Part shown: positions 1 through 64,000 of the stretch, one piece after another
How the letters are laid out: each line of letters starts with the position of its first letter
Position numbering within the stretch: the first letter of the stretch is position 1
NCBI GenBank assembly: GCA_008125075.1
Contig: VLTH01000003.1
Location: 220,035 to 284,034 of the forward strand
DNA length: 64,000 nt
Source of the DNA: Acetivibrio alkalicellulosi
GTDB lineage: Bacteria > Bacillota > Clostridia > Acetivibrionales > Acetivibrionaceae
Direction of reading: 5' to 3'
Made by a program: the position numbers and the translations under genes
Notes under the pieces: model-generated
The model's database searches: none
What the model saw: only the letters and a program-made list of their open reading frames with translations
Told to the model about the DNA's origin: nothing

Positions 1-407
1 ATGGTAGCAAAAGTCCTTCATTTGATGAAATTAGGCTATATATTAATAGCCCAGCAAGGGAATTATGGGATGATTTTGTACAATTTATACAACAAAAATA
101 TCGCAGTAAACCTAAAATAACTTTTAGCAAATGTTCGGCCAAACCAGGATGGAATGTAAAATACCAGAAGTCAGGTAAATCAGTGTGCACTTTGTATCCT
201 GAAAAGGATCTTTTTATAGTACTTGTTGTTATAAGTTTAGACCAAGCTTCCTTGATTGAAAATATAGCATCTGAGTTTGATCCAGCAATTGTTGACATAA
301 TAAAGAATGCAAAACCTTTTAACGGTACACTGTGGCTAATGCCTTCAATTAATACCCAGAATGCTTTAGACAGTATAAAAAAAATATTACTTATAAAACA
401 TCCTTAA
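1..407 (+). CDS. DUF3788 family protein (5' end outside window)
   Basis: The frame is open from base 3 to the stop at 407, so the start lies before the window. The visible C-terminal 134 residues read through a Trp-Asp-Asp-Phe stretch, then KCSAKPGWNVKYQKSGKS, then CTLYPEKDLFIVLVVI. This matches the pattern of DUF3788, a small clostridial family of unknown function that recalls YdhG/DUF1801-like folds. An internal ATG near 483 is out of frame and irrelevant. The gene is followed directly by the ligase operon but is separated from it by about 100 bases, so co-transcription is uncertain. Family assignment is from remembered sequence pattern only. Confidence 0.7.
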   Translation, partial: GSKSPSFDEIRLYINSPARELWDDFVQFIQQKYRSKPKITFSKCSAKPGWNVKYQKSGKSVCTLYPEKDLFIVLVVISLDQASLIENIASEFDPAIVDIIKNAKPFNGTLWLMPSINTQNALDSIKKILLIKHP

Positions 408-510
408 CTTTCGTTAGTTGGCAAAAGAGAGAGGCGAGATGATTACTTGTCTCTCTCTTACTTTGATGTTAAAATATATATGTAAAAAAAATAAAATTAG
501 GAGGGTAGAG

Positions 511-1119
511 ATGGCAAGGGAGATTATTTTTAAAATAAAAGACATTGAATATTCCTTTATACCTGAAAAAGTTGACAGAAGAAAACTATATGGTTGGACT
601 GATATTGTTGCGTTAGATGATGAAGGTAATGAATGTAAACTTGTTAATATGGATGAGTCGGGAACTACAATAATACCAAAAGGCTGTATTGGAATGGGAA
701 TATTAGATAACCAATCAAACTGGGTTGAAAAAGCTGATTTGGTTGCGGTGGATGAAGATGGCAACAGAGCTGAACTTCTTCCTTCTAGCTTTTCTCAAAC
801 AATAGAGTTAAATTCCACTGTTACAGTTGAAGAACTTTTAGACCATAGCATTGTATCTGTTTATGAACTAGAGAATGTAAAGGATTCTACTGAATTTGTA
901 AAAGCGATTTCTGAAAATATATACTCTTTTACTTTTAATTATAGGGAAGGATATGAAGGTAATCCAGCATTTATAGTTGAGAGTGAAGGAAAGGTTTTTA
1001 TTCTTGTAGGAGTATATAATCAATTTGAATTTATTGGACTAGAGGAAAAAGGTTATTTAGATGATGAAGAAGATGAGGAAGAAGAATTAACTGATGATAT
1101 AGATTTTGGAATGATGTAA
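511..1119 (+). CDS. Unknown protein, first gene of ligase operon
   Basis: I do not recognise this 202-residue protein. ATG 511 is chosen because AGGAGGG lies just upstream; the frame is open back to 418, but those codons lack a ribosome site. The N-terminal half is beta-rich with two similar short segments (DIVALDDEGNE near residue 30 and DLVAVDEDGNR near 75), suggesting a duplicated small barrel. The protein ends in a very acidic tail (about residues 180-195) before IDFGMM. It is followed 16 bases later by the next gene and belongs to the 511-4243 operon with the ATP-dependent ligase. The acidic tail could mediate protein contact, but that is inference. Confidence 0.6.
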   Translation: MAREIIFKIKDIEYSFIPEKVDRRKLYGWTDIVALDDEGNECKLVNMDESGTTIIPKGCIGMGILDNQSNWVEKADLVAVDEDGNRAELLPSSFSQTIELNSTVTVEELLDHSIVSVYELENVKDSTEFVKAISENIYSFTFNYREGYEGNPAFIVESEGKVFILVGVYNQFEFIGLEEKGYLDDEEDEEEELTDDIDFGMM

Positions 1120-1135
1120 TGAGAGGGGTGATTTT

Positions 1136-1837
1136 TTGAGGTCAATAAATATTTCTAACGACAAAAAAAGAGATGCTATTGTAGGATGGGAAGGTGTTCC
1201 GGCAAAAAGCAGAATTAAATATGTTTTAAAAGATGGATACTTAAAGAGAAACATTAAAATGTTAAAAGGAACTATTGAAGTAAGTGAAGATGAATTAATA
1301 GAAAAGTATGAGGACTTATTGGAATTAGGTGGAGCCATTATAAAAGAGGATCCTGAGGTAGATATTGAAAAGGCAGGAAAGATTATTGGAAGGACAAAAC
1401 GATTATATTTAAATAATGATAATAAAATTGCCTATAGGGTGAATCTAGTTGAAGTAATAAAAAACCCAGATGGCACTGAAAGGGAGAGGAGAGCCCTTTT
1501 AAAAGCACAATCAAATATATTAAAAGATATTCCCCTTCAATGGACAGGAAAGAGATTTCCAAAAGAAGCTGCGTTAAAAAAATTTGTATTTTCTAAAAAA
1601 TATCAAATAAAGCATGTGAATGGTCTGACATATGATTTTCTATATGAAATGGCCAAAAGCTTACATGAAACAAATATGCTAATGTTTGTTGGAGGCGGGA
1701 AAAAAGGTACAGATCCTATAGTTCTTTCTTTAGGAGGAGTTCCCTACAGAGGATTTCTAGAGGGAAGGATAAGAGAAGACAAATATTGTTTGATTCTACA
1801 TCTGACCAATTTAGAATTAAAGGGGGTTATGGAGTGA
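1136..1837 (+). CDS. Unknown protein, second gene of ligase operon
   Basis: A 233-residue protein with no family I can name. It starts at TTG 1136 behind GAGAGGGGTG, a good ribosome site. No signal peptide or membrane segment is visible. The N-terminal half is rich in Lys and Glu, and a Gly-rich stretch, FVGGGKKGTDP, lies near residue 185. Its TGA stop overlaps the GTG start of the ligase gene (GTGA at 1834-1837), so the two are probably translationally coupled. Tight coupling to a DNA ligase suggests an accessory role in strand sealing or repair, which is inference only. Confidence 0.65.
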   Translation: MRSINISNDKKRDAIVGWEGVPAKSRIKYVLKDGYLKRNIKMLKGTIEVSEDELIEKYEDLLELGGAIIKEDPEVDIEKAGKIIGRTKRLYLNNDNKIAYRVNLVEVIKNPDGTERERRALLKAQSNILKDIPLQWTGKRFPKEAALKKFVFSKKYQIKHVNGLTYDFLYEMAKSLHETNMLMFVGGGKKGTDPIVLSLGGVPYRGFLEGRIREDKYCLILHLTNLELKGVME

Positions 1838-3270
1838 ATTTAAATAAAGATAAACTTCTTAAAGTTAAAGGATATTATGAAGGCAATATTGATGCAGTTG
1901 ACCCTGAAACTGCTCGAGTTGTCATTGATTATAAAAAAAATGTCTGTAAAAATTATATTGCCTTAAGCCCTGATCAAATTGAGTCTAGAGTTGCGGGAAA
2001 GCAATTTTTTATTACTAGAAAATATGATGGAGAAATGAGCATTATTTTTTTCAATGGCACAGATACTTTTACTATAAATACAGGTGGAAAAGTAAGAATG
2101 GGTATACCTTGTATTGAAGAAACAGGAAAGTATTTAAAGAAAGCTGGAATCAAGAGCGCCATAATTCCAGCAGAGCTTTTTGTGTGTGAGAAGGATGGGC
2201 GAACAAGGGTATTTGACGTATTGTCCACCCTTTCTAAAGAGGAAAAAATAAATGATTTGTGTATTGCGCCATTTGATATAATTGAAATTAATGGTTCTAA
2301 TATGAGGGCTAATTTATATGAGGAAGTTCATCAAAAGCTTGGTGAAATTTTTGCCCATTCTGAAATGGTAATACCTGTAGCAATGAAAAAAGCTTCGTCA
2401 AAATCTGAAGTTTCTGATATGTATATCAAATGGGTTGAAGAAGAAGGATCTGAAGGTATTGTTCTAAGAAGTGAATTGCCCTTAGTATACAAAATTAAAC
2501 CAAAACATAACCTAGATGCTGTTGTGGTAGGTTATACAGAGGGGAGCGGTGACTTAAGGGGGCAAATTAGAACGCTTCTTTTAGCGTTGATGACAGGAGA
2601 GAACAGATATCAGATAATAGGCAGGACAGGAAATGGTTTTAAAGAAGATGAAAAAAAGCAAATTTATGAGAGGCTTTCTAAAGCTACAATAGAATCTGAG
2701 TATATAGATATAGACTCTAATCATGTGGCATTTAGAATGGTAAAGCCTGAAACTGTAATTGAACTTAGCTATAATGATGTAATTCTTGAGAGCTCATCTT
2801 CTAAAATTAGAAATCCTGTGTTAAAAATAGAAAATGAAAGATACAGTTTAGAATCCTTTGTAAATGGTGTAAGCTTGATTTTTCCTATATTTGAAAGAAT
2901 ACGAGAGGATAAAAATGCTGTTCAGCATAATGTTAGAATTGAGCAGATTACTGACATTTTTTATGCACCTGATGTTGGTAAAGGTGAAAAAACTGCTGAG
3001 CTTCCAAAGAGCGAAATCATTCTAAGGGATGTTTATAAAAAAGAGACAAAAGGAAAACTAATGGTACAGAAATTTATTGTATGGAAAACAAACAAGGAAA
3101 GTATTGATGAAAGTTATCCAGCATATGTAATGCACTATACTAATTTTAGCTCTGATAGAAAAGAGCATTTGCAAAGGGATATGAGAATATCTAACAGTAG
3201 GGAACAGATAATGCAATTTGTCCAATATTTTATTGAGAAAAATATAAAAAAAGGATGGGAAAGAGTGTAA
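1834..3270 (+). CDS. ATP-dependent DNA ligase with C-terminal extension
   Basis: This 478-residue protein seals DNA nicks using ATP, unlike the NAD-dependent LigA that bacteria use for replication. The nucleotidyl-transfer motif I is RKYDGE, with the adenylated Lys near residue 63; later motifs are EGIVLR (IV) and YKIKPK (V). An OB-fold follows, beginning VVVGYTEGSGDLRG and ending near FRMVKPE. About 140 further residues after the OB-fold match nothing I know. GTG 1834 is chosen because AAAGGGGG precedes it and the codon overlaps the previous stop; an upstream frame from 1786 lacks a ribosome site. It lies in the same operon as two unknown proteins and a DUF4846 protein. Confidence 0.85.
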   Translation: MNLNKDKLLKVKGYYEGNIDAVDPETARVVIDYKKNVCKNYIALSPDQIESRVAGKQFFITRKYDGEMSIIFFNGTDTFTINTGGKVRMGIPCIEETGKYLKKAGIKSAIIPAELFVCEKDGRTRVFDVLSTLSKEEKINDLCIAPFDIIEINGSNMRANLYEEVHQKLGEIFAHSEMVIPVAMKKASSKSEVSDMYIKWVEEEGSEGIVLRSELPLVYKIKPKHNLDAVVVGYTEGSGDLRGQIRTLLLALMTGENRYQIIGRTGNGFKEDEKKQIYERLSKATIESEYIDIDSNHVAFRMVKPETVIELSYNDVILESSSSKIRNPVLKIENERYSLESFVNGVSLIFPIFERIREDKNAVQHNVRIEQITDIFYAPDVGKGEKTAELPKSEIILRDVYKKETKGKLMVQKFIVWKTNKESIDESYPAYVMHYTNFSSDRKEHLQRDMRISNSREQIMQFVQYFIEKNIKKGWERV

Positions 3271-3274
3271 ATAA

Positions 3275-4243
3275 ATGAGCAAACTATTTGTGTCAATTTT
3301 TTGTATTGTTATAATTTCATCAGCTATATATGGAGTATTTAAGCTAATTAATACAGGAGAAAAGGACACTTACTATCAAAAAGAAACATATATTGATGAA
3401 AGTCACCTTAGAGATATTGAAAGTAGTGAAGGTGAAAGAGAAACAATAACGTATGAAGAGGATGAAGACATTATACAGGTGTTTAAGATAAATCCTGAAG
3501 GTGAGACAATAAAAGAACGTTTTTTACTTCCAGAGGGATTTGAGAGAATTGCTGTAGAAGAAGGATCATTTGGCAATTACTTAAGGAATTTACCGCTAAA
3601 AGCTCATGGCTCACCTGTATTATTTTATGACGGTAATGAGAAGAGAAGAGATGTACATGAAGCAGTTATAGATATTGATGTTGGGGACAGGGATCTACAA
3701 CAGTGTGCAGATGCGGTTATACGACTACATGCAGAGTATTTTTATGCTAAAGGGCTTTATGACAGAATACATTACAATTTTACTAATGGATTTAAAGCAG
3801 ATTATATTACATGGATGGAAGGTAACAGAATTGTAGTGGAAGGCAATAATGTCTATTGGGTAAATAGGACTGGATACTCTAATGAGTATGAAAGTTTTAG
3901 AAGATATTTGGATATGGTTTTTGCATATGCTGGAACATTATCTCTTTCTCAAGAGTTAATCCAAGTAAGCATTGAAGATATGCAAATTGGAGATATTTTT
4001 ATGAAGGGAGATTTGCCAGGTCACTGCGTAATTGTAGTTGATATGGCTATAAATGTTGAAAATGGTGAAAAGATTTTTATGATAGCACAAAGTTACATGC
4101 CAGCTCAAGATATGCACATACTTAAAAACAATATTGATGACATAAAAAGTCCATGGTATAGTTTAGATTTTGGAGAGGTGCTCAAAACTCCTGAGTGGAT
4201 ATTTTATGACAATCAACTTATGAGATTTGACAATATTGATTAG
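3275..4243 (+). CDS. DUF4846 membrane-anchored protein
   Basis: A 322-residue protein with one N-terminal hydrophobic segment (residues 4-22) that acts as signal or anchor, then a polar linker of about 45 residues. The DUF4846 hallmark is clear: GSFGNYLRNLPLKAHGSPVL near residue 98, and the DRDLQQCADAVIRLHAEY segment near 145. The C-terminal part contains GDIFMKGDLPGHCVIVVDMA, a Cys/His-containing core that resembles papain-like amidase folds; I cannot prove catalysis. The gene starts four bases after the ligase stop, so it is the last member of that operon. An exported protein beside a DNA ligase is odd; it may simply be carried along. Confidence 0.8.
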   Translation: MSKLFVSIFCIVIISSAIYGVFKLINTGEKDTYYQKETYIDESHLRDIESSEGERETITYEEDEDIIQVFKINPEGETIKERFLLPEGFERIAVEEGSFGNYLRNLPLKAHGSPVLFYDGNEKRRDVHEAVIDIDVGDRDLQQCADAVIRLHAEYFYAKGLYDRIHYNFTNGFKADYITWMEGNRIVVEGNNVYWVNRTGYSNEYESFRRYLDMVFAYAGTLSLSQELIQVSIEDMQIGDIFMKGDLPGHCVIVVDMAINVENGEKIFMIAQSYMPAQDMHILKNNIDDIKSPWYSLDFGEVLKTPEWIFYDNQLMRFDNID

Positions 4244-4377
4244 TGGAGAAATGTAAGTATATGATTTTTAAAAAGTAAAGAATTAAGGAGCATATAGTGT
4301 TGGATATTATTTGTTGTAACATTTATTTAAATAGTAAATATAATGTTATAAGGTAAATAGTATGTGGATGGTTTAAA

Positions 4378-5310
4378 ATGTTGACTAGAGAGGAATATAT
4401 ACGTCAATCTGTAGAAATAAACCTTTTCTTTTTGAGGATTATTAAAGAGCACTTAATCTTTGCAGCAGCTTCTTTTACACCTAAGGATACAAAGCTTATT
4501 ACAGAATCTATTAATTTGAAAATGCAGTTTGAACAACTACTTTCAAGAACAATACCCTTAGCTGATGGGCTGATAAGTCAGGAAGTTTTATCTTCAGGGG
4601 AGATTGTAACACCTTTTACTCTAAAAGCTGAACTTGCAACGCAACATTATACTGGAATCCCAATAGAAACAAGACTGACAAGGGCTCAAACTGTTATAAG
4701 ACCTGCATTAAATAATAATATTGTTATGGGGCTTGAAAATCATGTATTTATGCTTAATGAGCATGCACTAAAGCTTACTTGTTATGCAATATCTACAAAG
4801 AAAAAGTTATATAAAGATGTGGTGGAATGTAAGACATTTACCCACTTGTATCCTGAACTTTTACATCATGTTATTGAAGAGGCGGGGTACTATTTTGAAA
4901 TACTAAAGAAACTGCAACGCCGAGATGACATGACAATTACTCTAAAAAAGATAGTAGAGTATCAGGTGTTTTGGAATCACATAATGAGTGAACATGGAGA
5001 ATTTATTAGAGGTATGCTTGATCCTTCGGAAGAAGAATTGATAGACATAGCCGATAAGTTTGCAGATGAGTTTGATGATTTATTTAAGGCTGCAAAGGAT
5101 GCTAGTGAAAAGGCAGCTATGGAAGTTGTTACAAAGAAGAGTACAGAAGAAACTTCAAAATTCAGGGAATTTAAGATGCAGGGAACTAAGGGTATAATTG
5201 ATTGTAAAATCAAATCGGTTATATTGCCACTTCTTGCAGATCATGTACTTAGAGAATCAAGTCATTATCTAAGGCTATTAAAGTGTTTTAAAAGACTTGA
5301 AGAAGAGTAA
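4378..5310 (+). CDS. DUF2935 domain protein
   Basis: A soluble 310-residue all-helical protein. The pattern RQSVEINLFFLRIIKEHLIF at the N-terminus and HVIEEAGYYFEILKKL in the middle is that of DUF2935, a Firmicutes family built of two four-helix, hemerythrin-like bundles with conserved Glu and His residues that suit a di-metal site. Here the repeated E..H pattern appears in both halves (EINLFFLRIIKEH; FWNHIMSEHGEFIRGM). The function is unknown; it is often linked with spore-formers. It starts at ATG 4378 after GGATGG. The upstream gap of 134 bases holds a loose AT-rich inverted repeat at about 4317-4350. Confidence 0.8.
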   Translation: MLTREEYIRQSVEINLFFLRIIKEHLIFAAASFTPKDTKLITESINLKMQFEQLLSRTIPLADGLISQEVLSSGEIVTPFTLKAELATQHYTGIPIETRLTRAQTVIRPALNNNIVMGLENHVFMLNEHALKLTCYAISTKKKLYKDVVECKTFTHLYPELLHHVIEEAGYYFEILKKLQRRDDMTITLKKIVEYQVFWNHIMSEHGEFIRGMLDPSEEELIDIADKFADEFDDLFKAAKDASEKAAMEVVTKKSTEETSKFREFKMQGTKGIIDCKIKSVILPLLADHVLRESSHYLRLLKCFKRLEEE

Positions 5311-5320
5311 GTGAACTAGT

Positions 5321-5375
5321 CTAGGAATGCTGAAAATATAACTTCCACTACAGGCTTTATTTGGTGCTAAATAAG
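5321..5375 (+). repeat. Family B palindromic element, left half (B1)
   Basis: Begins CTAGGAATGCTGAAAATAT and continues with CTTCCACTAC, then a version of GGCCTATTTGGTATTAAATA. This is the left arm of the nearly palindromic intergenic family also seen at 10663, 17089 and 63335. The right arm is missing; a terminator hairpin follows immediately. Confidence 0.6.
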
Positions 5376-5377
5376 AT

Positions 5378-5407
5378 AAAAGGATGAGGGGGGTTCTCAT
5401 CCTTTTT
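5378..5407. terminator. Bidirectional terminator between DUF2935 and lytic transglycosylase
   Basis: AAAAGGATGAG pairs with CTCATCCTTTTT across a short GGGGGTT loop, with A-run and T-run on the two sides. It lies between two converging genes and can serve both. Confidence 0.8.
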
Positions 5408-5419
5408 AGATTGAGCTAC

Positions 5420-7174
5420 TTAATCATTATAGAGCCAATTGTATATTTTATAGGAGTTCTTAACTTTGGTAATATATTCTTGGGTTTCAAAAAATGTAAT
5501 AGCTGTAGGAAAGTCTTCTTTTGTAGTTCCAAGTGGACTATTATTCCAACGTGACACATTACCAGGGCCGCCATTATAAGCCGCCATAGCTTTGTCAATA
5601 TCTCCTGAAAACATATCCAGCATTGAACGTATATAAAAGGCTCCAAAATTAATATTAATTTCAGGATTTAATAAATCACTATCTTTAATAGTTTTATTTA
5701 AACGTGAAGCTATATCCTGGCCTGTGGCAGGCATAATTTGCATTAGGCCTATGGCTCCAGCCCACGATGTAACATCGTGTCTGTAAAAGCTTTCTTCTCT
5801 CATAACAGCCCAGATTAAATTAGCATCAATGTTATATTTTTCTGCCGCTTCTAATACCAGATCTTCATATGGGCGAGGGTGTGAAAGTTCATAACCTCTC
5901 CTACTTGGTTCATCCATTAAGGAACGTAATCCCCAGATGACAGACCAATAAACATCTTCTTTTTCAAGGTACCAATCGCCAAGGGCAAGTTTGTCTTCTA
6001 CAGTAGCAAGCCTAGATCCAATTGATAACTCTATATTTGAAACATTTTCTAAGCCATTAGCTTCATACAACTCAACCATTTCTAGAAATTCAGGTTTATT
6101 ATAGTCAACAACTGGTATACTATCCCAATTATATTCTTTTCCAATTCTTTTCATCCAGGAAGGATGTTCCGATAGTATTTCTAAAGGTTTATCTGTAGCA
6201 TTTCTACCAAGTCTATTAGATAAAATATAGGCTCTATATGCAGCATCATCTTTATATGCACTTTCAATTTCAATTATCTCAAGATATGTCTCTAATGCTT
6301 TTGATGTCATCCCTGATTCTTCTTGCATTCGTCCAGCTCTCCAAAGTGAAATAGCTTCATCACTGCTACGGTATGCTTCAATGGCAGCATTTGTTTGCTG
6401 ATTTCTTTCAAGAAGAACTCCTAAACGGTATGCGCCTCTAGTTCCTATGGAAGAATAAATCTCTTTTGCTCTTTCTGCTTGCTCTGTTAGTTCTAATGAT
6501 CTTCCATACCACCAGCCAACATCTGAATCATCAGGATCTAAGTTGTACAAATCCTCTAAGAACGGAATTGCTTTGGTATATTCTTCTTGCTCAAAAAGCG
6601 CCCTTGCATAGTATTTCATTAATAAAGGGTCACTTTGTATTTTAGGCGCAAGGAACTCTTCAATAGTTTTCCAGCTTCTTTTTTCAATTAAAGTAGTACA
6701 TATTATATTAGCATCTACTTCTAAGCTTATTAATGCTTGAAGGGCTCTGTTTTCAGGTAATATATTTAAATACTCTTCTATAGCATCTGATGTTTTACCT
6801 TTTTTAGCTAAAAAAGATGCAAAATTAAATCTCACATCATTTGTAGGATTAAGATTTAGAGCATTTGTATAAAATTCTTCAGCATCATTGTTTCTGATAT
6901 CATATCTACTTGCTAAAATAAGATTTGCATAATAGCCAATTGCATTTTTGTTTTGTGAAAGCTTTAGGAGATATTGATCTCTTATGTGCTCTCTTCCTGC
7001 CTGAGCATCTAATAAAAGCTTAATAATTTCCACAGCATCTTCGGTCTCGTATTGACCATTATCTAGTATTAATTCATCTAAATAGGGATGATTTTGATCT
7101 TTATTATGATAGTAAAATAATATACCAAAAGCACATAATATAACAAAAAAGCCTATTAGTAATTTGACCCTCAT
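5420..7174 (-). CDS. TPR-containing soluble lytic murein transglycosylase
   Basis: This 584-residue protein cleaves the MurNAc-GlcNAc bond of peptidoglycan. It has an N-terminal membrane segment (about residues 3-20) and probably acts outside the cell, tethered to the membrane. A long superhelix of TPR-like repeats (roughly 60-400; for example YYARALFEQEEYTKAIPFLEDL) follows. The C-terminal SLT domain carries AVMREESFYRHD with the catalytic Glu near residue 461, then GAIGLMQIMPATG and AYNGGPGNVSRW. The layout resembles Slt70 but is shorter. The ATG at 7174 follows a weak ribosome site, and a perfect palindrome lies 30 bases upstream. It converges on the DUF2935 gene. Confidence 0.9.
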   Translation of the reverse strand: MRVKLLIGFFVILCAFGILFYYHNKDQNHPYLDELILDNGQYETEDAVEIIKLLLDAQAGREHIRDQYLLKLSQNKNAIGYYANLILASRYDIRNNDAEEFYTNALNLNPTNDVRFNFASFLAKKGKTSDAIEEYLNILPENRALQALISLEVDANIICTTLIEKRSWKTIEEFLAPKIQSDPLLMKYYARALFEQEEYTKAIPFLEDLYNLDPDDSDVGWWYGRSLELTEQAERAKEIYSSIGTRGAYRLGVLLERNQQTNAAIEAYRSSDEAISLWRAGRMQEESGMTSKALETYLEIIEIESAYKDDAAYRAYILSNRLGRNATDKPLEILSEHPSWMKRIGKEYNWDSIPVVDYNKPEFLEMVELYEANGLENVSNIELSIGSRLATVEDKLALGDWYLEKEDVYWSVIWGLRSLMDEPSRRGYELSHPRPYEDLVLEAAEKYNIDANLIWAVMREESFYRHDVTSWAGAIGLMQIMPATGQDIASRLNKTIKDSDLLNPEININFGAFYIRSMLDMFSGDIDKAMAAYNGGPGNVSRWNNSPLGTTKEDFPTAITFFETQEYITKVKNSYKIYNWLYND

Positions 7175-7205
7175 AATACAATTATCCTTTCGTATAGTAG
7201 TTTGT

Positions 7206-7233
7206 TTTAATAGTAGTGATAACTACTATTAAA
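7206..7233. promoter_or_regulatory. Palindrome upstream of lytic transglycosylase gene
   Basis: TTTAATAGTAGT and ACTACTATTAAA form a perfect 12-base inverted repeat with a four-base spacer, about 30 bases before the transglycosylase start (minus strand). It has no T-run, so an operator is more likely than a terminator. The regulator is unknown. Confidence 0.45.
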
Positions 7234-7336
7234 CATATTATCATAAATTGTCGAATAATTCACTACTTAGGGTGCATTTAATAAATGTAAAAAAAGATTA
7301 ACAGGCTATACAACTTAATTAACAAGGTTTATTACA

Positions 7337-7383
7337 TATCGCAGCGGAAGTTGCAATCATAGTAGTTAAGTTCCGCTGCGATA
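7337..7383. other. GC-rich perfect inverted repeat (13-base arms)
   Basis: TATCGCAGCGGAA at 7337-7349 is the exact reverse complement of TTCCGCTGCGATA at 7371-7383, with a 21-base loop. It is strikingly GC-rich for this window. It lies just downstream of csoR and of its terminator. It could be a second terminator stem without a T-run, a stable RNA end, or part of a repeat element. Confidence 0.55.
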
Positions 7384-7405
7384 AACAGATGAACTATATC
7401 TTCTA
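7379..7405 (+). repeat. Family C motif, copy 1
   Basis: CGATAAACAGATGAACTATA followed by TCTTCT closely matches 39578-39602 (AGATAAACAGAAAAACTATA then TCTTCT). Both copies are intergenic and both lead into a hairpin built from AAAAAG/CTTTTT. It is a two-copy dispersed motif of unknown role. Confidence 0.5.
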
Positions 7406-7439
7406 AAAAGTTTGCTAAAAAAGCAAACTTTTTGAGAAG
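7400..7439 (-). terminator. Terminator of csoR
   Basis: AAAAAGTTTGCT and AGCAAACTTTTT form a 12-base stem with a short A-rich loop, extended by CTTCT/AGAAG. It lies 38 bases beyond the csoR stop. Confidence 0.7.
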
Positions 7440-7476
7440 AATAGTATATTTACATCGTGTAAATAATATGAAATCA

Positions 7477-7740
7477 CTACTTAGCATATTTATCAATTAT
7501 GTCAATTATTTCATTGACTTTTTCATCACCATTGCCTTCAGCAAAGGCTTGACGAACGCAACTTTTAATATGTCTGTCAAGTATTTTTAAATTTGCTTTT
7601 TTAAGCTGTGCTTGTACAGCTAAAATTTGTTTTGATATATCCACACAATATCTATTATCCTCAATCATTTTTATTATTCCTTCCAATTGACCTCTAGATG
7701 TTTTTAATAAATTTAGTATTTGAGTATTGTTATCTGTCAT
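7477..7740 (-). CDS. csoR: CsoR-family copper-sensing repressor
   Basis: An 87-residue all-helical DNA-binding repressor of the CsoR/RcnR (DUF156) family that leaves its operator when it binds Cu(I). The copper ligands are present: Cys32 (NRYCVD), His57 and Cys61 (RHIKSC), the C-H-C pattern of true copper sensors. It starts with MTDNNTQ at ATG 7740 after a GAGGGA site. It lies downstream of copA on the same strand, with 216 bases between, and a CsoR-type operator precedes copA. It therefore very likely represses copA and, if the two share a transcript, itself. Confidence 0.9.
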   Translation of the reverse strand: MTDNNTQILNLLKTSRGQLEGIIKMIEDNRYCVDISKQILAVQAQLKKANLKILDRHIKSCVRQAFAEGNGDEKVNEIIDIIDKYAK

Positions 7741-7884
7741 AAAAAATCCCTCGTTTCTTTAAAAAAATTAGAAACAGTGAAATAGACTTTAAATCCAGAA
7801 TTTAAGCTATTTCACAGTGTTTTATAAATGTAAGCTAATGTCCTCTAGTTATTAGTGTCACATTCTGCTATTTTGAGTTCTTAT

Positions 7885-7912
7885 AAACTCTTTCACTTTG
7901 TTCTAAGACTTC
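7885..7912 (-). repeat. Short module shared with family B loops
   Basis: CTTTCACTTTGTTCTAAGAC followed by TTCT is nearly identical to the reverse complement of the loop of repeat B3 (17128-17158) and similar to the loop of B2 (about 10730-10755). The flanking 7770-7950 region between csoR and copA is otherwise unexplained and may be a decayed family B copy. Confidence 0.45.
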
Positions 7913-7956
7913 TTTTAGAGTCTAAGACTCAGAAGCTCAGTATTTCTTTATAAGGC

Positions 7957-10425
7957 TTATTTGGATTTTTTGAAGTCGGGCTCAATATTATATTTTTTTA
8001 ATCGTAGTGAATTATATACCACATTTAATGAGCTTATTGACATAGCTGCAGCACCAATCATAGGATGTAAAAGCCCAAACATAGCCACAGGTATTGCTAT
8101 TGCATTATAAAACCATGCCCAGAAATAGTTCTGTTTGATTTTTTTAAAAGTTGCAACTGACAACTTAATTGATGATATTATTCCACTTAATTCACCTCTT
8201 ACTAAGGTTACATCTGCTGCTTCAATTGCAATATCAGTCCCAGTACCTATTGCAATTCCTATGTTAGCTTGCTTAAGTGCTGGTGCATCATTTATGCCAT
8301 CTCCAACCATTGCAACATGTCCATATTTTTTTTGAAGGTTTACTATTTCATCTACCTTTCCTGTGGGAAGTACTTCAGAGATAACGTGACTAATTCCAAC
8401 TTTTTTTCCTATTGCCAATGCGGTCCTCTTGTTATCTCCTGTTATCATAGCTGTTTTTATTCCCATAGATTCTAACTCTGATATAGATGCTATTGAGTCT
8501 TCTTTTAAAGGATCTGCTACTGCTATGATTCCCACTAAACTATTATTTACAGCAATGAGCATTGCAGTTTTTGCTTCATCTTCCAACTTAGCTAATGTAC
8601 CTTCGTGATTTTGATAAGAAATGTTTTGCTCCTTCATTAGCATTCTATTACCTATATAAATTATATCATTATCTATAGAGCCTTTAACACCTTTTCCTGT
8701 AATTGAATAAAAATCTTTTACTTCCCCTAAAGAAATATTTTTATTTAATGCCATTTCAACAATTGCATTGGCAAGAGGATGTTCCGAGGCTTTTTCAATA
8801 GTTGCTGCATAATATAAGAGTTTTTCTTCACTAATGTTGGAGGTTATAGTTAAGTCAGTGACAGCCGGTTTTCCTGCTGTAATTGTTCCCGTTTTATCAA
8901 AAGCTATGCATTTAATTTCTTTAAAGGTTTGCACTGCTTCACCGTTTCTAATAAGGATTCCCTTTTCTGCGCCCATTCCACTACCAACCATAAGGGCTGT
9001 GGGTGTTCCTAATCCTAAAGCACAAGGACAAGATATAACTAAAACTGCTGTAGCAGTAATAAATGAAAGGGTTAGAGGTGTTAAGTCAGGGTTAACCCAT
9101 GGTAAAAAACCTGCTCCCCATCTAATAATTCCCAAATGGAACTGGGGGAAGAGATTAAATGAGATAAATGTTAGTGTAGTTAAAATAATGACAGCAGGAA
9201 CAAAATAACCAGTGATACGATCAGCAAACTCCTGTATTGGAACTTTAGAACCCTGGCATTCTTCAACTAGTTTAATAACTTGAGACAAGAAGGTATCCTT
9301 GCCTACTTTTGTTACTTTTACCTTTAACAAACCCTGTTTATTAATTGTTGCACCAATTACTTCGTCTCCCTGTTGTCTTTTTACAGGTATTGGTTCGCCT
9401 GTAGCCATGGATTCATCAACTAAGCTTTTCCCATCAACGACCATACCGTCTGTGGGAATTTTCTCTCCTGGACGAATAACCATTATATCTCCAACCTGTA
9501 GTTCCTTGACAGGTACTTCAATTTCATTGCCATCAACTATAACTTTTGCAGTTTTAGCACCCATTTGCACTAGTTTTTTTATTGCCTGAGATGCCCTTCC
9601 CTTTGCACGAGTCTCTAAATATTTACCAACTAAATGAAGTGTCATAATTGTGGTAGCCATTTCTATAAATGTCTGCACGGGCATAATAAAACCTAACAAG
9701 CCAATTAAATATGGAGGCAGGGAACCTAGTGTTACCAATACATCCATGTTTGCACTTTTATTTCTAATAGCATTAAAAGAAGCCTTATGAACTTTAAGCC
9801 CTGTTCCAAAAATAATTGGAAAGCCAAGTATTACCGTAAATATAAGATATCCTGGAACAGGTATTAAAAACATGTGTATCATCATTAAGCCCATAATTGC
9901 TCCACTTAATAAACTAGAAATAATCATTGTATTTTTTGCTTTCTGCATTTTAATTTGATCATCATCTTTGTCTTTAATTTCATCTTCATCAACAGTAAGT
10001 TGATATCCTAAATCCGATACTTTGCTTTTAATATCTGATAGCCTTATTTGAGAGGGAGAATACGTTAATGTAATTTTTTCAGCTGCAAAATTTACATTAA
10101 CGTTTAATATACCTTCTAAAGAGGCTAAAACTTTTTCAACCCTTGCAGCACAGGAAGTACAACTCATGCCAGAAATTTTCAATGTAATCTTTTGGTCTTC
10201 GGTCACAGGTTCTATATCTGCGCCATAACCTAGTTTTGTTATGCTTTCTACTAAAACATCTGGACTAAGCTTATCTGAATTATATTCAACATACGCTTTT
10301 TCGGCTGCAAAATTTATGTTTGCACTAACTACTCCTTCCTTTTGAGAAAGGACTTTTTCTATTCTTGCAGAACAACTAGTACAAGTCATTCCTTGAATTA
10401 GTATATTTGCTTTTTTGCTTGCCAT
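7957..10425 (-). CDS. copA: Copper-exporting P1B-type ATPase
   Basis: An 822-residue membrane ATPase that pumps Cu(I) out of the cytoplasm. Two N-terminal heavy-metal-associated domains carry GMTCTSC (Cys15/Cys18) and GMSCTSC (Cys89/Cys92). Next come the transmembrane helices, the actuator loop ([15 protein letters not shown]), the membrane metal site SCPCALG, the phosphorylation motif DKTGTI, the HP motif ([10 protein letters not shown]) and [13 protein letters not shown] 10425 is chosen because AAGGTGATG precedes it at the right distance; the four upstream codons overlap that ribosome site. A CsoR-type operator lies about 30 bases upstream and csoR follows on the same strand. Confidence 0.95.
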
Positions 10426-10452
10426 ATATATCATCACCTTTATATTGTAATC

Positions 10453-10476
10453 TCACCCCTGGTGGGGTGGGGTATA
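10453..10476 (-). promoter_or_regulatory. CsoR-type operator upstream of copA
   Basis: ACCCC and GGGGT flank a four-base TGGT centre (10455-10468), followed by GGGGTATA. This C-tract/G-tract layout with flanking AT is the known architecture of CsoR sites at copZA/copA promoters. It sits about 30 bases before the copA start. Confidence 0.8.
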
Positions 10477-10662
10477 GTTATATTGTAGTATTATTATTTA
10501 CTATTGTCAACAGGAAATTTTCTTTCACCACCTTCTAAGACTTCTAATGCGACAAGGAAAAGGGAGCATATAATTTAAGTGGAGAGCGTCTTTATTAAAA
10601 TGAAAAATTGACATACTCAAATACAGGCATTAAAATAATACTATAAATTTAAGAGTTGATAG

Positions 10663-10809
10663 CTAGGGAATGCTTAAATATAAATTTTACGGGGCCTATT
10701 TGGTATCAAAAAAGTTCAGGGCATTTAGAAGTCTTTAACTCTGTTTTAAGACTTCTAATAAGGCATGTAGTGAAATAGCAGTGGAGTTTATATTTTCAGC
10801 ATCCTAATT
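10663..10809 (+). repeat. Family B palindromic element with inserted loop (B2)
   Basis: The left end, CTAGGGAATGCTTAAATATA, and right end, TATATTTTCAGCATCCTAAT, are imperfect inverted repeats. GGGGCCTATTTGGTATCAAA is the shared centre. A loop insert, AGAAGTCTTTAACTCTGTTT, matches the insert of copy B3. No coding capacity. Confidence 0.65.
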
Positions 10810-10829
10810 AATTTAAGGAGATAACTATT

Positions 10830-11240
10830 ATGTTTTCTATAGCTATAAAATATACTGTTTTTGCAGTTATTTCAATGCTGGGAAATTTAATAACCCAGCA
10901 TGGTGTTGATATAATAATGGAAGGATTAATTAATGAAAAATATATTATTTATATAGGTATGTTTTTTGGTACGTTAGCTGGACTTGTTATCAAATATTTT
11001 CTAGATAAAAGATATATTTTTTACTATCATACCAATAGTAAGACAGAAAACGCTGGGAAATTCCTGTTGTATTCTTTTATGGGTGTATTTACAACTATTA
11101 TTTTTTGGGGATTTGAATTATCCTTTGATAAGCTTTTTGAACATGAAAAAGCTAAATATATTGGCGCTGTAATAGGACTTTCAATAGGCTATGTAATTAA
11201 GTATAACTTAGACAAAAGATTTGTATTTAAAAAAAAATAA
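10830..11240 (+). CDS. GtrA-like family membrane protein
   Basis: A 136-residue protein with four predicted membrane helices (about 7-27, 38-60, 75-95, 105-125). The repeated ending pattern IKYFLDKRYIFYY at mid-protein and IKYNLDKRFVFKKK at the C-terminus is the hallmark of the GtrA family, whose members are proposed to flip undecaprenyl-phosphate-linked sugars for surface glycosylation. It starts at ATG 10830 after AAGGAG. No glycosyltransferase gene is adjacent, so the substrate is unknown. The stop lies within a small terminator hairpin. Confidence 0.85.
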   Translation: MFSIAIKYTVFAVISMLGNLITQHGVDIIMEGLINEKYIIYIGMFFGTLAGLVIKYFLDKRYIFYYHTNSKTENAGKFLLYSFMGVFTTIIFWGFELSFDKLFEHEKAKYIGAVIGLSIGYVIKYNLDKRFVFKKK

Positions 11241-11262
11241 CCAGATGAACTGGTTTTGTTAA
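11239..11262 (+). terminator. Terminator of gtrA-like gene
   Basis: AACCAG pairs with CTGGTT over a five-base loop, followed by TTGTT. The stem is short and overlaps the stop codon, so it may be weak. Confidence 0.5.
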
Positions 11263-11286
11263 ACATTGAGTCTTTAGGTGGAGATT

Positions 11287-13371
11287 TTACTTCATTTTCA
11301 TAACTCTCATTGCATTTAAAACTGCAAGTAAAGCAACTCCGACATCAGCAAAAACAGCTTCCCACATAGAGGCCATACCACCAGCGCCAAGTAATAGGAC
11401 AGTTAATTTTACTGTAAGAGCAAATATTATATTTTGCCATACTATTGTTCGTGTTCTTTTAGCTATTTTAATTGCAGTTACCAGCTTTGAAGGTTCATCA
11501 GTCATCAATACAATATCGGCAGCTTCAATTGCAGCATCAGAGCCAAGAGCTCCCATAGCTACACCTACATCTGCTCTGGCAAGAACAGGTGCATCGTTAA
11601 TTCCATCTCCCACAAATAACAGTTTTTCATTTGGAGCTTTTGTCTTTTCAATCAGTTCTAGTTTTTCAACTTTTTGATGGGGGAGGAGTTGGGAGAATAT
11701 TCCGTCTAGCATAAGATAATGGCCAATTTTTTCGGCAGAGTTTTTGTTATCTCCTGTAAGCATAAAAATCTTTTTAATACCCATATTACGAAGGGTATCA
11801 ACAGCTTCTTTGGAGTCATTTTTGATTTCATCAGAGATAACAATATAGCCAGCATATATTCCGTCTACAGCTATATGTACGATAGTACTATCAGTATCTA
11901 TGTGTTTAAACTCAATATTTAGGGACTTCATAAGTTGATCGTTACCAGCATATATTTTAATTCCCTTTGCAAAGACTTTTATGCCTTGACCTGATATTTC
12001 TTCGTGGCTCTCCACATTTTCTTTTTCAATTTCTAAACCGTAAGCTTTTTTTATAGATAAAGCTATAGGATGGTTTGAATAATTTTCTGCTATAGCTGCA
12101 TATTCAAGTAGCGTATCTTTTGTAAATTCTCCCTTAGGATGAATATCAGTTACATTAAAGACACCTTTAGTTAGTGTACCTGTCTTGTCAAATACAATAG
12201 TATGAATATTATTTAAGGCTTCTAAGTAGTTACTGCCCTTTATAAGAATACCGTTTCTTGATGCACCTCCGATGCCTCCAAAGAAGCTTAAAGGAATTGA
12301 AATTACAAGAGCACATGGACAGGAGATAACCAGAAACACCAGAGCTCTATATATCCACTGGGAAAAGGTAGCACCTGAAATAAAGAGTGGGGGAAGAATT
12401 GCAAGGGCAGTAGATATTCCAACTACAGAAGGTGTGTAATAACGAGCAAATTTAGTGATAAAGTTTTCTGTAGAAGCTTTTTTAGTTGATGCATTTTGAA
12501 CAAGATCAAGAATTTTTGATACTGTAGATTGCTCAAATTCTTTAGTAACTTCTATAGTTAAAAGACCACTAATATTTACAAAGCCAGAGAGAATATCTGT
12601 ACCTTTTTCTACTGATTTAGGAGCAGGCTCACCAGTTAATGCTGAAGTGTCTACCATGGATTTTCCTTCTATCACTACTCCGTCTAATGGAACTTTTTCA
12701 CCAGGCTTTACTATTATAATATCCCCTCTTTTTATTTCTTCAGGAGATGCTTTTTTAGTAATGTTTCCAGATAAAAGGTTTGCATAATCAGGCCTTATAT
12801 CCATAAGATCTTTAATTGATTTTCTAGAACGATTGACAGCAATACTTTGAAAAAATTCACCTGTTTGATAAAATAGCATAACAGCAACACCTTCAGGGAA
12901 TTCACCAATTAAAAAAGCACCTATTGTGGCAATTGTCATAAGAAAGTTTTCATCAAATACCTTTCCTTTAGAAATATTTTTGACAGCTTTTAAAACTACA
13001 GGTCCTCCAACTAGAATATAGCTGATAAAGTACAAAGAAAAGTTTGCCCACAAAGGAAGCTTTAATATTAATGCAATAGCAAAAAGAATTAAGCCTATTA
13101 TTATTTTGGTGAGTTGTTTTTTATTAATATCGATTTCACTGGAAGTTTTTTTATCTAAAATTTTGATATCACTTTCAATGTTTTTGATTGTTTGTGTAAC
13201 TTTGTCTGCTATTTTTTCATACTTTAAGTTGTCATCAAATTCTAAAACAAGCTTTTTAGTTATAAAATTTAATGTTGCATTTTTAATTCCGGAAATTTTC
13301 TTTACCTGTAGTTCAATTTTTAAAGAACAATCTGCACAATCTAAGCCATCTAAAATTAATTCTTTTTTCAT
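11287..13371 (-). CDS. cadA: Cadmium/zinc-exporting P1B-type ATPase
   Basis: A 694-residue P-type ATPase of the P1B-2 group (Zn2+/Cd2+/Pb2+ export). A single N-terminal metal-binding domain carries GLDCADC (Cys12/Cys15). The membrane site is SCPCALVIS, phosphorylation occurs at DKTGTLT, and the hinge is [16 protein letters not shown]. The membrane motif (CPC followed by ALVISIPL) and the partner regulator CadC point to divalent soft metals rather than copper. The gene starts nine bases after the cadC stop, and its ribosome site overlaps that stop, so the two form one operon. Confidence 0.92.
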   Translation of the reverse strand: MKKELILDGLDCADCSLKIELQVKKISGIKNATLNFITKKLVLEFDDNLKYEKIADKVTQTIKNIESDIKILDKKTSSEIDINKKQLTKIIIGLILFAIALILKLPLWANFSLYFISYILVGGPVVLKAVKNISKGKVFDENFLMTIATIGAFLIGEFPEGVAVMLFYQTGEFFQSIAVNRSRKSIKDLMDIRPDYANLLSGNITKKASPEEIKRGDIIIVKPGEKVPLDGVVIEGKSMVDTSALTGEPAPKSVEKGTDILSGFVNISGLLTIEVTKEFEQSTVSKILDLVQNASTKKASTENFITKFARYYTPSVVGISTALAILPPLFISGATFSQWIYRALVFLVISCPCALVISIPLSFFGGIGGASRNGILIKGSNYLEALNNIHTIVFDKTGTLTKGVFNVTDIHPKGEFTKDTLLEYAAIAENYSNHPIALSIKKAYGLEIEKENVESHEEISGQGIKVFAKGIKIYAGNDQLMKSLNIEFKHIDTDSTIVHIAVDGIYAGYIVISDEIKNDSKEAVDTLRNMGIKKIFMLTGDNKNSAEKIGHYLMLDGIFSQLLPHQKVEKLELIEKTKAPNEKLLFVGDGINDAPVLARADVGVAMGALGSDAAIEAADIVLMTDEPSKLVTAIKIAKRTRTIVWQNIIFALTVKLTVLLLGAGGMASMWEAVFADVGVALLAVLNAMRVMKMK

Positions 13372-13380
13372 ACTAACACC

Positions 13381-13734
13381 TCACTTTTCTGTTATGTGTA
13401 AAAGCCCCTGATCAAATATTTGCTTAATGTGTCCATCATCTAATGAGTAATAAACAACTTTGCCGTCTCTTCTGAATTTAACTAGCCTTGCTTGCTTTAA
13501 GACTCTTAATTGATGAGATATAGATGATTGAGACATATTTAAAAGTGATGCTATATCACATACACACATCTCGCAGGTGAGCAAAGCATAGATTATTTTT
13601 ATTCTGGTGGTGTCTCCGAATACTTTAAAAAAGTCTGCCAAATCATACAATAATTCTTCTTTGGGCATGCCTTTTTTAACTCTATTTACTACATCTTCGT
13701 GTATAATATTACAATCACACTTTTCTGTACCCAT
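13381..13734 (-). CDS. cadC: ArsR/SmtB-family metal sensor CadC
   Basis: A 117-residue winged-helix repressor that releases DNA on binding Cd2+/Pb2+/Zn2+. The N-terminal CDC (about residues 6-8) and the CEMCVCD segment in the metal helix (about 58-64) supply the Cys ligands typical of CadC. The recognition helix reads MSQSSISHQLRVLKQARLV. The C-terminal helix keeps an Asp/His pair (DDGHIKQIFDQGLLH) that can form the second, zinc-type site. A perfect 20-base palindrome lies just upstream, so autoregulation of cadC-cadA is expected. Confidence 0.92.
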   Translation of the reverse strand: MGTEKCDCNIIHEDVVNRVKKGMPKEELLYDLADFFKVFGDTTRIKIIYALLTCEMCVCDIASLLNMSQSSISHQLRVLKQARLVKFRRDGKVVYYSLDDGHIKQIFDQGLLHITEK

Positions 13735-13765
13735 ATATTTTAACCTCCTATATTATAATATGAAC

Positions 13766-13785
13766 ATATGAATATATATTCATAT
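13766..13785. promoter_or_regulatory. CadC/ArsR-type operator
   Basis: ATATGAATATATATTCATAT is a perfect palindrome about 30 bases upstream of cadC. The TGAA-n6-TTCA core is the usual ArsR-family operator form. It lies within the expected promoter. Confidence 0.8.
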
Positions 13786-13812
13786 TATAGGATAAAATTT
13801 TTTTACTGTCAA

Positions 13813-13860
13813 TCCATAAAAATCATCCCCAAAGTAAATTTAGGGATGATTTTATGGATA
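13813..13860 (-). terminator. Terminator of the SLH protein gene
   Basis: CCATAAAAATCATCCC and GGGATGATTTTATGG form a long stem with a loop of about 12 bases. It lies immediately beyond the SLH gene stop. It also separates that gene from the cadC promoter. Confidence 0.75.
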
Positions 13861-13865
13861 TCTAA

Positions 13866-16820
13866 TTATTCAGGATAAACAATAGATTCAGTTTCATCAT
13901 TATTTCTTACATAATGATGATCAATACTGCTTTCTAGAATATGTCCATATGCCCAGTGGTTCTCACTCACATCAGTAAACGGAACTTTTGCACCTTTTAA
14001 AGGGCCTCTAAAAAGCATTCTGTTTATTATTGTAACAGCTTCAGCTCGTGTTATATTATTGTCTGGTTTGAATAATCTTATATCGTTTTCAATGTATCCT
14101 TCTATTAGTTTTACTCTGTATATTTCTTCGATGAAATTTCGTGCCCAGTGATTTTCAATGTCTGCAAAATTAATAGTAAGAGAATCTATATTTTTAAGTT
14201 TTAAATGATTAGCCAATACTGTTGCAAATTCTGCTCTTGTAATAAAGTTATCAGGTCTGAAGCTTCCGTCTTCATATCCTGTAAAAATGTTTTCTTTTGT
14301 TACAGCTTGAATTTGTTTATAAGCCCAATGCTTTTCACTTAAGTCAGGATAATTCTTAGCTTCTGTAGTAATTTCCTTTAGATCAAGAATTTTAAACATA
14401 ATAGCGGCAACTTCAGCTCTTGTTATTCTATTACCTGGTCTGAATGTATTATCTACATATCCATAAATATATTTTTCGTGAAAATTGTCAGTAAATCTGT
14501 CGGAGTAAAGGAGGAACATTACTGTTGATGAGTCATCATCAGGATTTATTACAATATTGTTACATAAAATTTTTGCAGTGTTGTATGTTTTTATTTCTGC
14601 TTTACTTAGTTGATTTACAGTTACTGTATATGTAATTACTCCTGATTGATTAGCAGAAAGATTGCCTATTTCCCATGATATTGTATTATCATCTACGTCA
14701 CCATCTGAACCGTCTTTAAGAGCAGTATTTTCTGGTATTTGTGCTTCAATCAGAACATCAAGTGCAGTGTTAGATGATTTATTTTTATAAGTTATTGTAA
14801 ATGTAATTGTTTCACCTTCTCCATAAATTGACTTATCAGTTTGTAAGAATACAGATAAATCTACAGGAGAACCAGCGCCACCGGGAATGTCTCTCCTAGG
14901 CTCAGTTATTGAAGATGAAGGTGTAGGTGTAGGTGAAGGACTAGATGTTGGAGTAGGTTCAGGTGTAATAGGTCTATCAGGGTTACTAGGAGGTGCAGGT
15001 GTAGGTGCTGGTTTTTCATTTATAGTAACGTCTTTAGTTGATTGGTCAGAAATGTTACCTGCTTTGTCTACTGTTCTAGCTATTATTCTAGTTGTGCCAA
15101 TTCTAGAAATATCAAATTGATCTTGATATTTTATCCAATTTTTAGTATCAACATCAGTATCAACATCAGTATCAACATCAGTATCAACATCAGTATCAAC
15201 ATCAGTATCAACATCAGTATCAACATCAGTATCAACATCAGTATCAACATCAGTATCAACATCAGTATCAACATCAGTATCAACATCAGCATCAACATCA
15301 GTATCAACATCAGCATCAACATCAGTATCAACATCAGTATCAACATCAGCATCAGCATCAACATCAGCATCAGCATCAGCATCAGCATCAGCATCAACAT
15401 CAGCATCAACATTTACTAAACGGTACTCTGTTCTATCAATACCAGGACCATTATCAACTCCATGCTCAATTGTTACAGTAATTGGAGTTTCAATCGTTTG
15501 ATCTGCACTTGTTTTTATTGTAGGAGGACCAGGAGGAATACGATAAATGTTATCAACTGTATGATCAGCAATTGGGCTTTCGTTTCCTGCTTCATCCCTG
15601 GCTCTAGCATATATAGTGTCGTTATCTTCAGCTTCAAAAGGACCATCATAGTCTCTCCAGTCATCTTCCTCACCAATTTTATATTCTTTATCAACAGCAT
15701 CATCAGGATAAGTTATTATTATAGTTACGTTATCATTTGTAGGTGTATCGCTATCAGGATCTTGAACTATTATTGGTTTATCTGGAGGTGTCCTGTCAAC
15801 TGTAAAAGAAACCTGGAACTGGTCAGAAACAGCTCCTATTTTATCTTCTGACCATAGTGTAATTGTATATTTGCCATCATTAAGGCTTGATATATCAACA
15901 GTATTAATAAAATCATGCTCTACAACAACAAAATTTTCTGTGTCATTATTGATTATAATAGGAGCACTATTGAGTTTAAGTATTTTTCCAAGAATAGACT
16001 CGTCGGTTGCATCAGGATCTTTATCGGAGTCATCAGGCTCTTTATCGGACTCATCAGGCTCTTTATCAGACTCATCAATGATTTTATCTATTGAATAAAA
16101 TATATTGATTTGATCCTTATTATTTTTGTCTGTAACATATCCTTTTATATCAAGAAAATCTTTATTAGTAAAAGAATTACTTAAAGGTAAAGATATATCT
16201 AATTCTGAAGGAACATTTTCTGTATAGTTAACTGTCACATTGTAATAATAGTAGTAGTAATCTTCGTAAACGCTATACCATTGTACATATTCATTTGTTT
16301 TGTCGTCAAAGTAGTTTCTATCAACATCCTTATATAAAATCCCATTATAAGTTTTGTTTCTCCTAAGCTCATCCGGTATCTGGGATATATGTATTTCCTC
16401 AGGGAAGAAGTTAATTGTATTTCTAAGAGCTTCTGAAATTTCCCCTATTTTTTTTTCAGGATCACCCTCTTCTACACCTATCCGTAGTAAAGTAGCTGTT
16501 TTAGGAAGAAATCTTGCTGTTCCCTTGTCAGAATTAGGAACTTCATAAACATCATAGAAATTGTCTAAATCTTCAATACGTACAGTTATTGTATTATCTG
16601 GTTTTGTGAAACCTACTGAATTTGATGCCACAAATCTTCGGACTGGAGTACCAAACTCATCATAACCAATAATTTCAGGGTTAAGATTAATTGAAATTTG
16701 TGAATCGCTGCTGCTAAGAATCTCGAAATCATTTGAAAAAACTACATTACTTGGTACAGAAGTCATTAACATAATGAAGCAAATAATTAAAAGATTAAAC
16801 TTCTTAAAATTTTTTTTCAT
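13866..16820 (-). CDS. SLH-domain surface protein with Asp-rich tandem repeat
   Basis: A 984-residue exported protein. The signal peptide covers about residues 1-29. The middle holds Ig-like beta modules (for example the TPPDKPIIVQDP segment), then about 90 residues of DV/DT/DA repeat (roughly residues 470-560). A Pro/Thr/Ser linker and a DUF11-like module (DLSVFLQTDKSIYGEGETIT) follow. Three C-terminal SLH motifs (YGYVDNTFRPGNRITRAEVA, TGYEDGSFRPDNFITRAEFA, EGYIENDIRLFKPDNNITRA) bind pyruvylated secondary wall polymer and anchor it to the cell surface. No dockerin or cohesin is seen. The Asp repeat may bind calcium; this is inference. The gene has its own terminator. Confidence 0.88.
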   Translation of the reverse strand: MKKNFKKFNLLIICFIMLMTSVPSNVVFSNDFEILSSSDSQISINLNPEIIGYDEFGTPVRRFVASNSVGFTKPDNTITVRIEDLDNFYDVYEVPNSDKGTARFLPKTATLLRIGVEEGDPEKKIGEISEALRNTINFFPEEIHISQIPDELRRNKTYNGILYKDVDRNYFDDKTNEYVQWYSVYEDYYYYYYNVTVNYTENVPSELDISLPLSNSFTNKDFLDIKGYVTDKNNKDQINIFYSIDKIIDESDKEPDESDKEPDDSDKDPDATDESILGKILKLNSAPIIINNDTENFVVVEHDFINTVDISSLNDGKYTITLWSEDKIGAVSDQFQVSFTVDRTPPDKPIIVQDPDSDTPTNDNVTIIITYPDDAVDKEYKIGEEDDWRDYDGPFEAEDNDTIYARARDEAGNESPIADHTVDNIYRIPPGPPTIKTSADQTIETPITVTIEHGVDNGPGIDRTEYRLVNVDADVDADADADADADVDADADVDTDVDTDVDADVDTDVDADVDTDVDTDVDTDVDTDVDTDVDTDVDTDVDTDVDTDVDTDVDTDVDTKNWIKYQDQFDISRIGTTRIIARTVDKAGNISDQSTKDVTINEKPAPTPAPPSNPDRPITPEPTPTSSPSPTPTPSSSITEPRRDIPGGAGSPVDLSVFLQTDKSIYGEGETITFTITYKNKSSNTALDVLIEAQIPENTALKDGSDGDVDDNTISWEIGNLSANQSGVITYTVTVNQLSKAEIKTYNTAKILCNNIVINPDDDSSTVMFLLYSDRFTDNFHEKYIYGYVDNTFRPGNRITRAEVAAIMFKILDLKEITTEAKNYPDLSEKHWAYKQIQAVTKENIFTGYEDGSFRPDNFITRAEFATVLANHLKLKNIDSLTINFADIENHWARNFIEEIYRVKLIEGYIENDIRLFKPDNNITRAEAVTIINRMLFRGPLKGAKVPFTDVSENHWAYGHILESSIDHHYVRNNDETESIVYPE
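15142..15411 (-). repeat. 12-bp coding tandem repeat (Asp-Val/Asp-Thr)
   Basis: About 22 units of ATCAGTATCAAC (plus-strand form) with GTA/GCA variation run through the SLH protein gene and encode DVDT and DADV units. The reading is in frame throughout. Such arrays can change length by slippage, so copy number may differ between strains. Confidence 0.9.
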
Positions 16821-17225
16821 GAATAATTCACTCCCTTTTTAAATTTTAGTTACATATAGTGGTGCATTTTTCCTATGTATTCTTTTATTATAATATACAT
16901 TTAATCTAGCATTTGCAAGCAAAAAATAAATTTTATATTAAAGAAGTTTTATGTTTATATTAGTGGAAAATTTATAACAATTAACAAAAACGTATAAATA
17001 TTTAAAAAGGTAAAAAAATCAAAAAAAATATCCTTCCACAGTCCTGTAGAATTTTCATAAAGGCCATGGAAAGATATTCTTAATTTTGTATTAGGATTGC
17101 TAAAAGTAAATTTCCACTACAATCCTTATTAGAAGTCTTAGAACAAAGCGAAAGACTTAAAAGGGGAGGGGCACGATGATCCAAATAGGCCCCAGTGAAA
17201 GTGGAGGTAATATTTCAGTTAATCC
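16821..17225. other. Intergenic region upstream of the SLH gene
   Basis: About 400 AT-rich bases. It holds the SLH leader (with TATAAT-like boxes near 16890 on the minus strand), a terminator hairpin at 17028-17078 and family B copy B3 at 17089-17228. Confidence 0.55.
17025..17078 (-). terminator. Terminator of the Gre-like gene
   Basis: ATATCCTTCCA pairs with TGGAAAGATAT (one mismatch), and on the minus strand the stem is followed by a T-rich run (17015-17028). It lies downstream of repeat B3. Confidence 0.6.
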
Positions 17226-17228
17226 TTA
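17089..17228 (+). repeat. Family B palindromic element with inserted loop (B3)
   Basis: Begins TTAGGATTGCTAAAAGTAAA with TTCCACTAC, and ends with CCAGTGAAAGTGGAGG, ATATTTCAG and TTAATCCTTA. The loop holds AGAAGTCTTAGAACAAAGCG, matching B2 and the 7885 module. It touches the 3' end of the Gre-like gene, whose stop falls inside it. Confidence 0.6.
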
Positions 17229-17738
17229 GCTCAAAGAGTTCATTTGTAATGTAAAAGCTTTTAAAGGCGTAATATTATTTTCTTCGTCCTTTTGAGAAAA
17301 AGATATCTTTTCAATGCGATAATGCAAAACTCCAGTTGGAATACTTATTTGTGCTTTTTCATTTATCTTCTTAAATAACAAAGCTTTTCCTAATGGAGAA
17401 AGGCACGATGCAGAATCCACATTGGACTCATCTTGTTTTTTATATGGAAGTACAATATTATAACTATATGACTCCATATCCTCAAGATCATAGACATCCA
17501 CAATACTATCTACCAAAACAAATGGGCAAGTAGTAATGCCATTTTTGTCAATAGTAGAATTGTCAAGAAAATTGACAATTGTAGACTTGTAATTTTTAAA
17601 AAAATCTTCAAAGTTTATGCATTCCTGAGTTTCTTCAGAGTAGTATTGCTTTATTAGCATGTCTTTTTCTCTTTCAATGTAAGCAATGTGGTTTAATAAA
17701 AAGTCATGGACTTTTTTTGAAATAATATTTTTACACAT
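17226..17738 (-). CDS. GreA/GreB-like C-terminal domain protein
   Basis: A 170-residue protein. The C-terminal half reads FVLVDSIVDVYDLEDMESYS, then SPLGKALLFKKINEKAQISI and TGVLHYRIEKI, which is the Gre-factor FKBP-like domain (SPLG...LL.KK.GD motif) that docks on RNA polymerase. The N-terminal half is helical (about 1-60) but does not show the usual Gre coiled-coil sequence, so it may be a Gre paralogue acting on RNA polymerase differently. The second ATG (17738) is used: AAGGAG directly abuts the first ATG but sits six bases before the second. A 5' hairpin lies at 17792-17826. Confidence 0.75.
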   Translation of the reverse strand: MCKNIISKKVHDFLLNHIAYIEREKDMLIKQYYSEETQECINFEDFFKNYKSTIVNFLDNSTIDKNGITTCPFVLVDSIVDVYDLEDMESYSYNIVLPYKKQDESNVDSASCLSPLGKALLFKKINEKAQISIPTGVLHYRIEKISFSQKDEENNITPLKAFTLQMNSLS

Positions 17739-17791
17739 TTCCATCTCCTTTTACTAGTTGTTATTAAATGTAAAATATCAATATACGTAAC

Positions 17792-17826
17792 AAGGCATCC
17801 CGTAAATCAAATATACGGAACGCCTT
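17792..17826. promoter_or_regulatory. Inverted repeat in the Gre-like gene leader
   Basis: AAGGCATCCCGTA and TACGGAACGCCTT pair at 11 of 13 positions around a nine-base loop, about 55 bases before the Gre-like start. It could be an operator or leader hairpin. Confidence 0.4.
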
Positions 17827-17934
17827 ATAATATATCATAACATAATTGTAAATGGATGTCAACAATGTATCTTGAAACCATTTAATTGAAATGTGGAAAT
17901 TTAATGGATTATATTGAAACTAATAACATTATAT

Positions 17935-18003
17935 AGACATTTCTAAGACAGCTAACAAATTGCACGCGCATTAAATCAAAAGGTTCTATTCTGAACAGTT
18001 TTT
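17935..18003 (+). repeat. Family A element, short form (A1)
   Basis: TAGACATT leads to AACAAATTGCACGCGCATTA, then GGTTCTATTCTGAACAG. The first hairpin and the left half of the second are missing compared with full copies at 55451 and 59129. The same internal shortening is seen in copy A5. Confidence 0.6.
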
Positions 18004-18063
18004 CTATATAAAATATGATATAATTTATTTATTCTATTTTAATTCTGAAAGGTATTTTAATAT

Positions 18064-18786
18064 ATGAGTCAAAAAAACACAAAGATACTTGAAAGAGATC
18101 TTTATAGCCCAGTGAAGAAATATCTTGAGAATAAGGGTTTTGAGGTCAAAGGTGAGGTAGAACATTGTGATGTTACTGCTGTAAAAGAAGATATACTCTT
18201 AATAGTTGAAATGAAGACAACTCTAAACCTTGATGTTATTTTGCAGGCTGCCATAAGACAGAGGATGGCTGACTATGTCTATATTGCAGTACCTAAAAAA
18301 GGCAAATTACTTTATACAAAACGCTGGAAAAACATTTGCTATTTATTAAGAAGGCTTGAGATAGGTCTCCTACTAGTTTGTTTTAAAACCAATTTGGTGT
18401 ATGTAGAAGAAGCTTTATCATCTGAGACTTTTAATGTGGGTGTAAGTAAAAAAGTATGGGCAAAAAAAAGAAGAATGGTACTAAAAGAGTTTGCAGGAAG
18501 GAATGGGGATTATAATGTTGGAGGTAGTTGTGGTAAAAAAATAGTTACAGAATATAGAGAAAAGTCAATTCATATCGCAGCCTTATTAAAGAAAAATGGA
18601 GCTCTAACAATAAAAGAACTAAAACAAATTGGTACTGATCAGGAGAAAACTGCAAAAATCCTTCAAGATAATCACTATAATTGGTTTAATAGAATTTCAA
18701 GAGGGAAGTATGATCTTACAGAAAGGGGAGAAATTGAATTAAGTGAGTATAATGAACTTGTAGAATACTATCTTAAAGACCATTAA
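18064..18786 (+). CDS. DUF2161 putative PD-(D/E)XK-type phosphodiesterase
   Basis: A 240-residue soluble protein of DUF2161. The N-terminal half has a nuclease-like core: ERDLYSPVKKYLENKGFEVK, then CDVTAVKEDILLIVEMK, where Asp, Glu and Lys form the D...ExK catalytic pattern of PD-(D/E)XK enzymes, followed by QAAIRQRMADYVYIAVP. The C-terminal part (from about 165) looks like a winged helix (TIKELKQIGTDQEKTAKILQ). The substrate is unknown. It starts at ATG 18064 with GAAAGG upstream and a TATAAT box at 18019. No neighbour suggests its role. Confidence 0.85.
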   Translation: MSQKNTKILERDLYSPVKKYLENKGFEVKGEVEHCDVTAVKEDILLIVEMKTTLNLDVILQAAIRQRMADYVYIAVPKKGKLLYTKRWKNICYLLRRLEIGLLLVCFKTNLVYVEEALSSETFNVGVSKKVWAKKRRMVLKEFAGRNGDYNVGGSCGKKIVTEYREKSIHIAALLKKNGALTIKELKQIGTDQEKTAKILQDNHYNWFNRISRGKYDLTERGEIELSEYNELVEYYLKDH

Positions 18787-18847
18787 AAATCTTGGGTGCA
18801 TATTTTTAATCACATTTTTATTACGGTACCAAAAAATCTTACTTTTA

Positions 18848-21529
18848 ATGTACAAATCTTATAAAATTCTATATAATATTTTATATATGGATAACTATAA
18901 TAAAAACTCAAATAATAATTTAATAAAGTTATTTATTTTTCTTTCTGTAGCACTGTTGTCTACTCTTTTAATAATGGCAGCCATAAGTTTGCTGGATTTA
19001 CCTGATACAGGTGAAAGTGAAGGTGAAAATAACAGCCAAAGTGCATTAAATGACCAAAATGATGTGTGTGATTCTAGTAATCAAAAGGAAGAACAAAATA
19101 AAACCCAGGCTGAAGGTCAAAATGATAGCCAAAATGGAAATGATAATGAAGGACAAAATGGAAATCAGGATCTATTTCAAAATGATAACTGGAAAGAAGA
19201 GGCTCATGAACGAAAAGAGAGGTCATTAGAAGGGGATAGAGATCAAGGAGATTTTGAAACAGAAAGAGAAATGGGAGAATACTATCCCCAAGAAGGTGAA
19301 GGTAGAAGCACCCAACCTGACATGGGCAGATATGGTGAGGGGTTCCCTGATGACGCTCCTAATATTGATATATCAGGAAACTGGAACATGCCAGATACGC
19401 CATTTGATACTGGAGGTAGATCGTTAAAAATGAGCGGCGAAAAGCAGCCGCATATTCCTATGTTTGAAGTTATGGGAATACCTAGCTATCCTTTTTTGAA
19501 AGTATTAGTAATGGAAAATTACTCAAATAGTAGATGGATAGTGTCTCAAGAAGAAGCTGATGTTAAACTTATGCTTGGTATGGAAAAAGAGAGGAAGTTT
19601 TTACCTCAGTCACTAAAAATAAAACCTATTGAGCCATCAAGGGGTTATTTGCCTGTGCTTTCTGGAAATATAGTTTTGAAATATGATTATAGTTTGCTAA
19701 AATACAAAAATTCAGGTACTTATTTTTCAGATAATGTAATAAATGACTTTTATGAAATAGTATATGATACACCACCTACAATAGCACAACTGCAAAATAC
19801 TCCAGTAGATAGTTCCTATTACTATGAGATGATATATACAGGAGAAATTGAACAAATAATTGATGATATTATACAAAACTCTAACAGTGATTATGAAGCT
19901 ATTAAATATGTAGAAGAATATCTTACGAAAAACTATGTTTATAATAATTCTATTATAAATAATTATGGAAATATAGATGGAATAAAAGCCTTTCTCTTAA
20001 GTGAAACTAGAGAAGGAAACTATATGGATTTTATATCTGCATATACATTTATTTTAAGAGCACTTGGTATTCCCTGTAGATTAGTGGTGGGTTACAGAAT
20101 CTATGATGACAAACCATATCAAATTGTGTATTCAGACCAAAAATATGTTTATCCAGAGATTAAATTTAAAGATTATGGATGGGTACCTTTTGATGTGTTT
20201 CCGAATTATCCCTTTTACACTCCTCCAGAGCCTACAATAACAGAGATAACATATGCTGATAGTACTGCAAAAAGAGGTACGAGCTTTACAGTTAGGGGGA
20301 CTGTAACAGACATAAATGGCAATCTATTAGATGATATGCAGGTGTTAATATATGTAAAAGAAGATAAGGATACTCCAACTCTTTCTTATCAGAAAGCATA
20401 TGTTGAGAATGGTTACTTTGAGATTGAGTGTGATATAATATCTGAAACAGGGACAGGAAGTTATCAGGTGGTGGCAGAACTGTTGGAAAATGACACGTAC
20501 AGAACATCATCTAGTGATCCTGAATTAAAAGTGTATACTGATACCATTATAGAATTACACAGGGTAGATAGTTTACAGGGAAAAGCCATAGAAATAGAAG
20601 GAAGAATAATTGACAGCTATTCTAATGAGGGAGTCGAAGGACTTCTTATAAAAGTATTTTTAGATGAATCAGAGGATTCTTATGAGTTTATTTCACAGAA
20701 GGATGGAGAATTTTTAAAGCAATTAGACATAAATATAAATGATAATTCTTCACATGACAAAAACATTTTTTTTGCAAAAAGTTATTTAGTAAGTTATAGT
20801 GCGGAGTTTGAAGGTACGGAATTTTATAATCCTTCTAGCGTTTCAGGGACTGTAACTGTATGGAGATTAGTGCATAATAGAATTTTAATTGCTTTTATTA
20901 TATTTCTATTGTTATTAATAGTGTGTGGCTATATTGTGTTTAGAAAAATAAGAAATTTGCCAAACCCACAAAATAACCAACCTATTCTTGATGGAGTGGG
21001 CAATGAGTTTTTTACAACAACTTTTAATAATAATTCTCGTTTTATAAAAACAGGAAGGAAGCTTAAATTTTTTATAGAATATCCTAATATAAAAGAAAAA
21101 CTGCCTGATGTTTGGGGGGTAGATGATCAATTGATCGTAAGATTCTCAGATGAATATGGCAATAGTGATAAAACAGAAATTACTTTTCATAGGAAAGGGA
21201 AATATGCATTTAAGTTTATTTCAAATGAAGAAACTTTAATATCAAGACAAATAAGAATAGTTGTGTATAGAGAAGAAGTTATATCTATTGGTAACATATT
21301 TTTAAAAGATGTTTTAAATATTACACCGGAGATTAATTCAACTATGACACTAAGAGAAATCTTTGGTCTATTAAAAAGAAAGGCTCCAAAGGAAAAACAT
21401 AACATCTTAGAAAGTATGTTTAACATCTTAGAAAAGGCTGTATACAGCAAAAGTGATATAGTAAGAGAGGATTATGAACTAATTTATGACATGATTGAAA
21501 ACTATCGGCCTTATGATATGGAGGAATGA
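18848..21529 (+). CDS. Membrane transglutaminase-like protein with degenerate catalytic site
   Basis: A protein of up to 893 residues; ATG 18887 (MDNYNKN) is an equally possible start because neither has a clear ribosome site. It has a membrane helix (about 27-49), an Asn/Gln/Glu-rich low-complexity linker (about 50-170), then a transglutaminase-fold region, two Ig-like modules (TITEITYADSTAKRGTSFTV; RVDSLQGKAIEIEG), a second membrane helix (about 678-698) and a cytoplasmic C-terminus resembling DUF4129. At the catalytic site GNYMDF replaces the usual GxCxxF (Tyr392 for Cys), and KYVYPE replaces the HAWVE-type His. It opens the MoxR/DUF58 operon and probably acts as a structural pseudoenzyme. 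Confidence 0.75.
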   Translation: MYKSYKILYNILYMDNYNKNSNNNLIKLFIFLSVALLSTLLIMAAISLLDLPDTGESEGENNSQSALNDQNDVCDSSNQKEEQNKTQAEGQNDSQNGNDNEGQNGNQDLFQNDNWKEEAHERKERSLEGDRDQGDFETEREMGEYYPQEGEGRSTQPDMGRYGEGFPDDAPNIDISGNWNMPDTPFDTGGRSLKMSGEKQPHIPMFEVMGIPSYPFLKVLVMENYSNSRWIVSQEEADVKLMLGMEKERKFLPQSLKIKPIEPSRGYLPVLSGNIVLKYDYSLLKYKNSGTYFSDNVINDFYEIVYDTPPTIAQLQNTPVDSSYYYEMIYTGEIEQIIDDIIQNSNSDYEAIKYVEEYLTKNYVYNNSIINNYGNIDGIKAFLLSETREGNYMDFISAYTFILRALGIPCRLVVGYRIYDDKPYQIVYSDQKYVYPEIKFKDYGWVPFDVFPNYPFYTPPEPTITEITYADSTAKRGTSFTVRGTVTDINGNLLDDMQVLIYVKEDKDTPTLSYQKAYVENGYFEIECDIISETGTGSYQVVAELLENDTYRTSSSDPELKVYTDTIIELHRVDSLQGKAIEIEGRIIDSYSNEGVEGLLIKVFLDESEDSYEFISQKDGEFLKQLDININDNSSHDKNIFFAKSYLVSYSAEFEGTEFYNPSSVSGTVTVWRLVHNRILIAFIIFLLLLIVCGYIVFRKIRNLPNPQNNQPILDGVGNEFFTTTFNNNSRFIKTGRKLKFFIEYPNIKEKLPDVWGVDDQLIVRFSDEYGNSDKTEITFHRKGKYAFKFISNEETLISRQIRIVVYREEVISIGNIFLKDVLNITPEINSTMTLREIFGLLKRKAPKEKHNILESMFNILEKAVYSKSDIVREDYELIYDMIENYRPYDMEE

Positions 21530-21530
21530 A

Positions 21531-22706
21531 ATGTATCAAAGTAAAGCATTAGTAGGAGCGGAACCTATAAAAAAGCTTTTAATTTATCCTGCCCTTTTGT
21601 TATCTATAATGCTGATTTCAAGTTATTATTTTTTATTGCCTGAGTCCCGTTGGTATTCTTTTAGAGAAAGACTATATTTTTTAATATTTTCTACAGCAAT
21701 AGTTTTTTTGTCTCTAAGTGTAAAAAGATTCATTATTTTTTTCCTTAGAGGAAAAACTGCCCAATTTATTGGAAATTCTGCTTTGGTTATTGGAAATGGT
21801 GTTGCAGCCTTTGTATTTTTATTTTTTGTTTCCCAAAATGAGAACTTAAAACTTGCAAGTGCAGGTGTAATAATGCTGACCCTATCCATTATAATTTATA
21901 GGCTTGCACAGTTTTACAAAACCAGTGTGTATGGGGAAAGTGTTATTATAGCAAGTTCTTACATTATTGCAGGATTATCTATAGAATTTATGTATAGTAG
22001 AATATGGCCTAAGGATTTAACAGAAGTTAGTGATAACATATCTATTAGAACTATTGTTATCTTATCATTTATTTCAATTGCCTTATTGCAAATTATATCT
22101 TTAATAGATGTGACAGGTAATGAAAAGTTGTGTAAAATATCTGTATGGTTTAAAACTAAGCATATATTTAAATTTTTTAGTACTTGTGGTATTTTATTTT
22201 TATTAACTTACGTGAGGAGGGGTTTTTTGGCTGATAAAATTATAGTAGAATGGATTTTTATATTTGTTGTTTTACTAATAGTGTTTACCATTATAATTAT
22301 AAAACTTAACAGTGCTGTTAAATCAAAGCCTGATGAAATTTTAAAAAAGCATTTACAGAAGATAACGTTTGATAAAATTAAAGATATATCAAGTATTTCT
22401 GCCTATGTAAATGAGTTTATATCAACAGGTAAAAAAAGCGGATTAACTTCATACTTGCTTTATATGGCATATAGGGTGGGAATTCCCATACTTACAGCAA
22501 GTAAAATTATAGCACCTATTGTAGAATACAGAGACATTGATATAACTTCAATAACTTCAAGAAAAGAATATAAAGTATTAGAAGAAAGAAACAGGCAAAA
22601 AAGGACAATAGTAATTGAAAAAGTAACAAGCAATTTAGAGTTTTATGGAAGGGGGAGAACTTATGAACATAGATCAACTTCAGGGAATGTGCACAAAAAC
22701 AATTAA
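21531..22706 (+). CDS. Integral membrane protein of MoxR/DUF58 operon
   Basis: A 391-residue protein I cannot assign to a named family. Six or seven hydrophobic helices occupy residues 15-260 (for example LLIYPALLLSIMLISSYYFL and IVILSFISIALLQIISLIDV), followed by a cytoplasmic C-terminal third rich in Lys and Ser. ATG 21531 follows GGAGG and lies one base after the upstream stop. The end overlaps the moxR start by 44 bases. In many bacteria TgpA combines membrane helices and a transglutaminase domain in one protein; here the helices may be supplied by this separate gene. Confidence 0.65.
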   Translation: MYQSKALVGAEPIKKLLIYPALLLSIMLISSYYFLLPESRWYSFRERLYFLIFSTAIVFLSLSVKRFIIFFLRGKTAQFIGNSALVIGNGVAAFVFLFFVSQNENLKLASAGVIMLTLSIIIYRLAQFYKTSVYGESVIIASSYIIAGLSIEFMYSRIWPKDLTEVSDNISIRTIVILSFISIALLQIISLIDVTGNEKLCKISVWFKTKHIFKFFSTCGILFLLTYVRRGFLADKIIVEWIFIFVVLLIVFTIIIIKLNSAVKSKPDEILKKHLQKITFDKIKDISSISAYVNEFISTGKKSGLTSYLLYMAYRVGIPILTASKIIAPIVEYRDIDITSITSRKEYKVLEERNRQKRTIVIEKVTSNLEFYGRGRTYEHRSTSGNVHKNN

Positions 22707-23649
22707 TGAGATTGAAAAGGTTTTTGTAACAGGAGACAATTCGGTTATAAAAAAAATTCTATGTAGTTTTTTAGCAGGAGGACATATACTTTTTGAAGAC
22801 AATCCAGGCCTTGGAAAAACCTTACTTGTAAAAATATTAGCAAAAATAACTGGATGTGAATGGAAGAGGATTCAGTTTACTCCAGACTTGATGCCGTCGG
22901 ATATTTTAGGAACAAAAATATGGAAAAGTTCATCGTCTGTCTTTGAGCTAGAAAAAGGACCTATATTTACAAATTTCCTTCTTGCCGATGAAATAAATAG
23001 AGCTATGCCAAAGACTCAATCTGCTTTGCTAGAAGCAATGGAAGAGAGGCAGGTTTCTATTGAAGGAACAACACATACATTAAAACCGCCTTTTATTGTT
23101 ATGGCAACTCAAAATCCAATTGAGATGGAAGGAACTTATCCTCTTCCTGAGGCACAGATGGACAGGTTTATGATGAAGCTGTCACTTGGTTACTTAGATA
23201 ATGATGAAATGGAATGTAAGGTTTTAAAAAGGAGAGTTTCCTGGAAAAAGGATGATCCAACAATTGATATGGATCCGGTAATAACAATGGAACAGATTTT
23301 AATGCTTCAAAAAGAAGTTGAGAAGATTTTTGTAGATGATAATATATTAATGTATATAACTCAAATAATAAGAAGGACCAGAGAAAACTCTAGTGTCAGA
23401 CTTGGAGCAAGTCCAAGAGGCAGTTTGGCTCTTTTAAAGCTTTCACGTGCTCATGCCCTTATTAGTGGTAGGGATTATGTTGTGCCAGATGATGTGAAAT
23501 TTGTGGCAGTAGATGCTTTAGCACATAGGGTGATACTTCATGTAGAGCATTTGCTAGAAGGAAGAATACCTACTGCAGTAATAAAGAGTATTGTAAACAA
23601 AATAGACGTTCCTTGTGATTACACTAGAGAAAATACAGGAGGATACTAA
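22663..23649 (+). CDS. MoxR-family AAA+ ATPase
   Basis: A 328-residue AAA+ ATPase of the MoxR group, cytoplasmic chaperones often paired with DUF58 and VWA proteins. Walker A is EDNPGLGKTLL, Walker B is LLADEINRA, sensor 1 is MATQNPIE, and the arginine-finger segment is PEAQMDRFMMK; GASPRGSLALLKLSRAHAL is the typical lid motif. ATG 22663 is chosen for the strong GGAAGGGGG site; it lies inside the end of the previous gene. The DUF58 gene follows two bases after the stop. Confidence 0.92.
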   Translation: MNIDQLQGMCTKTINEIEKVFVTGDNSVIKKILCSFLAGGHILFEDNPGLGKTLLVKILAKITGCEWKRIQFTPDLMPSDILGTKIWKSSSSVFELEKGPIFTNFLLADEINRAMPKTQSALLEAMEERQVSIEGTTHTLKPPFIVMATQNPIEMEGTYPLPEAQMDRFMMKLSLGYLDNDEMECKVLKRRVSWKKDDPTIDMDPVITMEQILMLQKEVEKIFVDDNILMYITQIIRRTRENSSVRLGASPRGSLALLKLSRAHALISGRDYVVPDDVKFVAVDALAHRVILHVEHLLEGRIPTAVIKSIVNKIDVPCDYTRENTGGY

Positions 23650-23651
23650 TA

Positions 23652-24977
23652 ATGCAGAAATATATTTCTGCCACAGGATCCCTATTTTTACTTATTTTAA
23701 TCATAGGATTTCTTTTTGCAAATAACATATTAGTTATGATTTCAATTATTCCATTAATAGCACTTGCTTTTTCCTATTTTTTAAAAGTGCCGGGAGAAGT
23801 AAAGATAAAAAAAACTATTTTTAAAAACAGGGCAACTGTTGGAGAACTATTAGAAGTAAATTTAAAAATATTAATAGGATCAGGATATGGACCGGTAGAA
23901 ATATGTGATGTTATTCCAGAGAATTTCGAATTAGTTGAGGGAAATAATTATAGTGTCATATGGAAAGGTAATAAGGTTGAAGAAACTGAAATATCATATA
24001 AAATAAAATGTACAACATCAGGAAATTATAAATTTAATATTACCAAGTGGAAATGTGGCCATCCTGTATGTAATTTTTGGGAAAGTGGACAGGTGGAAAA
24101 CAATTTTTTTCTTGAGATTACACCGAGGCTTTTAGAACTTAAAAAAATAAGAGGTATCTCCACGGTAAGTAAGATTCCTATGCCACAAGGAGCTTTAGCA
24201 AGTATGGGAATGACAACTCAGGATTTTAAAGAAATACGCCTTTATTATCCTGGAGATCCATTTAAATTAATTAACTGGAAAGTAACTTCTAGAAATTTAC
24301 TACGTGGTAATGTATGGCCTGTAGTAAATCAATTTGAAAAAGAGGGAAAAAAAACAGTTTGGATTTTTCTTGATACGTCAAAAGTAATGGGGTATGGGTC
24401 TAATGTTAAAAATGTGATAGAATATTCTGTTGAATCTGTTAATGGTCTAGCAGATTATTACTTAAAGCAGCAATGTAGTCTGGCCTTTGCAACTTACGGT
24501 GGCTCAAGAGATGTTTTAGTTACTCCAGGTTCAGGAAAACATCAGTATTATAGGGTATTAAAAGAATTAATAAAAATTAAGGATCAAAGAAGTAATAATG
24601 ATAATTCATACAACTCCAATAAAACTCTGTATGATGAAGTTTACTCACTAAGAGGACATTTTCCAGGCGTGAGGCCTTTGTTTGTGATAATAACAAGATT
24701 TTGCAACAATAATTTTTATGATATACAAAAGTCAGTGAATGCTATGTCAGGATACACCACAAGGAATGGATTACTTCCAAGTATTGTGGTATTAAATATA
24801 GTAGGTTATGAATTAATGACAGAGAACAAATCAGAAAAACTTGCTTCAGAACTTCTTCAAGCAATGAATAAAATTATTTCAAATGAGCTGAGGAAAAAAT
24901 GTATATGGATTGATTGGAATCCTGCTAAAGAGAGTCTGACAGCTGTACTTTTAAAACAGGTGGTGGAAGCTAGATGA
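23652..24977 (+). CDS. DUF58 domain protein
   Basis: A 441-residue membrane-anchored protein. Two N-terminal helices occupy about residues 8-42. An Ig-like segment follows, then the DUF58 core: TQDFKEIRLYYPGDPFKLIN and WKVTSRNLL (the conserved D.R.Y..GD....I.W..tAR pattern), then a VWA-like domain starting VWIFLDTSKVMG. DUF58 proteins pair with MoxR ATPases, probably as their substrate or adaptor in envelope assembly. The last bases overlap the next gene (ATGA at 24974). Confidence 0.9.
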   Translation: MQKYISATGSLFLLILIIGFLFANNILVMISIIPLIALAFSYFLKVPGEVKIKKTIFKNRATVGELLEVNLKILIGSGYGPVEICDVIPENFELVEGNNYSVIWKGNKVEETEISYKIKCTTSGNYKFNITKWKCGHPVCNFWESGQVENNFFLEITPRLLELKKIRGISTVSKIPMPQGALASMGMTTQDFKEIRLYYPGDPFKLINWKVTSRNLLRGNVWPVVNQFEKEGKKTVWIFLDTSKVMGYGSNVKNVIEYSVESVNGLADYYLKQQCSLAFATYGGSRDVLVTPGSGKHQYYRVLKELIKIKDQRSNNDNSYNSNKTLYDEVYSLRGHFPGVRPLFVIITRFCNNNFYDIQKSVNAMSGYTTRNGLLPSIVVLNIVGYELMTENKSEKLASELLQAMNKIISNELRKKCIWIDWNPAKESLTAVLLKQVVEAR

Positions 24978-25615
24978 AAATAAAAATACAAACAGTAGCT
25001 GTTTTAAGTACTATAGTTGCATATATTGTTTCATGTTTTCTGCTTTTTACCACTCCTTTTTATCAATCTTTACTTTATGGAGAGGGTGGCTTTATAAGAA
25101 CTCTTTTTATAACACACTTATTAACCGGACTTTTTTTACTTGCTGCATATTACCTTAAAAGAAGTGTCCTAAAAGCCACATGTGCTTTATGTATAATTAT
25201 CTGTTCTTTTGCTGTCTTACCGCATTCAAAATTGTTAATTGGATCAGATGAAATTGAAAAATATCTTTCAGTTGAGTTAACTGCCTTTGTATTTTTGTCA
25301 GTTATAATACTTGTAATGTTTGCTATACGATTAAATAAATATGCAAGGGATTGGAACAAGTGGTTTGATGAGACAGGAGATAAAGGTTACATTGATTTTA
25401 TTATTAAGAACAGAATTAAACTTTACTCTGCATTTACTGCTTTAACAACAATAATTTGCCTCATTCTTATAGCTGTAGGATTTGCTGTTTTATATAGGGG
25501 GGCTTCTGTGCTATTTATTATATTAATTGCAGTTATTGGTTTAATGCTTTTAGCAGGTTGTGTCTTGTTTGTTTTAAGAAATATAAGATATTTAAATTCA
25601 GACCGCAAGGAGTGA
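24974..25615 (+). CDS. Membrane protein, last gene of MoxR/DUF58 operon
   Basis: A 213-residue protein with about six hydrophobic helices (8-25, 38-58, 65-82, 95-115, 145-167, 175-197). I recognise no family. Its ATG overlaps the DUF58 stop, so it is translationally coupled and is probably a partner in the same envelope complex. A Trp-rich cytoplasmic loop (ARDWNKWFDETG) lies near residue 120-135. Confidence 0.65.
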   Translation: MKIKIQTVAVLSTIVAYIVSCFLLFTTPFYQSLLYGEGGFIRTLFITHLLTGLFLLAAYYLKRSVLKATCALCIIICSFAVLPHSKLLIGSDEIEKYLSVELTAFVFLSVIILVMFAIRLNKYARDWNKWFDETGDKGYIDFIIKNRIKLYSAFTALTTIICLILIAVGFAVLYRGASVLFIILIAVIGLMLLAGCVLFVLRNIRYLNSDRKE

Positions 25616-25619
25616 GATA

Positions 25620-27755
25620 ATGAAAAAACGTAAAACAATTGGAGTTATGATAAACGGTTTAGACGGAAACTATTTGACTTACTTTTGGATTATGGTAAAA
25701 AAGGCTGCTGAAAAGTTTGACTGTAATTTGATAGTTTATGAAGGAAGAGCTTTACAATATAATAAGGAGTCGAATGGTAAGCACTCAATTGTATATGGAT
25801 TTGTTGATAAAAATAGAATTGATGGTCTGATAATGACAAGCTCTGCAATATTAAGTTTTGTAGATGAAAAAAATTATGATAAGTTTTGTAATAGGTATAA
25901 GGATATACCTAAAATATCGATAGGAAAAGTTATACCTTATGCTACTAGTTTGCTTATAAACAATAAAGAAGGTATGAGAAGTTTAATTAAGCATTTGATA
26001 GAGTTTCATAATTATAAAAAAATAGCATTTGTTAAGGGCCCAAAAAACAATCAAGATGCTATAGAAAGATATGAAGCATATGTTGAAGTACTTGAAGAAA
26101 GCAAAATTAGTATAGATAGTAGCCTGGTTTTTGAAGGGGACTTTATTTCAAGGACAGGATACGAACTAATGATAGAAATAATAAAAAAAGAAATTGAATA
26201 TGATGTTATTGTATTTTCAAATGATGATATGGCATTAGGTGCCTTAAAAGCTCTAAAAGAAATGGAAGGAATAGTGAAATTTGATTATTCGAAGAAAAGT
26301 AGAATATGTGGTTTTGATGACTCATTTAATTCAAGTTTAACAACTCCAGCTCTTACAACAGTAAGACAGCCAATAGAAGAACTGTGCTATGCAGCTTTTG
26401 AGCTTCTTATTGATAAGATAAATGGAGAAAGTATTAAGGACATTGTTACCTTTCCTTCTGTTTTAGTAAAGAGAGAGTCATGTGGTTGTAAATATAAAGC
26501 AAAGTCTAATTTGTTTGAAGACAGTTATTTAAGACTTGTACCAACACTGCAAATTCATGAGAATATACAGACATATTCTTTAGAAGATCTTTATAATAAA
26601 GTTACAGGAATATTAAAGCTTTGTCATATAAGAAGGGGTTTTATTTCAACTTATGAAGATGGTATAATTATGTTTGATGACTCCTTTTTATTTAAAAGTT
26701 CTTATGATGTTCCAAAAAGATCTGAACTAAAATATGCCTTTTGTGATGGAGTAAAGCTTGATTTTATAGAAGAGGATATTAAGTATTTTAATACTAAAGA
26801 TATAGTTCCTGACTGTTTTATACCTCATGATAGAAGATTTGTTTATCTTGTGAATCCTTTGTTTTTTAATACAGAACATTTTGGATTTTTATGTGTTGAA
26901 GTTGTAAATGATGATGTTCTAGAGTTTGAACCTTTAAGAGGGCAGGTTAGTAATTCACTAAAGGGCGCAATTATGCTAATGGAACGGGAAAAGATGGAGA
27001 AAGTACTACTTGAAAGTGAGCGATTAGCTTCATTAGGACAGTTAATTGGTGGTATTTCTCACAATCTTATGACACCAATAATGTCTATATCTGGAGTATG
27101 CACAGCTATGGAAGACTTGATAAATGAGTATAAAGAATCTTTAGATGACCCTGATGTAACAATTGAAGACCACCATGAGATTTCAAGAGAAATGAAAACG
27201 TGGATAGAAAGATTAAGAGAATTTAATTCCTATATGTCAACGGTTATAACAACTGTAAAAAGACAGGCAATTCAATTAAATTCAGAAATATCAAATGAAT
27301 TTACAATAGATGAGTTTTTAAGTAAAGTTGATTTTGTAATTAATAATAATATTAAGTTTAATAAATGCAATTTTTCAATCAATACAAGTATTGATAAAAA
27401 AACACAGGTCAAAGGAGATTTGGCAAATTTAATACAAATAATTGACAATCTTATACTAAATGCAATTCAGTCATATGATGAAACAGATAAAAATGCTTAT
27501 AGAGTAGATATGTTTTTGCATGTAGATGGAAATTACTTAGTTATTAAAGTAAGAGATTACGGAAGTGGAATAGCTCTTCAATATAAGGATAAAATATTTA
27601 AACATATGACAACATCAAAGGGAAAAGAGGGTACCGGACTAAGCTTACTTTTGTCTTATTCCACAATTAAAGGTAAATTTGGAGGAGAAATTTGGTTTGA
27701 GGATGCTGTAGGTGGAGGAACTGAATTTAACATATCCATACCATTAAAAAAGTAA
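25620..27755 (+). CDS. LacI-type ligand-binding sensor fused to histidine kinase
   Basis: A 711-residue protein with no signal peptide or membrane helix. Residues 1-295 form a LacI/GalR-type sugar-binding fold: KTIGVMINGLDGNY start, FVKGPKNNQDAIERYEAY, VFSNDDMALGALKALKEM, CGFDDSFNSSLTTPALTTVR. The DNA-binding helix-turn-helix of real LacI proteins is absent. After a GAF-like middle (about 310-450) comes a kinase: SLGQLIGGISHNLMTPIMSI with the phospho-accepting His, then the ATPase N-box (IDNLILNAIQSYDE), the G1 box RDYGSGI and G2 GTGLSL. It probably senses a cytoplasmic sugar. No response regulator is nearby, so the partner is unknown. ATG 25620 follows AAGGAGTGAG. Confidence 0.88.
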   Translation: MKKRKTIGVMINGLDGNYLTYFWIMVKKAAEKFDCNLIVYEGRALQYNKESNGKHSIVYGFVDKNRIDGLIMTSSAILSFVDEKNYDKFCNRYKDIPKISIGKVIPYATSLLINNKEGMRSLIKHLIEFHNYKKIAFVKGPKNNQDAIERYEAYVEVLEESKISIDSSLVFEGDFISRTGYELMIEIIKKEIEYDVIVFSNDDMALGALKALKEMEGIVKFDYSKKSRICGFDDSFNSSLTTPALTTVRQPIEELCYAAFELLIDKINGESIKDIVTFPSVLVKRESCGCKYKAKSNLFEDSYLRLVPTLQIHENIQTYSLEDLYNKVTGILKLCHIRRGFISTYEDGIIMFDDSFLFKSSYDVPKRSELKYAFCDGVKLDFIEEDIKYFNTKDIVPDCFIPHDRRFVYLVNPLFFNTEHFGFLCVEVVNDDVLEFEPLRGQVSNSLKGAIMLMEREKMEKVLLESERLASLGQLIGGISHNLMTPIMSISGVCTAMEDLINEYKESLDDPDVTIEDHHEISREMKTWIERLREFNSYMSTVITTVKRQAIQLNSEISNEFTIDEFLSKVDFVINNNIKFNKCNFSINTSIDKKTQVKGDLANLIQIIDNLILNAIQSYDETDKNAYRVDMFLHVDGNYLVIKVRDYGSGIALQYKDKIFKHMTTSKGKEGTGLSLLLSYSTIKGKFGGEIWFEDAVGGGTEFNISIPLKK

Positions 27756-27756
27756 C

Positions 27757-27893
27757 TGTTTATTCTGAAAATACTTAACCTTTGGATTTTATGCCCCTGC
27801 AATTTGTTTGCTATGGCAAACATGCACATGCGAAGAGGCATTCACACTATAAATTTCATATTATGCTAATTAAATTTATGCTCATGAATGTCT
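27757..27893 (-). repeat. Family A element, inverted orientation (A2)
   Basis: Read on the minus strand it runs GACATTCATGAGCATAAATT, then GCATGTGCATGTTTGCCATA, GCAAACAAATTGCAGGGGCA and TTTTCAGAATAAAC. All three hairpin arms of the family are recognisable although the copy is diverged. It lies between the kinase and ABC exporter genes. Confidence 0.65.
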
Positions 27894-27924
27894 AAATCTA
27901 AACATAGAAAAGGGAGTAGGTAGG

Positions 27925-29649
27925 TTGAAAAGATTTGGCAAATATTTAAAGAAATACTGGAAGGGAATGATCTTAGCACCTTTAATGATGATGATAGAGG
28001 TTTTAGCAGACATTTTACATCCTTTTATAATGGCTCAAATAGTAGATAATGGTATAACTACTGGTGACACTGTCTATATTGTTAGAATGGGATTTTTAAT
28101 GCTCATATTGGTTATAGTTGGGGTAGGTGGAGGAATAGGTTGTACAGTTTTTGCTAGCAATGTTTCTCAAAGATTTGGAGCAGATGTAAGAATGGACGTA
28201 TTTAAAAAAATTCAGTCTTTTTCCTTTTACAATTTAGATAAATATAAAACATCTTCGTTGATAACAAGGCTTACAAATGATGTAACACAACTGCAGCATG
28301 TTGTAATGATGATGCTAAGGATTATGGTACGAGCACCGCTTTTGTGCTTGGGAGGAATATTTATGGCATTTCGTATAAATGCAGGTTTAGCATCAATAAT
28401 TATAATAATAATACCGGTACTTTTAATTACAATGTTTGTTCTTGTAAAAAAAGTATTACCTCTTTTTACAGCTGTTCAACAAAAACTAGACAGTTTAAAC
28501 TCTGTAATTCGTGAGAATTTAACAGGTATAAGGGTTGTTAAAGCATTTGTAAGAAGTGACTATGAAAACAAAAGATTTGCTGATACAAATGATGAGTTTG
28601 TTCAAATTAGTATAAATGCATGGAGACGTATAGCACTTGCTATGCCAATATTGTTTTTTCTTATGAACATTACTGTATGTGCAGTAATATGGTTTGGTGC
28701 TTTTAAGGTTAATAGTGGTGATATGCAGATAGGTCAGGTTATGGCTTTTGTTAACTATATGGTACAGATATTATTTGCTTTGATGATGGTAGCATATGCT
28801 CTTATGATGATTTCAAGAGGAAAAGCATCTTTTACTAGAATAGGTGAAATACTAGGAGAACAAGTTTCCAATAAAAATGGAGATGTAATTACAGGTGTAA
28901 CTATAGATAAGGGGAGTATTAGTTTTGAAAATGTATCTTTTACATACAAAGACTCAGAAACACCTGCTATTTCAAACATATCATTTTCGGCAAAATCAGG
29001 AGAAACTGTTGCTATCTTAGGAGCAACTGGGTCAGGAAAATCAACTCTTGTAAATCTTATACCCAGATTTTATGAAGTGACAGAGGGGCGTATTTTAATA
29101 GACAATAAGGATTCGAAGAATATTGATCTAGTTACCCTTAGAAAAGGTATCAGTATGGTGCTTCAAGAGACCATTCTCTTTTCAGGAACAATAATTGACA
29201 ATATAAGATGGGGTAAAGAGGATGCATCAGAAGAAGAAGTTATTGAAGCAGCAAAAGCTGCTCAGGCATATGAATTTATATGTAAGTTCCCCCAGGGGTT
29301 TAATACAGTTTTAGGGCAAAGAGGGGTTAATGTTTCTGGAGGACAGAAACAGCGATTAGCTATAGCAAGAGCCATTATTAATAAACCTCCAATACTCATA
29401 TTAGATGATAGTACCAGCGCAGTGGATACAGCAACGGAGCTTAAATTACAAACGGCATTGAAAGAAAACATAAAAAACACAACCTGTATAGTTATAGCAC
29501 AACGCATTAGTACAGTTTTAGAAGCAGATAAAATAATAGTATTAGAGAATGGAAAAATAGTCAGTATGGGATCACATTTAGAACTGCTTAATAAAAGTGA
29601 TGTTTATAGAGATATCTATCATTCACAACTAGGGGAGGAGGCAGTTTGA
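27925..29649 (+). CDS. ABC exporter half-transporter, degenerate-site subunit
   Basis: A 574-residue fusion of six membrane helices and an ATPase domain, the MDR-type exporter layout. Walker A is GATGSGKST and the signature is VSGGQKQR. The Walker B ends LILDDSTSAVD, with Asp in place of the catalytic Glu, and the switch position reads VIAQRIST, with Gln in place of His. Both changes mark the degenerate site of heterodimeric exporters such as BmrC/BmrD or TM287/288. It starts at TTG 27925. The partner gene begins two bases after the stop. The substrate is unknown. Confidence 0.9.
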   Translation: MKRFGKYLKKYWKGMILAPLMMMIEVLADILHPFIMAQIVDNGITTGDTVYIVRMGFLMLILVIVGVGGGIGCTVFASNVSQRFGADVRMDVFKKIQSFSFYNLDKYKTSSLITRLTNDVTQLQHVVMMMLRIMVRAPLLCLGGIFMAFRINAGLASIIIIIIPVLLITMFVLVKKVLPLFTAVQQKLDSLNSVIRENLTGIRVVKAFVRSDYENKRFADTNDEFVQISINAWRRIALAMPILFFLMNITVCAVIWFGAFKVNSGDMQIGQVMAFVNYMVQILFALMMVAYALMMISRGKASFTRIGEILGEQVSNKNGDVITGVTIDKGSISFENVSFTYKDSETPAISNISFSAKSGETVAILGATGSGKSTLVNLIPRFYEVTEGRILIDNKDSKNIDLVTLRKGISMVLQETILFSGTIIDNIRWGKEDASEEEVIEAAKAAQAYEFICKFPQGFNTVLGQRGVNVSGGQKQRLAIARAIINKPPILILDDSTSAVDTATELKLQTALKENIKNTTCIVIAQRISTVLEADKIIVLENGKIVSMGSHLELLNKSDVYRDIYHSQLGEEAV

Positions 29650-29650
29650 T

Positions 29651-31477
29651 ATGGCACATGAAAAACAAGGAATATCTGGAGGAAGACTAGGTAACAGATA
29701 TACTAAAGGTTTAATTGGACCAAAAGAAAAGGCCAAAAATTCAAAAACCACAATAAAAAGGCTATGGGTTTATCTTAAAGGACAAAAGAAGGGATTATAT
29801 TCAGTATTGTTAACAGTTTTAATGGCATCAGGACTTAATCTTGCAGGACCTTTCCTTATAGGAATGGCAATAGATACTATGATAGGTCAGGAAGAAGTTG
29901 ATTTTAAAAGACTTTCAACAATTACTGTTATTTTATTAATGTCATATATTTTTGCAGCCCTTATGACATGGCTTCAAGTTCATATTATGGTTGGAGTGTC
30001 TCAAAATACTGTAAGAGAAATTAGAAAAGATTTATTTGCAAAAATGCAAACCCTTTCACTTAAATTTTTCAACAGTAAAACTCATGGAGAATTAATGAGT
30101 AGATTGACAAATGATGTAGAGAATATAAATAACAGCCTTAGTCAAAGTGTTGCTCAGGTTTTTACCAGTGTTATTACTATTATAGGAGCTTTGATATTAA
30201 TGATGTGGTTTAGTCCACTTTTAACATTTCTAAGCCTTATTTCAATACCATTAGGCATGGTAGCAACAGCTAAAATAGCTAGCCATACCAGAAAACACTT
30301 CGCATCTCAACAAAAGGAGCTTGGTCAGCTAAATGGATTTGTAGAAGAGACTATATCTGGTCAAAAAGTTGTAAAAGCATTTGCAAGAGAACAAAAAGTT
30401 ATTAAAGAATTTGCCAGCATAAATGAAAAATTAACATCAGTAGGTATACGTGCTCAAATCTTTTCTGGGATTATCATGCCTGTGATGCATGTTACAAGTA
30501 ACCTGAGTTTTGCTATAATAGCAGGAGCAGGTGGATTTATGGCAGCAAGAGGAATAATAACGGTAGGAATTATTGCAAGTTTTATTAACTACTCAAGGCA
30601 GTTTACAAGACCATTAGCTGAAATAGCCAATCAATTTAATATGATGCAATCTGCTATTGCTGGAGCAGAGAGAGTATTTGAAACAATGGATGAAAAGTCA
30701 GAAAATTATGGTGAAAATTGTAAAATTTTAAAAGAGGTTGTAGGCGAAGTTATTTTTAAAGATGTCACCTTTGGATATGAAAAAGATGTTAATGTTTTAA
30801 AAAATGTTAATATAAAAGCTCTTCCAGGAGAGACAATTGCTTTAGTAGGACCTACAGGAGCAGGGAAAACTACAATAGTAAACTTATTAACTCGATTCTA
30901 TGATATAAACAAGGGTACAATTATGATTGATAAAAAGGATATTAGAGAAATAGACAGAGAAAATTTGAGAAGATTTTTAGGAATTGTCCTTCAGGATACA
31001 TATTTGTTTTCTTCTAGTATAAGGGAAAACATAAGATATGGTAAACTTGAAGCATCTGATGAGGAAGTTGAAGCAGCAGCTAAACTTGCAAATGCTCACT
31101 CTTTTATAAAAAAGCTTCCTTATGGATATGATACAAATATTTCAGAAGATGGGGGAAACATTAGCCAAGGACAGCGACAACTACTAACTATAGCTAGAGC
31201 AATATTGGCAGATCCTGCAATCTTGATACTGGACGAAGCTACAAGTAGTGTTGATACAAGAACAGAGATGTATATACAAGAAGCAATGCTAAAGCTTATG
31301 AAGGGAAGAACATGCTTCATAATTGCACATAGGTTAAGCACCATTAGGAATGCAAATCAGATACTTGTAATAAATGAGGGTGAAATAATTGAAAGAGGAA
31401 GTCATAGAGAGCTTCTAGATGCTAAAGGCTTTTATTATAAACTATACAATAACCAATTTAAACGCCAAGTGATGTAA
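29651..31477 (+). CDS. ABC exporter half-transporter, catalytic subunit
   Basis: A 608-residue partner of the previous gene. An extended, Lys-rich N-terminus (about 45 residues) precedes six membrane helices. The ATPase domain has Walker A GPTGAGKTT, Walker B LILDEATSSVD with the catalytic Glu, and switch His in IIAHRLST. Its signature is ISQGQRQ rather than LSGGQ, the complementary change expected for the subunit that faces the degenerate site. The two together should form one asymmetric exporter of drugs, lipids or peptides. Confidence 0.9.
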   Translation: MAHEKQGISGGRLGNRYTKGLIGPKEKAKNSKTTIKRLWVYLKGQKKGLYSVLLTVLMASGLNLAGPFLIGMAIDTMIGQEEVDFKRLSTITVILLMSYIFAALMTWLQVHIMVGVSQNTVREIRKDLFAKMQTLSLKFFNSKTHGELMSRLTNDVENINNSLSQSVAQVFTSVITIIGALILMMWFSPLLTFLSLISIPLGMVATAKIASHTRKHFASQQKELGQLNGFVEETISGQKVVKAFAREQKVIKEFASINEKLTSVGIRAQIFSGIIMPVMHVTSNLSFAIIAGAGGFMAARGIITVGIIASFINYSRQFTRPLAEIANQFNMMQSAIAGAERVFETMDEKSENYGENCKILKEVVGEVIFKDVTFGYEKDVNVLKNVNIKALPGETIALVGPTGAGKTTIVNLLTRFYDINKGTIMIDKKDIREIDRENLRRFLGIVLQDTYLFSSSIRENIRYGKLEASDEEVEAAAKLANAHSFIKKLPYGYDTNISEDGGNISQGQRQLLTIARAILADPAILILDEATSSVDTRTEMYIQEAMLKLMKGRTCFIIAHRLSTIRNANQILVINEGEIIERGSHRELLDAKGFYYKLYNNQFKRQVM

Positions 31478-31502
31478 AGTATAAGGAAAAAACAATAAAA
31501 CT

Positions 31503-31565
31503 AACGGTTTATTCTTCCGATAAAATATGTGGATACTGAAATCTAACCGGAAGGAGAATACCGTT
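31503..31565 (+). promoter_or_regulatory. Leader hairpin sequestering the pilT1 ribosome site
   Basis: AACGGTTTATTCTTCCG (31503-31519) pairs with CGGAAGGAGAATACCGTT (31548-31565) with a few bulges. The right arm contains the Shine-Dalgarno GGAAGGAG and ends at the ATG. If it forms in the mRNA, translation of pilT1 would be restricted until it opens. Confidence 0.5.
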
Positions 31566-32621
31566 ATGATTGATTTGAAAGAATTATTAAGAATGGGTGT
31601 TGAGAAAAAGGCATCAGATATACATATTACTGTTGGGAGAGCGCCTTCCTTTCGTATTAATGGACATATGGCTCCAATTGACGCGGAAGTCTTAACACCA
31701 GAAGATACTAGGCAATATGCAAGACACTGTCTGGATGATGAGAAATTTGATCAATTTATGTCAACAGGAGATGTGGATTGTTCAATGACCGTAGCTGGGG
31801 TGTCAAGGTTTCGTGTAAATGCTTTTTTTCAAAGAGGCTCAGTGGCAATGGTTTTTAGAGTGTTGTCATCTAATATACCTACTATTGAAACTCTCAATCT
31901 ACCACCTGTAATTAAAGATCTATGTAGCATAAAAGAAGGATTGATACTTGTTACAGGGCCTACCGGAAGTGGTAAATCCACAACTATGGCATCAATAATA
32001 AACGAAATAAATCTAAATAAGGGTGGTCACATTCTTACATTAGAAGATCCTGTTGAGTATGTCTTTAAACACGAAAGGTGTATTGTAAATCAAAGAGAAA
32101 TGGGACAAGATAGTAAAACTTATGCTAGTGCATTAAAAGCATCATTAAGAGAAGATCCTGATGTAATATTTATTGGTGAGATGAGAGATGTAGAGTCTAT
32201 TAGTATAGCTGTTACAGCAGCAGAAACAGGACACCTTGTTCTTTCTACACTACATACTTTAGGTGCAGCAAAAACAATTGACAGACTTATTGATGTATTT
32301 CCTCCTTACCAGCAACAACAAATAAGAGTACAGGTTTCAAGTGCATTAAAAGCTGTTATTTCTCAAAGACTTCTTCCTGACATTGAGCATAAGGGAAGAG
32401 TGGCAGCTTTTGAGATTATGGTTGTTACACCAGCCATTAGCAATCTCATTAGAGAGGGAAAAGGTGCAGGAATCAATTCATGTATTCAGACAGGATTTAA
32501 TAATGGGATGCAATTATTAGATAAGTCTATTGCTGATTTGGTTGAGCAAGGAAAAGTATCAAGAGAAGATGCATATGCTTATTGTGTAGATAAAGATGGT
32601 CTTAGAAGATATATAGGTTAA
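31566..32621 (+). CDS. pilT: PilT-type retraction ATPase, copy 1
   Basis: A 351-residue hexameric ATPase that powers type IV pilus retraction. Hallmarks: DIHITVGRAPSFRING at the N-terminus, Walker A GPTGSGKST, Asp box ILTLEDPVEYVF, Walker B DVIFIGEMRDVES, His box LSTLHTLGAAKTIDRLIDVF, and the PilT-specific AISNLIREGK. ATG 31566 has an AAGGAG site; an upstream in-frame start at 31527 would place the leader hairpin in the coding region. A close paralogue follows. No other pilus gene lies nearby, so both copies are detached from the main pil cluster. Confidence 0.92.
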   Translation: MIDLKELLRMGVEKKASDIHITVGRAPSFRINGHMAPIDAEVLTPEDTRQYARHCLDDEKFDQFMSTGDVDCSMTVAGVSRFRVNAFFQRGSVAMVFRVLSSNIPTIETLNLPPVIKDLCSIKEGLILVTGPTGSGKSTTMASIINEINLNKGGHILTLEDPVEYVFKHERCIVNQREMGQDSKTYASALKASLREDPDVIFIGEMRDVESISIAVTAAETGHLVLSTLHTLGAAKTIDRLIDVFPPYQQQQIRVQVSSALKAVISQRLLPDIEHKGRVAAFEIMVVTPAISNLIREGKGAGINSCIQTGFNNGMQLLDKSIADLVEQGKVSREDAYAYCVDKDGLRRYIG

Positions 32622-32648
32622 AAGACTCGGACAAGGGTGTGACAAGGT

Positions 32649-32694
32649 GACAAGGGAACTAAAGCTTTAAAACTTTAGTTCCCTTGTCATCTTT
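32649..32694 (+). terminator. Terminator between the pilT copies
   Basis: GACAAGGGAACTAAAG is an exact reverse complement of CTTTAGTTCCCTTGTC across an eight-base loop, followed by ATCTTTTTT. The two pilT genes are therefore probably separate transcription units. Confidence 0.88.
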
Positions 32695-32785
32695 TTTATG
32701 TTATGCTAGTATAAACATATTTAGAGTATAAAAAAAGAACATACATAATTAAAGTGGAATATACTGAATTTAGGGAGTGGTGTTT

Positions 32786-33841
32786 TTGATCGAGCTTATT
32801 GAATTATTGAGATTTGCTGCTGAGCATAATGCATCAGATATGCATATTACAGTGGGGAGGGCACCTTCTTTTCGAATTAACGGAAAAATGAGAACAATTC
32901 CAGGAGATAAGTTGACCCAAGAGGATACAAAAAAGTATGCAAGAGAGTGTCTTGATAATGAAAAATATGATCAACTTATGAATATAGGAGAGGTTGATGA
33001 TACAGTATCGTTTCCGGGTATATCTAGATTCAGAATAAATGTTTTTTTCCAAAAAGGCTTTATTGCAATGGTTTTTAGGGTTCTTCCTTCTACTATACCT
33101 ACATTTGACGAATTAGGTCTTCCACCTGTAATTAAAGAAATTTGCAAAATTAGGGAAGGTTTAATTTTAGTAACAGGACCTACGGGAAGTGGAAAATCGA
33201 CAACCATGGCATCAATAATAAATGAGATTAATAAGACCTATGATGGACATATATTAACTTTAGAAGATCCTATTGAGTATGTTTTTAACCATGAGAGATG
33301 TATTGTTAATCAAAGGGAGATAGGAAAAGACAGCAAATCCTATACAAATGCTTTAAGATCTTCATTCAGGGAAGATCCTGATGTTGTGTTTATAGGTGAA
33401 ATGAGGGATGTTGAGTCAATTGGTATAGCAGTTACAGCAGCAGAAACAGGTAACCTAGTGCTTTCAACTCTACATACACTTGGAGGAGCAAAAACTATAG
33501 ATCGCTTAATTGATGTGTTTCCCACCACCCAGCAGCAGCAGGTAAAAACTCAAATATCAGGCGCATTAAAAGCCGTAATTTCGCAAAGGCTCATTCCAAA
33601 GGCTGACAAAACAGGTAGGGTTGCAGCTTTTGAAATAATGATGGTAACTCCTGCAATTAGTAATCTTATTAGAGAAGGGAGAGCATCAGGTATAAACTCC
33701 TGCATACAAACAGGAGCATCATTTGGAATGCAGCTTTTAGACAAATCTATAGCAGACTTATATAATAAAAAAATAATTACTAAAGAAGATGCTTATCAAT
33801 ATTGCTCTGACAAGGAAGCAATAAGAAGATATATAGATTAG
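32786..33841 (+). CDS. pilT: PilT-type retraction ATPase, copy 2
   Basis: A second 351-residue PilT, highly similar to copy 1 over its length (DMHITVGRAPSFRING, GPTGSGKST, DVVFIGEMRDVES, AISNLIREGR). TTG 32786 is chosen: AGGGAG lies eight bases upstream, and it aligns the N-terminus exactly with copy 1 and gives the same length; GTG codons at 32777 and 32780 overlap the ribosome site. It differs from copy 1 mainly in the first 80 residues and the C-terminal 30. It has its own region of transcription because of the strong terminator upstream. Confidence 0.9.
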   Translation: MIELIELLRFAAEHNASDMHITVGRAPSFRINGKMRTIPGDKLTQEDTKKYARECLDNEKYDQLMNIGEVDDTVSFPGISRFRINVFFQKGFIAMVFRVLPSTIPTFDELGLPPVIKEICKIREGLILVTGPTGSGKSTTMASIINEINKTYDGHILTLEDPIEYVFNHERCIVNQREIGKDSKSYTNALRSSFREDPDVVFIGEMRDVESIGIAVTAAETGNLVLSTLHTLGGAKTIDRLIDVFPTTQQQQVKTQISGALKAVISQRLIPKADKTGRVAAFEIMMVTPAISNLIREGRASGINSCIQTGASFGMQLLDKSIADLYNKKIITKEDAYQYCSDKEAIRRYID

Positions 33842-33950
33842 ACATTTTCTCCGTAGTTTTTGTTTTAAAAAAGCATTAGACGGGTAAATAAAAAACATAA
33901 TTAATGTTAATTATAATCCGCTTTCAGCAAGAAATACGGGAGATGATAGT

Positions 33951-34127
33951 ATGAAAAAATGGTGGGAATGTCCAAAATGTAAAAGTTATAAGATGGTTGA
34001 AGAAAATTGTAGTTGTGTAAGATGTCCTGAATGTGGAGTTTTCTTTGATGAAAAAAGTAATGAAATTAGCGTAAATGTTTCATTATATGACCTAAACCCC
34101 TTAGATAGAAAATGTGATTTAAATTAA
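33951..34127 (+). CDS. Small zinc-ribbon protein
   Basis: A 58-residue protein starting MKKWWECPKCKSYKMVEENC at ATG 33951 after GGGAGATG. Six Cys residues form CxxC (7, 10) and CxCxxCxxC (20, 22, 25, 28) groups, enough for a zinc ribbon. The function is unknown; similar clostridial miniproteins are predicted nucleic-acid or protein adaptors. Monocistronic: 110 bases after pilT2 and 176 before the S41 protease. Confidence 0.7.
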   Translation: MKKWWECPKCKSYKMVEENCSCVRCPECGVFFDEKSNEISVNVSLYDLNPLDRKCDLN

Positions 34128-34233
34128 TGTAATTTGTATCACTTCTAATTAAGAACAGGTATTTTAATAAAAAATGCCTGTTCTTTAATGTATATCAGCT
34201 TAAAATTTTTTTAAAAATGAATTTCCACTCACA

Positions 34234-34262
34234 TTGCAGCAATTATTTGGATATGATATAAT
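34234..34262 (+). promoter_or_regulatory. Promoter of S41 protease gene
   Basis: TTGCAG (-35) at 34234-34239 and TATAAT (-10) at 34257-34262 are spaced 17 bases apart, about 42 bases before the start codon. The -10 box is extended by TATGA. Confidence 0.65.
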
Positions 34263-34303
34263 TTATAAAAAGTGTCGAAAACTATCGTTTTGGGGGATTA
34301 AGC

Positions 34304-35419
34304 ATGAAAATTAATAAATACAGGCTGGCAAAGCCAATAAATATGATAAACACCCTTTTAGTGATTCTAGTTCTAATATTTCTGATAGTTTCAAGATCGT
34401 GGGCACGTATAATATTTAATGTTGGTATTTTAGCAAATTGTCTTTTCTATCTTTTCTTATTTATGAAAACCCCAAAAAATAAAATTATTATTGTATTAGG
34501 CATTGTAATTGCTTCACAGGTTGCAATATTAAATTTAGATGGTATGGCAAAAAATATGCTTTTTGAAAAAGGGCCTTTTGTATATAAAAATGATATGAAG
34601 GATATTATTTACATACTTGAAAAGGAAGGTTTATATGACTCATTTATTGATAATGAGCATTATATTAGTGTTAGAGATAATTTACTTAGCAAAAGACTTT
34701 TTATTAAAAAGAGTGACATAGATAAGTATTTTAAAGAAGCTATATTATTAAGTAAAAAAAATGAAATGTCTTACTCATATATTAAAATAATAGATAATAA
34801 AGTTAAAGAAGCAAAAACATCTGAGAGTTTAGAGAGTACTGATAATATTTTTATTGATTCAAGTGAAGGAACGTTTGAATATATTAAGATAAATAAATTT
34901 ACAGATGATGAAGTATTACAATTTAAAAAAAGATTAAGTGAAAGTACAAATAAAAATCTGGTTATTGATTTACGAGGAAACTCAGGTGGTAAAGAAAGTG
35001 CGCTAGTAGATATTGCTTCAAGACTTCTTCCTAAAGGACAAGAAATTCATACATCCCATTATAGATACTCTAAAAGAACCTATTTTTCTAAGGGCAGTAA
35101 TTTTGATTTTGAAAATCTATTTTTTCTTGTAGATAGTTTAACTGCCTCTAGTGCAGAAATTTTACCACTATCTTTAAAAAACTATGATGATGAGAGAGTT
35201 AAAATAATAGGTAATGAAACATATGGGAAAAATGTTGGACAGAGTGTATCAAAATATTTTAGAAGTGGTATTGAAATTGTAGTTGTAACATCAAAATGGA
35301 CTGTATCAGAAAGTGACATATATACCCTTTATGAATACATAGAAATTGATAGTGGTGGAAATATATTTGAAAATGATCAGGATTATTTTGATTTTATAAT
35401 GTCATTTTTCATAGAATGA
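34304..35419 (+). CDS. Membrane-anchored S41-family peptidase
   Basis: A 371-residue protein with two or three N-terminal membrane helices (about 12-30, 33-52, 60-78) and a C-terminal S41 (tail-specific protease-like) domain facing outside. NLVIDLRGNSGG (about 222-233) is the S41 substrate-cradle motif; SLTASSAEILPLSL supplies the nucleophilic Ser near 282; GNETYGKNVGQ supplies the general-base Lys. No PDZ domain is present, unlike CtpA. The ATG at 34304 follows GGGGGATTA. The gene is monocistronic and converges on the xylanase gene ten bases away. Confidence 0.83.
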   Translation: MKINKYRLAKPINMINTLLVILVLIFLIVSRSWARIIFNVGILANCLFYLFLFMKTPKNKIIIVLGIVIASQVAILNLDGMAKNMLFEKGPFVYKNDMKDIIYILEKEGLYDSFIDNEHYISVRDNLLSKRLFIKKSDIDKYFKEAILLSKKNEMSYSYIKIIDNKVKEAKTSESLESTDNIFIDSSEGTFEYIKINKFTDDEVLQFKKRLSESTNKNLVIDLRGNSGGKESALVDIASRLLPKGQEIHTSHYRYSKRTYFSKGSNFDFENLFFLVDSLTASSAEILPLSLKNYDDERVKIIGNETYGKNVGQSVSKYFRSGIEIVVVTSKWTVSESDIYTLYEYIEIDSGGNIFENDQDYFDFIMSFFIE

Positions 35420-35428
35420 TTCTGAATA

Positions 35429-37468
35429 CTATACTGTAAATTCGGTAATTATTTCAAGCAAGTACCTTCTGAAAATTGTATAGTCTAATGAGTCTATATT
35501 TCCGTCACCATTAACATCAGCTGCCTCCAACCCGTACTCGTAATCGAAACTACTAATAACTCCAAGGATATATCTTCTTAACAATACTAAATCAATTGAG
35601 TTTATTTCTCCGTCGCCGTTTATATCACCAACTATAAAATCTTCATCTGGAGTCGTAGCATAATCGATAGAAAACGAAAGACTGTTCACTTTAGCTATTC
35701 CTTTGCTTCTAAATCCCTCTACTAAAAATGAGACATCATTCATATTCCACATATCCATCCCCAAACTCTCCCAGGCTTTAAAGTGCTCAATGACAGATAC
35801 CCTTCCACTTGTTCTTTTCGAGTTGCGGACACTAAAATAAATGTAATTAGTAACTAGTCCAACTACAGTATTAGGATTCTGATGTCGAATTACCCTATAT
35901 ACATCATATGTAGCATCATCAACAGTAATTGTTCCCATGAACGTTCCTACTGATTTCCAATCATCCCAACTTTCAATTATATAATATTCTAATATTCTAT
36001 TTGGATTAACTTGTTGTATTCCATATACAGCCAAATACGAATAACCCTCTGGCTGATAGTCACAATCGAAGTCAACGGTTATGTTCTCAATCTCCTTGTA
36101 AGTGCTCTCAATATCAAAAGACTTACCTTTTCGGAAGAATGCATTATTTATATCATTCCACTCACAACTAAATATACCTCCACCGCCGATAGTCATAGTT
36201 GTACTGCCTATATCCTTCCATAGTTCATAATAGTAGTCATCAACAAATGCATAACCTGAAGATGTAATGTCCATGGAATTCTTTTTTATAAAGTCTTTAA
36301 ACATTATGCCGTTTTTGAATTCTACTCCTTTTTCTGATTGGTTTTTATTTTCTAATATATTAAACATTGACATGTCTGGGGTTTGAAAAGTAACTTTTTG
36401 CTCTGTTTCTCCACTTAATATTACTTTATGGCTTCCTCTTGCATAAAAATTATTTCTTGAATTAGAACTTTTATTGTCTCTTTGTTCAAAATCCCCTTTT
36501 ATTTCCATTGCACCTGCCGTTAAATTCCAATAATGATTATTTACTGAATAGGTTTTAAAGCTTCCCCCTACGAACACTCTGTCTTTCTCATTTGTCATTG
36601 TTAAATATGCATTTACATAATTATCCTCACCTCCTATTATATAGTCTCCTCCAACTTCTAAAGACCCTCCATTTATATTAACTGTTCCTCCGCTTTGTAT
36701 TAAATTCCCTGAAATATTTAGATTATGTCCATTTAAATTTATTGTTCCTGCTTTTAAAATTATTTCTCCACTATATTCATTATCTCTATTTAAAAACCAA
36801 ACTGTTGTCCTTATAGGTATAGACGTTGCTGCTTTGTAATCATTTGTTATCAAGTCGTTTAATGGTATGTCGCTTTTAAATTCTACATCTTTTTCTGATT
36901 GGTTTTTTATTTCTAATATGTTAAATGTTGATCTGGAAGGGGTTTGAAAAGTTACTTTTTGTTCTCCTTCTCCACTTAGTATTACTTTATGGCTTCCGCG
37001 TGCATAAAATTGCATACCTGAATTACTATCATTGTCTTTATGTTCGAAATCTCCTCTAATTTCCATCTCTCCTGCTCTTAAATTCCAATCAAAATTAAAT
37101 CTTGAGTAAATTTTAAAGCTTCCACCTATTAAAACTCTATCTTTTTCATTTGTCATTATTAAACTTCCATATACATAGTTATTCTCATTTCCTATTCTAT
37201 AGTCTCCATCTACTTCTAATTTACCTCCATATATATTAACTGTTCCCCCATTTTGTATTAAGTCTCCCTGTACCTTTAAAGTGTGTCCATCTAAGATTAA
37301 AACACCTGCTGTTATTTCTAAATTACCTGTTACCAATTTGTCTTCACGTAATAATACATCTGCATTAATAACTTCTTGTGAAATAGAAGCTTCTGTCAAA
37401 CATACACTCAAAACCATAATCAGTGCTAAAACTCCAAAAAATGCAATACCTTTTCTTAATTTACTCAT
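35429..37468 (-). CDS. Cellulosomal GH11 endo-1,4-beta-xylanase with duplicated N-terminal modules
   Basis: A 679-residue secreted enzyme. The signal peptide spans about 1-28. Two tandem repeats of about 190 residues follow (each with GDLIQ.GGTVNI.GG, MTNEKDRV..GGSFK and ARGSHKVILSGE), probably beta-solenoid modules. The GH11 domain (about 395-605) shows TMTIGGGGIFSCEWNDINNA, the nucleophile Glu near 494 in LEYYIIESW, SKRTSGRVSVIEHF and the acid/base Glu near 584 in VEGFRSKG. A type I dockerin (GDINGDGEINSIDLVLLRRY, then ADVNGDGNIDSLDYTIFRRY) ends the protein and should bind a scaffoldin cohesin. It hydrolyses xylan in plant cell walls. The N-terminal modules are unusual for GH11. Confidence 0.93.
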   Translation of the reverse strand: MSKLRKGIAFFGVLALIMVLSVCLTEASISQEVINADVLLREDKLVTGNLEITAGVLILDGHTLKVQGDLIQNGGTVNIYGGKLEVDGDYRIGNENNYVYGSLIMTNEKDRVLIGGSFKIYSRFNFDWNLRAGEMEIRGDFEHKDNDSNSGMQFYARGSHKVILSGEGEQKVTFQTPSRSTFNILEIKNQSEKDVEFKSDIPLNDLITNDYKAATSIPIRTTVWFLNRDNEYSGEIILKAGTINLNGHNLNISGNLIQSGGTVNINGGSLEVGGDYIIGGEDNYVNAYLTMTNEKDRVFVGGSFKTYSVNNHYWNLTAGAMEIKGDFEQRDNKSSNSRNNFYARGSHKVILSGETEQKVTFQTPDMSMFNILENKNQSEKGVEFKNGIMFKDFIKKNSMDITSSGYAFVDDYYYELWKDIGSTTMTIGGGGIFSCEWNDINNAFFRKGKSFDIESTYKEIENITVDFDCDYQPEGYSYLAVYGIQQVNPNRILEYYIIESWDDWKSVGTFMGTITVDDATYDVYRVIRHQNPNTVVGLVTNYIYFSVRNSKRTSGRVSVIEHFKAWESLGMDMWNMNDVSFLVEGFRSKGIAKVNSLSFSIDYATTPDEDFIVGDINGDGEINSIDLVLLRRYILGVISSFDYEYGLEAADVNGDGNIDSLDYTIFRRYLLEIITEFTV

Positions 37469-37751
37469 GACAAATCCCCCCTAAATTATTATTTTGCTAT
37501 AACCACACAAATTATAATATTGAGTATTTTGCAATTATATTTTTAAATTCTGTAGTTTAAACTTTATTAATAAGATTATTATTTTGATATGATATGTAAT
37601 AGAATCAATTTGTAATAGTTATCTAATGTTTTCATAATAATTATATCACATCATATAACTATTTCAATAATTTTTCATATATTTAAATAACATGTATAGT
37701 TTATATTATGTACACTCTATTGCATAACAAATAAGTATATTTATAGTGAGA

Positions 37752-37806
37752 AACCCACCAAGTATTTTTTTTATTTTAATTTACTTTGGTGGGTTAGTTT
37801 ATTTTT
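37752..37806 (+). terminator. Hairpin with T-run, no gene upstream
   Basis: AACCCACCAA pairs with TTGGTGGGTT across a T/A-rich loop and is followed by AGTTTATTTTTT. It would terminate plus-strand transcription, yet no plus-strand gene precedes it within 2 kb. It may mark a lost gene or serve minus-strand read-in. Confidence 0.5.
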
Positions 37807-37849
37807 TACTTATGGTATGTTTTAAAGACTTCCCTTTGCAGTAACCTCC

Positions 37850-38085
37850 CTATAAGACGTTTTAATATTACTTCTAGAATCCCTATAATAATATAAGTTC
37901 TTGCGTACCAGCTCAAATGCAAAACGTATCATGAGATAATTTATGCAATATTACAAATAAACCATAGGGAAGTGGTACAAATGGAGTGCATAACTAAGCT
38001 TAAGCTAGTAGCTGAGGCTGCCGCATATAACCTGTTAAGGTATTTAAATTCGGTTTTAACCAATTTGGGTGGTACCGCGGACAAA
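37850..38085 (+). ncRNA. Orphan T-box leader fragment
   Basis: TTTGGGTGGTACCGCGG at 38064-38080 matches the T-box antiterminator bulge consensus (GGGTGGTACCGCGG). GTAGCTGAGGCTGCCGC upstream suits a stem before it. T-boxes bind uncharged tRNA and control tRNA-synthetase or amino-acid genes. Here no GC-rich terminator follows, and the next gene, 270 bases on, is an esterase-like hydrolase. The specifier codon could not be identified. The 5' limit is a guess. Confidence 0.55.
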
Positions 38086-38347
38086 GTTAATTTTATCATT
38101 GACAAAGTTTACTTAATCATTATAAAATAAACTTATAGTCTAAATTGTATTTTAAAATTAATATAGAGGTGTTATTTTAATTAATTTTTCTTTTGATCAA
38201 TTCTTAGGGACTACCTTTGTTACATGTTTGTTTCTTATGTGTTGCATATTTTAATATATATTTAATTCATACAAAAAAATATAAAGATACTTTTTTAGTG
38301 TGTTTGCCGCACATTTTTATTTATTTAATTTTAGGAGGTATTAGTAT

Positions 38348-39382
38348 ATGAAAAATTATTTTATGAAAGTATTGGTATTGGTAGTAACTGTCATAATGTT
38401 GCTAAGTGTAGTACCAGTATCTGCAGAATCTGAATTTTGCGAAAGTGGTCTCTTATTTGATTACACAATTGACTTGTCACAACTAGATGATGAATTTATT
38501 GAAGATGAAGATGACGAGTTTAGTGCTTTACAAGCTAATTTTAGTCAAACGGGGCCTTATAGAACCACATCTATGCGTTCAGGAAGTCACACCATTTTTT
38601 ATCCTCAAAATCTTGGAGCAAATGGAGTTAAACATCCGATAATAGCATGGGGAAATGGAACGGGTGCAACTCCCTCATCTTATACAGGTATATTAAATCA
38701 TCTTGCATCATATGGTTTTGTTGTAGTTGCAGCTAATACTACACAAGCTGGAAGTGGCAGAGAAATGATTCAAGGTATAGATCTTATGATTTCTGAAAAT
38801 AGAAACTCCAGAAGCACTTTTTATAATAAATTAGATACGGCAGCTATTGGTGTTTCGGGTCACTCCCAAGGAGGAATAGGTGCTGTTGCAGCTTCTATGA
38901 GTGATTCGCGTATAGTGTGCTCACTTCCTATTATGGGAACTAAAACACGTTCTGGTAGTGTTAGAACACCTACGTTTGCTCTTGCAGGGGCTAATGATAG
39001 AATAGTTACTCCAAGAATGGTTAGATCTATTTACACTAGTTGTACTGGAACTGCAATTTATGCAGAGCTTAGAGGAGCAGGTCATATGGTTCCTTCAGGA
39101 CGCTCACCTTCAAGAGATATTCTTAATTATACAGTAGCATGGTTTAGGCTATATTTGATGAACGACACATCACAATACGATACTTTCTTCAATAGTAGAA
39201 GTGGAATACAAGCAGATTCAAGGTGGACAAATGTGCAAGTAAAAAATGCTCCTAGGGTACCTACCGATCCAATTGTTACTCCAACACCTACTGATCCAAT
39301 TGTTACTCCAGCACCTACTGATCCATCTCCAGAAAGAAATAATTGGTGGACGAGGTATAGATTTATACGACTAAGACGTTAA
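38348..39382 (+). CDS. Secreted alpha/beta-hydrolase (PETase/cutinase-like fold)
   Basis: A 344-residue exported hydrolase. The signal peptide covers about 1-27 (ending VSAES). The catalytic Ser is in GVSGHSQGGIG, the Asp in ALAGANDRIVTP and the His in RGAGHMVPSG. The fold pattern (TIFYPQN, IIAWGNGTG, LASYGFVVVAANT) resembles dienelactone/PETase-like esterases; plant-wall acetyl or feruloyl ester cleavage fits the neighbours but is inference. A Thr/Pro linker (VTPTPTDPIVTPAPTDP) near the end would normally lead to a dockerin or binding module, yet only a basic tail, WWTRYRFIRLRR, follows. It starts at ATG 38348 after TAGGAGG. Confidence 0.83.
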   Translation: MKNYFMKVLVLVVTVIMLLSVVPVSAESEFCESGLLFDYTIDLSQLDDEFIEDEDDEFSALQANFSQTGPYRTTSMRSGSHTIFYPQNLGANGVKHPIIAWGNGTGATPSSYTGILNHLASYGFVVVAANTTQAGSGREMIQGIDLMISENRNSRSTFYNKLDTAAIGVSGHSQGGIGAVAASMSDSRIVCSLPIMGTKTRSGSVRTPTFALAGANDRIVTPRMVRSIYTSCTGTAIYAELRGAGHMVPSGRSPSRDILNYTVAWFRLYLMNDTSQYDTFFNSRSGIQADSRWTNVQVKNAPRVPTDPIVTPTPTDPIVTPAPTDPSPERNNWWTRYRFIRLRR

Positions 39383-39457
39383 TAGTGCTGTTTTATTAGG
39401 TAATTATAAAAATTTGTTTTAAAAATGTGCGGCTAATATAATTTAATAATACTATTT

Positions 39458-39520
39458 CTAAGGACTCTAGTAAAAGTTTTAATAAGATGTAATTTATTGC
39501 TTTAAGAGTCCTTAGATTTT
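39458..39520 (+). terminator. Terminator of alpha/beta-hydrolase gene
   Basis: CTAAGGACTCT and AGAGTCCTTAG form a perfect 11-base stem with a 36-base loop, followed by ATTTTAATT. Confidence 0.7.
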
Positions 39521-39577
39521 AATTATTTAATTTTCAAAAGTTTTTCTTATATATATTACAGGGGAAGCTTTCACTGA

Positions 39578-39680
39578 GATAAACAGAAAAACTATATCTT
39601 CTCAAAAAGCGTCTTAGAACCCTTACGCTATAAGACTTTTAATGTAAAAGTGCTAAATAAACAATCTTTTTGAGATAAAC
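39578..39680 (+). repeat. Family C motif, copy 2, with hairpin
   Basis: AGATAAACAGAAAAACTATA then TCTTCT nearly repeats 7379-7405. TCTCAAAAAG (39600-39609) pairs with CTTTTTGAGA farther on (39666-39675). The loop contains GTCTTAGAACCCTTACGC and TAAGAC, echoing the family B loop insert. Confidence 0.5.
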
Positions 39681-39726
39681 AAATATAGATAAATATTTTA
39701 TGTATTTTTATGTGGAGGTGTATTGT

Positions 39727-42201
39727 ATGAAACGTATATTGTCAATTATAATTGCTTTTATTATAGCAATTAGTATTTTAGGGGTTTTTCCAGCTAAAAT
39801 CCAGGGCGCTAATCAAGATTCTCTAATTAACTATATAGAAGGACAATTGGTTGTTTCTATTGAAAAAGACTATGATTTTTCTATACAAAGTACTTGTGAA
39901 ATTATAAATGATCAAGTGTCTGTAATGGAAACTAATGGATTTAAAGTTATTGATTCTATTTTAGATTCTTACATTGAATTTGGAAGCCAAAGTTTTGACG
40001 GTGTTGGTTTTTCAGTGCAAAATTATGATAATAGTTTTACTAATCAAATAATAGAAGATATGGGATATGTATCTCTTGTTGAGTATTCAAAAGAGTATGA
40101 GTCTTTAGAAAAAGCAATAGATAAACTACGAACTACACTTGAGCAAAATGGATTAAAAGTAAAGTATGTTGAGCCAAATTATGTTGTTGAAGCTTTCGAA
40201 GATTTTACAATTAGTATGCATAGAAATCAAAGATGGCATTATAATATGATAAATGCCCCTTCAGCCTGGACTATTACAACAGGATCAAGAGATGTGAGAA
40301 TTGCTGTTTTAGATACTGGAATTGACCACAACCACCAAAACTTAAGAAATATTGTAGACACTAGCCTTGGTGCATCCTATGTTGGAGGTAATACCATGGA
40401 TGTTAGAGGTCATGGTACACATGTCGCAGGAACAATAGCTAGTTATGGAAGTGTTTCTGGAGTTGCAGACAATATAACACTAATACCAGTTAAAGTTTTA
40501 GGAGATAATGGACGTGGTACTTCTTATGCAGTTCAACAAGGAATATTATACGCTTCAAGTATTAATGCAGATGTTATAAATATGTCTCTTGGAGGATTTG
40601 GTTTTTCTTCAGGTATGAATAATGCATGTCAGGTAGCTGCTGCTAGAGGTAGTGTTTTAGTTGCTGCATCTGGAAACGACGGTAGATCATCTATAGCATA
40701 TCCTGCTGCCTATAGCAGTGTTATTTCAGTTGGTGCAGTTAATTCTAACAGACAAAGAGCTAATTTCTCTAATTATGGAGATGGTTTAGACCTCATGGCG
40801 CCTGGAGTAAGTATTTATAGCACCACTCCAGGAAATGGTTATTCGTCTTATTCTGGAACGTCAATGGCAGCTCCGCATGTTGCAGGTGTTGTGGGATTAA
40901 TGAGATCAGTCAATAAAAATATTACTGTAAACACTATAAGAAGTATTCTTACAAGCACTGCTCAAAACGCTGGAAGTAGAACATATTTTGGACACGGTAT
41001 TGTTGATGCTTACGCTGCAGTAATACAATCAGGAGGTTCTATTCCTGAACCATCTTCAACTAAAACAACACTTACAACTGACAAAACTATTTATAATCGT
41101 GGTGATACAGTTAGTTCAACAGCTCTTATAACAGATCAAACAGGAAAACTCCTTCAAGGTGCTACAGTAAGATTTACATTTACTAGACCAAATAACACTA
41201 GTTTCAATCAAACAGCCACGACAAACTCATCAGGAGTAGCAACACTAAGTATACCTTCAACATCTTCTACTGCATTTGGGACATATACAATTAGGGCAGA
41301 CACTTCACTAAGTGGATATGAATCTAGTTTTGCTACTACCACAATTAGATTTGAAGAATCAACTTTAATAGCTCACTATAAATTTGATGAGCTTAATGGT
41401 ACTAATGCTCAAGATTCAACAGGAATTAGCGGAAATGCAACACTTGCAAACGGTGCAATTTTAGTTTCAGGTTTACAGGGGAATTCAGTAAAGCTAAATG
41501 GTGCAAATGAATATGTCCAGTTGCCCAATGGAATTGTTAGAAATGTTTCTGACTTTACAATTTCAAAATGGGTTAAACTTGATTCTTTAAATGCATGGCA
41601 AAGAATTTTTGATTTTGGTAATAATACCGATGTCAATATGTTTCTAACTCCTTCCTCATCAGCTGGAAATTTAAGATTTGCAATAAAAAATGGTGGTTCT
41701 GAGCAGAGAATCAATGGACCTTCAAGTATTCCAACAGGTAGATGGGTTCACGTTGCAGTAACTCTTTCTAATAGTACAGGTATTTTATACGTAGATGGAA
41801 GAGAAGTAGGAAGAAATAGCAATATTACAATTAAACCTAGTGATTTAGGTACTACAAGTAATAATTATATAGGTAAATCACAGTATCAAGATCCTTATCT
41901 TAATGGTCAGATAGATGATTTTAGAATATACAACTATGCATTAGAAGCTGCTGAAATAATTGATCTTGCAAACGTTAATATTTCTGCTCCTGCTTTTATT
42001 ACAGGAGACTTAAATGGAGATGATCGCATTGATTCTACAGATATTGTGTTATTGAGGAGATATATTTTAGGAATTATAAATGAATTCCCTTACCCAGAGG
42101 GAATAAATGCGGCAGATGTTAACGCTGATGGAGTAATAGACTCTTCAGACTATATTCTACTAAGAAGATACTTGCTTGGCTTGATAACTGAATTTCCATA
42201 A
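39727..42201 (+). CDS. Cellulosomal subtilisin-like serine protease with dockerin
   Basis: An 824-residue secreted protease of family S8. The signal peptide is about 1-25. A prodomain of about 135 residues precedes the catalytic domain. The triad is Asp196 (AVLDTGIDH), His229 (GHGTHVAGT) and Ser379 (GTSMAAPHVAG). An Ig-like module (about 440-540), a LamG/concanavalin-like module (about 545-740, IAHYKFDELNGTNAQDSTG) and a type I dockerin (GDLNGDDRIDSTDIVLLRRY; ADVNADGVIDSSDYILLRRY) follow. The dockerin implies attachment to the cellulosome; the protease may process cellulosomal or foreign proteins. ATG 39727 is chosen for the GGAGG nine bases upstream. Confidence 0.93.
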   Translation: MKRILSIIIAFIIAISILGVFPAKIQGANQDSLINYIEGQLVVSIEKDYDFSIQSTCEIINDQVSVMETNGFKVIDSILDSYIEFGSQSFDGVGFSVQNYDNSFTNQIIEDMGYVSLVEYSKEYESLEKAIDKLRTTLEQNGLKVKYVEPNYVVEAFEDFTISMHRNQRWHYNMINAPSAWTITTGSRDVRIAVLDTGIDHNHQNLRNIVDTSLGASYVGGNTMDVRGHGTHVAGTIASYGSVSGVADNITLIPVKVLGDNGRGTSYAVQQGILYASSINADVINMSLGGFGFSSGMNNACQVAAARGSVLVAASGNDGRSSIAYPAAYSSVISVGAVNSNRQRANFSNYGDGLDLMAPGVSIYSTTPGNGYSSYSGTSMAAPHVAGVVGLMRSVNKNITVNTIRSILTSTAQNAGSRTYFGHGIVDAYAAVIQSGGSIPEPSSTKTTLTTDKTIYNRGDTVSSTALITDQTGKLLQGATVRFTFTRPNNTSFNQTATTNSSGVATLSIPSTSSTAFGTYTIRADTSLSGYESSFATTTIRFEESTLIAHYKFDELNGTNAQDSTGISGNATLANGAILVSGLQGNSVKLNGANEYVQLPNGIVRNVSDFTISKWVKLDSLNAWQRIFDFGNNTDVNMFLTPSSSAGNLRFAIKNGGSEQRINGPSSIPTGRWVHVAVTLSNSTGILYVDGREVGRNSNITIKPSDLGTTSNNYIGKSQYQDPYLNGQIDDFRIYNYALEAAEIIDLANVNISAPAFITGDLNGDDRIDSTDIVLLRRYILGIINEFPYPEGINAADVNADGVIDSSDYILLRRYLLGLITEFP

Positions 42202-42547
42202 AAATAGTATTGTTTCAGTCAAACTGCTACATTGAAAGGGATGCTGTTTCATGAGTTATGGACAGCATCTTTTTATATTGATATATAATGTTAGTTATTT
42301 GCTTTGTAAATTGCAAATTATACTAATTGAAGGTTATAATATAAATTAGGTAACAGATTACATCTATGCTGTTTATTATTTTTATGGTTATAATAGTGAT
42401 AGAGTATGTAAATTCTGTGGAGGTCTAATAATAGTAACAGGAGAGTATATGTATCTAGAAAACACTATATGATTGACCCAAGTAAAAAAATGGATAAAAT
42501 TATAGAACTTATTGAGAAGGTAAAGGTGATGTAGAAACTTTTCATAT
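42202..42547. other. Intergenic region after subtilase
   Basis: About 345 bases. It holds the subtilase terminator at 42240-42274 and, from about 42440, out-of-frame remnants of the upstream part of the decayed DUF1703 gene (MDKIIELIEKV at 42490; GDVETF near 42522). The rest shows nothing recognisable. Confidence 0.5.
42240..42274 (+). terminator. Terminator of subtilase gene
   Basis: GATGCTGT pairs with ACAGCATC around a 14-base loop, followed directly by TTTTTAT. Confidence 0.8.
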
Positions 42548-42949
42548 ATGTTTGAGGATTTAATAGAAAAGACATTAAGTTATTTTGACCCAACAGGAAA
42601 AGAACCAGAAATGTTTTATCATGCCTTTGTATTAGGAATGCTTGTACACTTAAACAATAGATATGAAATATGCTCAAACAGAGAGAGTGGTTATGGAAGA
42701 TATGATGTAATGGTATTTCCTTTAGATCGATCAAGTGATACAAAATCACTTATAATTGAGTTTAAAAAAGTAAACAAAAAGGCAAAAGAAAACATGGAAA
42801 TTGTTTTAGAGAAAGCTATTAGGCAAATAGAAGAAATGAAATATGAAACAGAACTTATTAAAAAGGGGATAAAAAAAGAGAATATAATAAAGCTAGCCAT
42901 TGCTTTTGATGGAAAAGAAGTTGAAATAAAATCAAGTGTTGAAGCTTAA
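42548..42949 (+). pseudogene. C-terminal fragment of AAA/DUF1703 protein (PD-(D/E)XK domain)
   Basis: The 133-residue open frame matches only the C-terminal nuclease-like domain of the large AAA-ATPase-like/DUF1703 family: FYHAFVLGMLVHLNNRYEIC, then SNRESGYGRYDVMVFP (Asp) and LIIEFKKV (ExK). Full proteins are about 500-600 residues with an N-terminal AAA domain, which is absent. Just upstream, pieces of the expected preceding sequence appear in two other frames, separated by stops, so this looks like a frameshifted remnant rather than a small gene. Such genes are abundant in gut and rumen clostridia and are of unknown, possibly selfish or defensive, role. Confidence 0.7.
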
Positions 42950-42987
42950 GGAGAAAAATTCAATAAAGTATTTTTTGGAGGATAAAA

Positions 42988-43827
42988 ATGAAATCAGTAT
43001 TTGATGTTATAAAAAAGAGATATTCAGCTAGAAATTATAGTAGCAAAACTATAGAAAAAGATATGATCAAAAAACTCAAAGATTTCTTAGATCAAAACAG
43101 AAAAGGTCCACTTGGCAGTGAAGTTAGATTTGATATTATTGATGCAACAGATTACGAACATACTGAATTGAAAAAGTTTGGAGTATACGGATTAATAAAG
43201 GGACCTCGCGTTTTTATTGCTGGAGTGGTAAAAAGAAGCGAAATAGCCATGGAGGACTTTGGATACTGTATGGAAAAGAATATACTTTTTGCTACAGACA
43301 TTGGTTTTGGTACCTGCTGGCTAGGCGGCTCATTAAGTAGAAGTACCTTTGCTCAAAAAATGAATGTTTTAGAGGATGAACTTCTACCTGCCGTTACACC
43401 TATAGGATATACTGAAGAGAAAAAGACATTGAGGGAAAACTTTATTAGGATGATAGTTGGTGCAAAAAATAGAAAGAACCCTAAAGATCTGTTCTTAGAT
43501 AATTCAATCAATACACCACTTGACTTAGATTCATGTGGAAAATATTCTAAAGTACTTGAAGCAGTTAGGTTAGCTCCTTCAGCAACTAATAAGCAACCAT
43601 GGAGGATAATAAAGGATGCAGGCAATACATACCACTTATTTATGAAAGAGAATATTGCTTACAATAAAGCTTTGGGAGATATTAAAGTTCAAAATATTGA
43701 TATGGGTATTGCAATGTGCCATTTTGAACTTGTTGCTATTGAATTAGGATTAAGAGGTGCTTGGGAAATAAAGAATCCATCACTTGAGCCAGGAGATTTG
43801 AAATATATTGTTAGCTGGGTGGGGTAA
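42988..43827 (+). CDS. Nitroreductase-family protein (TM1586 type)
   Basis: A 279-residue flavoenzyme-fold protein. VIKKRYSARNYSSKTIEKDM at the N-terminus is the FMN-binding start of nitroreductases; LFATDIGFGTCWLGG is the second conserved segment; VRLAPSATNKQPWRII and GIAMCHFELVAIELGLRGAW complete the fold with a duplicated half, as in the TM1586 subgroup. The substrate is unknown; it probably reduces small electrophiles with NAD(P)H and FMN. ATG 42988 follows TTGGAGG. It is followed by a stretch of gene debris. Confidence 0.87.
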   Translation: MKSVFDVIKKRYSARNYSSKTIEKDMIKKLKDFLDQNRKGPLGSEVRFDIIDATDYEHTELKKFGVYGLIKGPRVFIAGVVKRSEIAMEDFGYCMEKNILFATDIGFGTCWLGGSLSRSTFAQKMNVLEDELLPAVTPIGYTEEKKTLRENFIRMIVGAKNRKNPKDLFLDNSINTPLDLDSCGKYSKVLEAVRLAPSATNKQPWRIIKDAGNTYHLFMKENIAYNKALGDIKVQNIDMGIAMCHFELVAIELGLRGAWEIKNPSLEPGDLKYIVSWVG

Positions 43828-44191
43828 AACAGAAAGATGCTTCATTTCGTGATATCTAAAATGATCTTTTTTCATAGTATTCATTAAGCTTATTATTACA
43901 GTAAGGAATAATCTAATTGATGTCATTTGTATTTACTTTCGAGATTCTCAAGGGTCATTTGCAATACCTGATGAAGATATAATTAGATTATCTGATGATC
44001 TCTCTGTTAATAACTATATAGGTGAATATGATTACATTTTTAACCCTGAAAATCCAAGGAAATTAAGTTTTTTAAACAATCTATATTCTGAAATTATTAT
44101 TAATATAGATATTTCAAGGAAAAAGTTTCGTATAATCTGGGCAAGATCGATACATAAAATCTACCATGTAGATCCTATTGGAGTGTATACA
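43828..44191. other. Gene-debris region after nitroreductase
   Basis: About 360 bases without an intact gene. It begins with a fragment of the helicase gene tail (43858-43924) and continues as the 3' part of an unidentified gene (43922-44197). Confidence 0.6.
43858..43924 (-). pseudogene. Duplicate 3' tail of the helicase gene
   Basis: Nearly identical to 47970-48036, the last codons of the helicase gene. Translated on the minus strand it reads CNNKLNEYYEKRSF against CNNKLTEYYEKRTF in the intact gene, with an in-frame stop where the intact gene has Trp. The two copies are in the same orientation and bracket 4.1 kb. Confidence 0.8.
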
Positions 44192-44197
44192 TTATAA
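43922..44197 (+). pseudogene. 3' fragment of an unidentified gene
   Basis: An open frame without any start codon encodes about 92 residues (FRDSQGSFAIPDEDIIRLSD near the beginning, HKIYHVDPIGVYTL at the end). Composition looks like real protein. It begins exactly where the helicase-tail copy ends, which suggests a recombination joint. No family recognised. Confidence 0.45.
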
Positions 44198-44536
44198 CGG
44201 AAACATAAGCAATCCTAACCCGAAAGAAAATAGATTTATAATAATTGATAAAAACAAAAGCTTTATTGAGTCTTTATTTAAAACATAAAAAAGTAGTTTC
44301 CACTCTATTAATACTACCATAAATTCAAGAATACTTACTATAATGAAATTTAAGTATCCTAAATTATTAATTATTAAAATAATTAAATTTAAACAAGGGT
44401 TTGTTATTACGTTTATCAAGGTTATTGTTAGCAAATATTTCCTAAGTCTGTAACCAAATATAAAACTTATAAAACATTCAATAAGTACTGTTAAAATTAA
44501 AGCAATTAAAAAATTAATCAGAATTTTTGTTATCAT
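44192..44536 (-). CDS. Small membrane protein, paralogue of 46244 C-terminal domain
   Basis: A 114-residue protein with four hydrophobic helices. Its pattern (IECFISFIFGYRLRKYLLTI, LINVITNPCLNL, LEFMVVLIEWKLLFYVL, INLFSFGLGLLMF) runs parallel to the C-terminal membrane region of the 46244-47122 protein (IEGFILILFGFKLKENWKVF, LITQVALTAIL, VELGIILFESILF, ANLASWGVGFFL). The start lies inside the end of the upstream gene (23-base overlap), so the two are co-translated. The function is unknown. Confidence 0.65.
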   Translation of the reverse strand: MITKILINFLIALILTVLIECFISFIFGYRLRKYLLTITLINVITNPCLNLIILIINNLGYLNFIIVSILEFMVVLIEWKLLFYVLNKDSIKLLFLSIIINLFSFGLGLLMFPL

Positions 44537-44768
44537 TTTTCTTTAAAGAACCTTTTTTTATTTTTTTGAGCAGATAAAATGAAATCACAATGATAACTGC
44601 AACAACAAAAACTAATAAAACTATTACTGGTTTGGTTATAGGCTCATGTATAGTAGGATCATGTATAGTAGGCTCAAATACTAAATCAGCATTTACAACT
44701 TGTGTATTTACAACTTTCATAAATAATAATGCAGCTACACATAACAAATATAATTTTTTTTTCTTCAT
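44514..44768 (-). CDS. Small secreted/anchored protein partnered with membrane paralogue
   Basis: An 84-residue protein with a signal-like helix (5-27), a short extracellular segment with three EPTIHDPTIHEP-type repeats, a second helix (48-68) and a Lys/Asn-rich cytoplasmic tail. ATG 44768 follows AAAGGAG. It overlaps the next gene by 23 bases. In the 46244 homologue an exported domain and the membrane domain are one protein, so these two genes may be a split version. Confidence 0.6.
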   Translation of the reverse strand: MKKKKLYLLCVAALLFMKVVNTQVVNADLVFEPTIHDPTIHEPITKPVIVLLVFVVAVIIVISFYLLKKIKKGSLKKNDNKNSD

Positions 44769-44800
44769 AACTAAAACTCCTTTTAAATAGTATTTAACAT

Positions 44801-45901
44801 CTATTCTTTAGTATAAATAGCCTTACTGATAAGTGGTATTTTAGAAAAATAAAGTTTAAATCCAAAGTATAAAATACTAGCAGATGTTAAAACTAGTATA
44901 AAATACATGTACTCGTTTTTGAAAAATAAATCTATTTTAAACAAAACTGGTAAAAATCCTACTATAAGTGCAAGAGTTGTAAGTCCAAAAGCAAATCCTG
45001 TTCTTCCGGGTAGCATGTTTGATATAACAGCAAGAGTAACAGGCATTGACATATTAAACATAAACAAAGCAATAAGTGACAATACAGAGTAGTTATAACC
45101 AAATGAAAGCAAAGGTGCAGATACGAGAAGACCAAACATTGTGACTTTCATCCAACCGAATTTATCAGCAAAAATACCGCCTAATGCTTTGCCTGATGCT
45201 ACACATAATGTTAAACTAAGAAGTAAAAAAAGTTACCTTTCCAAGGAAAGTCAATTATTAAACCCATAAACGCTCTAATCGAAATTGATAAAAGAAATAA
45301 TATAATAATTATTTCATAATTAGAAATGTTCATGTTTGTTTTTTGACTATAATTGATGGTGGGAGATTTTTAATATAATTGTAACCGAAATGGCTAAAAG
45401 AACTATAAATATCCAGGGCAAAAAAAATCCATTTCTTGAAAGTTGAGCACCTATAAAAAGACCAATAGCACCGGGAGCTACATAAATACCAGGGAAGGAT
45501 GCTTTTTCTAAGTTTAAGTTTAAACACACAACGCCTCCTCCAACATGAAACAAGGCATTTCCTATACCTATAAAACATATTGCAATAAAAGGAATTGATA
45601 CTGATATTATTCCAATTGCTGTTAGTATACACCCCAAAGCTGCAAAAATACGAGGATTTTTCAATTTATCTAAAATATATCCCAAAGGTGCTTGGAAAGC
45701 AAAGGCCAAAACATTATACAATACAATCAAAGTAAGCATATAGCTAGGATTTAACTGATTTAGTTTAACAAAATAAAAAATTACAGCCGCACAAGATGCA
45801 TCAACTAGAGCATGAATTATGCTGTAGGCAGTAAGATTAATTGCTTTATTGATCTTTGAAAGTTTTTGAACGCACATAGTAAGTTCGACTGCCATATTCA
45901 T
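44801..45901 (-). pseudogene. Frameshifted MFS transporter
   Basis: The 5' part starts at ATG 45901 (MNMAVELTMC, with GGAGGTG upstream) and runs about 180 residues through SLC-like helices and a GNALFHVGGGVVCL segment, then stops at TAG near 45347. The second half continues in other frames (NISNYEIIIILFLLSISIRA; then a one-base slip in a T-run near 45231; then GKALGGIFADKFGWMKVTMF). Joined, it is a major-facilitator protein of the Fsr-like type with about 12 helices. At least two frame changes mean it is inactive unless the sequence is wrong. Confidence 0.8.
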
Positions 45902-46243
45902 TAGCACCTCCATATATAAAAAATAAATATATTTATTAAGCATATTATAACAATAGATTTTATATATTTCAATTATAACTTATGGGGGCTTATGGAGGAT
46001 GCATATAATAAAAGTGTTAATAGCTACTTATTACAAAATGAAAGTAGGAGCTAATTCAGCTAGAAGAATCACAAACCATATTCTTGACGCTATTTAAAAA
46101 GTATCTGGTTTTCCTGAAAGGGGAATGGTTACACCTGTCAAGATGATTGCCTGTTAGTATATTAGTATATTCATAAGCTTTGCTATATATTAATAGTATG
46201 ATAAAATAATAGTAAGATTAGTTTAGCTAAAGGGGTTTTTATA

Positions 46244-47122
46244 ATGAAAAATATAATGGCAGTTATTATGATTACATTAACTGTGTTTTTGTTTTTTAAT
46301 ACAGCTTATGCAGATATGGGACCAAAAGATGAGTTGAAAGTATATGTGGAAAATTCACCAGATGAATTATATTACTTAGATTTACTTACACAAGATACAA
46401 GGGAATATGATAATTTTATAAGAGATGAAAAACGTGAATCTTTTAATCAAGAGATGCTAGATTTACTATACAGCCATGAAGATGAGGGATGGAAACCAGC
46501 CTTTGTTGAAGGAACAGGAGTTCCTATGTGGGGGAACCTTATAGGTGAGCAAAAGGGAGATAAAATGCTGCATACATTTGGATATGTAGGTGTACCTGAT
46601 ACTTACCGCATTATAATTGTCACAGAGAGTGGAGAAGTATCAGTATCTGATGTATATACACGAAAAGCAATGCAAAGCAGTATAACTTATGATTATACTA
46701 CTGGAGATGTAACTGAACCTATCGTTTGGATAAGTTACATAATACAGTTTCTTACAACATGCATACCAACTCTTATAATTGAAGGATTTATATTAATTTT
46801 ATTTGGATTTAAACTCAAAGAAAATTGGAAAGTTTTCTTAACTGTAAATTTGATTACGCAGGTGGCATTAACAGCTATTTTAGGCACCACTTTAATAAAA
46901 TCTGGGCCTATAACTGCTTATATTATCCAATTTCCTGTTGAATTAGGAATTATATTATTTGAATCTATATTGTTTGCTAGATTTCTTAAAGGAAAAAGTA
47001 AAAGCCGAAGATATGTATATGGTTTGGTTGCAAACCTTGCCAGCTGGGGTGTGGGATTTTTCTTAATTAGTTATCAGTATCAGCTTTTATTAATGCTATT
47101 ACAAGCGAACCAGAACTATTAA
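46244..47122 (+). CDS. Exported membrane protein of unknown family
   Basis: A 292-residue protein with a signal peptide (1-23, ending AYADMGPK), an extracellular domain of about 145 residues (starts DELKVYVENSPDELYYLDLL; Trp-rich QEMLDLLYSHEDEGWKPAFV), then four or five membrane helices from about 160. I do not know the family. A 60-base stretch at 47808-47873 is a remnant of a paralogue, and 44192-44768 encodes related pieces, so this is a locally expanded family. ATG 46244 follows AAAGGGG. Confidence 0.7.
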   Translation: MKNIMAVIMITLTVFLFFNTAYADMGPKDELKVYVENSPDELYYLDLLTQDTREYDNFIRDEKRESFNQEMLDLLYSHEDEGWKPAFVEGTGVPMWGNLIGEQKGDKMLHTFGYVGVPDTYRIIIVTESGEVSVSDVYTRKAMQSSITYDYTTGDVTEPIVWISYIIQFLTTCIPTLIIEGFILILFGFKLKENWKVFLTVNLITQVALTAILGTTLIKSGPITAYIIQFPVELGIILFESILFARFLKGKSKSRRYVYGLVANLASWGVGFFLISYQYQLLLMLLQANQNY

Positions 47123-47241
47123 TACAAAGCTTTTTAGTTGAATGATTATTATAAGTATGTAGATTATTATAACTAATTATGGTATTGTGTATATAAGAAT
47201 TAGATATAAGCTTTTATTAATTCGTTTAAGGAAGGGTATTA

Positions 47242-47706
47242 ATGAAGAAAAAAGCATGTGCTGTTTTTAATATAATTGCACTATTGATATCATTAATAAT
47301 ACGGTTATTTATAATTAGTTACTTTGGAAGGTTTTTAATTCAAGCCATTTGCGTGAATTATCTTCAAGATATGACAGCTGAGGTATTGGCAGAAGATAGG
47401 GATTTTCGTTTTAATAGAGACGGAAGGATAAAATATAGACATTTATCTGATCAATTAAAAGAATATGTTACAAAAGAAGAGTTTAATAGTATTAAGACAT
47501 GGTATGATGCATATAATGTATTTGTAGAAGGTGTAGATGAAACACATTCTTACTTTTCTGAGGGTTATAAATCCAGTCGTGCAAGTTGGAGATTTCCAGG
47601 AATGCGAGTTAATTTTGTAGATACCTTTTGGGGGATGAAAATTGACTATATATACATAGACCCCAGTTATGTAGATTTATTGAATAATTTAAACGAAGAT
47701 GAATAA
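47242..47706 (+). CDS. Membrane-anchored protein of unknown function
   Basis: A 154-residue protein with one N-terminal helix (about 8-30) and an extracellular domain of about 120 residues containing TWYDAYNVFVEGVDETHSYF and WRFPGMRVNFVDTFWGMKID. No family recognised. ATG 47242 follows AAGGAAGGG. It lies between the 46244 gene and a remnant of that gene, so it may belong to the same expanded locus. Confidence 0.6.
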   Translation: MKKKACAVFNIIALLISLIIRLFIISYFGRFLIQAICVNYLQDMTAEVLAEDRDFRFNRDGRIKYRHLSDQLKEYVTKEEFNSIKTWYDAYNVFVEGVDETHSYFSEGYKSSRASWRFPGMRVNFVDTFWGMKIDYIYIDPSYVDLLNNLNEDE

Positions 47707-47807
47707 GACTCATATCCCAGTTTTTTAAATTTTATGTATGATTTAAGTGAAAATAATAAGTGAACTCGTTTAGCTAAAGCTAAACATCGAGGCTTCAGGT
47801 GGAGACT

Positions 47808-47873
47808 TAGAATCAGGAGATGCTAAATTTACTTTACAGTTATAAAGATGAGGGATGGAAACCAGCCTTTAAA
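47808..47873 (+). pseudogene. Remnant of a 46244-type gene
   Basis: Encodes QEMLNLLYSYKDEGWKPAF, matching QEMLDLLYSHEDEGWKPAF of the intact gene at 46244. Bases AGATGAGGGATGGAAACCAG and flanks are identical. Nothing else of the gene survives. Confidence 0.75.
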
Positions 47874-47965
47874 AATCATGCCAAACAAAAAAGTATATAT
47901 ATACTCTGATATTGATAGATTAAGTCTAGCGTTAAAGCTTATATTTAAAATAAAGGAAAATAACA

Positions 47966-50227
47966 CTAAAATGTTCTTTTTTCATAGTATTCAGTAAGCT
48001 TATTATTGCAGTGAGAGATAATCCAATTAATGTCCTCTTTAGTTAGTTTTTTAAAAATATATCTATTAAACTCAATGTATTCAATTTCCTTACATCTATC
48101 CATGAAACGCATATCTTGAAACCGCTTGAAGGGATTTGAAAATATATTGCGTTCAACATCTTTTCTTGTGAAATTATCTTTACAATATATACTGCTTTTC
48201 TTTTCTGCAACAAGTCCTTTTTCTTTTCGCTCGTTATAAAAGTCAATAAAATAATCAACAATATCTTCAACCCTGACTTTCCCGTTAGAATCCACATGAT
48301 CAAACATTGCCTTTAGTAAAACAGGTTTATATGAATAAGACATATCCATTGTTTTAATCATACTTATGAACTTTTCTTTCATATTTGCAGCAGTGATTAA
48401 GTCCCAGCCATATTCTTTTGAATATTTTTGTATAGTTTCTTGATAGAAATATTTAAAGCTTTTATTGTTTCCTAAAGGTACCTCCATATCAGGTTCGATC
48501 TTTCCTTCTTTTATATATCTATTAATTGTTTCAGATTGAACATCAACCATTCGGACAAACTCAAGTTGGGATATCATATCTTTTGCTTTATCATGCCAAT
48601 TAAATAAATCAATTAATTCATAATCAATAACATCAATTGGAAAGTCCAGATATACTGATGGCTTTTCACCTCTTCTAAATAAATCCTTGTCAAACTTTTT
48701 CTTTTTATCTGAAGCTAATACATATTCACCAGGACAATATTCATTAATATTAAAAACTCTATGTAAAGAGTAAGGCATATTAAAAAGTCCTGCATTGTCT
48801 ATAAAATCAAATACCATAACATATTCTTTATTAGGAGCCTTACGCATTCCTCTTCCCAACTGTTGAAGGTAAAGAGTTTTTGACATAGTGGGTCTTGCCA
48901 TAAATAATACTTCTGTTGATGGGCTATCCCAGCCTTCATTTAAGAGGTCGCAGGCACAAATCACTTTTATATTACCTTTTTCGTATTTAGCCAAAATATC
49001 TTTTCTGTTTTTTGATTTTAGAGAACCTGAAACTGCTTCAGATTCAATTCCGTTTTCTTTAAAAAGTGTTGCGATTTCCTGGGCGTGACTGACGGAAGCA
49101 CAAAAAACAACAGTTTTTTTATCTTTAACATATGTAATATAAGTATTGACTACTATATAGTTTCTTTCAGGAAGAAATAGTTTGCTTTCTAAGTCTTGGG
49201 AATTATACTTAATACCATTAATTCTTACACTAGAAAGATCAACATTAGTTTTTACTCTTATACATCTAACAGGTACAAGTTCATCAATTTCAACAGCAGT
49301 TTTTAAATCAAGTTTGTGAGCAACGTTTTTGAAGTATTCAAATAAATCTTCACCGTCAGTTCTTTCGGGTGTGGCAGTTAGACCTAGAGTAAATTTTGGT
49401 TTGAAATAGTTTAATATTTTTTTATAAGTATTTGCTGCGCTGTGATGACACTCATCAATAATTAAATAACCAAATTCGTCAGGCTTAAACTCATCAAGGT
49501 TTTGAGTTACACTTTGTATACTACCACATAGAACAAAAGAGTTTTTTTCTTTTTCATCTCCTAAGTAAACTCCTGTTGATACTTCAGGCCATATTTCTTT
49601 AAAAGTTTCTTTAGCTTGACTTATTAATTCTTTTGTATGGGCTATAAATAAGGTTCTTTTACCAAGTTTTTTTGCATCACTTGCAGCTGTTACTGTTTTA
49701 CCAGTACCTGTTGCATGGTAAAGTAGAGCAATACTTTCACTATTGTTTCGCATGTTTTGAAGATTTTCAAGAGCAGATGACTGATGTTTTTTTAATTCAA
49801 AAAACTTTCCTTTTTGCTTAGGGAGATAATCTTCTAGTGCTCGGAATAGGGGAGTTTGCCCTAAAAATTCTAACAACTGATCTTTAACTTTTTCAGGCTG
49901 ATCTTTTAATTGATTGTAAACCCATCTGTATACTTTCCAATTATTAAAAACAAGACTATTTTGTTTTAATAGATCATCATAGTATTTATCATTTGAAACT
50001 TTTTTAGGGTTATGGTATGTTTCACCGTCAATTTCAATTGCAATTTTAATATTTTCAGCTTCTAGTGCAAAATCTATAAAACGATGATTTCCGTAAATAT
50101 CAACAAAAGGATACTGAGGAGATAGATATTGAGATTTATCGGCACCAAAAGTGTCACAGAATAGTTCCATAAAAACGTCTTCAGCATAGCTTCCAAGTTT
50201 ACCAGTTTCCTTAATTCTGTTTCCCAT
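47966..50227 (-). CDS. Superfamily 2 helicase with N-terminal PD-(D/E)XK nuclease-like domain
   Basis: A 753-residue protein. Residues 1-125 resemble an endonuclease of the DUF559/Vsr-like group: PFVDIYGNHRFIDFALEAEN supplies Asp and IAIEIDGETYH supplies E-x-D. The SF2 helicase follows: Walker A YHATGTGKTVTA (I), IIDECHHSAA (II), GLTATPERTDG (III), CDLLNEGWDSP (V) and QQLGRGMRKAP (VI). The C-terminal 230 residues are unassigned. It is most like type III restriction Res-type and SSL2-like helicases, with no methyltransferase nearby. It follows a MazG-like gene by 14 bases as one operon. A role in phage defence or DNA repair is inference. Confidence 0.85.
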   Translation of the reverse strand: MGNRIKETGKLGSYAEDVFMELFCDTFGADKSQYLSPQYPFVDIYGNHRFIDFALEAENIKIAIEIDGETYHNPKKVSNDKYYDDLLKQNSLVFNNWKVYRWVYNQLKDQPEKVKDQLLEFLGQTPLFRALEDYLPKQKGKFFELKKHQSSALENLQNMRNNSESIALLYHATGTGKTVTAASDAKKLGKRTLFIAHTKELISQAKETFKEIWPEVSTGVYLGDEKEKNSFVLCGSIQSVTQNLDEFKPDEFGYLIIDECHHSAANTYKKILNYFKPKFTLGLTATPERTDGEDLFEYFKNVAHKLDLKTAVEIDELVPVRCIRVKTNVDLSSVRINGIKYNSQDLESKLFLPERNYIVVNTYITYVKDKKTVVFCASVSHAQEIATLFKENGIESEAVSGSLKSKNRKDILAKYEKGNIKVICACDLLNEGWDSPSTEVLFMARPTMSKTLYLQQLGRGMRKAPNKEYVMVFDFIDNAGLFNMPYSLHRVFNINEYCPGEYVLASDKKKKFDKDLFRRGEKPSVYLDFPIDVIDYELIDLFNWHDKAKDMISQLEFVRMVDVQSETINRYIKEGKIEPDMEVPLGNNKSFKYFYQETIQKYSKEYGWDLITAANMKEKFISMIKTMDMSYSYKPVLLKAMFDHVDSNGKVRVEDIVDYFIDFYNERKEKGLVAEKKSSIYCKDNFTRKDVERNIFSNPFKRFQDMRFMDRCKEIEYIEFNRYIFKKLTKEDINWIISHCNNKLTEYYEKRTF

Positions 50228-50241
50228 ACTTAAAAAGCCCC

Positions 50242-50562
50242 CTAATTTTCAATAACTTCTTTTAACAATAGTCTTTTTTTAAAAGCACCTCTTTTATCGG
50301 TTTTGTCCGATCGTATATTTTCAAAATCTTTAATAGATACACCTTTGAATTCTATAATAGCATATAATACTTCTATGATATCAGCAATTTCTTCAATATC
50401 TTCACTGTTTTCAAATTCTTCAAGTTCTTCTTTTAACTTTGATTTTAAAAAGTTAATATAATCATATTCATTAAGTGTTTCAACTATAGCTTTTTTTCCA
50501 CTTTGCTCTATTATTTCAGGAATTCTGTCCCTTATTAGTTTATTATATTTTATTGATTTCAT
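50242..50562 (-). CDS. MazG-like nucleotide pyrophosphohydrolase, intact copy
   Basis: A 106-residue helical protein starting MKSIKYNKLIRDRIPEIIEQ, the typical start of small phosphoribosyl-ATP-pyrophosphohydrolase/MazG-like proteins that hydrolyse nucleoside triphosphates to monophosphates and PPi. Metal ligands are in place: EELEE (EExxE) near residue 45 and EIAD (ExxD) near 60. ATG 50562 is chosen for GGAGG eight bases upstream. The helicase starts 14 bases after its stop. A degenerate paralogue lies at 52559. Confidence 0.83.
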   Translation of the reverse strand: MKSIKYNKLIRDRIPEIIEQSGKKAIVETLNEYDYINFLKSKLKEELEEFENSEDIEEIADIIEVLYAIIEFKGVSIKDFENIRSDKTDKRGAFKKRLLLKEVIEN

Positions 50563-51022
50563 CAATAATTCCTCCACTTTAGATAATATTTACTAGATTT
50601 AAGCATAACATAATGAGTATTTGTTAGAAAGTAGTTTTCAGTTTAATTAATTAATTAATTGACTTTTCTTTATCACATTCTAATTTTTTTATCTAAAGGG
50701 TAATAAATTTTGTACTACACCAAATTTGAAAAAATTTATAAATAGTGCTGCGTTTATTGAGCATTTTAAAGATGTTATTGATTATAGAGTTAGGAAATTT
50801 ATAAAGAAAGGCTAAATGAACATAATGATTTCTAATTTAAAGAGGGAATGTTTTTGGAAATATTTATACAGGTGCAAATAAATTAAACGAAAAGATACGC
50901 AAATGATCTTTAAACACATTTTCCAAACTTCAATAATATAGTCAAGACTATTATAGTTTAAAATATAATAGTCTTGACTATATTATTTTGAATTGATATT
51001 ATTGAGTTAGGCGGTGATTAGT
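50563..51022. other. Intergenic region between MazG-like and AAA ATPase genes
   Basis: About 460 bases between divergent genes. It holds a start-less open stretch at about 50695-50815 (…SAAFIEHFKDVIDYRVRKFI, a possible gene remnant) and the 24-base palindrome and promoter at 50932-51002. Confidence 0.5.
50932..51002 (+). promoter_or_regulatory. Promoter with 24-bp perfect palindrome
   Basis: Bases 50932-50955 are the exact reverse complement of 50964-50987 (core ATAGTCAAGACTATTATA), with an eight-base loop. TTGACT at 50974-50979 inside the right arm and TATTAT at 50997-51002 form a -35/-10 pair with a 17-base spacer. The ATPase start is 20 bases beyond. A repressor bound here would block the promoter. 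Confidence 0.65.
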
Positions 51023-52432
51023 ATGTTTATAGGAAGGAAAGAAGAGCTTGACTTTCTTGAAGAAAAATATAAGAGTAGTAAATCAGAATTTATAGTTTTA
51101 TATGGACGAAGAAGGATAGGAAAAACATATCTAACACAAGAATTTATAAAAAATAAACCACATATTTTCTATTCAGCAGTTCAAGTAACAGATAGTGTTC
51201 AGCTAACTAAAATTTCCACTATAGTACAGCAGTATTTTAATAAAGACATTTATAGTGAAAGGTTTGCAGATTGGGAAGCTATATTTAAATTTATAATTGA
51301 CAACACAAATAATACAGAAAAACTCATTATTGTTTTAGATGAATTTCCATATATGGTTCAGGGAAATAAAAGCATACCATCAATTATGCAAAAACTTTGG
51401 GATCATTATTTTTCTAAGCTTAAAATAATGCTAATAATATGTGGCTCGTCAATGAGTTTTATGGAAAAGAAAGTTTTAAGTGAAAAAAATCCTCTTTACG
51501 GAAGAACAACTGGGGTCTTAAAAATTCAAGAGTTGGATTTTGAATCTTCTAGAGGTTTTATGGGAGAAGGAAACTTAGAAGAGCACATAAACTACTATAG
51601 TATTTTTAGTGGTGTACCATACTATTTGAGTATGATTAATCCAGAAGATAGCTTTGAAAACAATATAAAGAAGAATATTTTAAGCAATAGATCGGTTTTA
51701 TTTAATGAGGCAGAGTTTTTATTAAAACAGGAATTAAGAGAAGTGAGTCAATATAATGCTATTATTGAATCAATAGCATTAGGAAATACAAAAATTAATG
51801 ATATATATCAAAAAACGGGAATTGAAAAAACAAAGATTCCATTTTATATTGGAAATTTAATTGAATTAGGAATTATAAAAAAAGAATATGCTGTTACTAT
51901 AAAAACTAAAGAACAAATCAAGTCAAGAATGGGTATCTATAAAATAGATAATAGTTATTTTAGATTTTACTATGCATTTGTTTATCCTTATATATCAGAG
52001 TTATTAGAAGGTGGATCAGATATTATTTATGAACAGGTTATACAAGAAAGGCTTTCTATGTTTGTTTCAAGTGAATTTGAGAACATTGCTATAAGTAAAT
52101 TAAGAGAATTGGGTAAAAATAAATTATTACCAATTCGTCCTGTTAAAATTGGTAGGTGGTGGCATAAGGATAATGAAATTGATATTGTTGCTCATGATAT
52201 AAATAATAATTATATATTTGGTGAGTGTAAGTGGAAAAAGGAAAAGACCAACTTAAATACAATAGACCAACTTAAATTAAAAAGTACCAATATTGGTGAG
52301 AAAATCAATAGTTTATCGTATGTACTTTTTTCAAAATCAGGATTTACAGAAGAACTATTAAAATATGCATTCAGCCATAATGAAATTATGTTAATAGATT
52401 ATTCTAAAAATAAACCTGAAATCATCTTATAA
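51023..52432 (+). CDS. AAA ATPase of archaeal type with C-terminal DUF234 nuclease-like domain
   Basis: A 469-residue protein. MFIGRKEELDFLEEKYKSSK and the P-loop YGRRRIGKTYLTQEFI begin an archaeal-type (STAND-related) ATPase; Walker B is IIVLDEFPYMV; the sensor segment is LIICGSSMSFMEKKV. A winged helix lies near residues 240-290. The C-terminal DUF234 region has a PD-(D/E)XK-like pattern: DNEIDIVAHD then IFGECKWKKEK (D...ExK). Such proteins are common in archaea and clostridia; their role is unknown, though defence or toxin functions are suspected. ATG 51023 follows AGGCGG. Confidence 0.85.
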   Translation: MFIGRKEELDFLEEKYKSSKSEFIVLYGRRRIGKTYLTQEFIKNKPHIFYSAVQVTDSVQLTKISTIVQQYFNKDIYSERFADWEAIFKFIIDNTNNTEKLIIVLDEFPYMVQGNKSIPSIMQKLWDHYFSKLKIMLIICGSSMSFMEKKVLSEKNPLYGRTTGVLKIQELDFESSRGFMGEGNLEEHINYYSIFSGVPYYLSMINPEDSFENNIKKNILSNRSVLFNEAEFLLKQELREVSQYNAIIESIALGNTKINDIYQKTGIEKTKIPFYIGNLIELGIIKKEYAVTIKTKEQIKSRMGIYKIDNSYFRFYYAFVYPYISELLEGGSDIIYEQVIQERLSMFVSSEFENIAISKLRELGKNKLLPIRPVKIGRWWHKDNEIDIVAHDINNNYIFGECKWKKEKTNLNTIDQLKLKSTNIGEKINSLSYVLFSKSGFTEELLKYAFSHNEIMLIDYSKNKPEIIL

Positions 52433-52558
52433 AATTATTAAATTGCAACTTACATTTATATAAGGTTAGAATATAATTGGTCAATAAAAACATAAATCAT
52501 AACTAAACTAGCTATTGATTATAGTTAATAAGGTTGAGAACTAGCAAAATCAGACACT

Positions 52559-52915
52559 CTAAACTATATTTAAATCTGAAAGGATGGAACCTTCTTGATT
52601 TTCAATGACCTCTTTTAGAAGTATTTTTTCTTTAAAGGATCCAATTTTTTGTGCTTTCTTAAGTCGGATTTTTTCAAATTGGTTAATGGAAACTCCTTTG
52701 TATTCTAATATTGAATATAATACTTCAATAATATCAGCTATTTTATCAACGCTATTGTCATCTTCATATTGTATAATCTCTTCCCTAAGTTTTGAGTGTA
52801 AATAAAAAATAAAATCGGTATCTCTAAGCTTTTCTATTACCACCTTATTTCCGCTGCGCTCAATTATCTGAGGCATTTTATCCCTTATAAGTTTATTATA
52901 CTTTATTGATTTCAC
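52559..52915 (-). CDS. MazG-like protein, degenerate paralogue
   Basis: A 118-residue paralogue of the 50242 protein (KSIKYNKLIRDKMPQIIERS, ADIIEVLYSILEYKGVSI). The metal-binding motifs have changed: EEIIQ replaces EExxE and KIAD replaces ExxD, so two of four acidic ligands are lost. A 12-residue C-terminal extension is added. It may be an inactive, regulatory or ligand-binding form. It uses GTG 52915 behind GGGGTGGGG. Unlike the intact copy it has no helicase downstream. Confidence 0.75.
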   Translation of the reverse strand: MKSIKYNKLIRDKMPQIIERSGNKVVIEKLRDTDFIFYLHSKLREEIIQYEDDNSVDKIADIIEVLYSILEYKGVSINQFEKIRLKKAQKIGSFKEKILLKEVIENQEGSILSDLNIV

Positions 52916-53026
52916 AACAACCCCACCCCTAAACTTATTACTTATATATTATTATAATAACATATTTAAACCAATTTATAAAGATATTGCCCCAAATTAA
53001 TAGTTTAAAAAAATTTTAACAATCTA

Positions 53027-53083
53027 TTGACCGAGTGGTCAAAAGGGTGTATAATTAAAAATATAAGTTGACCGCATGGTCAA
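53027..53083 (+). promoter_or_regulatory. Promoter with twin TetR operators
   Basis: TTGACCGAGTGGTCAA (53027-53042) and TTGACCGCATGGTCAA (53068-53083) are two copies of the palindrome TTGACC-N4-GGTCAA. The first supplies the -35 (TTGACC); TATAAT at 53050-53055 is the -10 with a 17-base spacer. The second operator lies over the transcript start. The third gene of the operon encodes a TetR regulator. Confidence 0.85.
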
Positions 53084-53096
53084 AGGAGGGATAAAT

Positions 53097-53966
53097 ATGA
53101 ATGCAATAGAACTAAAAGATCTAACTAAATACTATGGAAAATCAAGGGGTATAATTGATGTAAACCTTGATGTTAAAGAAGGTGAGATATTTGGATTCAT
53201 CGGCCCTAATGGAGCAGGAAAATCTACTACAATAAGAACTCTGCTATCCCTTATTTTTCCTACCAGTGGAAGTGCTAAGATTTTTGGTATGGATTGTTTT
53301 AAAAGTCAGGAAAAGATTAAAATGAATATTGGATACTTACCTTCGGAAGTTAATTACTATGATGATATGATAGTAAAAGATTTGCTTTTTTATTCAGCTA
53401 AATTCTACAAAAAAGACTGCACCAATAAGATTAATAGGTTGTGTGACATATTAGAGCTTGATGTGAGGAAAAAAATAGACGCATTATCCTTTGGTAATAA
53501 AAAGAAGGTAGCAGTTATACAGTCACTACTTCATGACCCGAAGCTATTGATATTAGATGAACCCACAGGAGGACTTGATCCATTAATGCAAAACAGATTT
53601 TTTGAAATTTTGAAGGAAGAGAATAAAAAAGGTGTTACAATATTCTTTTCTTCCCACATTTTAAGTGAGGTTCAAAAGCTTTGCAATAGAGTTGCTATTG
53701 TAAAACAAGGCAAAATTTTAAAAGTGGAAACGGTAGAGAAGTTAAGAGGTGAAAAGTTTAGAAAAGTTACTGTAGAATCACAAAACAGTTTTGATGTAAA
53801 TCTTCAGGGAATGCGCAACGTAGAAAAGGAAGGAAAAGTTATGAGCTTTCTTTTCAATGGAGATATTAAATATCTTATTAAAAGCCTTAGTGAAATTGAA
53901 GTAAGTAATCTATGGATTGAAGAGCCATCATTAGAAGAAATATTTATGCACTACTATAAGTCATAG
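53097..53966 (+). CDS. ABC-2 type exporter ATPase
   Basis: A 289-residue ABC ATPase. Walker A is GPNGAGKST, the Q-loop region is IGYLPSEVNYY, the signature is LSFGNKKK (a variant of LSGGQ), Walker B is LLILDEPTGGLD and the switch His is in FFSSHILSEV. The C-terminal 80 residues form the regulatory extension usual in drug and lantibiotic exporters. ATG 53097 follows AAAGGAGGG. It pairs with the permease 27 bases downstream. The TetR twin operators control it. Confidence 0.92.
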   Translation: MNAIELKDLTKYYGKSRGIIDVNLDVKEGEIFGFIGPNGAGKSTTIRTLLSLIFPTSGSAKIFGMDCFKSQEKIKMNIGYLPSEVNYYDDMIVKDLLFYSAKFYKKDCTNKINRLCDILELDVRKKIDALSFGNKKKVAVIQSLLHDPKLLILDEPTGGLDPLMQNRFFEILKEENKKGVTIFFSSHILSEVQKLCNRVAIVKQGKILKVETVEKLRGEKFRKVTVESQNSFDVNLQGMRNVEKEGKVMSFLFNGDIKYLIKSLSEIEVSNLWIEEPSLEEIFMHYYKS

Positions 53967-53992
53967 AGGTTAAAGTATAGGAGGGATATAAT

Positions 53993-54781
53993 ATGACGAT
54001 TTTTAAAAGAGAATTATCAAGAAATAAAAAAAGCTTTATTATCTGGACGACTATTTTGTTATTGTGCAATATTGGAATGATGACCATGTATCCTACTTTA
54101 GCAGCTGAGGCAGATTCTTATAGCGAAATGATAAGTAAAGAAATGCAGAAAGCATTATCAATGGATCAATTGAACTTTGCATTAATTCTCCACTATTTTG
54201 CATATGTGTTTGTGTACATTATACTCTTTGGCGGCGTTTATGCAATGCTTTTAGGTGCTAGTATTGTATCAAGGGAAGAAAACGAAAAGACCATAGAATT
54301 TCTTCTTGCAAAGCCTGTCACCAGAAGGGCAATAATTACTCAGAAAGCTTTAGTTGTGCTATTTTATATTGCTTTATTCAATGTCATATTTATAGTTGGA
54401 GATTTCTTTACTTTTGAATTTTTAAAACAAGATGAGTATTCAATAAAAACCTTTATGCTTATGCATGTTGGCTTTTTCCTTTTGCAGTTGACATTTGCAT
54501 CATTAGGATTATTTATATCAATTTTTATAACCAAGGCAAAGACAATTTACCCTATAACTTTTGGAATTGTATTGGGAGCTTTTTTCCTAAATGTTATTTC
54601 AGCAATATCAGATAAACTTGAAGTGTTTAAACACTTTACACCTTTTAACTATATAAATCCTTCACACATTGCTGTAAATAGTTCAATTGAAATTATATAT
54701 ATAGCTATTATGTTTACAGTAATTATTGTTTCAGTTGTGTCTACCTATTTAGTGTATGACAAAAAAGATATTTCAGTGTAA
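53993..54781 (+). CDS. ABC-2 type exporter permease
   Basis: A 262-residue protein with six predicted helices (about 15-37, 65-95, 115-140, 150-175, 180-205, 230-255) and the ABC-2 motif GASIVSREENEKTIEFLLAKPVTRR. It forms the membrane channel with the preceding ATPase. ATG 53993 follows GGAGGG. The TetR gene begins 26 bases after its stop. Confidence 0.88.
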   Translation: MTIFKRELSRNKKSFIIWTTILLLCNIGMMTMYPTLAAEADSYSEMISKEMQKALSMDQLNFALILHYFAYVFVYIILFGGVYAMLLGASIVSREENEKTIEFLLAKPVTRRAIITQKALVVLFYIALFNVIFIVGDFFTFEFLKQDEYSIKTFMLMHVGFFLLQLTFASLGLFISIFITKAKTIYPITFGIVLGAFFLNVISAISDKLEVFKHFTPFNYINPSHIAVNSSIEIIYIAIMFTVIIVSVVSTYLVYDKKDISV

Positions 54782-54806
54782 ACTAAAGATAGGGGAGGTA
54801 GAGAAC

Positions 54807-55442
54807 TTGAATAGTGCTTTTGAAAGCCTTTCTACTAGTAGAAGAAAACACATAATAGATGTATGTATAGAAGAATTTTCTCAAAATGGATATGAAAAAG
54901 GATCAACTAATACTATAATAAAAAAGGCTGGTATTTCTAAGGGGATTTTATTTCACTACTTTGGAAATAAAAAAAAGTTGTATTTATATATGGTTGATTA
55001 TGCTATAGACATTTTTTTAAAAGAGTTTTATGATTGTGATGATATAAATAAGTATGATGATGTTTTTGATAAGCTTATAGCCTGGGGCGTAAGGAAAATA
55101 GAACTATATCAAATGTTTCCGGGCATGTCTAAGCTTGTTATTGATGCTTTTGCTAATACTCCTGAGGAGCTAAAAAAAGATATAATGTATAGATATAGTA
55201 AGATATATGATCAGAGTGTACCTCAGTTTATAAAGGATATTGACACATCTAAGTTTAAAGAAGGTGTTGATCCTACAAAGGCTATTGAGCTTATTCTTAT
55301 TTGTTTAAATGGAATGTCTGAAAAATACCTGAAGTTATTAAAGGTAGATAGCCTTGAAACAATAAATATGAATGAGATTTTTGATGAAATGAAGGAGTAT
55401 TTTGAAATTTTAAAGGGTGGAATATATGGCTATACTACTTAA
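54807..55442 (+). CDS. TetR-family regulator of the ABC exporter
   Basis: A 211-residue repressor. The N-terminal helix-turn-helix reads IIDVCIEEFSQNGYEKGSTN, then IIKKAGISKGILFHYFGNKK, the TetR signature. The C-terminal ligand domain is family-specific. TTG 54807 is used: GGGGAGG lies eight bases before it; in-frame codons upstream overlap the permease gene. Being third in the operon with twin operators at the promoter, it should repress its own operon until an exported toxic compound binds. Confidence 0.9.
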   Translation: MNSAFESLSTSRRKHIIDVCIEEFSQNGYEKGSTNTIIKKAGISKGILFHYFGNKKKLYLYMVDYAIDIFLKEFYDCDDINKYDDVFDKLIAWGVRKIELYQMFPGMSKLVIDAFANTPEELKKDIMYRYSKIYDQSVPQFIKDIDTSKFKEGVDPTKAIELILICLNGMSEKYLKLLKVDSLETINMNEIFDEMKEYFEILKGGIYGYTT

Positions 55443-55450
55443 TGAATAAC

Positions 55451-55599
55451 TAGACATTCATGGGCAAAAAGCTTACTAGCAAAAGATGAAAAGTATAGTG
55501 ACAATGAATGTTGCTGCCCGTGTGCATGTTTGCAAAGCAAACAAATTGCACGAGCATAAAATTAAAGGGTCTATTCAAAAAAGTATTTTCAGAATAAAG
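55451..55599 (+). repeat. Family A element (A3)
   Basis: Full-length copy. Hairpin 1: GACATTCAT with ATGAATGT. Hairpin 2: GCCCGTGTGCATGTTTGC with GCAAACAAATTGCACGAGC. Hairpin 3: TCTATTC region with TATTTTCAGAATAAA. It fills the gap between the converging tetR and SLC12-type genes and may act as their terminator. Confidence 0.75.
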
Positions 55600-55607
55600 T
55601 GAACTTT

Positions 55608-57713
55608 CTAAGCAAGTGCATTTTCTAAACCTGAGTCAGAAACAAAAAGAACACTGGTTTGAACTAAGTTTATTATATTAATCATACTTTCGAATTTTAG
55701 TTCATCATCAAAAGAAGATATTCCTAATATGTTTAAATCGCTTGATATACCCGGTAATATTTCGTGGAATTTTCCACTTACAACTAATATTTTGCTATTT
55801 ACTGGAAGTCTTGCGTCTTCAATAAACTTATAAAGCTCACTCTCTGCTTTCTTTATATTATTTTTATTGCTTACCACTCTGCAGAGAGTGACATTGGCGT
55901 TCCAGTTTTTACTTATCTGAAGAGCACTTAAAACAGCTAGATTGTTGTTAGGACTTTTATCTCTAAGCCATAAATGAATATTTCTGTTTTGTCCAAAATT
56001 ATATTTAGGATGAATGTGGAGACACATTAACCCCATTTTCGTATAAGCCATGTTTTTTAATATTTTTTGAAATTTTCTTTGTTTTTCACTATCATCACTT
56101 ATGGTGAAAAATATACTGTTTGGAGGCAAAAAAGTACTGGAGAGACTTTGTAATACAGTTGAAAGGTCGGAGTCAAAATCTCCTCCATTTATAATTACAT
56201 CTTGTGCAAAGAGTTTCTGCTCTTTTAATGGAGAGAGCACTTCTTTAATAACTTCAGTGTTATTTACACTTTGGTTTATTGTTAAATAGTATGCTCTTCC
56301 AGAGGGGTAAATAAAGCTTTTTACAAAAAAGGTTATTCTTTTAAAGTCTTCAGGAGTTTCTACTGGAATAACGATAGAAGGTTTCCAGAGTTTTGGATGA
56401 TATGGCATTGCCATTGCTTTTTGACCAGCCCATTCGGCTATGGAATAAAAAATACCTCCTCTTATGTCACCCCAGGGAGAGTAAATATTCTTTTTTTGTA
56501 GAGTGAAATATATGGCGAAAATAATTATAAATGTTACAATTACAAAATACTTATTAATGAGAAACATACTGAATAAACATCCTACAAGGCCTATGACAGG
56601 TACAATGGTAGAGATGGACAAACTAGGCCTAAAACTAACAATACCAGTTATTTTTTCCAATAATATAACTAAGTTTATCATAGCATATGTTGTGAGGAAA
56701 AATAATGTAAGTATATTTGCTAAGCTGTCTAAGTTACCCAACAAAAGCACACCAGCTGAAAGCAATGATGAAAGAATAATTGCATTTTTAGGTTCTCCCT
56801 TTTTGGTTTTTTTAGATAAAAAGTTATATAGAGGAACTGATCTGTTTTCAGCTAAAGCAGAGAGAGTCCTTGGTGCACTGACAAGAGTCGAAAGGGCAGA
56901 AGATAAAACTGCACCCATAATACCTAGTGTTACAAAAATAGATATAGAACTTATGTCTAGTATAATTAAGTTATTTTCAAGTAACATATTTGTAGGAACT
57001 TTTTGTGAAAATAAAAGGGCAAAGCTACCGTAAACTAAAAAGCCTGTAAAAACTGCTGCTAGTGTTCCTTTAATTATACTTTTTCTAGGATTTTCAAGTT
57101 CTCCGGACATAGTAGCTCCAGTAAGGATGCCTGTTACAGCAGGGAAAAATATTGCAAATGTTTGCCAGAAACTTGCACTTTCAAAGGATCCTATCAATTG
57201 TATATTAGATTCACCGATAGAAGAACCTGAAACAAATGAAAATATTGAAGCTATTACTGCAGCTAAAATTACATACTGTACCTTAAAAGCCAGTTTGGCA
57301 CTGTAAATAGAAAGACCCGCAAGTACTAACCAGGTTATAATGGAAACTATTATTATTGGATGGTGTGGGAAAAATGTTTTCCAAAGTTCTGTAAAGCCGG
57401 TGATGTAAAAAGCTACAGAAATTGCCTGACAAAAATATAGTGGTATTCCTATAGCTCCACCCATCTCTAGACCTAAAGACTGGGAGACAATAGCATATGC
57501 TCCACCCGAACCAATTTTAATATTAGTGAGCATAGAGGACATGGAAAGAGTTGTAGAAATGGTTATAACATGAGCTATACATATAATTGCCAATGCTCCA
57601 ATTAGCCCAGAATTTCCGACTACCCATCCAAGTCTCAAATACATTACAACGCCTAATATTGTTAAAAGTGTTGGAACATAAACACCTTCCAGTGTTTTTA
57701 AACCTTTATTCAT
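55608..57713 (-). CDS. SLC12-type (cation-chloride cotransporter-like) APC permease
   Basis: A 701-residue membrane protein. The start TLEGVYVPTLLTILGVVMYL and RLGWVVGNSGL is the hallmark of the SLC12/CCC branch of the amino-acid-polyamine-cation superfamily. About 12 helices occupy residues 12-420 (GSGGAYAIVSQSLGLEMGGA; FPAVTGILTGATMSGELENP; LVSAPRTLSALAENRSVPLY). A cytoplasmic C-terminal domain of about 270 residues follows, as in eukaryotic NKCC/KCC proteins. The substrate, ions or amino acids, cannot be told from sequence. ATG 57713 follows AGAGGA. Confidence 0.85.
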   Translation of the reverse strand: MNKGLKTLEGVYVPTLLTILGVVMYLRLGWVVGNSGLIGALAIICIAHVITISTTLSMSSMLTNIKIGSGGAYAIVSQSLGLEMGGAIGIPLYFCQAISVAFYITGFTELWKTFFPHHPIIIVSIITWLVLAGLSIYSAKLAFKVQYVILAAVIASIFSFVSGSSIGESNIQLIGSFESASFWQTFAIFFPAVTGILTGATMSGELENPRKSIIKGTLAAVFTGFLVYGSFALLFSQKVPTNMLLENNLIILDISSISIFVTLGIMGAVLSSALSTLVSAPRTLSALAENRSVPLYNFLSKKTKKGEPKNAIILSSLLSAGVLLLGNLDSLANILTLFFLTTYAMINLVILLEKITGIVSFRPSLSISTIVPVIGLVGCLFSMFLINKYFVIVTFIIIFAIYFTLQKKNIYSPWGDIRGGIFYSIAEWAGQKAMAMPYHPKLWKPSIVIPVETPEDFKRITFFVKSFIYPSGRAYYLTINQSVNNTEVIKEVLSPLKEQKLFAQDVIINGGDFDSDLSTVLQSLSSTFLPPNSIFFTISDDSEKQRKFQKILKNMAYTKMGLMCLHIHPKYNFGQNRNIHLWLRDKSPNNNLAVLSALQISKNWNANVTLCRVVSNKNNIKKAESELYKFIEDARLPVNSKILVVSGKFHEILPGISSDLNILGISSFDDELKFESMINIINLVQTSVLFVSDSGLENALA

Positions 57714-57842
57714 CTATTTATCCTCTAATTATTATATTTTTAAATACAATTATACCATATTCGCGTTAGTTGACAAGGTTGAGAAGCCCTTCCTAATAAA
57801 AGATTGAGGATTATATGAAGTTGTATTATAATTGTGTTATTA

Positions 57843-57974
57843 ACCATTCATGAGCAAAAAGCACATTAGCATAAGATGAAAGGTATAGCGGGAATGAATG
57901 TGGCTGCCCATGTGCATGTTTGAAAAGCAAGCAAATTGCACGGGCATATAATTAAAGGTTCTATTCTGAAAAGT
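57843..57974 (+). repeat. Family A element (A4) abutting a truncated gene
   Basis: Contains CATTCATGAGCAAAAAGCAC, ATGAATGTGGCTGCCCATGT, GCAAATTGCACGGGCATATA and GGTTCTATTCTGAAAAG. The mirrored half of hairpin 3 is missing: instead the sequence passes straight into the coding remnant of an ABC transporter gene. Confidence 0.75.
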
Positions 57975-57976
57975 AA

Positions 57977-58072
57977 ATTGAAAATGGCAAAATTGTTGAA
58001 ACAGGCAGTCTAGAAGAACTTTTAGCACGTAATGGCTCATGTAGAAAATTTTTTGGTGAGGTAGTAGAATGA
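57977..58072 (+). pseudogene. Beheaded ABC-transporter ATPase gene (3' end only)
   Basis: An open frame encodes IENGKIVETGSLEELLARNG followed by SCRKFFGEVVE, which is the typical C-terminus of an exporter ABC ATPase (…NGKIVE.G…LL…). The rest of the gene is replaced by family A repeat A4. The TGA stop overlaps the ATG of the next gene, so the two were once an operon. Confidence 0.75.
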
Positions 58073-58452
58073 GAATAGATCATATGGCATTATATACAAA
58101 TAACTTAGAAAGAATGAAAGAATTTTATGTTAAATATTTCGATGCAAAAGTAAATAAATTATATCATAATAAAAGTACTGGACTAAAAACATACTTTTTA
58201 TCTTTTGATGACGATACAAGGCTTGAGATAATGACCAGACCTGGTATTAATGACGAGAAAATAGAAACAATACAATTAGGATATGTTCATTTAGCCTTTA
58301 GTGTAGGATGTAGAGATGGTGTTAATAGATTTACTGATATTTTAAGAAGAGAGGGTTTTATAGTTATAAACAATCCAAGGATTACAGGAGATGGATATTA
58401 TGAGAGTGTTGTGTTAGATCCTGATGGAAATCAAATTGAAATTGTAGAATAA
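58069..58452 (+). CDS. VOC-superfamily (glyoxalase-like) protein
   Basis: A 127-residue protein of the vicinal oxygen chelate fold. MRIDHMALYTNNLERMKEFY starts the first beta-alpha-beta-beta-beta module with His5 as metal ligand; RLEIMTRPG supplies Glu; YVHLAFSVG gives the second His; DPDGNQIEIVE ends with the terminal Glu. These are the four ligands expected of glyoxalase I, dioxygenase or fosfomycin-resistance relatives. The substrate is unknown. Its start overlaps the stop of a truncated ABC transporter gene. The radical SAM gene follows closely. Confidence 0.88.
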   Translation: MRIDHMALYTNNLERMKEFYVKYFDAKVNKLYHNKSTGLKTYFLSFDDDTRLEIMTRPGINDEKIETIQLGYVHLAFSVGCRDGVNRFTDILRREGFIVINNPRITGDGYYESVVLDPDGNQIEIVE

Positions 58453-58483
58453 TTAATTTTGTATTATGAAAGGGTGCAGGTGC

Positions 58484-59071
58484 TTGGTTATTACTTATGA
58501 ACTAAAGGGAAACTTATATATTAATATAACAAACAAGTGCTCAAACAGATGCAGTTTTTGTATAAGAGATATTAAAGACGGCTTTTTAAATGACTTATGG
58601 CTAGAGAGAGAACCCTCAATTGAGGATATTAAATGTGATATTCTTAAAAGGGATTTAGAGAAGTACAATCAACTAGTATTTTGTGGTTTTGGAGAGCCCT
58701 TTGAACGATTTGATACACTGATTGAAGTATGTAAAAGAGTTAAAGAAAAAAGTAGTATACACATTAGGATAAATACAAATGGGTTAGCAAATTTAATATA
58801 TAAAAGTGACGTAACGCCTTATCTTGAAGGGTTAGTGGACAGCTTGTCTGTAAGCCTGAATGCACCAAATGCTAAGGAGTACGATGAAATATGCTCAAGT
58901 GTATTTGGTCTTGATGCATTCCCAGCGATACTTGATTTTATAGATAAGGCTAAAAGATATGTTAGGGATATACAGGTATCTGTAGTAGATTGTCTTTTGC
59001 CCGAAAAAATACAAGAGTGCAACAAAATAGCTCAAGAACTTAATGTAAAGATTAAAATTAGACATTTATGA
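58484..59071 (+). CDS. Radical SAM protein of TatD-associated type
   Basis: A 195-residue small radical SAM protein. CSNRCSFCIRD (CxxxCxxC) binds the 4Fe-4S cluster that cleaves S-adenosylmethionine; LVFCGFGEPFERFD is the GGE-like motif; IRINTNGLANL and VSLNAPNAKEYD complete the half barrel. Length and pattern fit the short TatD-linked radical SAM group, though no tatD gene is in the window. TTG 58484 is preferred because AAAGGG lies nine bases upstream and homologues start at this point; ATG 58466 is possible. The stop codon and the last few codons lie in family A repeat A5. Confidence 0.82.
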   Translation: MVITYELKGNLYINITNKCSNRCSFCIRDIKDGFLNDLWLEREPSIEDIKCDILKRDLEKYNQLVFCGFGEPFERFDTLIEVCKRVKEKSSIHIRINTNGLANLIYKSDVTPYLEGLVDSLSVSLNAPNAKEYDEICSSVFGLDAFPAILDFIDKAKRYVRDIQVSVVDCLLPEKIQECNKIAQELNVKIKIRHL

Positions 59072-59128
59072 GCAAATTGCACGGGCATAAAATTAAAATA
59101 GTTTATTTCTGAAAAGAATTTTCATAAT
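59059..59128 (+). repeat. Family A element, short form (A5)
   Basis: TAGACATTTATGAGC joins directly to AAATTGCACGGGCATAAAAT, then TTTCTGAAAAGAATTTTCAT. The same internal deletion as in A1. It supplies the TGA stop of the radical SAM gene and lies head-to-tail with A6. Confidence 0.7.
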
Positions 59129-59287
59129 AGACATTCATGAGCAAAAATTCACCAACATAGGAGGAAAAGTATAATGGGAATGAATGTCGCTGCCCATGTG
59201 CATGTTTGCGACAGCAAACAAATTGCACGGGCATAAAATTAAAATAGTTTATTCTGAAAAGAATTTTCAGAATAAACATTTATGAGC
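59129..59287 (+). repeat. Family A element (A6)
   Basis: Best-preserved copy. Hairpin 1: GACATTCAT with ATGAATGTC. Hairpin 2: GCCCATGTGCATGTTTGC with GCAAACAAATTGCACGGGC. Hairpin 3: TTTATTCTGAAAA with TTTTCAGAATAAA. It ends at the 3' side of the cca gene. Confidence 0.8.
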
Positions 59288-59293
59288 AACATA

Positions 59294-60598
59294 TTAATTA
59301 GTGGGGATTTTATGAGGTAACATTTTTAATAGCATTTCTTTTTTGTTTAGTTGGGGATTTTCAATGACCTCTTTTAATAAATTGCTTAATATAATACCTA
59401 TTTCTTTGCCCTGTGTGTATCCGAGTTTTTTTAGATCATTACCGTTAATATTTAAATCTTGAAGTCTTAGACAGTGTTTTTTTTCTATAATATCATGATA
59501 AATTTCTATTATTTTATTAGATTTATCAATCCTGTCATGCAAAAAAGCTGGATTTTGACCCCTTTTATCTGCTTTTTGAACTTTTAACAGGTCTAAAAAT
59601 ATTTCTTCGCCTACAGTGTTAATGGCCTTTCGTATAGATTTATAATTTGGCTGGATTGTTCTATCGTGATGCTTTACAAGGGTGCACACTTTATTAATAG
59701 TCTTATTATCAAATTTAAGCCTCTGCAAGACTTTTTTTGATATGTCAACACTTTGTTCACTGTGACCATAAAAGTGGTCAATTCCTTTTTCATCGGTAGT
59801 TTTTGTAAAGCATTTGCCAGTATCATGTAAAAGCATTGTCCATCTTAAATAGCTGATATTCTCTATATGTGAGACTGTATGTAATGAGTGCATTGCAACA
59901 TTATATAAGTGGTATGGATGGTTTTGAGAGATCTCAAAGCTAAGATCAAATTCAGGTAATATGTTTTTAAGAAGGCCAGTTTCATGCAGTACAATAAAAT
60001 TCATTGGTCTGTCAGATGTCAATATTTTTGTAAGCTCATCTCTAATTCTTTCAGCACTAACATTTTTTATAAGGTTACAATTGTGATGTATAGAGGTAAC
60101 TAGATCATTATCAATTTGAAAACCTAGTGTTGAAGATAATCGCACTGCTCTTAGGAGTCTTAATGGATCTTCTCTAAAGCGGTCAGAGGTCTTTCCCACA
60201 CACCGAATAATAGAGTTTTTAATATCCTGTACACCAAAAAAAGGATCTATAAATCCTTTGTCGGGATGATATGCTATTGCATTAATTGTAAAGTCTCTAT
60301 AGCTTAAATCATCCTCTATACATAAACTGTTTTTAAATGTGGTTACCTCAAAGTTTTTTTTGTTTAAAACAACAGTTATTGTGTTGTGTTTTATGCCAGT
60401 GTCAATAGTTTTTATGAATAAAGCCTTTATATCAGATGGTTTAGCATTAGTTGCAATATCCCAGTCAGAAGGTTTTTTTAGAATTAAATAATCTCTGACA
60501 CAACCACCAACTAGGTATGCCTCATAATTATTGTTATTTAAAGTATCTATAATATAGAATGCTTCTTTGGGTATAATAATGTTTCCTTTTTTAATCAT
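59294..60598 (-). CDS. cca: CCA tRNA nucleotidyltransferase
   Basis: A 434-residue class II nucleotidyltransferase that adds or repairs the 3' CCA end of tRNAs. The head shows VGGCVRDYLI, the catalytic pair SDWDIAT, and FEVTTFKNS with DDLSYRDFTINAIAYHP; the neck has DRFREDPLRLLRAVRLSSTL. The C-terminal region carries an HD-type domain (MLLHDTGKCF; HSEQSVDISKKVL; VKHHDRTI), as in bacterial CCA enzymes with phosphohydrolase activity. It starts at ATG 60598 after AAAGGAAG. Its 3' end abuts repeat A6. Confidence 0.9.
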   Translation of the reverse strand: MIKKGNIIIPKEAFYIIDTLNNNNYEAYLVGGCVRDYLILKKPSDWDIATNAKPSDIKALFIKTIDTGIKHNTITVVLNKKNFEVTTFKNSLCIEDDLSYRDFTINAIAYHPDKGFIDPFFGVQDIKNSIIRCVGKTSDRFREDPLRLLRAVRLSSTLGFQIDNDLVTSIHHNCNLIKNVSAERIRDELTKILTSDRPMNFIVLHETGLLKNILPEFDLSFEISQNHPYHLYNVAMHSLHTVSHIENISYLRWTMLLHDTGKCFTKTTDEKGIDHFYGHSEQSVDISKKVLQRLKFDNKTINKVCTLVKHHDRTIQPNYKSIRKAINTVGEEIFLDLLKVQKADKRGQNPAFLHDRIDKSNKIIEIYHDIIEKKHCLRLQDLNINGNDLKKLGYTQGKEIGIILSNLLKEVIENPQLNKKEMLLKMLPHKIPTN

Positions 60599-60935
60599 TA
60601 TTTACTTCCTTTCGAAAAATAAATCAAAAAAATTCATTCTAGTTGGTAATTATTATACCATAAATAGCATAAAAATATAAAAAAATACCCCGCGCATTCC
60701 AAAGAAGAGAAGGGAGAATGCAACGGGATTTAGGGGAGTAACTTTTTAAAAATTACTATAATCACTATACTACATAATTAATTATAATGTAACATAACGT
60801 CATAAGTTCGCGAAATTCGACAAAAAAAACTAATAAAAGCAACGTGGAGATATGCAATTTATTACAATAGTCACAGTTAGTTTAAAGAATTATTCGGATG
60901 CATATTTTTCTTCACATTTATTGTATGAACCTGAA
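60599..60935. other. Intergenic region upstream of cca
   Basis: About 335 bases. It holds the terminator of the 60936 gene (60687-60733) and AT-rich sequence that presumably includes the cca promoter. Nothing else is recognisable. Confidence 0.5.
60687..60733 (-). terminator. Terminator of the 60936 gene
   Basis: On the minus strand CCCGTTGCATTC pairs with GAATGCGCGGG (one bulge) over a loop of about 18 bases, followed by GTATTTTTTTAT. Confidence 0.7.
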
Positions 60936-62054
60936 TTAATCTAAGACAAGGCTCCAATATGATGATTTATGCCATGTTGTTCCCTCTTTTACCAGATGAT
61001 AATCTTCATTGTTATATTTTGAAAAATAAAGCTTATTACCATTTGTATTTAAATCCCAGAAAAAGACTTTATGATCATTTTTAAAATAGTCAATCATTTC
61101 TTCAGTTTCAATTCCCACTATAAAATTGTATGAAGGCTCTAAATCACCCCAGATTTTAACAGACATTGTTTTTTCCTTTCCAATGAAGTTGTTAAATTCG
61201 GGTGTAGAAAGTGTATTACCTGATTTAGGTGTTGAATATATATTTCCTGAATCTAAAAATTTAATATGCTGTCCATAGGATTTGTTTACTGGCAGCATAC
61301 ATACATAAGACATTCCCATATAAATATCTTTTATAAAATTAAAGGTTGTATGTAAATTTATTTTTGAAGGTGAAATATAGTATGTTCTTATAACATGAGC
61401 ATATTTTTCTGAAGGACTATTATTAATTGTAAGATAGGTTTCTTCAACAATTTTTAAATTTGAGAGATAATATATTTCACCAGTTGTAAGTGGAAGCTCT
61501 AAATTTTTATCATTATCAAAAAAACGTAAGCTTTTTAATATCTCGTTTTCATGATTTCCACCAGAAAATACATATCTGTCATTAACATTTTTAGCTACAC
61601 GGAAAACATATTCCCAGTCAGAACCTCCACCTACAACTCGATAATATTTTTTTGCAGGAATATTGTTATCGTTTACTATATTCCAACTGTGAATATTCCA
61701 TGTTCCCCAATGTTTTTGTGTGAATTTTGTCATTAATATTTTATCATTTGGTAGCTTTGAATATATGCAAAAATAATTGTCATCTTCCTTAATAACAACA
61801 AGTTGAGTATAATTATTTTTTAAATTAGTTACAGCGTCATCAGTAAAAAGAATTTTAGCAGGTGATGAAAAATCAATTTTTGATCCATCAGATGAAGGAG
61901 TAGTGTGAAATTGAGTAGCTGAGTCAGATTTATGTAATGGAGTATAAATATGGTCTTTATTTGGAACCTCTTCTTTTTTTAAAGTGATCATTAAAATAAG
62001 AGTTAAAACTAATATAAAATTAACAGTTAAAGCAGTTGATAGTAATTTTCTCAT
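60936..62054 (-). CDS. Membrane-anchored extracytoplasmic protein of unknown function
   Basis: A 372-residue protein with one N-terminal helix (about 5-26), a short Ser/Thr linker, and an extracellular beta-rich domain with many aromatic residues (HWGTWNIHSWNIVND; VVGGGSDWEYVFRVAK; VFFWDLNTNGNKLYFSKYNN). No family recognised. The pattern of paired strands recalls carbohydrate-binding jelly rolls, but this is only an impression. ATG 62054 follows AAGGAAGG. It is monocistronic with its own terminator. Confidence 0.6.
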   Translation of the reverse strand: MRKLLSTALTVNFILVLTLILMITLKKEEVPNKDHIYTPLHKSDSATQFHTTPSSDGSKIDFSSPAKILFTDDAVTNLKNNYTQLVVIKEDDNYFCIYSKLPNDKILMTKFTQKHWGTWNIHSWNIVNDNNIPAKKYYRVVGGGSDWEYVFRVAKNVNDRYVFSGGNHENEILKSLRFFDNDKNLELPLTTGEIYYLSNLKIVEETYLTINNSPSEKYAHVIRTYYISPSKINLHTTFNFIKDIYMGMSYVCMLPVNKSYGQHIKFLDSGNIYSTPKSGNTLSTPEFNNFIGKEKTMSVKIWGDLEPSYNFIVGIETEEMIDYFKNDHKVFFWDLNTNGNKLYFSKYNNEDYHLVKEGTTWHKSSYWSLVLD

Positions 62055-62393
62055 GTTAACTTTTCCTTCCTTTATCTTACTTTTGAAACTCTACTGAATT
62101 ATTTTATAATCTTAAGGTGGTGGAGTAGATTATTCCGCAAAAGTGCCATTGCGTAAGCTAGTTCATTATAACTAAATAATGGTATCATAAATAAATATAA
62201 ATTTAAAGGATCAAAACTGCGAAACTTAAGTATCTTTCATATTTTTCTTCACTTAAATAATATGCATTCGTAAGTTCTTGACTGTTTGTAAAAAAGCTGA
62301 TATTGTAAATTTAGTAGGAATGACAATTTAGTGAAGTAATTTGAGTAATGTTTAATAAATATATATACAAAAAATAGGAGTGGAAGTTTTGTA
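62055..62393. other. Intergenic region between 60936 and yerC genes
   Basis: About 340 AT-rich bases between divergent genes. It presumably holds both promoters. I see no repeat, hairpin or gene that I can support. Confidence 0.4.
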
Positions 62394-62687
62394 ATGAATT
62401 CAAAAATTAAAGATAAAATGACGGATAGTTTATTTGAGGCAATTCTACTTCTTAAGAATTTAGATGAATGTTATAATTTTTTTGAGGATATTTGTACAAT
62501 ATCTGAGATTAAAGCTCTTGCTCAAAGACTAGAGGTAGCAAAAATGCTTAGAGAAGGTAGAACATATACTGAAATAAGTGAAAAAACAGGTGCTAGCACA
62601 GCTACAATAAGCAGAGTGAATAGAGCATTGACATATGGAGCTGATGGTTACAAGACCATTTTAGATAAATTAGAAGGTAAAACATAG
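62394..62687 (+). CDS. YerC/YecD-family TrpR-like regulator
   Basis: A 97-residue DNA-binding protein of the YerC/YecD branch of the Trp-repressor superfamily. The TrpR-like core is LFEAILLLKNLDECYNFFED, CTISEIKALAQRLEVAKML and the helix-turn-helix YTEISEKTGASTATISRVNR. The family is common in Firmicutes; its ligand and targets are not known. ATG 62394 has GGAGTGG upstream. Monocistronic. Confidence 0.88.
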   Translation: MNSKIKDKMTDSLFEAILLLKNLDECYNFFEDICTISEIKALAQRLEVAKMLREGRTYTEISEKTGASTATISRVNRALTYGADGYKTILDKLEGKT

Positions 62688-62793
62688 AAGAGTGTGGAAA
62701 ACAAACCATATACTAATGTTATTTACTGTTGATTATATTTAGAAAATACGATACTATTATAGTATATTTATTGTGTGTTTAAGGAAGGTATAG

Positions 62794-63306
62794 ATGCTAA
62801 GAAAAATTTTTGTCAGTTTGCTGATTTTATCAGCATTAACATCAGAAGGAACGGTTAATATTGCAGATTACTTAATTAATCCTCATTTTTATAATGATGC
62901 AGGATTTAGTTTTTTGTTTGAAAAATATGATGTTCCAGCATTTAAAAACATCAATAAACATTCCATAAATGACAAATTCATTTTATCTACTTCACATAGG
63001 ATGTCTGTTTTATCATTTATAAATGATACTAAAAGAGGCTTTTTTCTGTCGAAAGTTAATTTAAAGACTGTAACGGATTTATTTAACTCACCATTAAGTA
63101 TAAATGGACACAATTCTATTAAGAGTAGAGTATTTGAATTAGATAAATTAACTGCTGTTTTAAATAATAGTAGTTTAGTATATGACAATAATATTTCTGG
63201 TTTAAATAAAGTTAAGCAATATCATTTGCTTTTATCTAAAAACAGAAAAATAATACTAAATTCATCTGATTTATCACCACCACTCATATCAGGAGACGTT
63301 CATTGA
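62794..63306 (+). CDS. Hypothetical exported protein
   Basis: A 170-residue protein with a hydrophobic N-terminus (about 4-20) that looks like a signal peptide. The rest has no motif I recognise (FSFLFEKYDVPAFKNINKHS; LSTSHRMSVLSFIND). ATG 62794 follows AAGGAAGG at good distance, and codon use matches its neighbours, so it is probably real. No functional prediction. Repeat B4 follows the stop. Confidence 0.55.
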   Translation: MLRKIFVSLLILSALTSEGTVNIADYLINPHFYNDAGFSFLFEKYDVPAFKNINKHSINDKFILSTSHRMSVLSFINDTKRGFFLSKVNLKTVTDLFNSPLSINGHNSIKSRVFELDKLTAVLNNSSLVYDNNISGLNKVKQYHLLLSKNRKIILNSSDLSPPLISGDVH

Positions 63307-63334
63307 CTTTTATATTGAAATTTCTTGATGAATG

Positions 63335-63430
63335 TCTAAGGAATGTGTGAATATACTTCCACTTTTCGCAGGGCTATTTGGTATTAAATAAGGCCTGTAG
63401 TCGAAGTCGTATTTTCAATGTTCCTAATTA
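63335..63430 (+). repeat. Family B palindromic element, compact form (B4)
   Basis: The left arm, TCTAAGGAATGTGTGAATAT then ACTTCCACTT, mirrors the right arm, CGAAGTCGTATTTTCAATGT then TCCTAATT. The centre GGGCTATTTGGTATTAAATA plus AGGCC is itself a hairpin. This shows the family without the loop insert. Confidence 0.65.
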
Positions 63431-63528
63431 AGTTTCTTTTCTTAAAGATATTTAAATAACTGATTTTATCAACAGATGTTGTATAAAGTATATTTTTAAA
63501 GTATGCTTTAAAAAGTTGAGGTGAAAAT

Positions 63529-64000
63529 GTGCTATATTTAGTGGCTATATTTATTGCAATAGTGATAGGAACTTTTATTGGAATAAAAAAGGGTAGGAGA
63601 TTTGATATCTCATGTGTTAAATTTGAAAAAATATGGCTGGTAATTATTGCTTTTGGTGTACAGTCAATAACAAGAATAATGGGATTTAAGGGAATAACTA
63701 TCCTTTTAGACTATAGCTTAATTATAAATGGGATTGTATTTGCTTTACTGTTTACATGCCTTTGGTATAACAGAAAATATGCAGGCCTTTGGATTGTTGG
63801 TGCAGGTGCTTTTTTAAATGCACTGGTTATGATGGTGAATAATGGGAAAATGCCTGTGTCAGCAAAAATACTTGAAGAAGCCCAATTGATTGAAGCTATT
63901 GATATGTTAAACAAGGGAATGAACAGCAAGCATGTAATAATTGATGAAGCAACTAGATTGGGTTTTTTAGCTGATATAATTCACTTGCCAGGGTTTTTAG
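63529..64000 (+). CDS. DUF5317 family membrane protein (3' end outside window)
   Basis: A frame open to the window edge, 157 residues visible. It starts at GTG 63529 with GAGGTG upstream (an ATG two bases earlier is out of frame). Helices lie at about 2-18, 33-50, 62-77 and 85-103. NGKMPVSAKILEEA, after the fourth helix, is the pattern of DUF5317, a clostridial membrane family of unknown function. Confidence 0.72.
   Translation, partial: MLYLVAIFIAIVIGTFIGIKKGRRFDISCVKFEKIWLVIIAFGVQSITRIMGFKGITILLDYSLIINGIVFALLFTCLWYNRKYAGLWIVGAGAFLNALVMMVNNGKMPVSAKILEEAQLIEAIDMLNKGMNSKHVIIDEATRLGFLADIIHLPGFL

What the first reader, a model, noticed from the sequence alone, without database searches (positions are those of the whole stretch)
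55451..59287. Dispersed intergenic element with three conserved hairpins (family A)
Copies at 17935, 27757 (inverted), 55451, 57843, 59059 and 59129 share a 150-base architecture: GACATTCAT/ATGAATGTC; GCCCATGTGCATGTTTGC/GCAAACAAATTGCACGGGC; TTTATTCTGAAAA/TTTTCAGAATAAA. Hairpin arms are kept while spacers drift, and two copies share the same internal deletion. There is no coding capacity. This is the pattern of a mobile non-autonomous element or of a structured RNA family, and hairpin 3 could serve as a terminator. I know of no named family that matches.
Basis: partly seen in the sequence, partly recalled or inferred. Interest (0 to 1): 0.72.

Follow-up and report, generated by a model that had tools for sequence, protein, structure and literature searches.

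The report
Mobile three-hairpin repeat in Clostridia
This clostridial genome carries well over 150 copies of a 150-base DNA element that folds into three hairpins and has inserted at TA sites between genes; its middle hairpin recurs in other repeats scattered through many Clostridia, in some of them as the leader in front of unrelated genes, and no family in the reference library of RNA families matches it.

Summary
Both arms of all three hairpins change together beyond all shuffles. Two details are wrong: copies 17935 and 59059 do not share a deletion, and hairpin 3 is not a terminator on its own strand. The element is mobile: congeners have empty sites at two copies. It lands at TA dinucleotides; TA plus its first base G makes TAG, so 15 of 97 copies act as the stop codon of the upstream gene. 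Copies follow the direction of transcription (56:11), not of replication. There are no terminal inverted repeats and no linked transposase. Only one congener keeps a full-length relative. The unexpected part is hairpin 2. A model of it alone finds multi-copy repeats across the order, and sporadically the class Clostridia, with the same bulged hairpin between different flanking palindromes. In five genomes of the order it opens a leader that ends at the start codon of unrelated genes, with the ribosome site inside a helix. No Rfam family matches. I read it as a new small mobile repeat, dispersed as DNA and folding in mRNA. The mobilising enzyme and any regulatory effect are inferred, not shown.

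The parts
55451..55596 (+). full-length copy: H1 arms 55453-55461 / 55504-55512, H2 55515-55556, H3 55570-55596; starts 9 bases after the stop of a TetR-type ORF
57841..57987 (+). full-length but decayed copy (TAACCATTCATGAGC start; hairpin 3 right arm degenerate), between a divergent transporter ORF and a glyoxalase-family ORF
59059..59129 (+). copy with internal deletion (H1 5' arm joined to H2 3' arm; H3 kept); its TGA at 59069-59071 is the stop codon of the radical-SAM ORF 58466-59071
59128..59276 (+). full-length copy in direct tandem with the previous one, sharing the TA; H1 59130-59138 / 59180-59188, H2 59191-59233, H3 59248-59276
59273..59289 (+). left-end stub of a further unit (TAAACATTTATGAGCAA) overlapping the end of the previous copy
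17935..18016 (+). left-truncated copy: right half of H2, linker, degenerate H3
27756..27894 (-). inverted copy; starts 1 base after the stop of the ORF ending at 27755; 5' arm of H3 deleted
59191..59233 (+). best window example of the conserved core, hairpin 2 (TGCCC AT GTGCA T GTTTGC gaca GCAAAC AAAT TGCAC GGGCA)

Best explanation
It is a non-autonomous small interspersed mobile element (MITE-like, but without terminal inverted repeats) of about 148 bp: TA-GACATTC...[H1][H2][H3]...CAGAA-TA. Shown: it is dispersed in about 200 places in one genome; it inserts at TA dinucleotides (either duplicating TA or carrying one TA); congeners have the empty sites; insertion into a stop codon recreates TAG; copies also pile up in tandem by sharing the TA; copies that lie between genes of one strand keep the direction of those genes. 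Inferred: it is moved in trans by an enzyme that recognises the folded element, most likely through the conserved bulged hairpin 2, because that is the part kept across genera while the flanking palindromes are swapped; and once inserted it is transcribed within operons, where the three hairpins form in the mRNA. The sense orientation is tolerated or useful, as for ERIC, BOX or Correia repeats (processing, stability or coupling of neighbouring cistrons).
For: Copy number and controls. Covariation. Empty sites: at one copy G000 reads TATAC-TA|GACATT...GAGAA|TA-AGGAAT, where G001 and G002 read TATACACTAAGC and G004 TATGCATTAAAT; at a second copy G002 reads TTGGAAAGAATAAAGGAG with no insert. Stop codons: 15 of 97 left ends supply TAG to an ORF of at least 60 codons and 5 more supply TGA at bases 11-13. 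Orientation: 56 of 67 copies between same-strand ORFs are co-directional; where those ORFs run against the leading strand the copy still follows the ORFs, 8:2. Lineage-specific burst: 4 congeners hold at most one copy. No Rfam family.
Against: No enzyme identified: the five Y1-type transposase matches have no element at their ends, apart from a remnant near one. The ends are not inverted repeats, which a TA-duplicating DDE transposase would need. Many copies have mutated pairs, and G-T and A-C mispairs are about equal (88 and 76), so most copies look like decaying fossils rather than RNAs under selection. An old relative sits at an orthologous site by a tRNA gene in G004, and G000 has a decayed element there too, so not every copy is recent.
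Confidence: 0.66

Rival explanations
1. It is primarily a cis-regulatory or mRNA-processing RNA element, copied because it is useful; mobility is secondary. The relatives that end at start codons with the Shine-Dalgarno region in a helix would be the functional prototype, and the window copies dispersed derivatives.
For: Sense orientation 56:11. In the genomes G015, G018, G023, G025 and G048 the core opens a leader reading ...TTTAACCCCAT...ATGGAGGTTAAA-ATG (variants TTTAAGC/GCTTAAA and TTTACCC/GGGTAAA covary) in front of unrelated genes. Hairpin 2 unpaired A8 and T15 are invariant in 51 of 51 distinct cores.
Against: In G000 copies lie a median of 89 bases before the next ORF, carry no ribosome site and are mostly decayed. 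No expression data.
Confidence: 0.2
2. It is a REP/REPIN-like system: single-stranded hairpins copied by a resident RAYT-type Y1 transposase (three 271-276 aa Y1 proteins are in the genome).
For: Three single-copy RAYT-like Y1 ORFs; bulged hairpin, high copy number, intergenic, no inverted-repeat ends. Hairpin-bulge-hairpin REPs exist in TnpA-REP subclass 2.2 (PMC6006769).
Against: No element at any Y1 gene within 1.5 kb apart from a remnant near a truncated one. No GTAG/GTGG foot. Strand follows transcription, not the lagging strand. The unit is 148 bp with three hairpins.
Confidence: 0.12
3. It is a MITE of a TA-duplicating DDE transposon (IS630/Tc1-mariner type) whose inverted-repeat ends have eroded.
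For: TA on both sides of copies and at the empty sites; RUP, ERIC and Correia also have TA at their ends (PMC2229807).
Against: The ends GACATTCATGAGC and TTCTGAAAA are conserved but not inverted copies of each other; erosion cannot explain ends that are the best-kept parts. IS630-type transposases were not searched for.
Confidence: 0.12

Closest known systems
ERIC (enterobacterial repetitive intergenic consensus)
   Same: About 130 bp, intergenic, TA at the ends, transcribed within operons, tens to hundreds of copies, structured RNA; effect on upstream mRNA depends on orientation (PMC2229807, PMC10969869).
   Different: ERIC folds as one long hairpin with inverted-repeat ends and belongs to enterobacteria and Vibrio; here three separate hairpins, no inverted-repeat ends, unrelated sequence.
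BOX elements of Streptococcus pneumoniae
   Same: Modular small repeat of several hairpins in a low-GC Firmicute, intergenic, expressed; one case fused to leader RNAs (PMC3049150).
   Different: boxA/boxC ends resemble an IS and the middle module varies in number; here the middle module is the most widely conserved part. No sequence relation was tested beyond Rfam.
CIR (Caulobacter intergenic repeat)
   Same: Two independent long stem-loops joined by a linker, TA at the termini, no terminal inverted repeat (PMC2229807).
   Different: Carries a GANTC methylation site; alphaproteobacteria; two hairpins rather than three.
RUP / Correia (NEMIS)
   Same: Small, TA target, dispersed non-autonomous elements (PMC2229807).
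   Different: Have inverted-repeat ends (9 and 24 bp); RUP is assigned to a resident IS630. None was found here.
REP/REPIN with RAYT
   Same: Hairpin repeats in hundreds of intergenic copies, possibly moved by a resident Y1 enzyme.
   Different: No GTAG/GTGG foot, no REPtron, three-hairpin 148-bp unit inserted at TA.

Membership tests
Small interspersed repeat / non-autonomous mobile element (general kind) | Many dispersed, mostly intergenic copies without a gene | tested here: met
Small interspersed repeat / non-autonomous mobile element (general kind) | Insertion shown by empty sites in relatives | tested here: met
   two copies, three relatives
MITE (strict sense) | Terminal inverted repeats | tested here: not met
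   ends GACATTCATGAGC and TTCTGAAAA (reverse complement of right end) do not match
MITE (strict sense) | Target-site duplication | tested here: inconclusive
   TA on both sides, but one TA could belong to the element
MITE (strict sense) | Resident autonomous element sharing the ends | tested here: inconclusive
   no element at the ends of Y1 transposases or at ten of the RT genes; DDE transposases not searched
REP/REPIN | GTAG/GTGG at the hairpin foot and RAYT gene flanked by copies | tested here: not met
ERIC | Single long hairpin formed by the two ends | tested here: not met
   three separate hairpins; not compared with ERIC by sequence search
Any Rfam 15 family | Match at gathering score | tested here: not met
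   window; relatives
Structured RNA with SD-sequestering leader (relatives only) | Helix pairing the ribosome-binding site, supported by covariation | tested here: inconclusive
   three covarying variants seen by eye in 14 aligned leaders; no statistical test made
Structured RNA (window family) | Transcription and folding in the cell | not testable with these tools
   no RNA-seq or probing data

The most novel reading that the evidence does not exclude
Hairpin 2 is a class-wide nucleic-acid module with invariant unpaired bases, recognised by one conserved but unknown protein, around which Clostridia repeatedly build new three-hairpin mobile elements with fresh flanking palindromes; in one branch the same module has become a mobile translation-control leader placed in front of many unrelated genes.
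Probability: 0.25. Interest if true: 0.82.

Novelty: new variant of a known kind. Interest (0 to 1): 0.6.

Why it matters
Small mobile repeats are usually species-level curiosities defined by their ends. Here the ends and flanking hairpins differ between genomes while a 47-base bulged hairpin with invariant unpaired bases persists across an order and, sporadically, a class. That gives a search handle for the unknown mobilising or binding protein, and it connects a selfish-looking intergenic repeat with leader-like copies that abut start codons and bury the ribosome site. If the link is real, one can test how a mobile hairpin becomes a regulatory leader. The TA-to-TAG insertion at stop codons is also a simple explanation of how such a repeat can spread into operons without breaking genes.

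Tried and rejected
Named-genome scan with an exact hairpin-2 pattern: no hit. Protein-anchored scan for a named relative: nearest is Herbivorax sp. ANBcel31 at 88% protein identity, with no element by the gene and no synteny. RNAalifold on the 64-copy alignment returned no pairs, so a stated structure was counted instead. Group II intron domain V, integron attC and IS605 ends were considered for hairpin 2 and dropped: no catalytic triad, no core boxes and no guide tetranucleotide seen (from general knowledge, not tested by model). G-T versus A-C mispairs as a test of the RNA strand: 88 versus 76 in G000 and 16 versus 9 across genera, no clear signal. Replication-strand bias as the cause of the orientation bias: rejected. 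Phage and plasmid collections: no match; viral contigs: none. Reverse transcriptases as the partner: many exist (20 matches), and no element within 1.5 kb of the ten fetched. Family tree of the copies not made.
Full report
WHAT WAS CHECKED. The window lies in a 5.3-Mb, three-contig genome (G000; window = C3:220035-284034). One flanking protein has its nearest named relative in Herbivorax sp. ANBcel31 (88% identity), so the organism is close to Acetivibrionaceae. The consensus, from 64 full-length copies, is TAGACATTCATGAGCAAAAAGCTCACCAACATAGGATGAAAAGTATAATGnGAATGAATGTC TCTGCGCATGTGCATGTTTGCGAAGCAAACAAATTGCACGCGCATAAAATCAAAGG TTCTATTCTGAAAAGTATTTTCAGAATAGA.

COPY NUMBER. The left end occurs 206 times with up to two mismatches, against 2 for the reversed control. 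The hairpin-3 palindrome occurs 96 times against 0, with some sites counted on both strands. A covariance model matched every one of the 150 candidates it was allowed to score. A sequence profile found 158 distinct full or partial copies in 509 kb of fetched sequence. Of four congeners, only G004 has a full-length relative (70% identity, E 4e-7).

Copy 59059 has an internal deletion; copy 17935 is simply truncated on the left, beginning inside hairpin 2. They do not share a deletion. Hairpin 3 is an AT-rich palindrome without a following T run on its own strand; the only terminator-like call within a copy is on the opposite strand.

STRUCTURE. With the three hairpins written down as a structure of 38 pairs, 89% of cells are paired (shuffles 85.8 +/- 0.3), 65 cells have changes on both sides (shuffles 19.9 +/- 4.1), and slid controls fall to 30-49% paired. 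Clear swaps are A-T to C-G at columns 88/110 (14 copies), G-C to A-T at 79/116 and T-A to A-T at 140/163. G-T and A-C mispairs are about equal (88 and 76). That fits neutral decay of individual copies and gives no evidence for an RNA rather than a DNA strand.

MOBILITY AND TARGET. Joined flanks of four copies were searched in the congeners. At the copy behind an ftsL-like ORF, three congeners show the uninterrupted site: G000 TATAC-TA|GACATT...GAGAA|TA-AGGAAT versus TATACACTAAGC (G001, G002) and TATGCATTAAAT (G004). At a second copy G002 reads TTGGAAAGAATAAAGGAG. The TA is on both sides of nearly every full copy; whether it is a duplication or part of the element cannot be decided. Because the element begins with G, insertion into the TA of a stop codon recreates TAG: 15 of 97 non-tandem left ends are the stop codon of an ORF of 60 codons or more, and 5 more supply the TGA at bases 11-13, as copy 59059 does in the window. 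Tandem copies share the TA.

ORIENTATION. Among copies between ORFs of one strand, 56 of 67 read in the same direction. Where the ORFs are on the leading strand the ratio is 48:9, and where they are on the lagging strand 8:2. The bias therefore follows transcription and not replication. Gene calls were simple ORFs, not an annotation.

A SHARED ANCIENT SITE. Beside a tRNA gene, G004 has a full relative, G001-G003 keep only the hairpin-3 part, and G000 has a decayed element interrupted by a second repeat. The family, or its progenitor, predates the genus; the burst is in G000.

THE CORE BEYOND THE GENUS. The model built only from G000 copies gave weak hits in three other families of the order (E 6e-5 to 8e-4 per genome, several with more than one copy). 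They kept hairpin 2 but had other palindromes beside it. A 47-base model of hairpin 2 alone (its 16-sequence seed includes four of those loci) matches 13 of 58 genomes of the order at E up to 0.01 (G000 105 copies, G044 23, G023 13, G039 6, G014 5). It also matches 14 of 391 genomes of the class at E up to 1e-4, including genera absent from the seed with E as low as 5e-12. One of these class hits, in G065, does not look like the core and I left it out. In 51 distinct cores 460 of 500 outer-stem cells are Watson-Crick (shuffles 368 +/- 6, largest 385); the bulged A8 and T15 are invariant (this alignment is fitted to the model). A palindrome ends at the 5' foot of the core far more often than at random places (score of 10 or more: 35% versus 0.5%), and one follows (58% versus 0.8%). 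None of the relatives tested matches Rfam at this element.

LEADER-LIKE RELATIVES. In G015, G018, G023, G025 and G048 the core opens a roughly 200-base sequence that ends at the start codon of unrelated genes (by eye fliQ-, thiI-, glycerate kinase- and ABC-permease-like; no family search was run on them). The last helix pairs TTTAACC with GGTTAAA around the ribosome site, with covarying variants TTTAAGC/GCTTAAA and TTTACCC/GGGTAAA. This is read by eye from 14 sequences and was not tested statistically. A second relative (G014, G015, G018, G021, G025) has its right end against the T run of an opposite-strand intrinsic terminator in at least seven copies, also read by eye.

WHAT REMAINS INFERENCE. 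No enzyme is known. The Y1 genes carry no copies at their ends, and the one remnant lies near a truncated Y1 gene. DDE transposases were not searched. Transcription, folding in the cell and any effect on neighbours are not shown. That the cores of different genera are homologous, rather than convergent on one binding protein, rests on sequence and structure similarity only.

VERDICT. A real, mobile, structured small repeat; ordinary in kind (ERIC/BOX/CIR-like) but without inverted-repeat ends, with an unusually wide-ranging core hairpin that makes it more than a local repeat.

Noticed in passing
L184:1370-1470 (G000:C2, about 552.8 kb); L069; L110; L126; weak match window 10768-10791: A second dispersed repeat family (AGGATTAAATATTACTTCCACTTTTCACGG...AAATAAGGCCTGAAGTGAAATAATAGTTATATTTT) lies next to or inside several copies of the three-hairpin element.
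   Followed up: partly
L207, L208, L214, L197, L194, L205, L213: In other genera a longer relative with the same core hairpin ends exactly at the T run of opposite-strand intrinsic terminators, as if terminators were its target.
   Followed up: partly
L119:1500-1562: A near-perfect 62-base palindrome made of two left ends of the element head to head (TAAACATTCATGAGCATAAAAGCTCACCAAC / reverse complement).
   Followed up: no
L054, L059, L061, L082, L099, L107: Several copies stop at nearly the same point, just before hairpin 3 (after AAATCAAAGGTT or close to it), and hairpin 3 also occurs alone (L052, L075, L105): hairpin 3 may be a separable module.
   Followed up: no
window 15072-15479: A 12-base tandem array coding for a DVDTDV repeat inside an S-layer-homology ORF (13866-16820, minus strand).
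   Followed up: partly
G000:C2:2034694 and 2040375 (L099): The same copy with the same flanks occurs twice 5.7 kb apart, so a segment of several kb is duplicated; an N stretch follows one copy.
   Followed up: no
L192, L204, L212, L252, L262, L263: In other genera too, second tandem units break off inside the first strand of the core hairpin, a recurrent truncation point.
   Followed up: no
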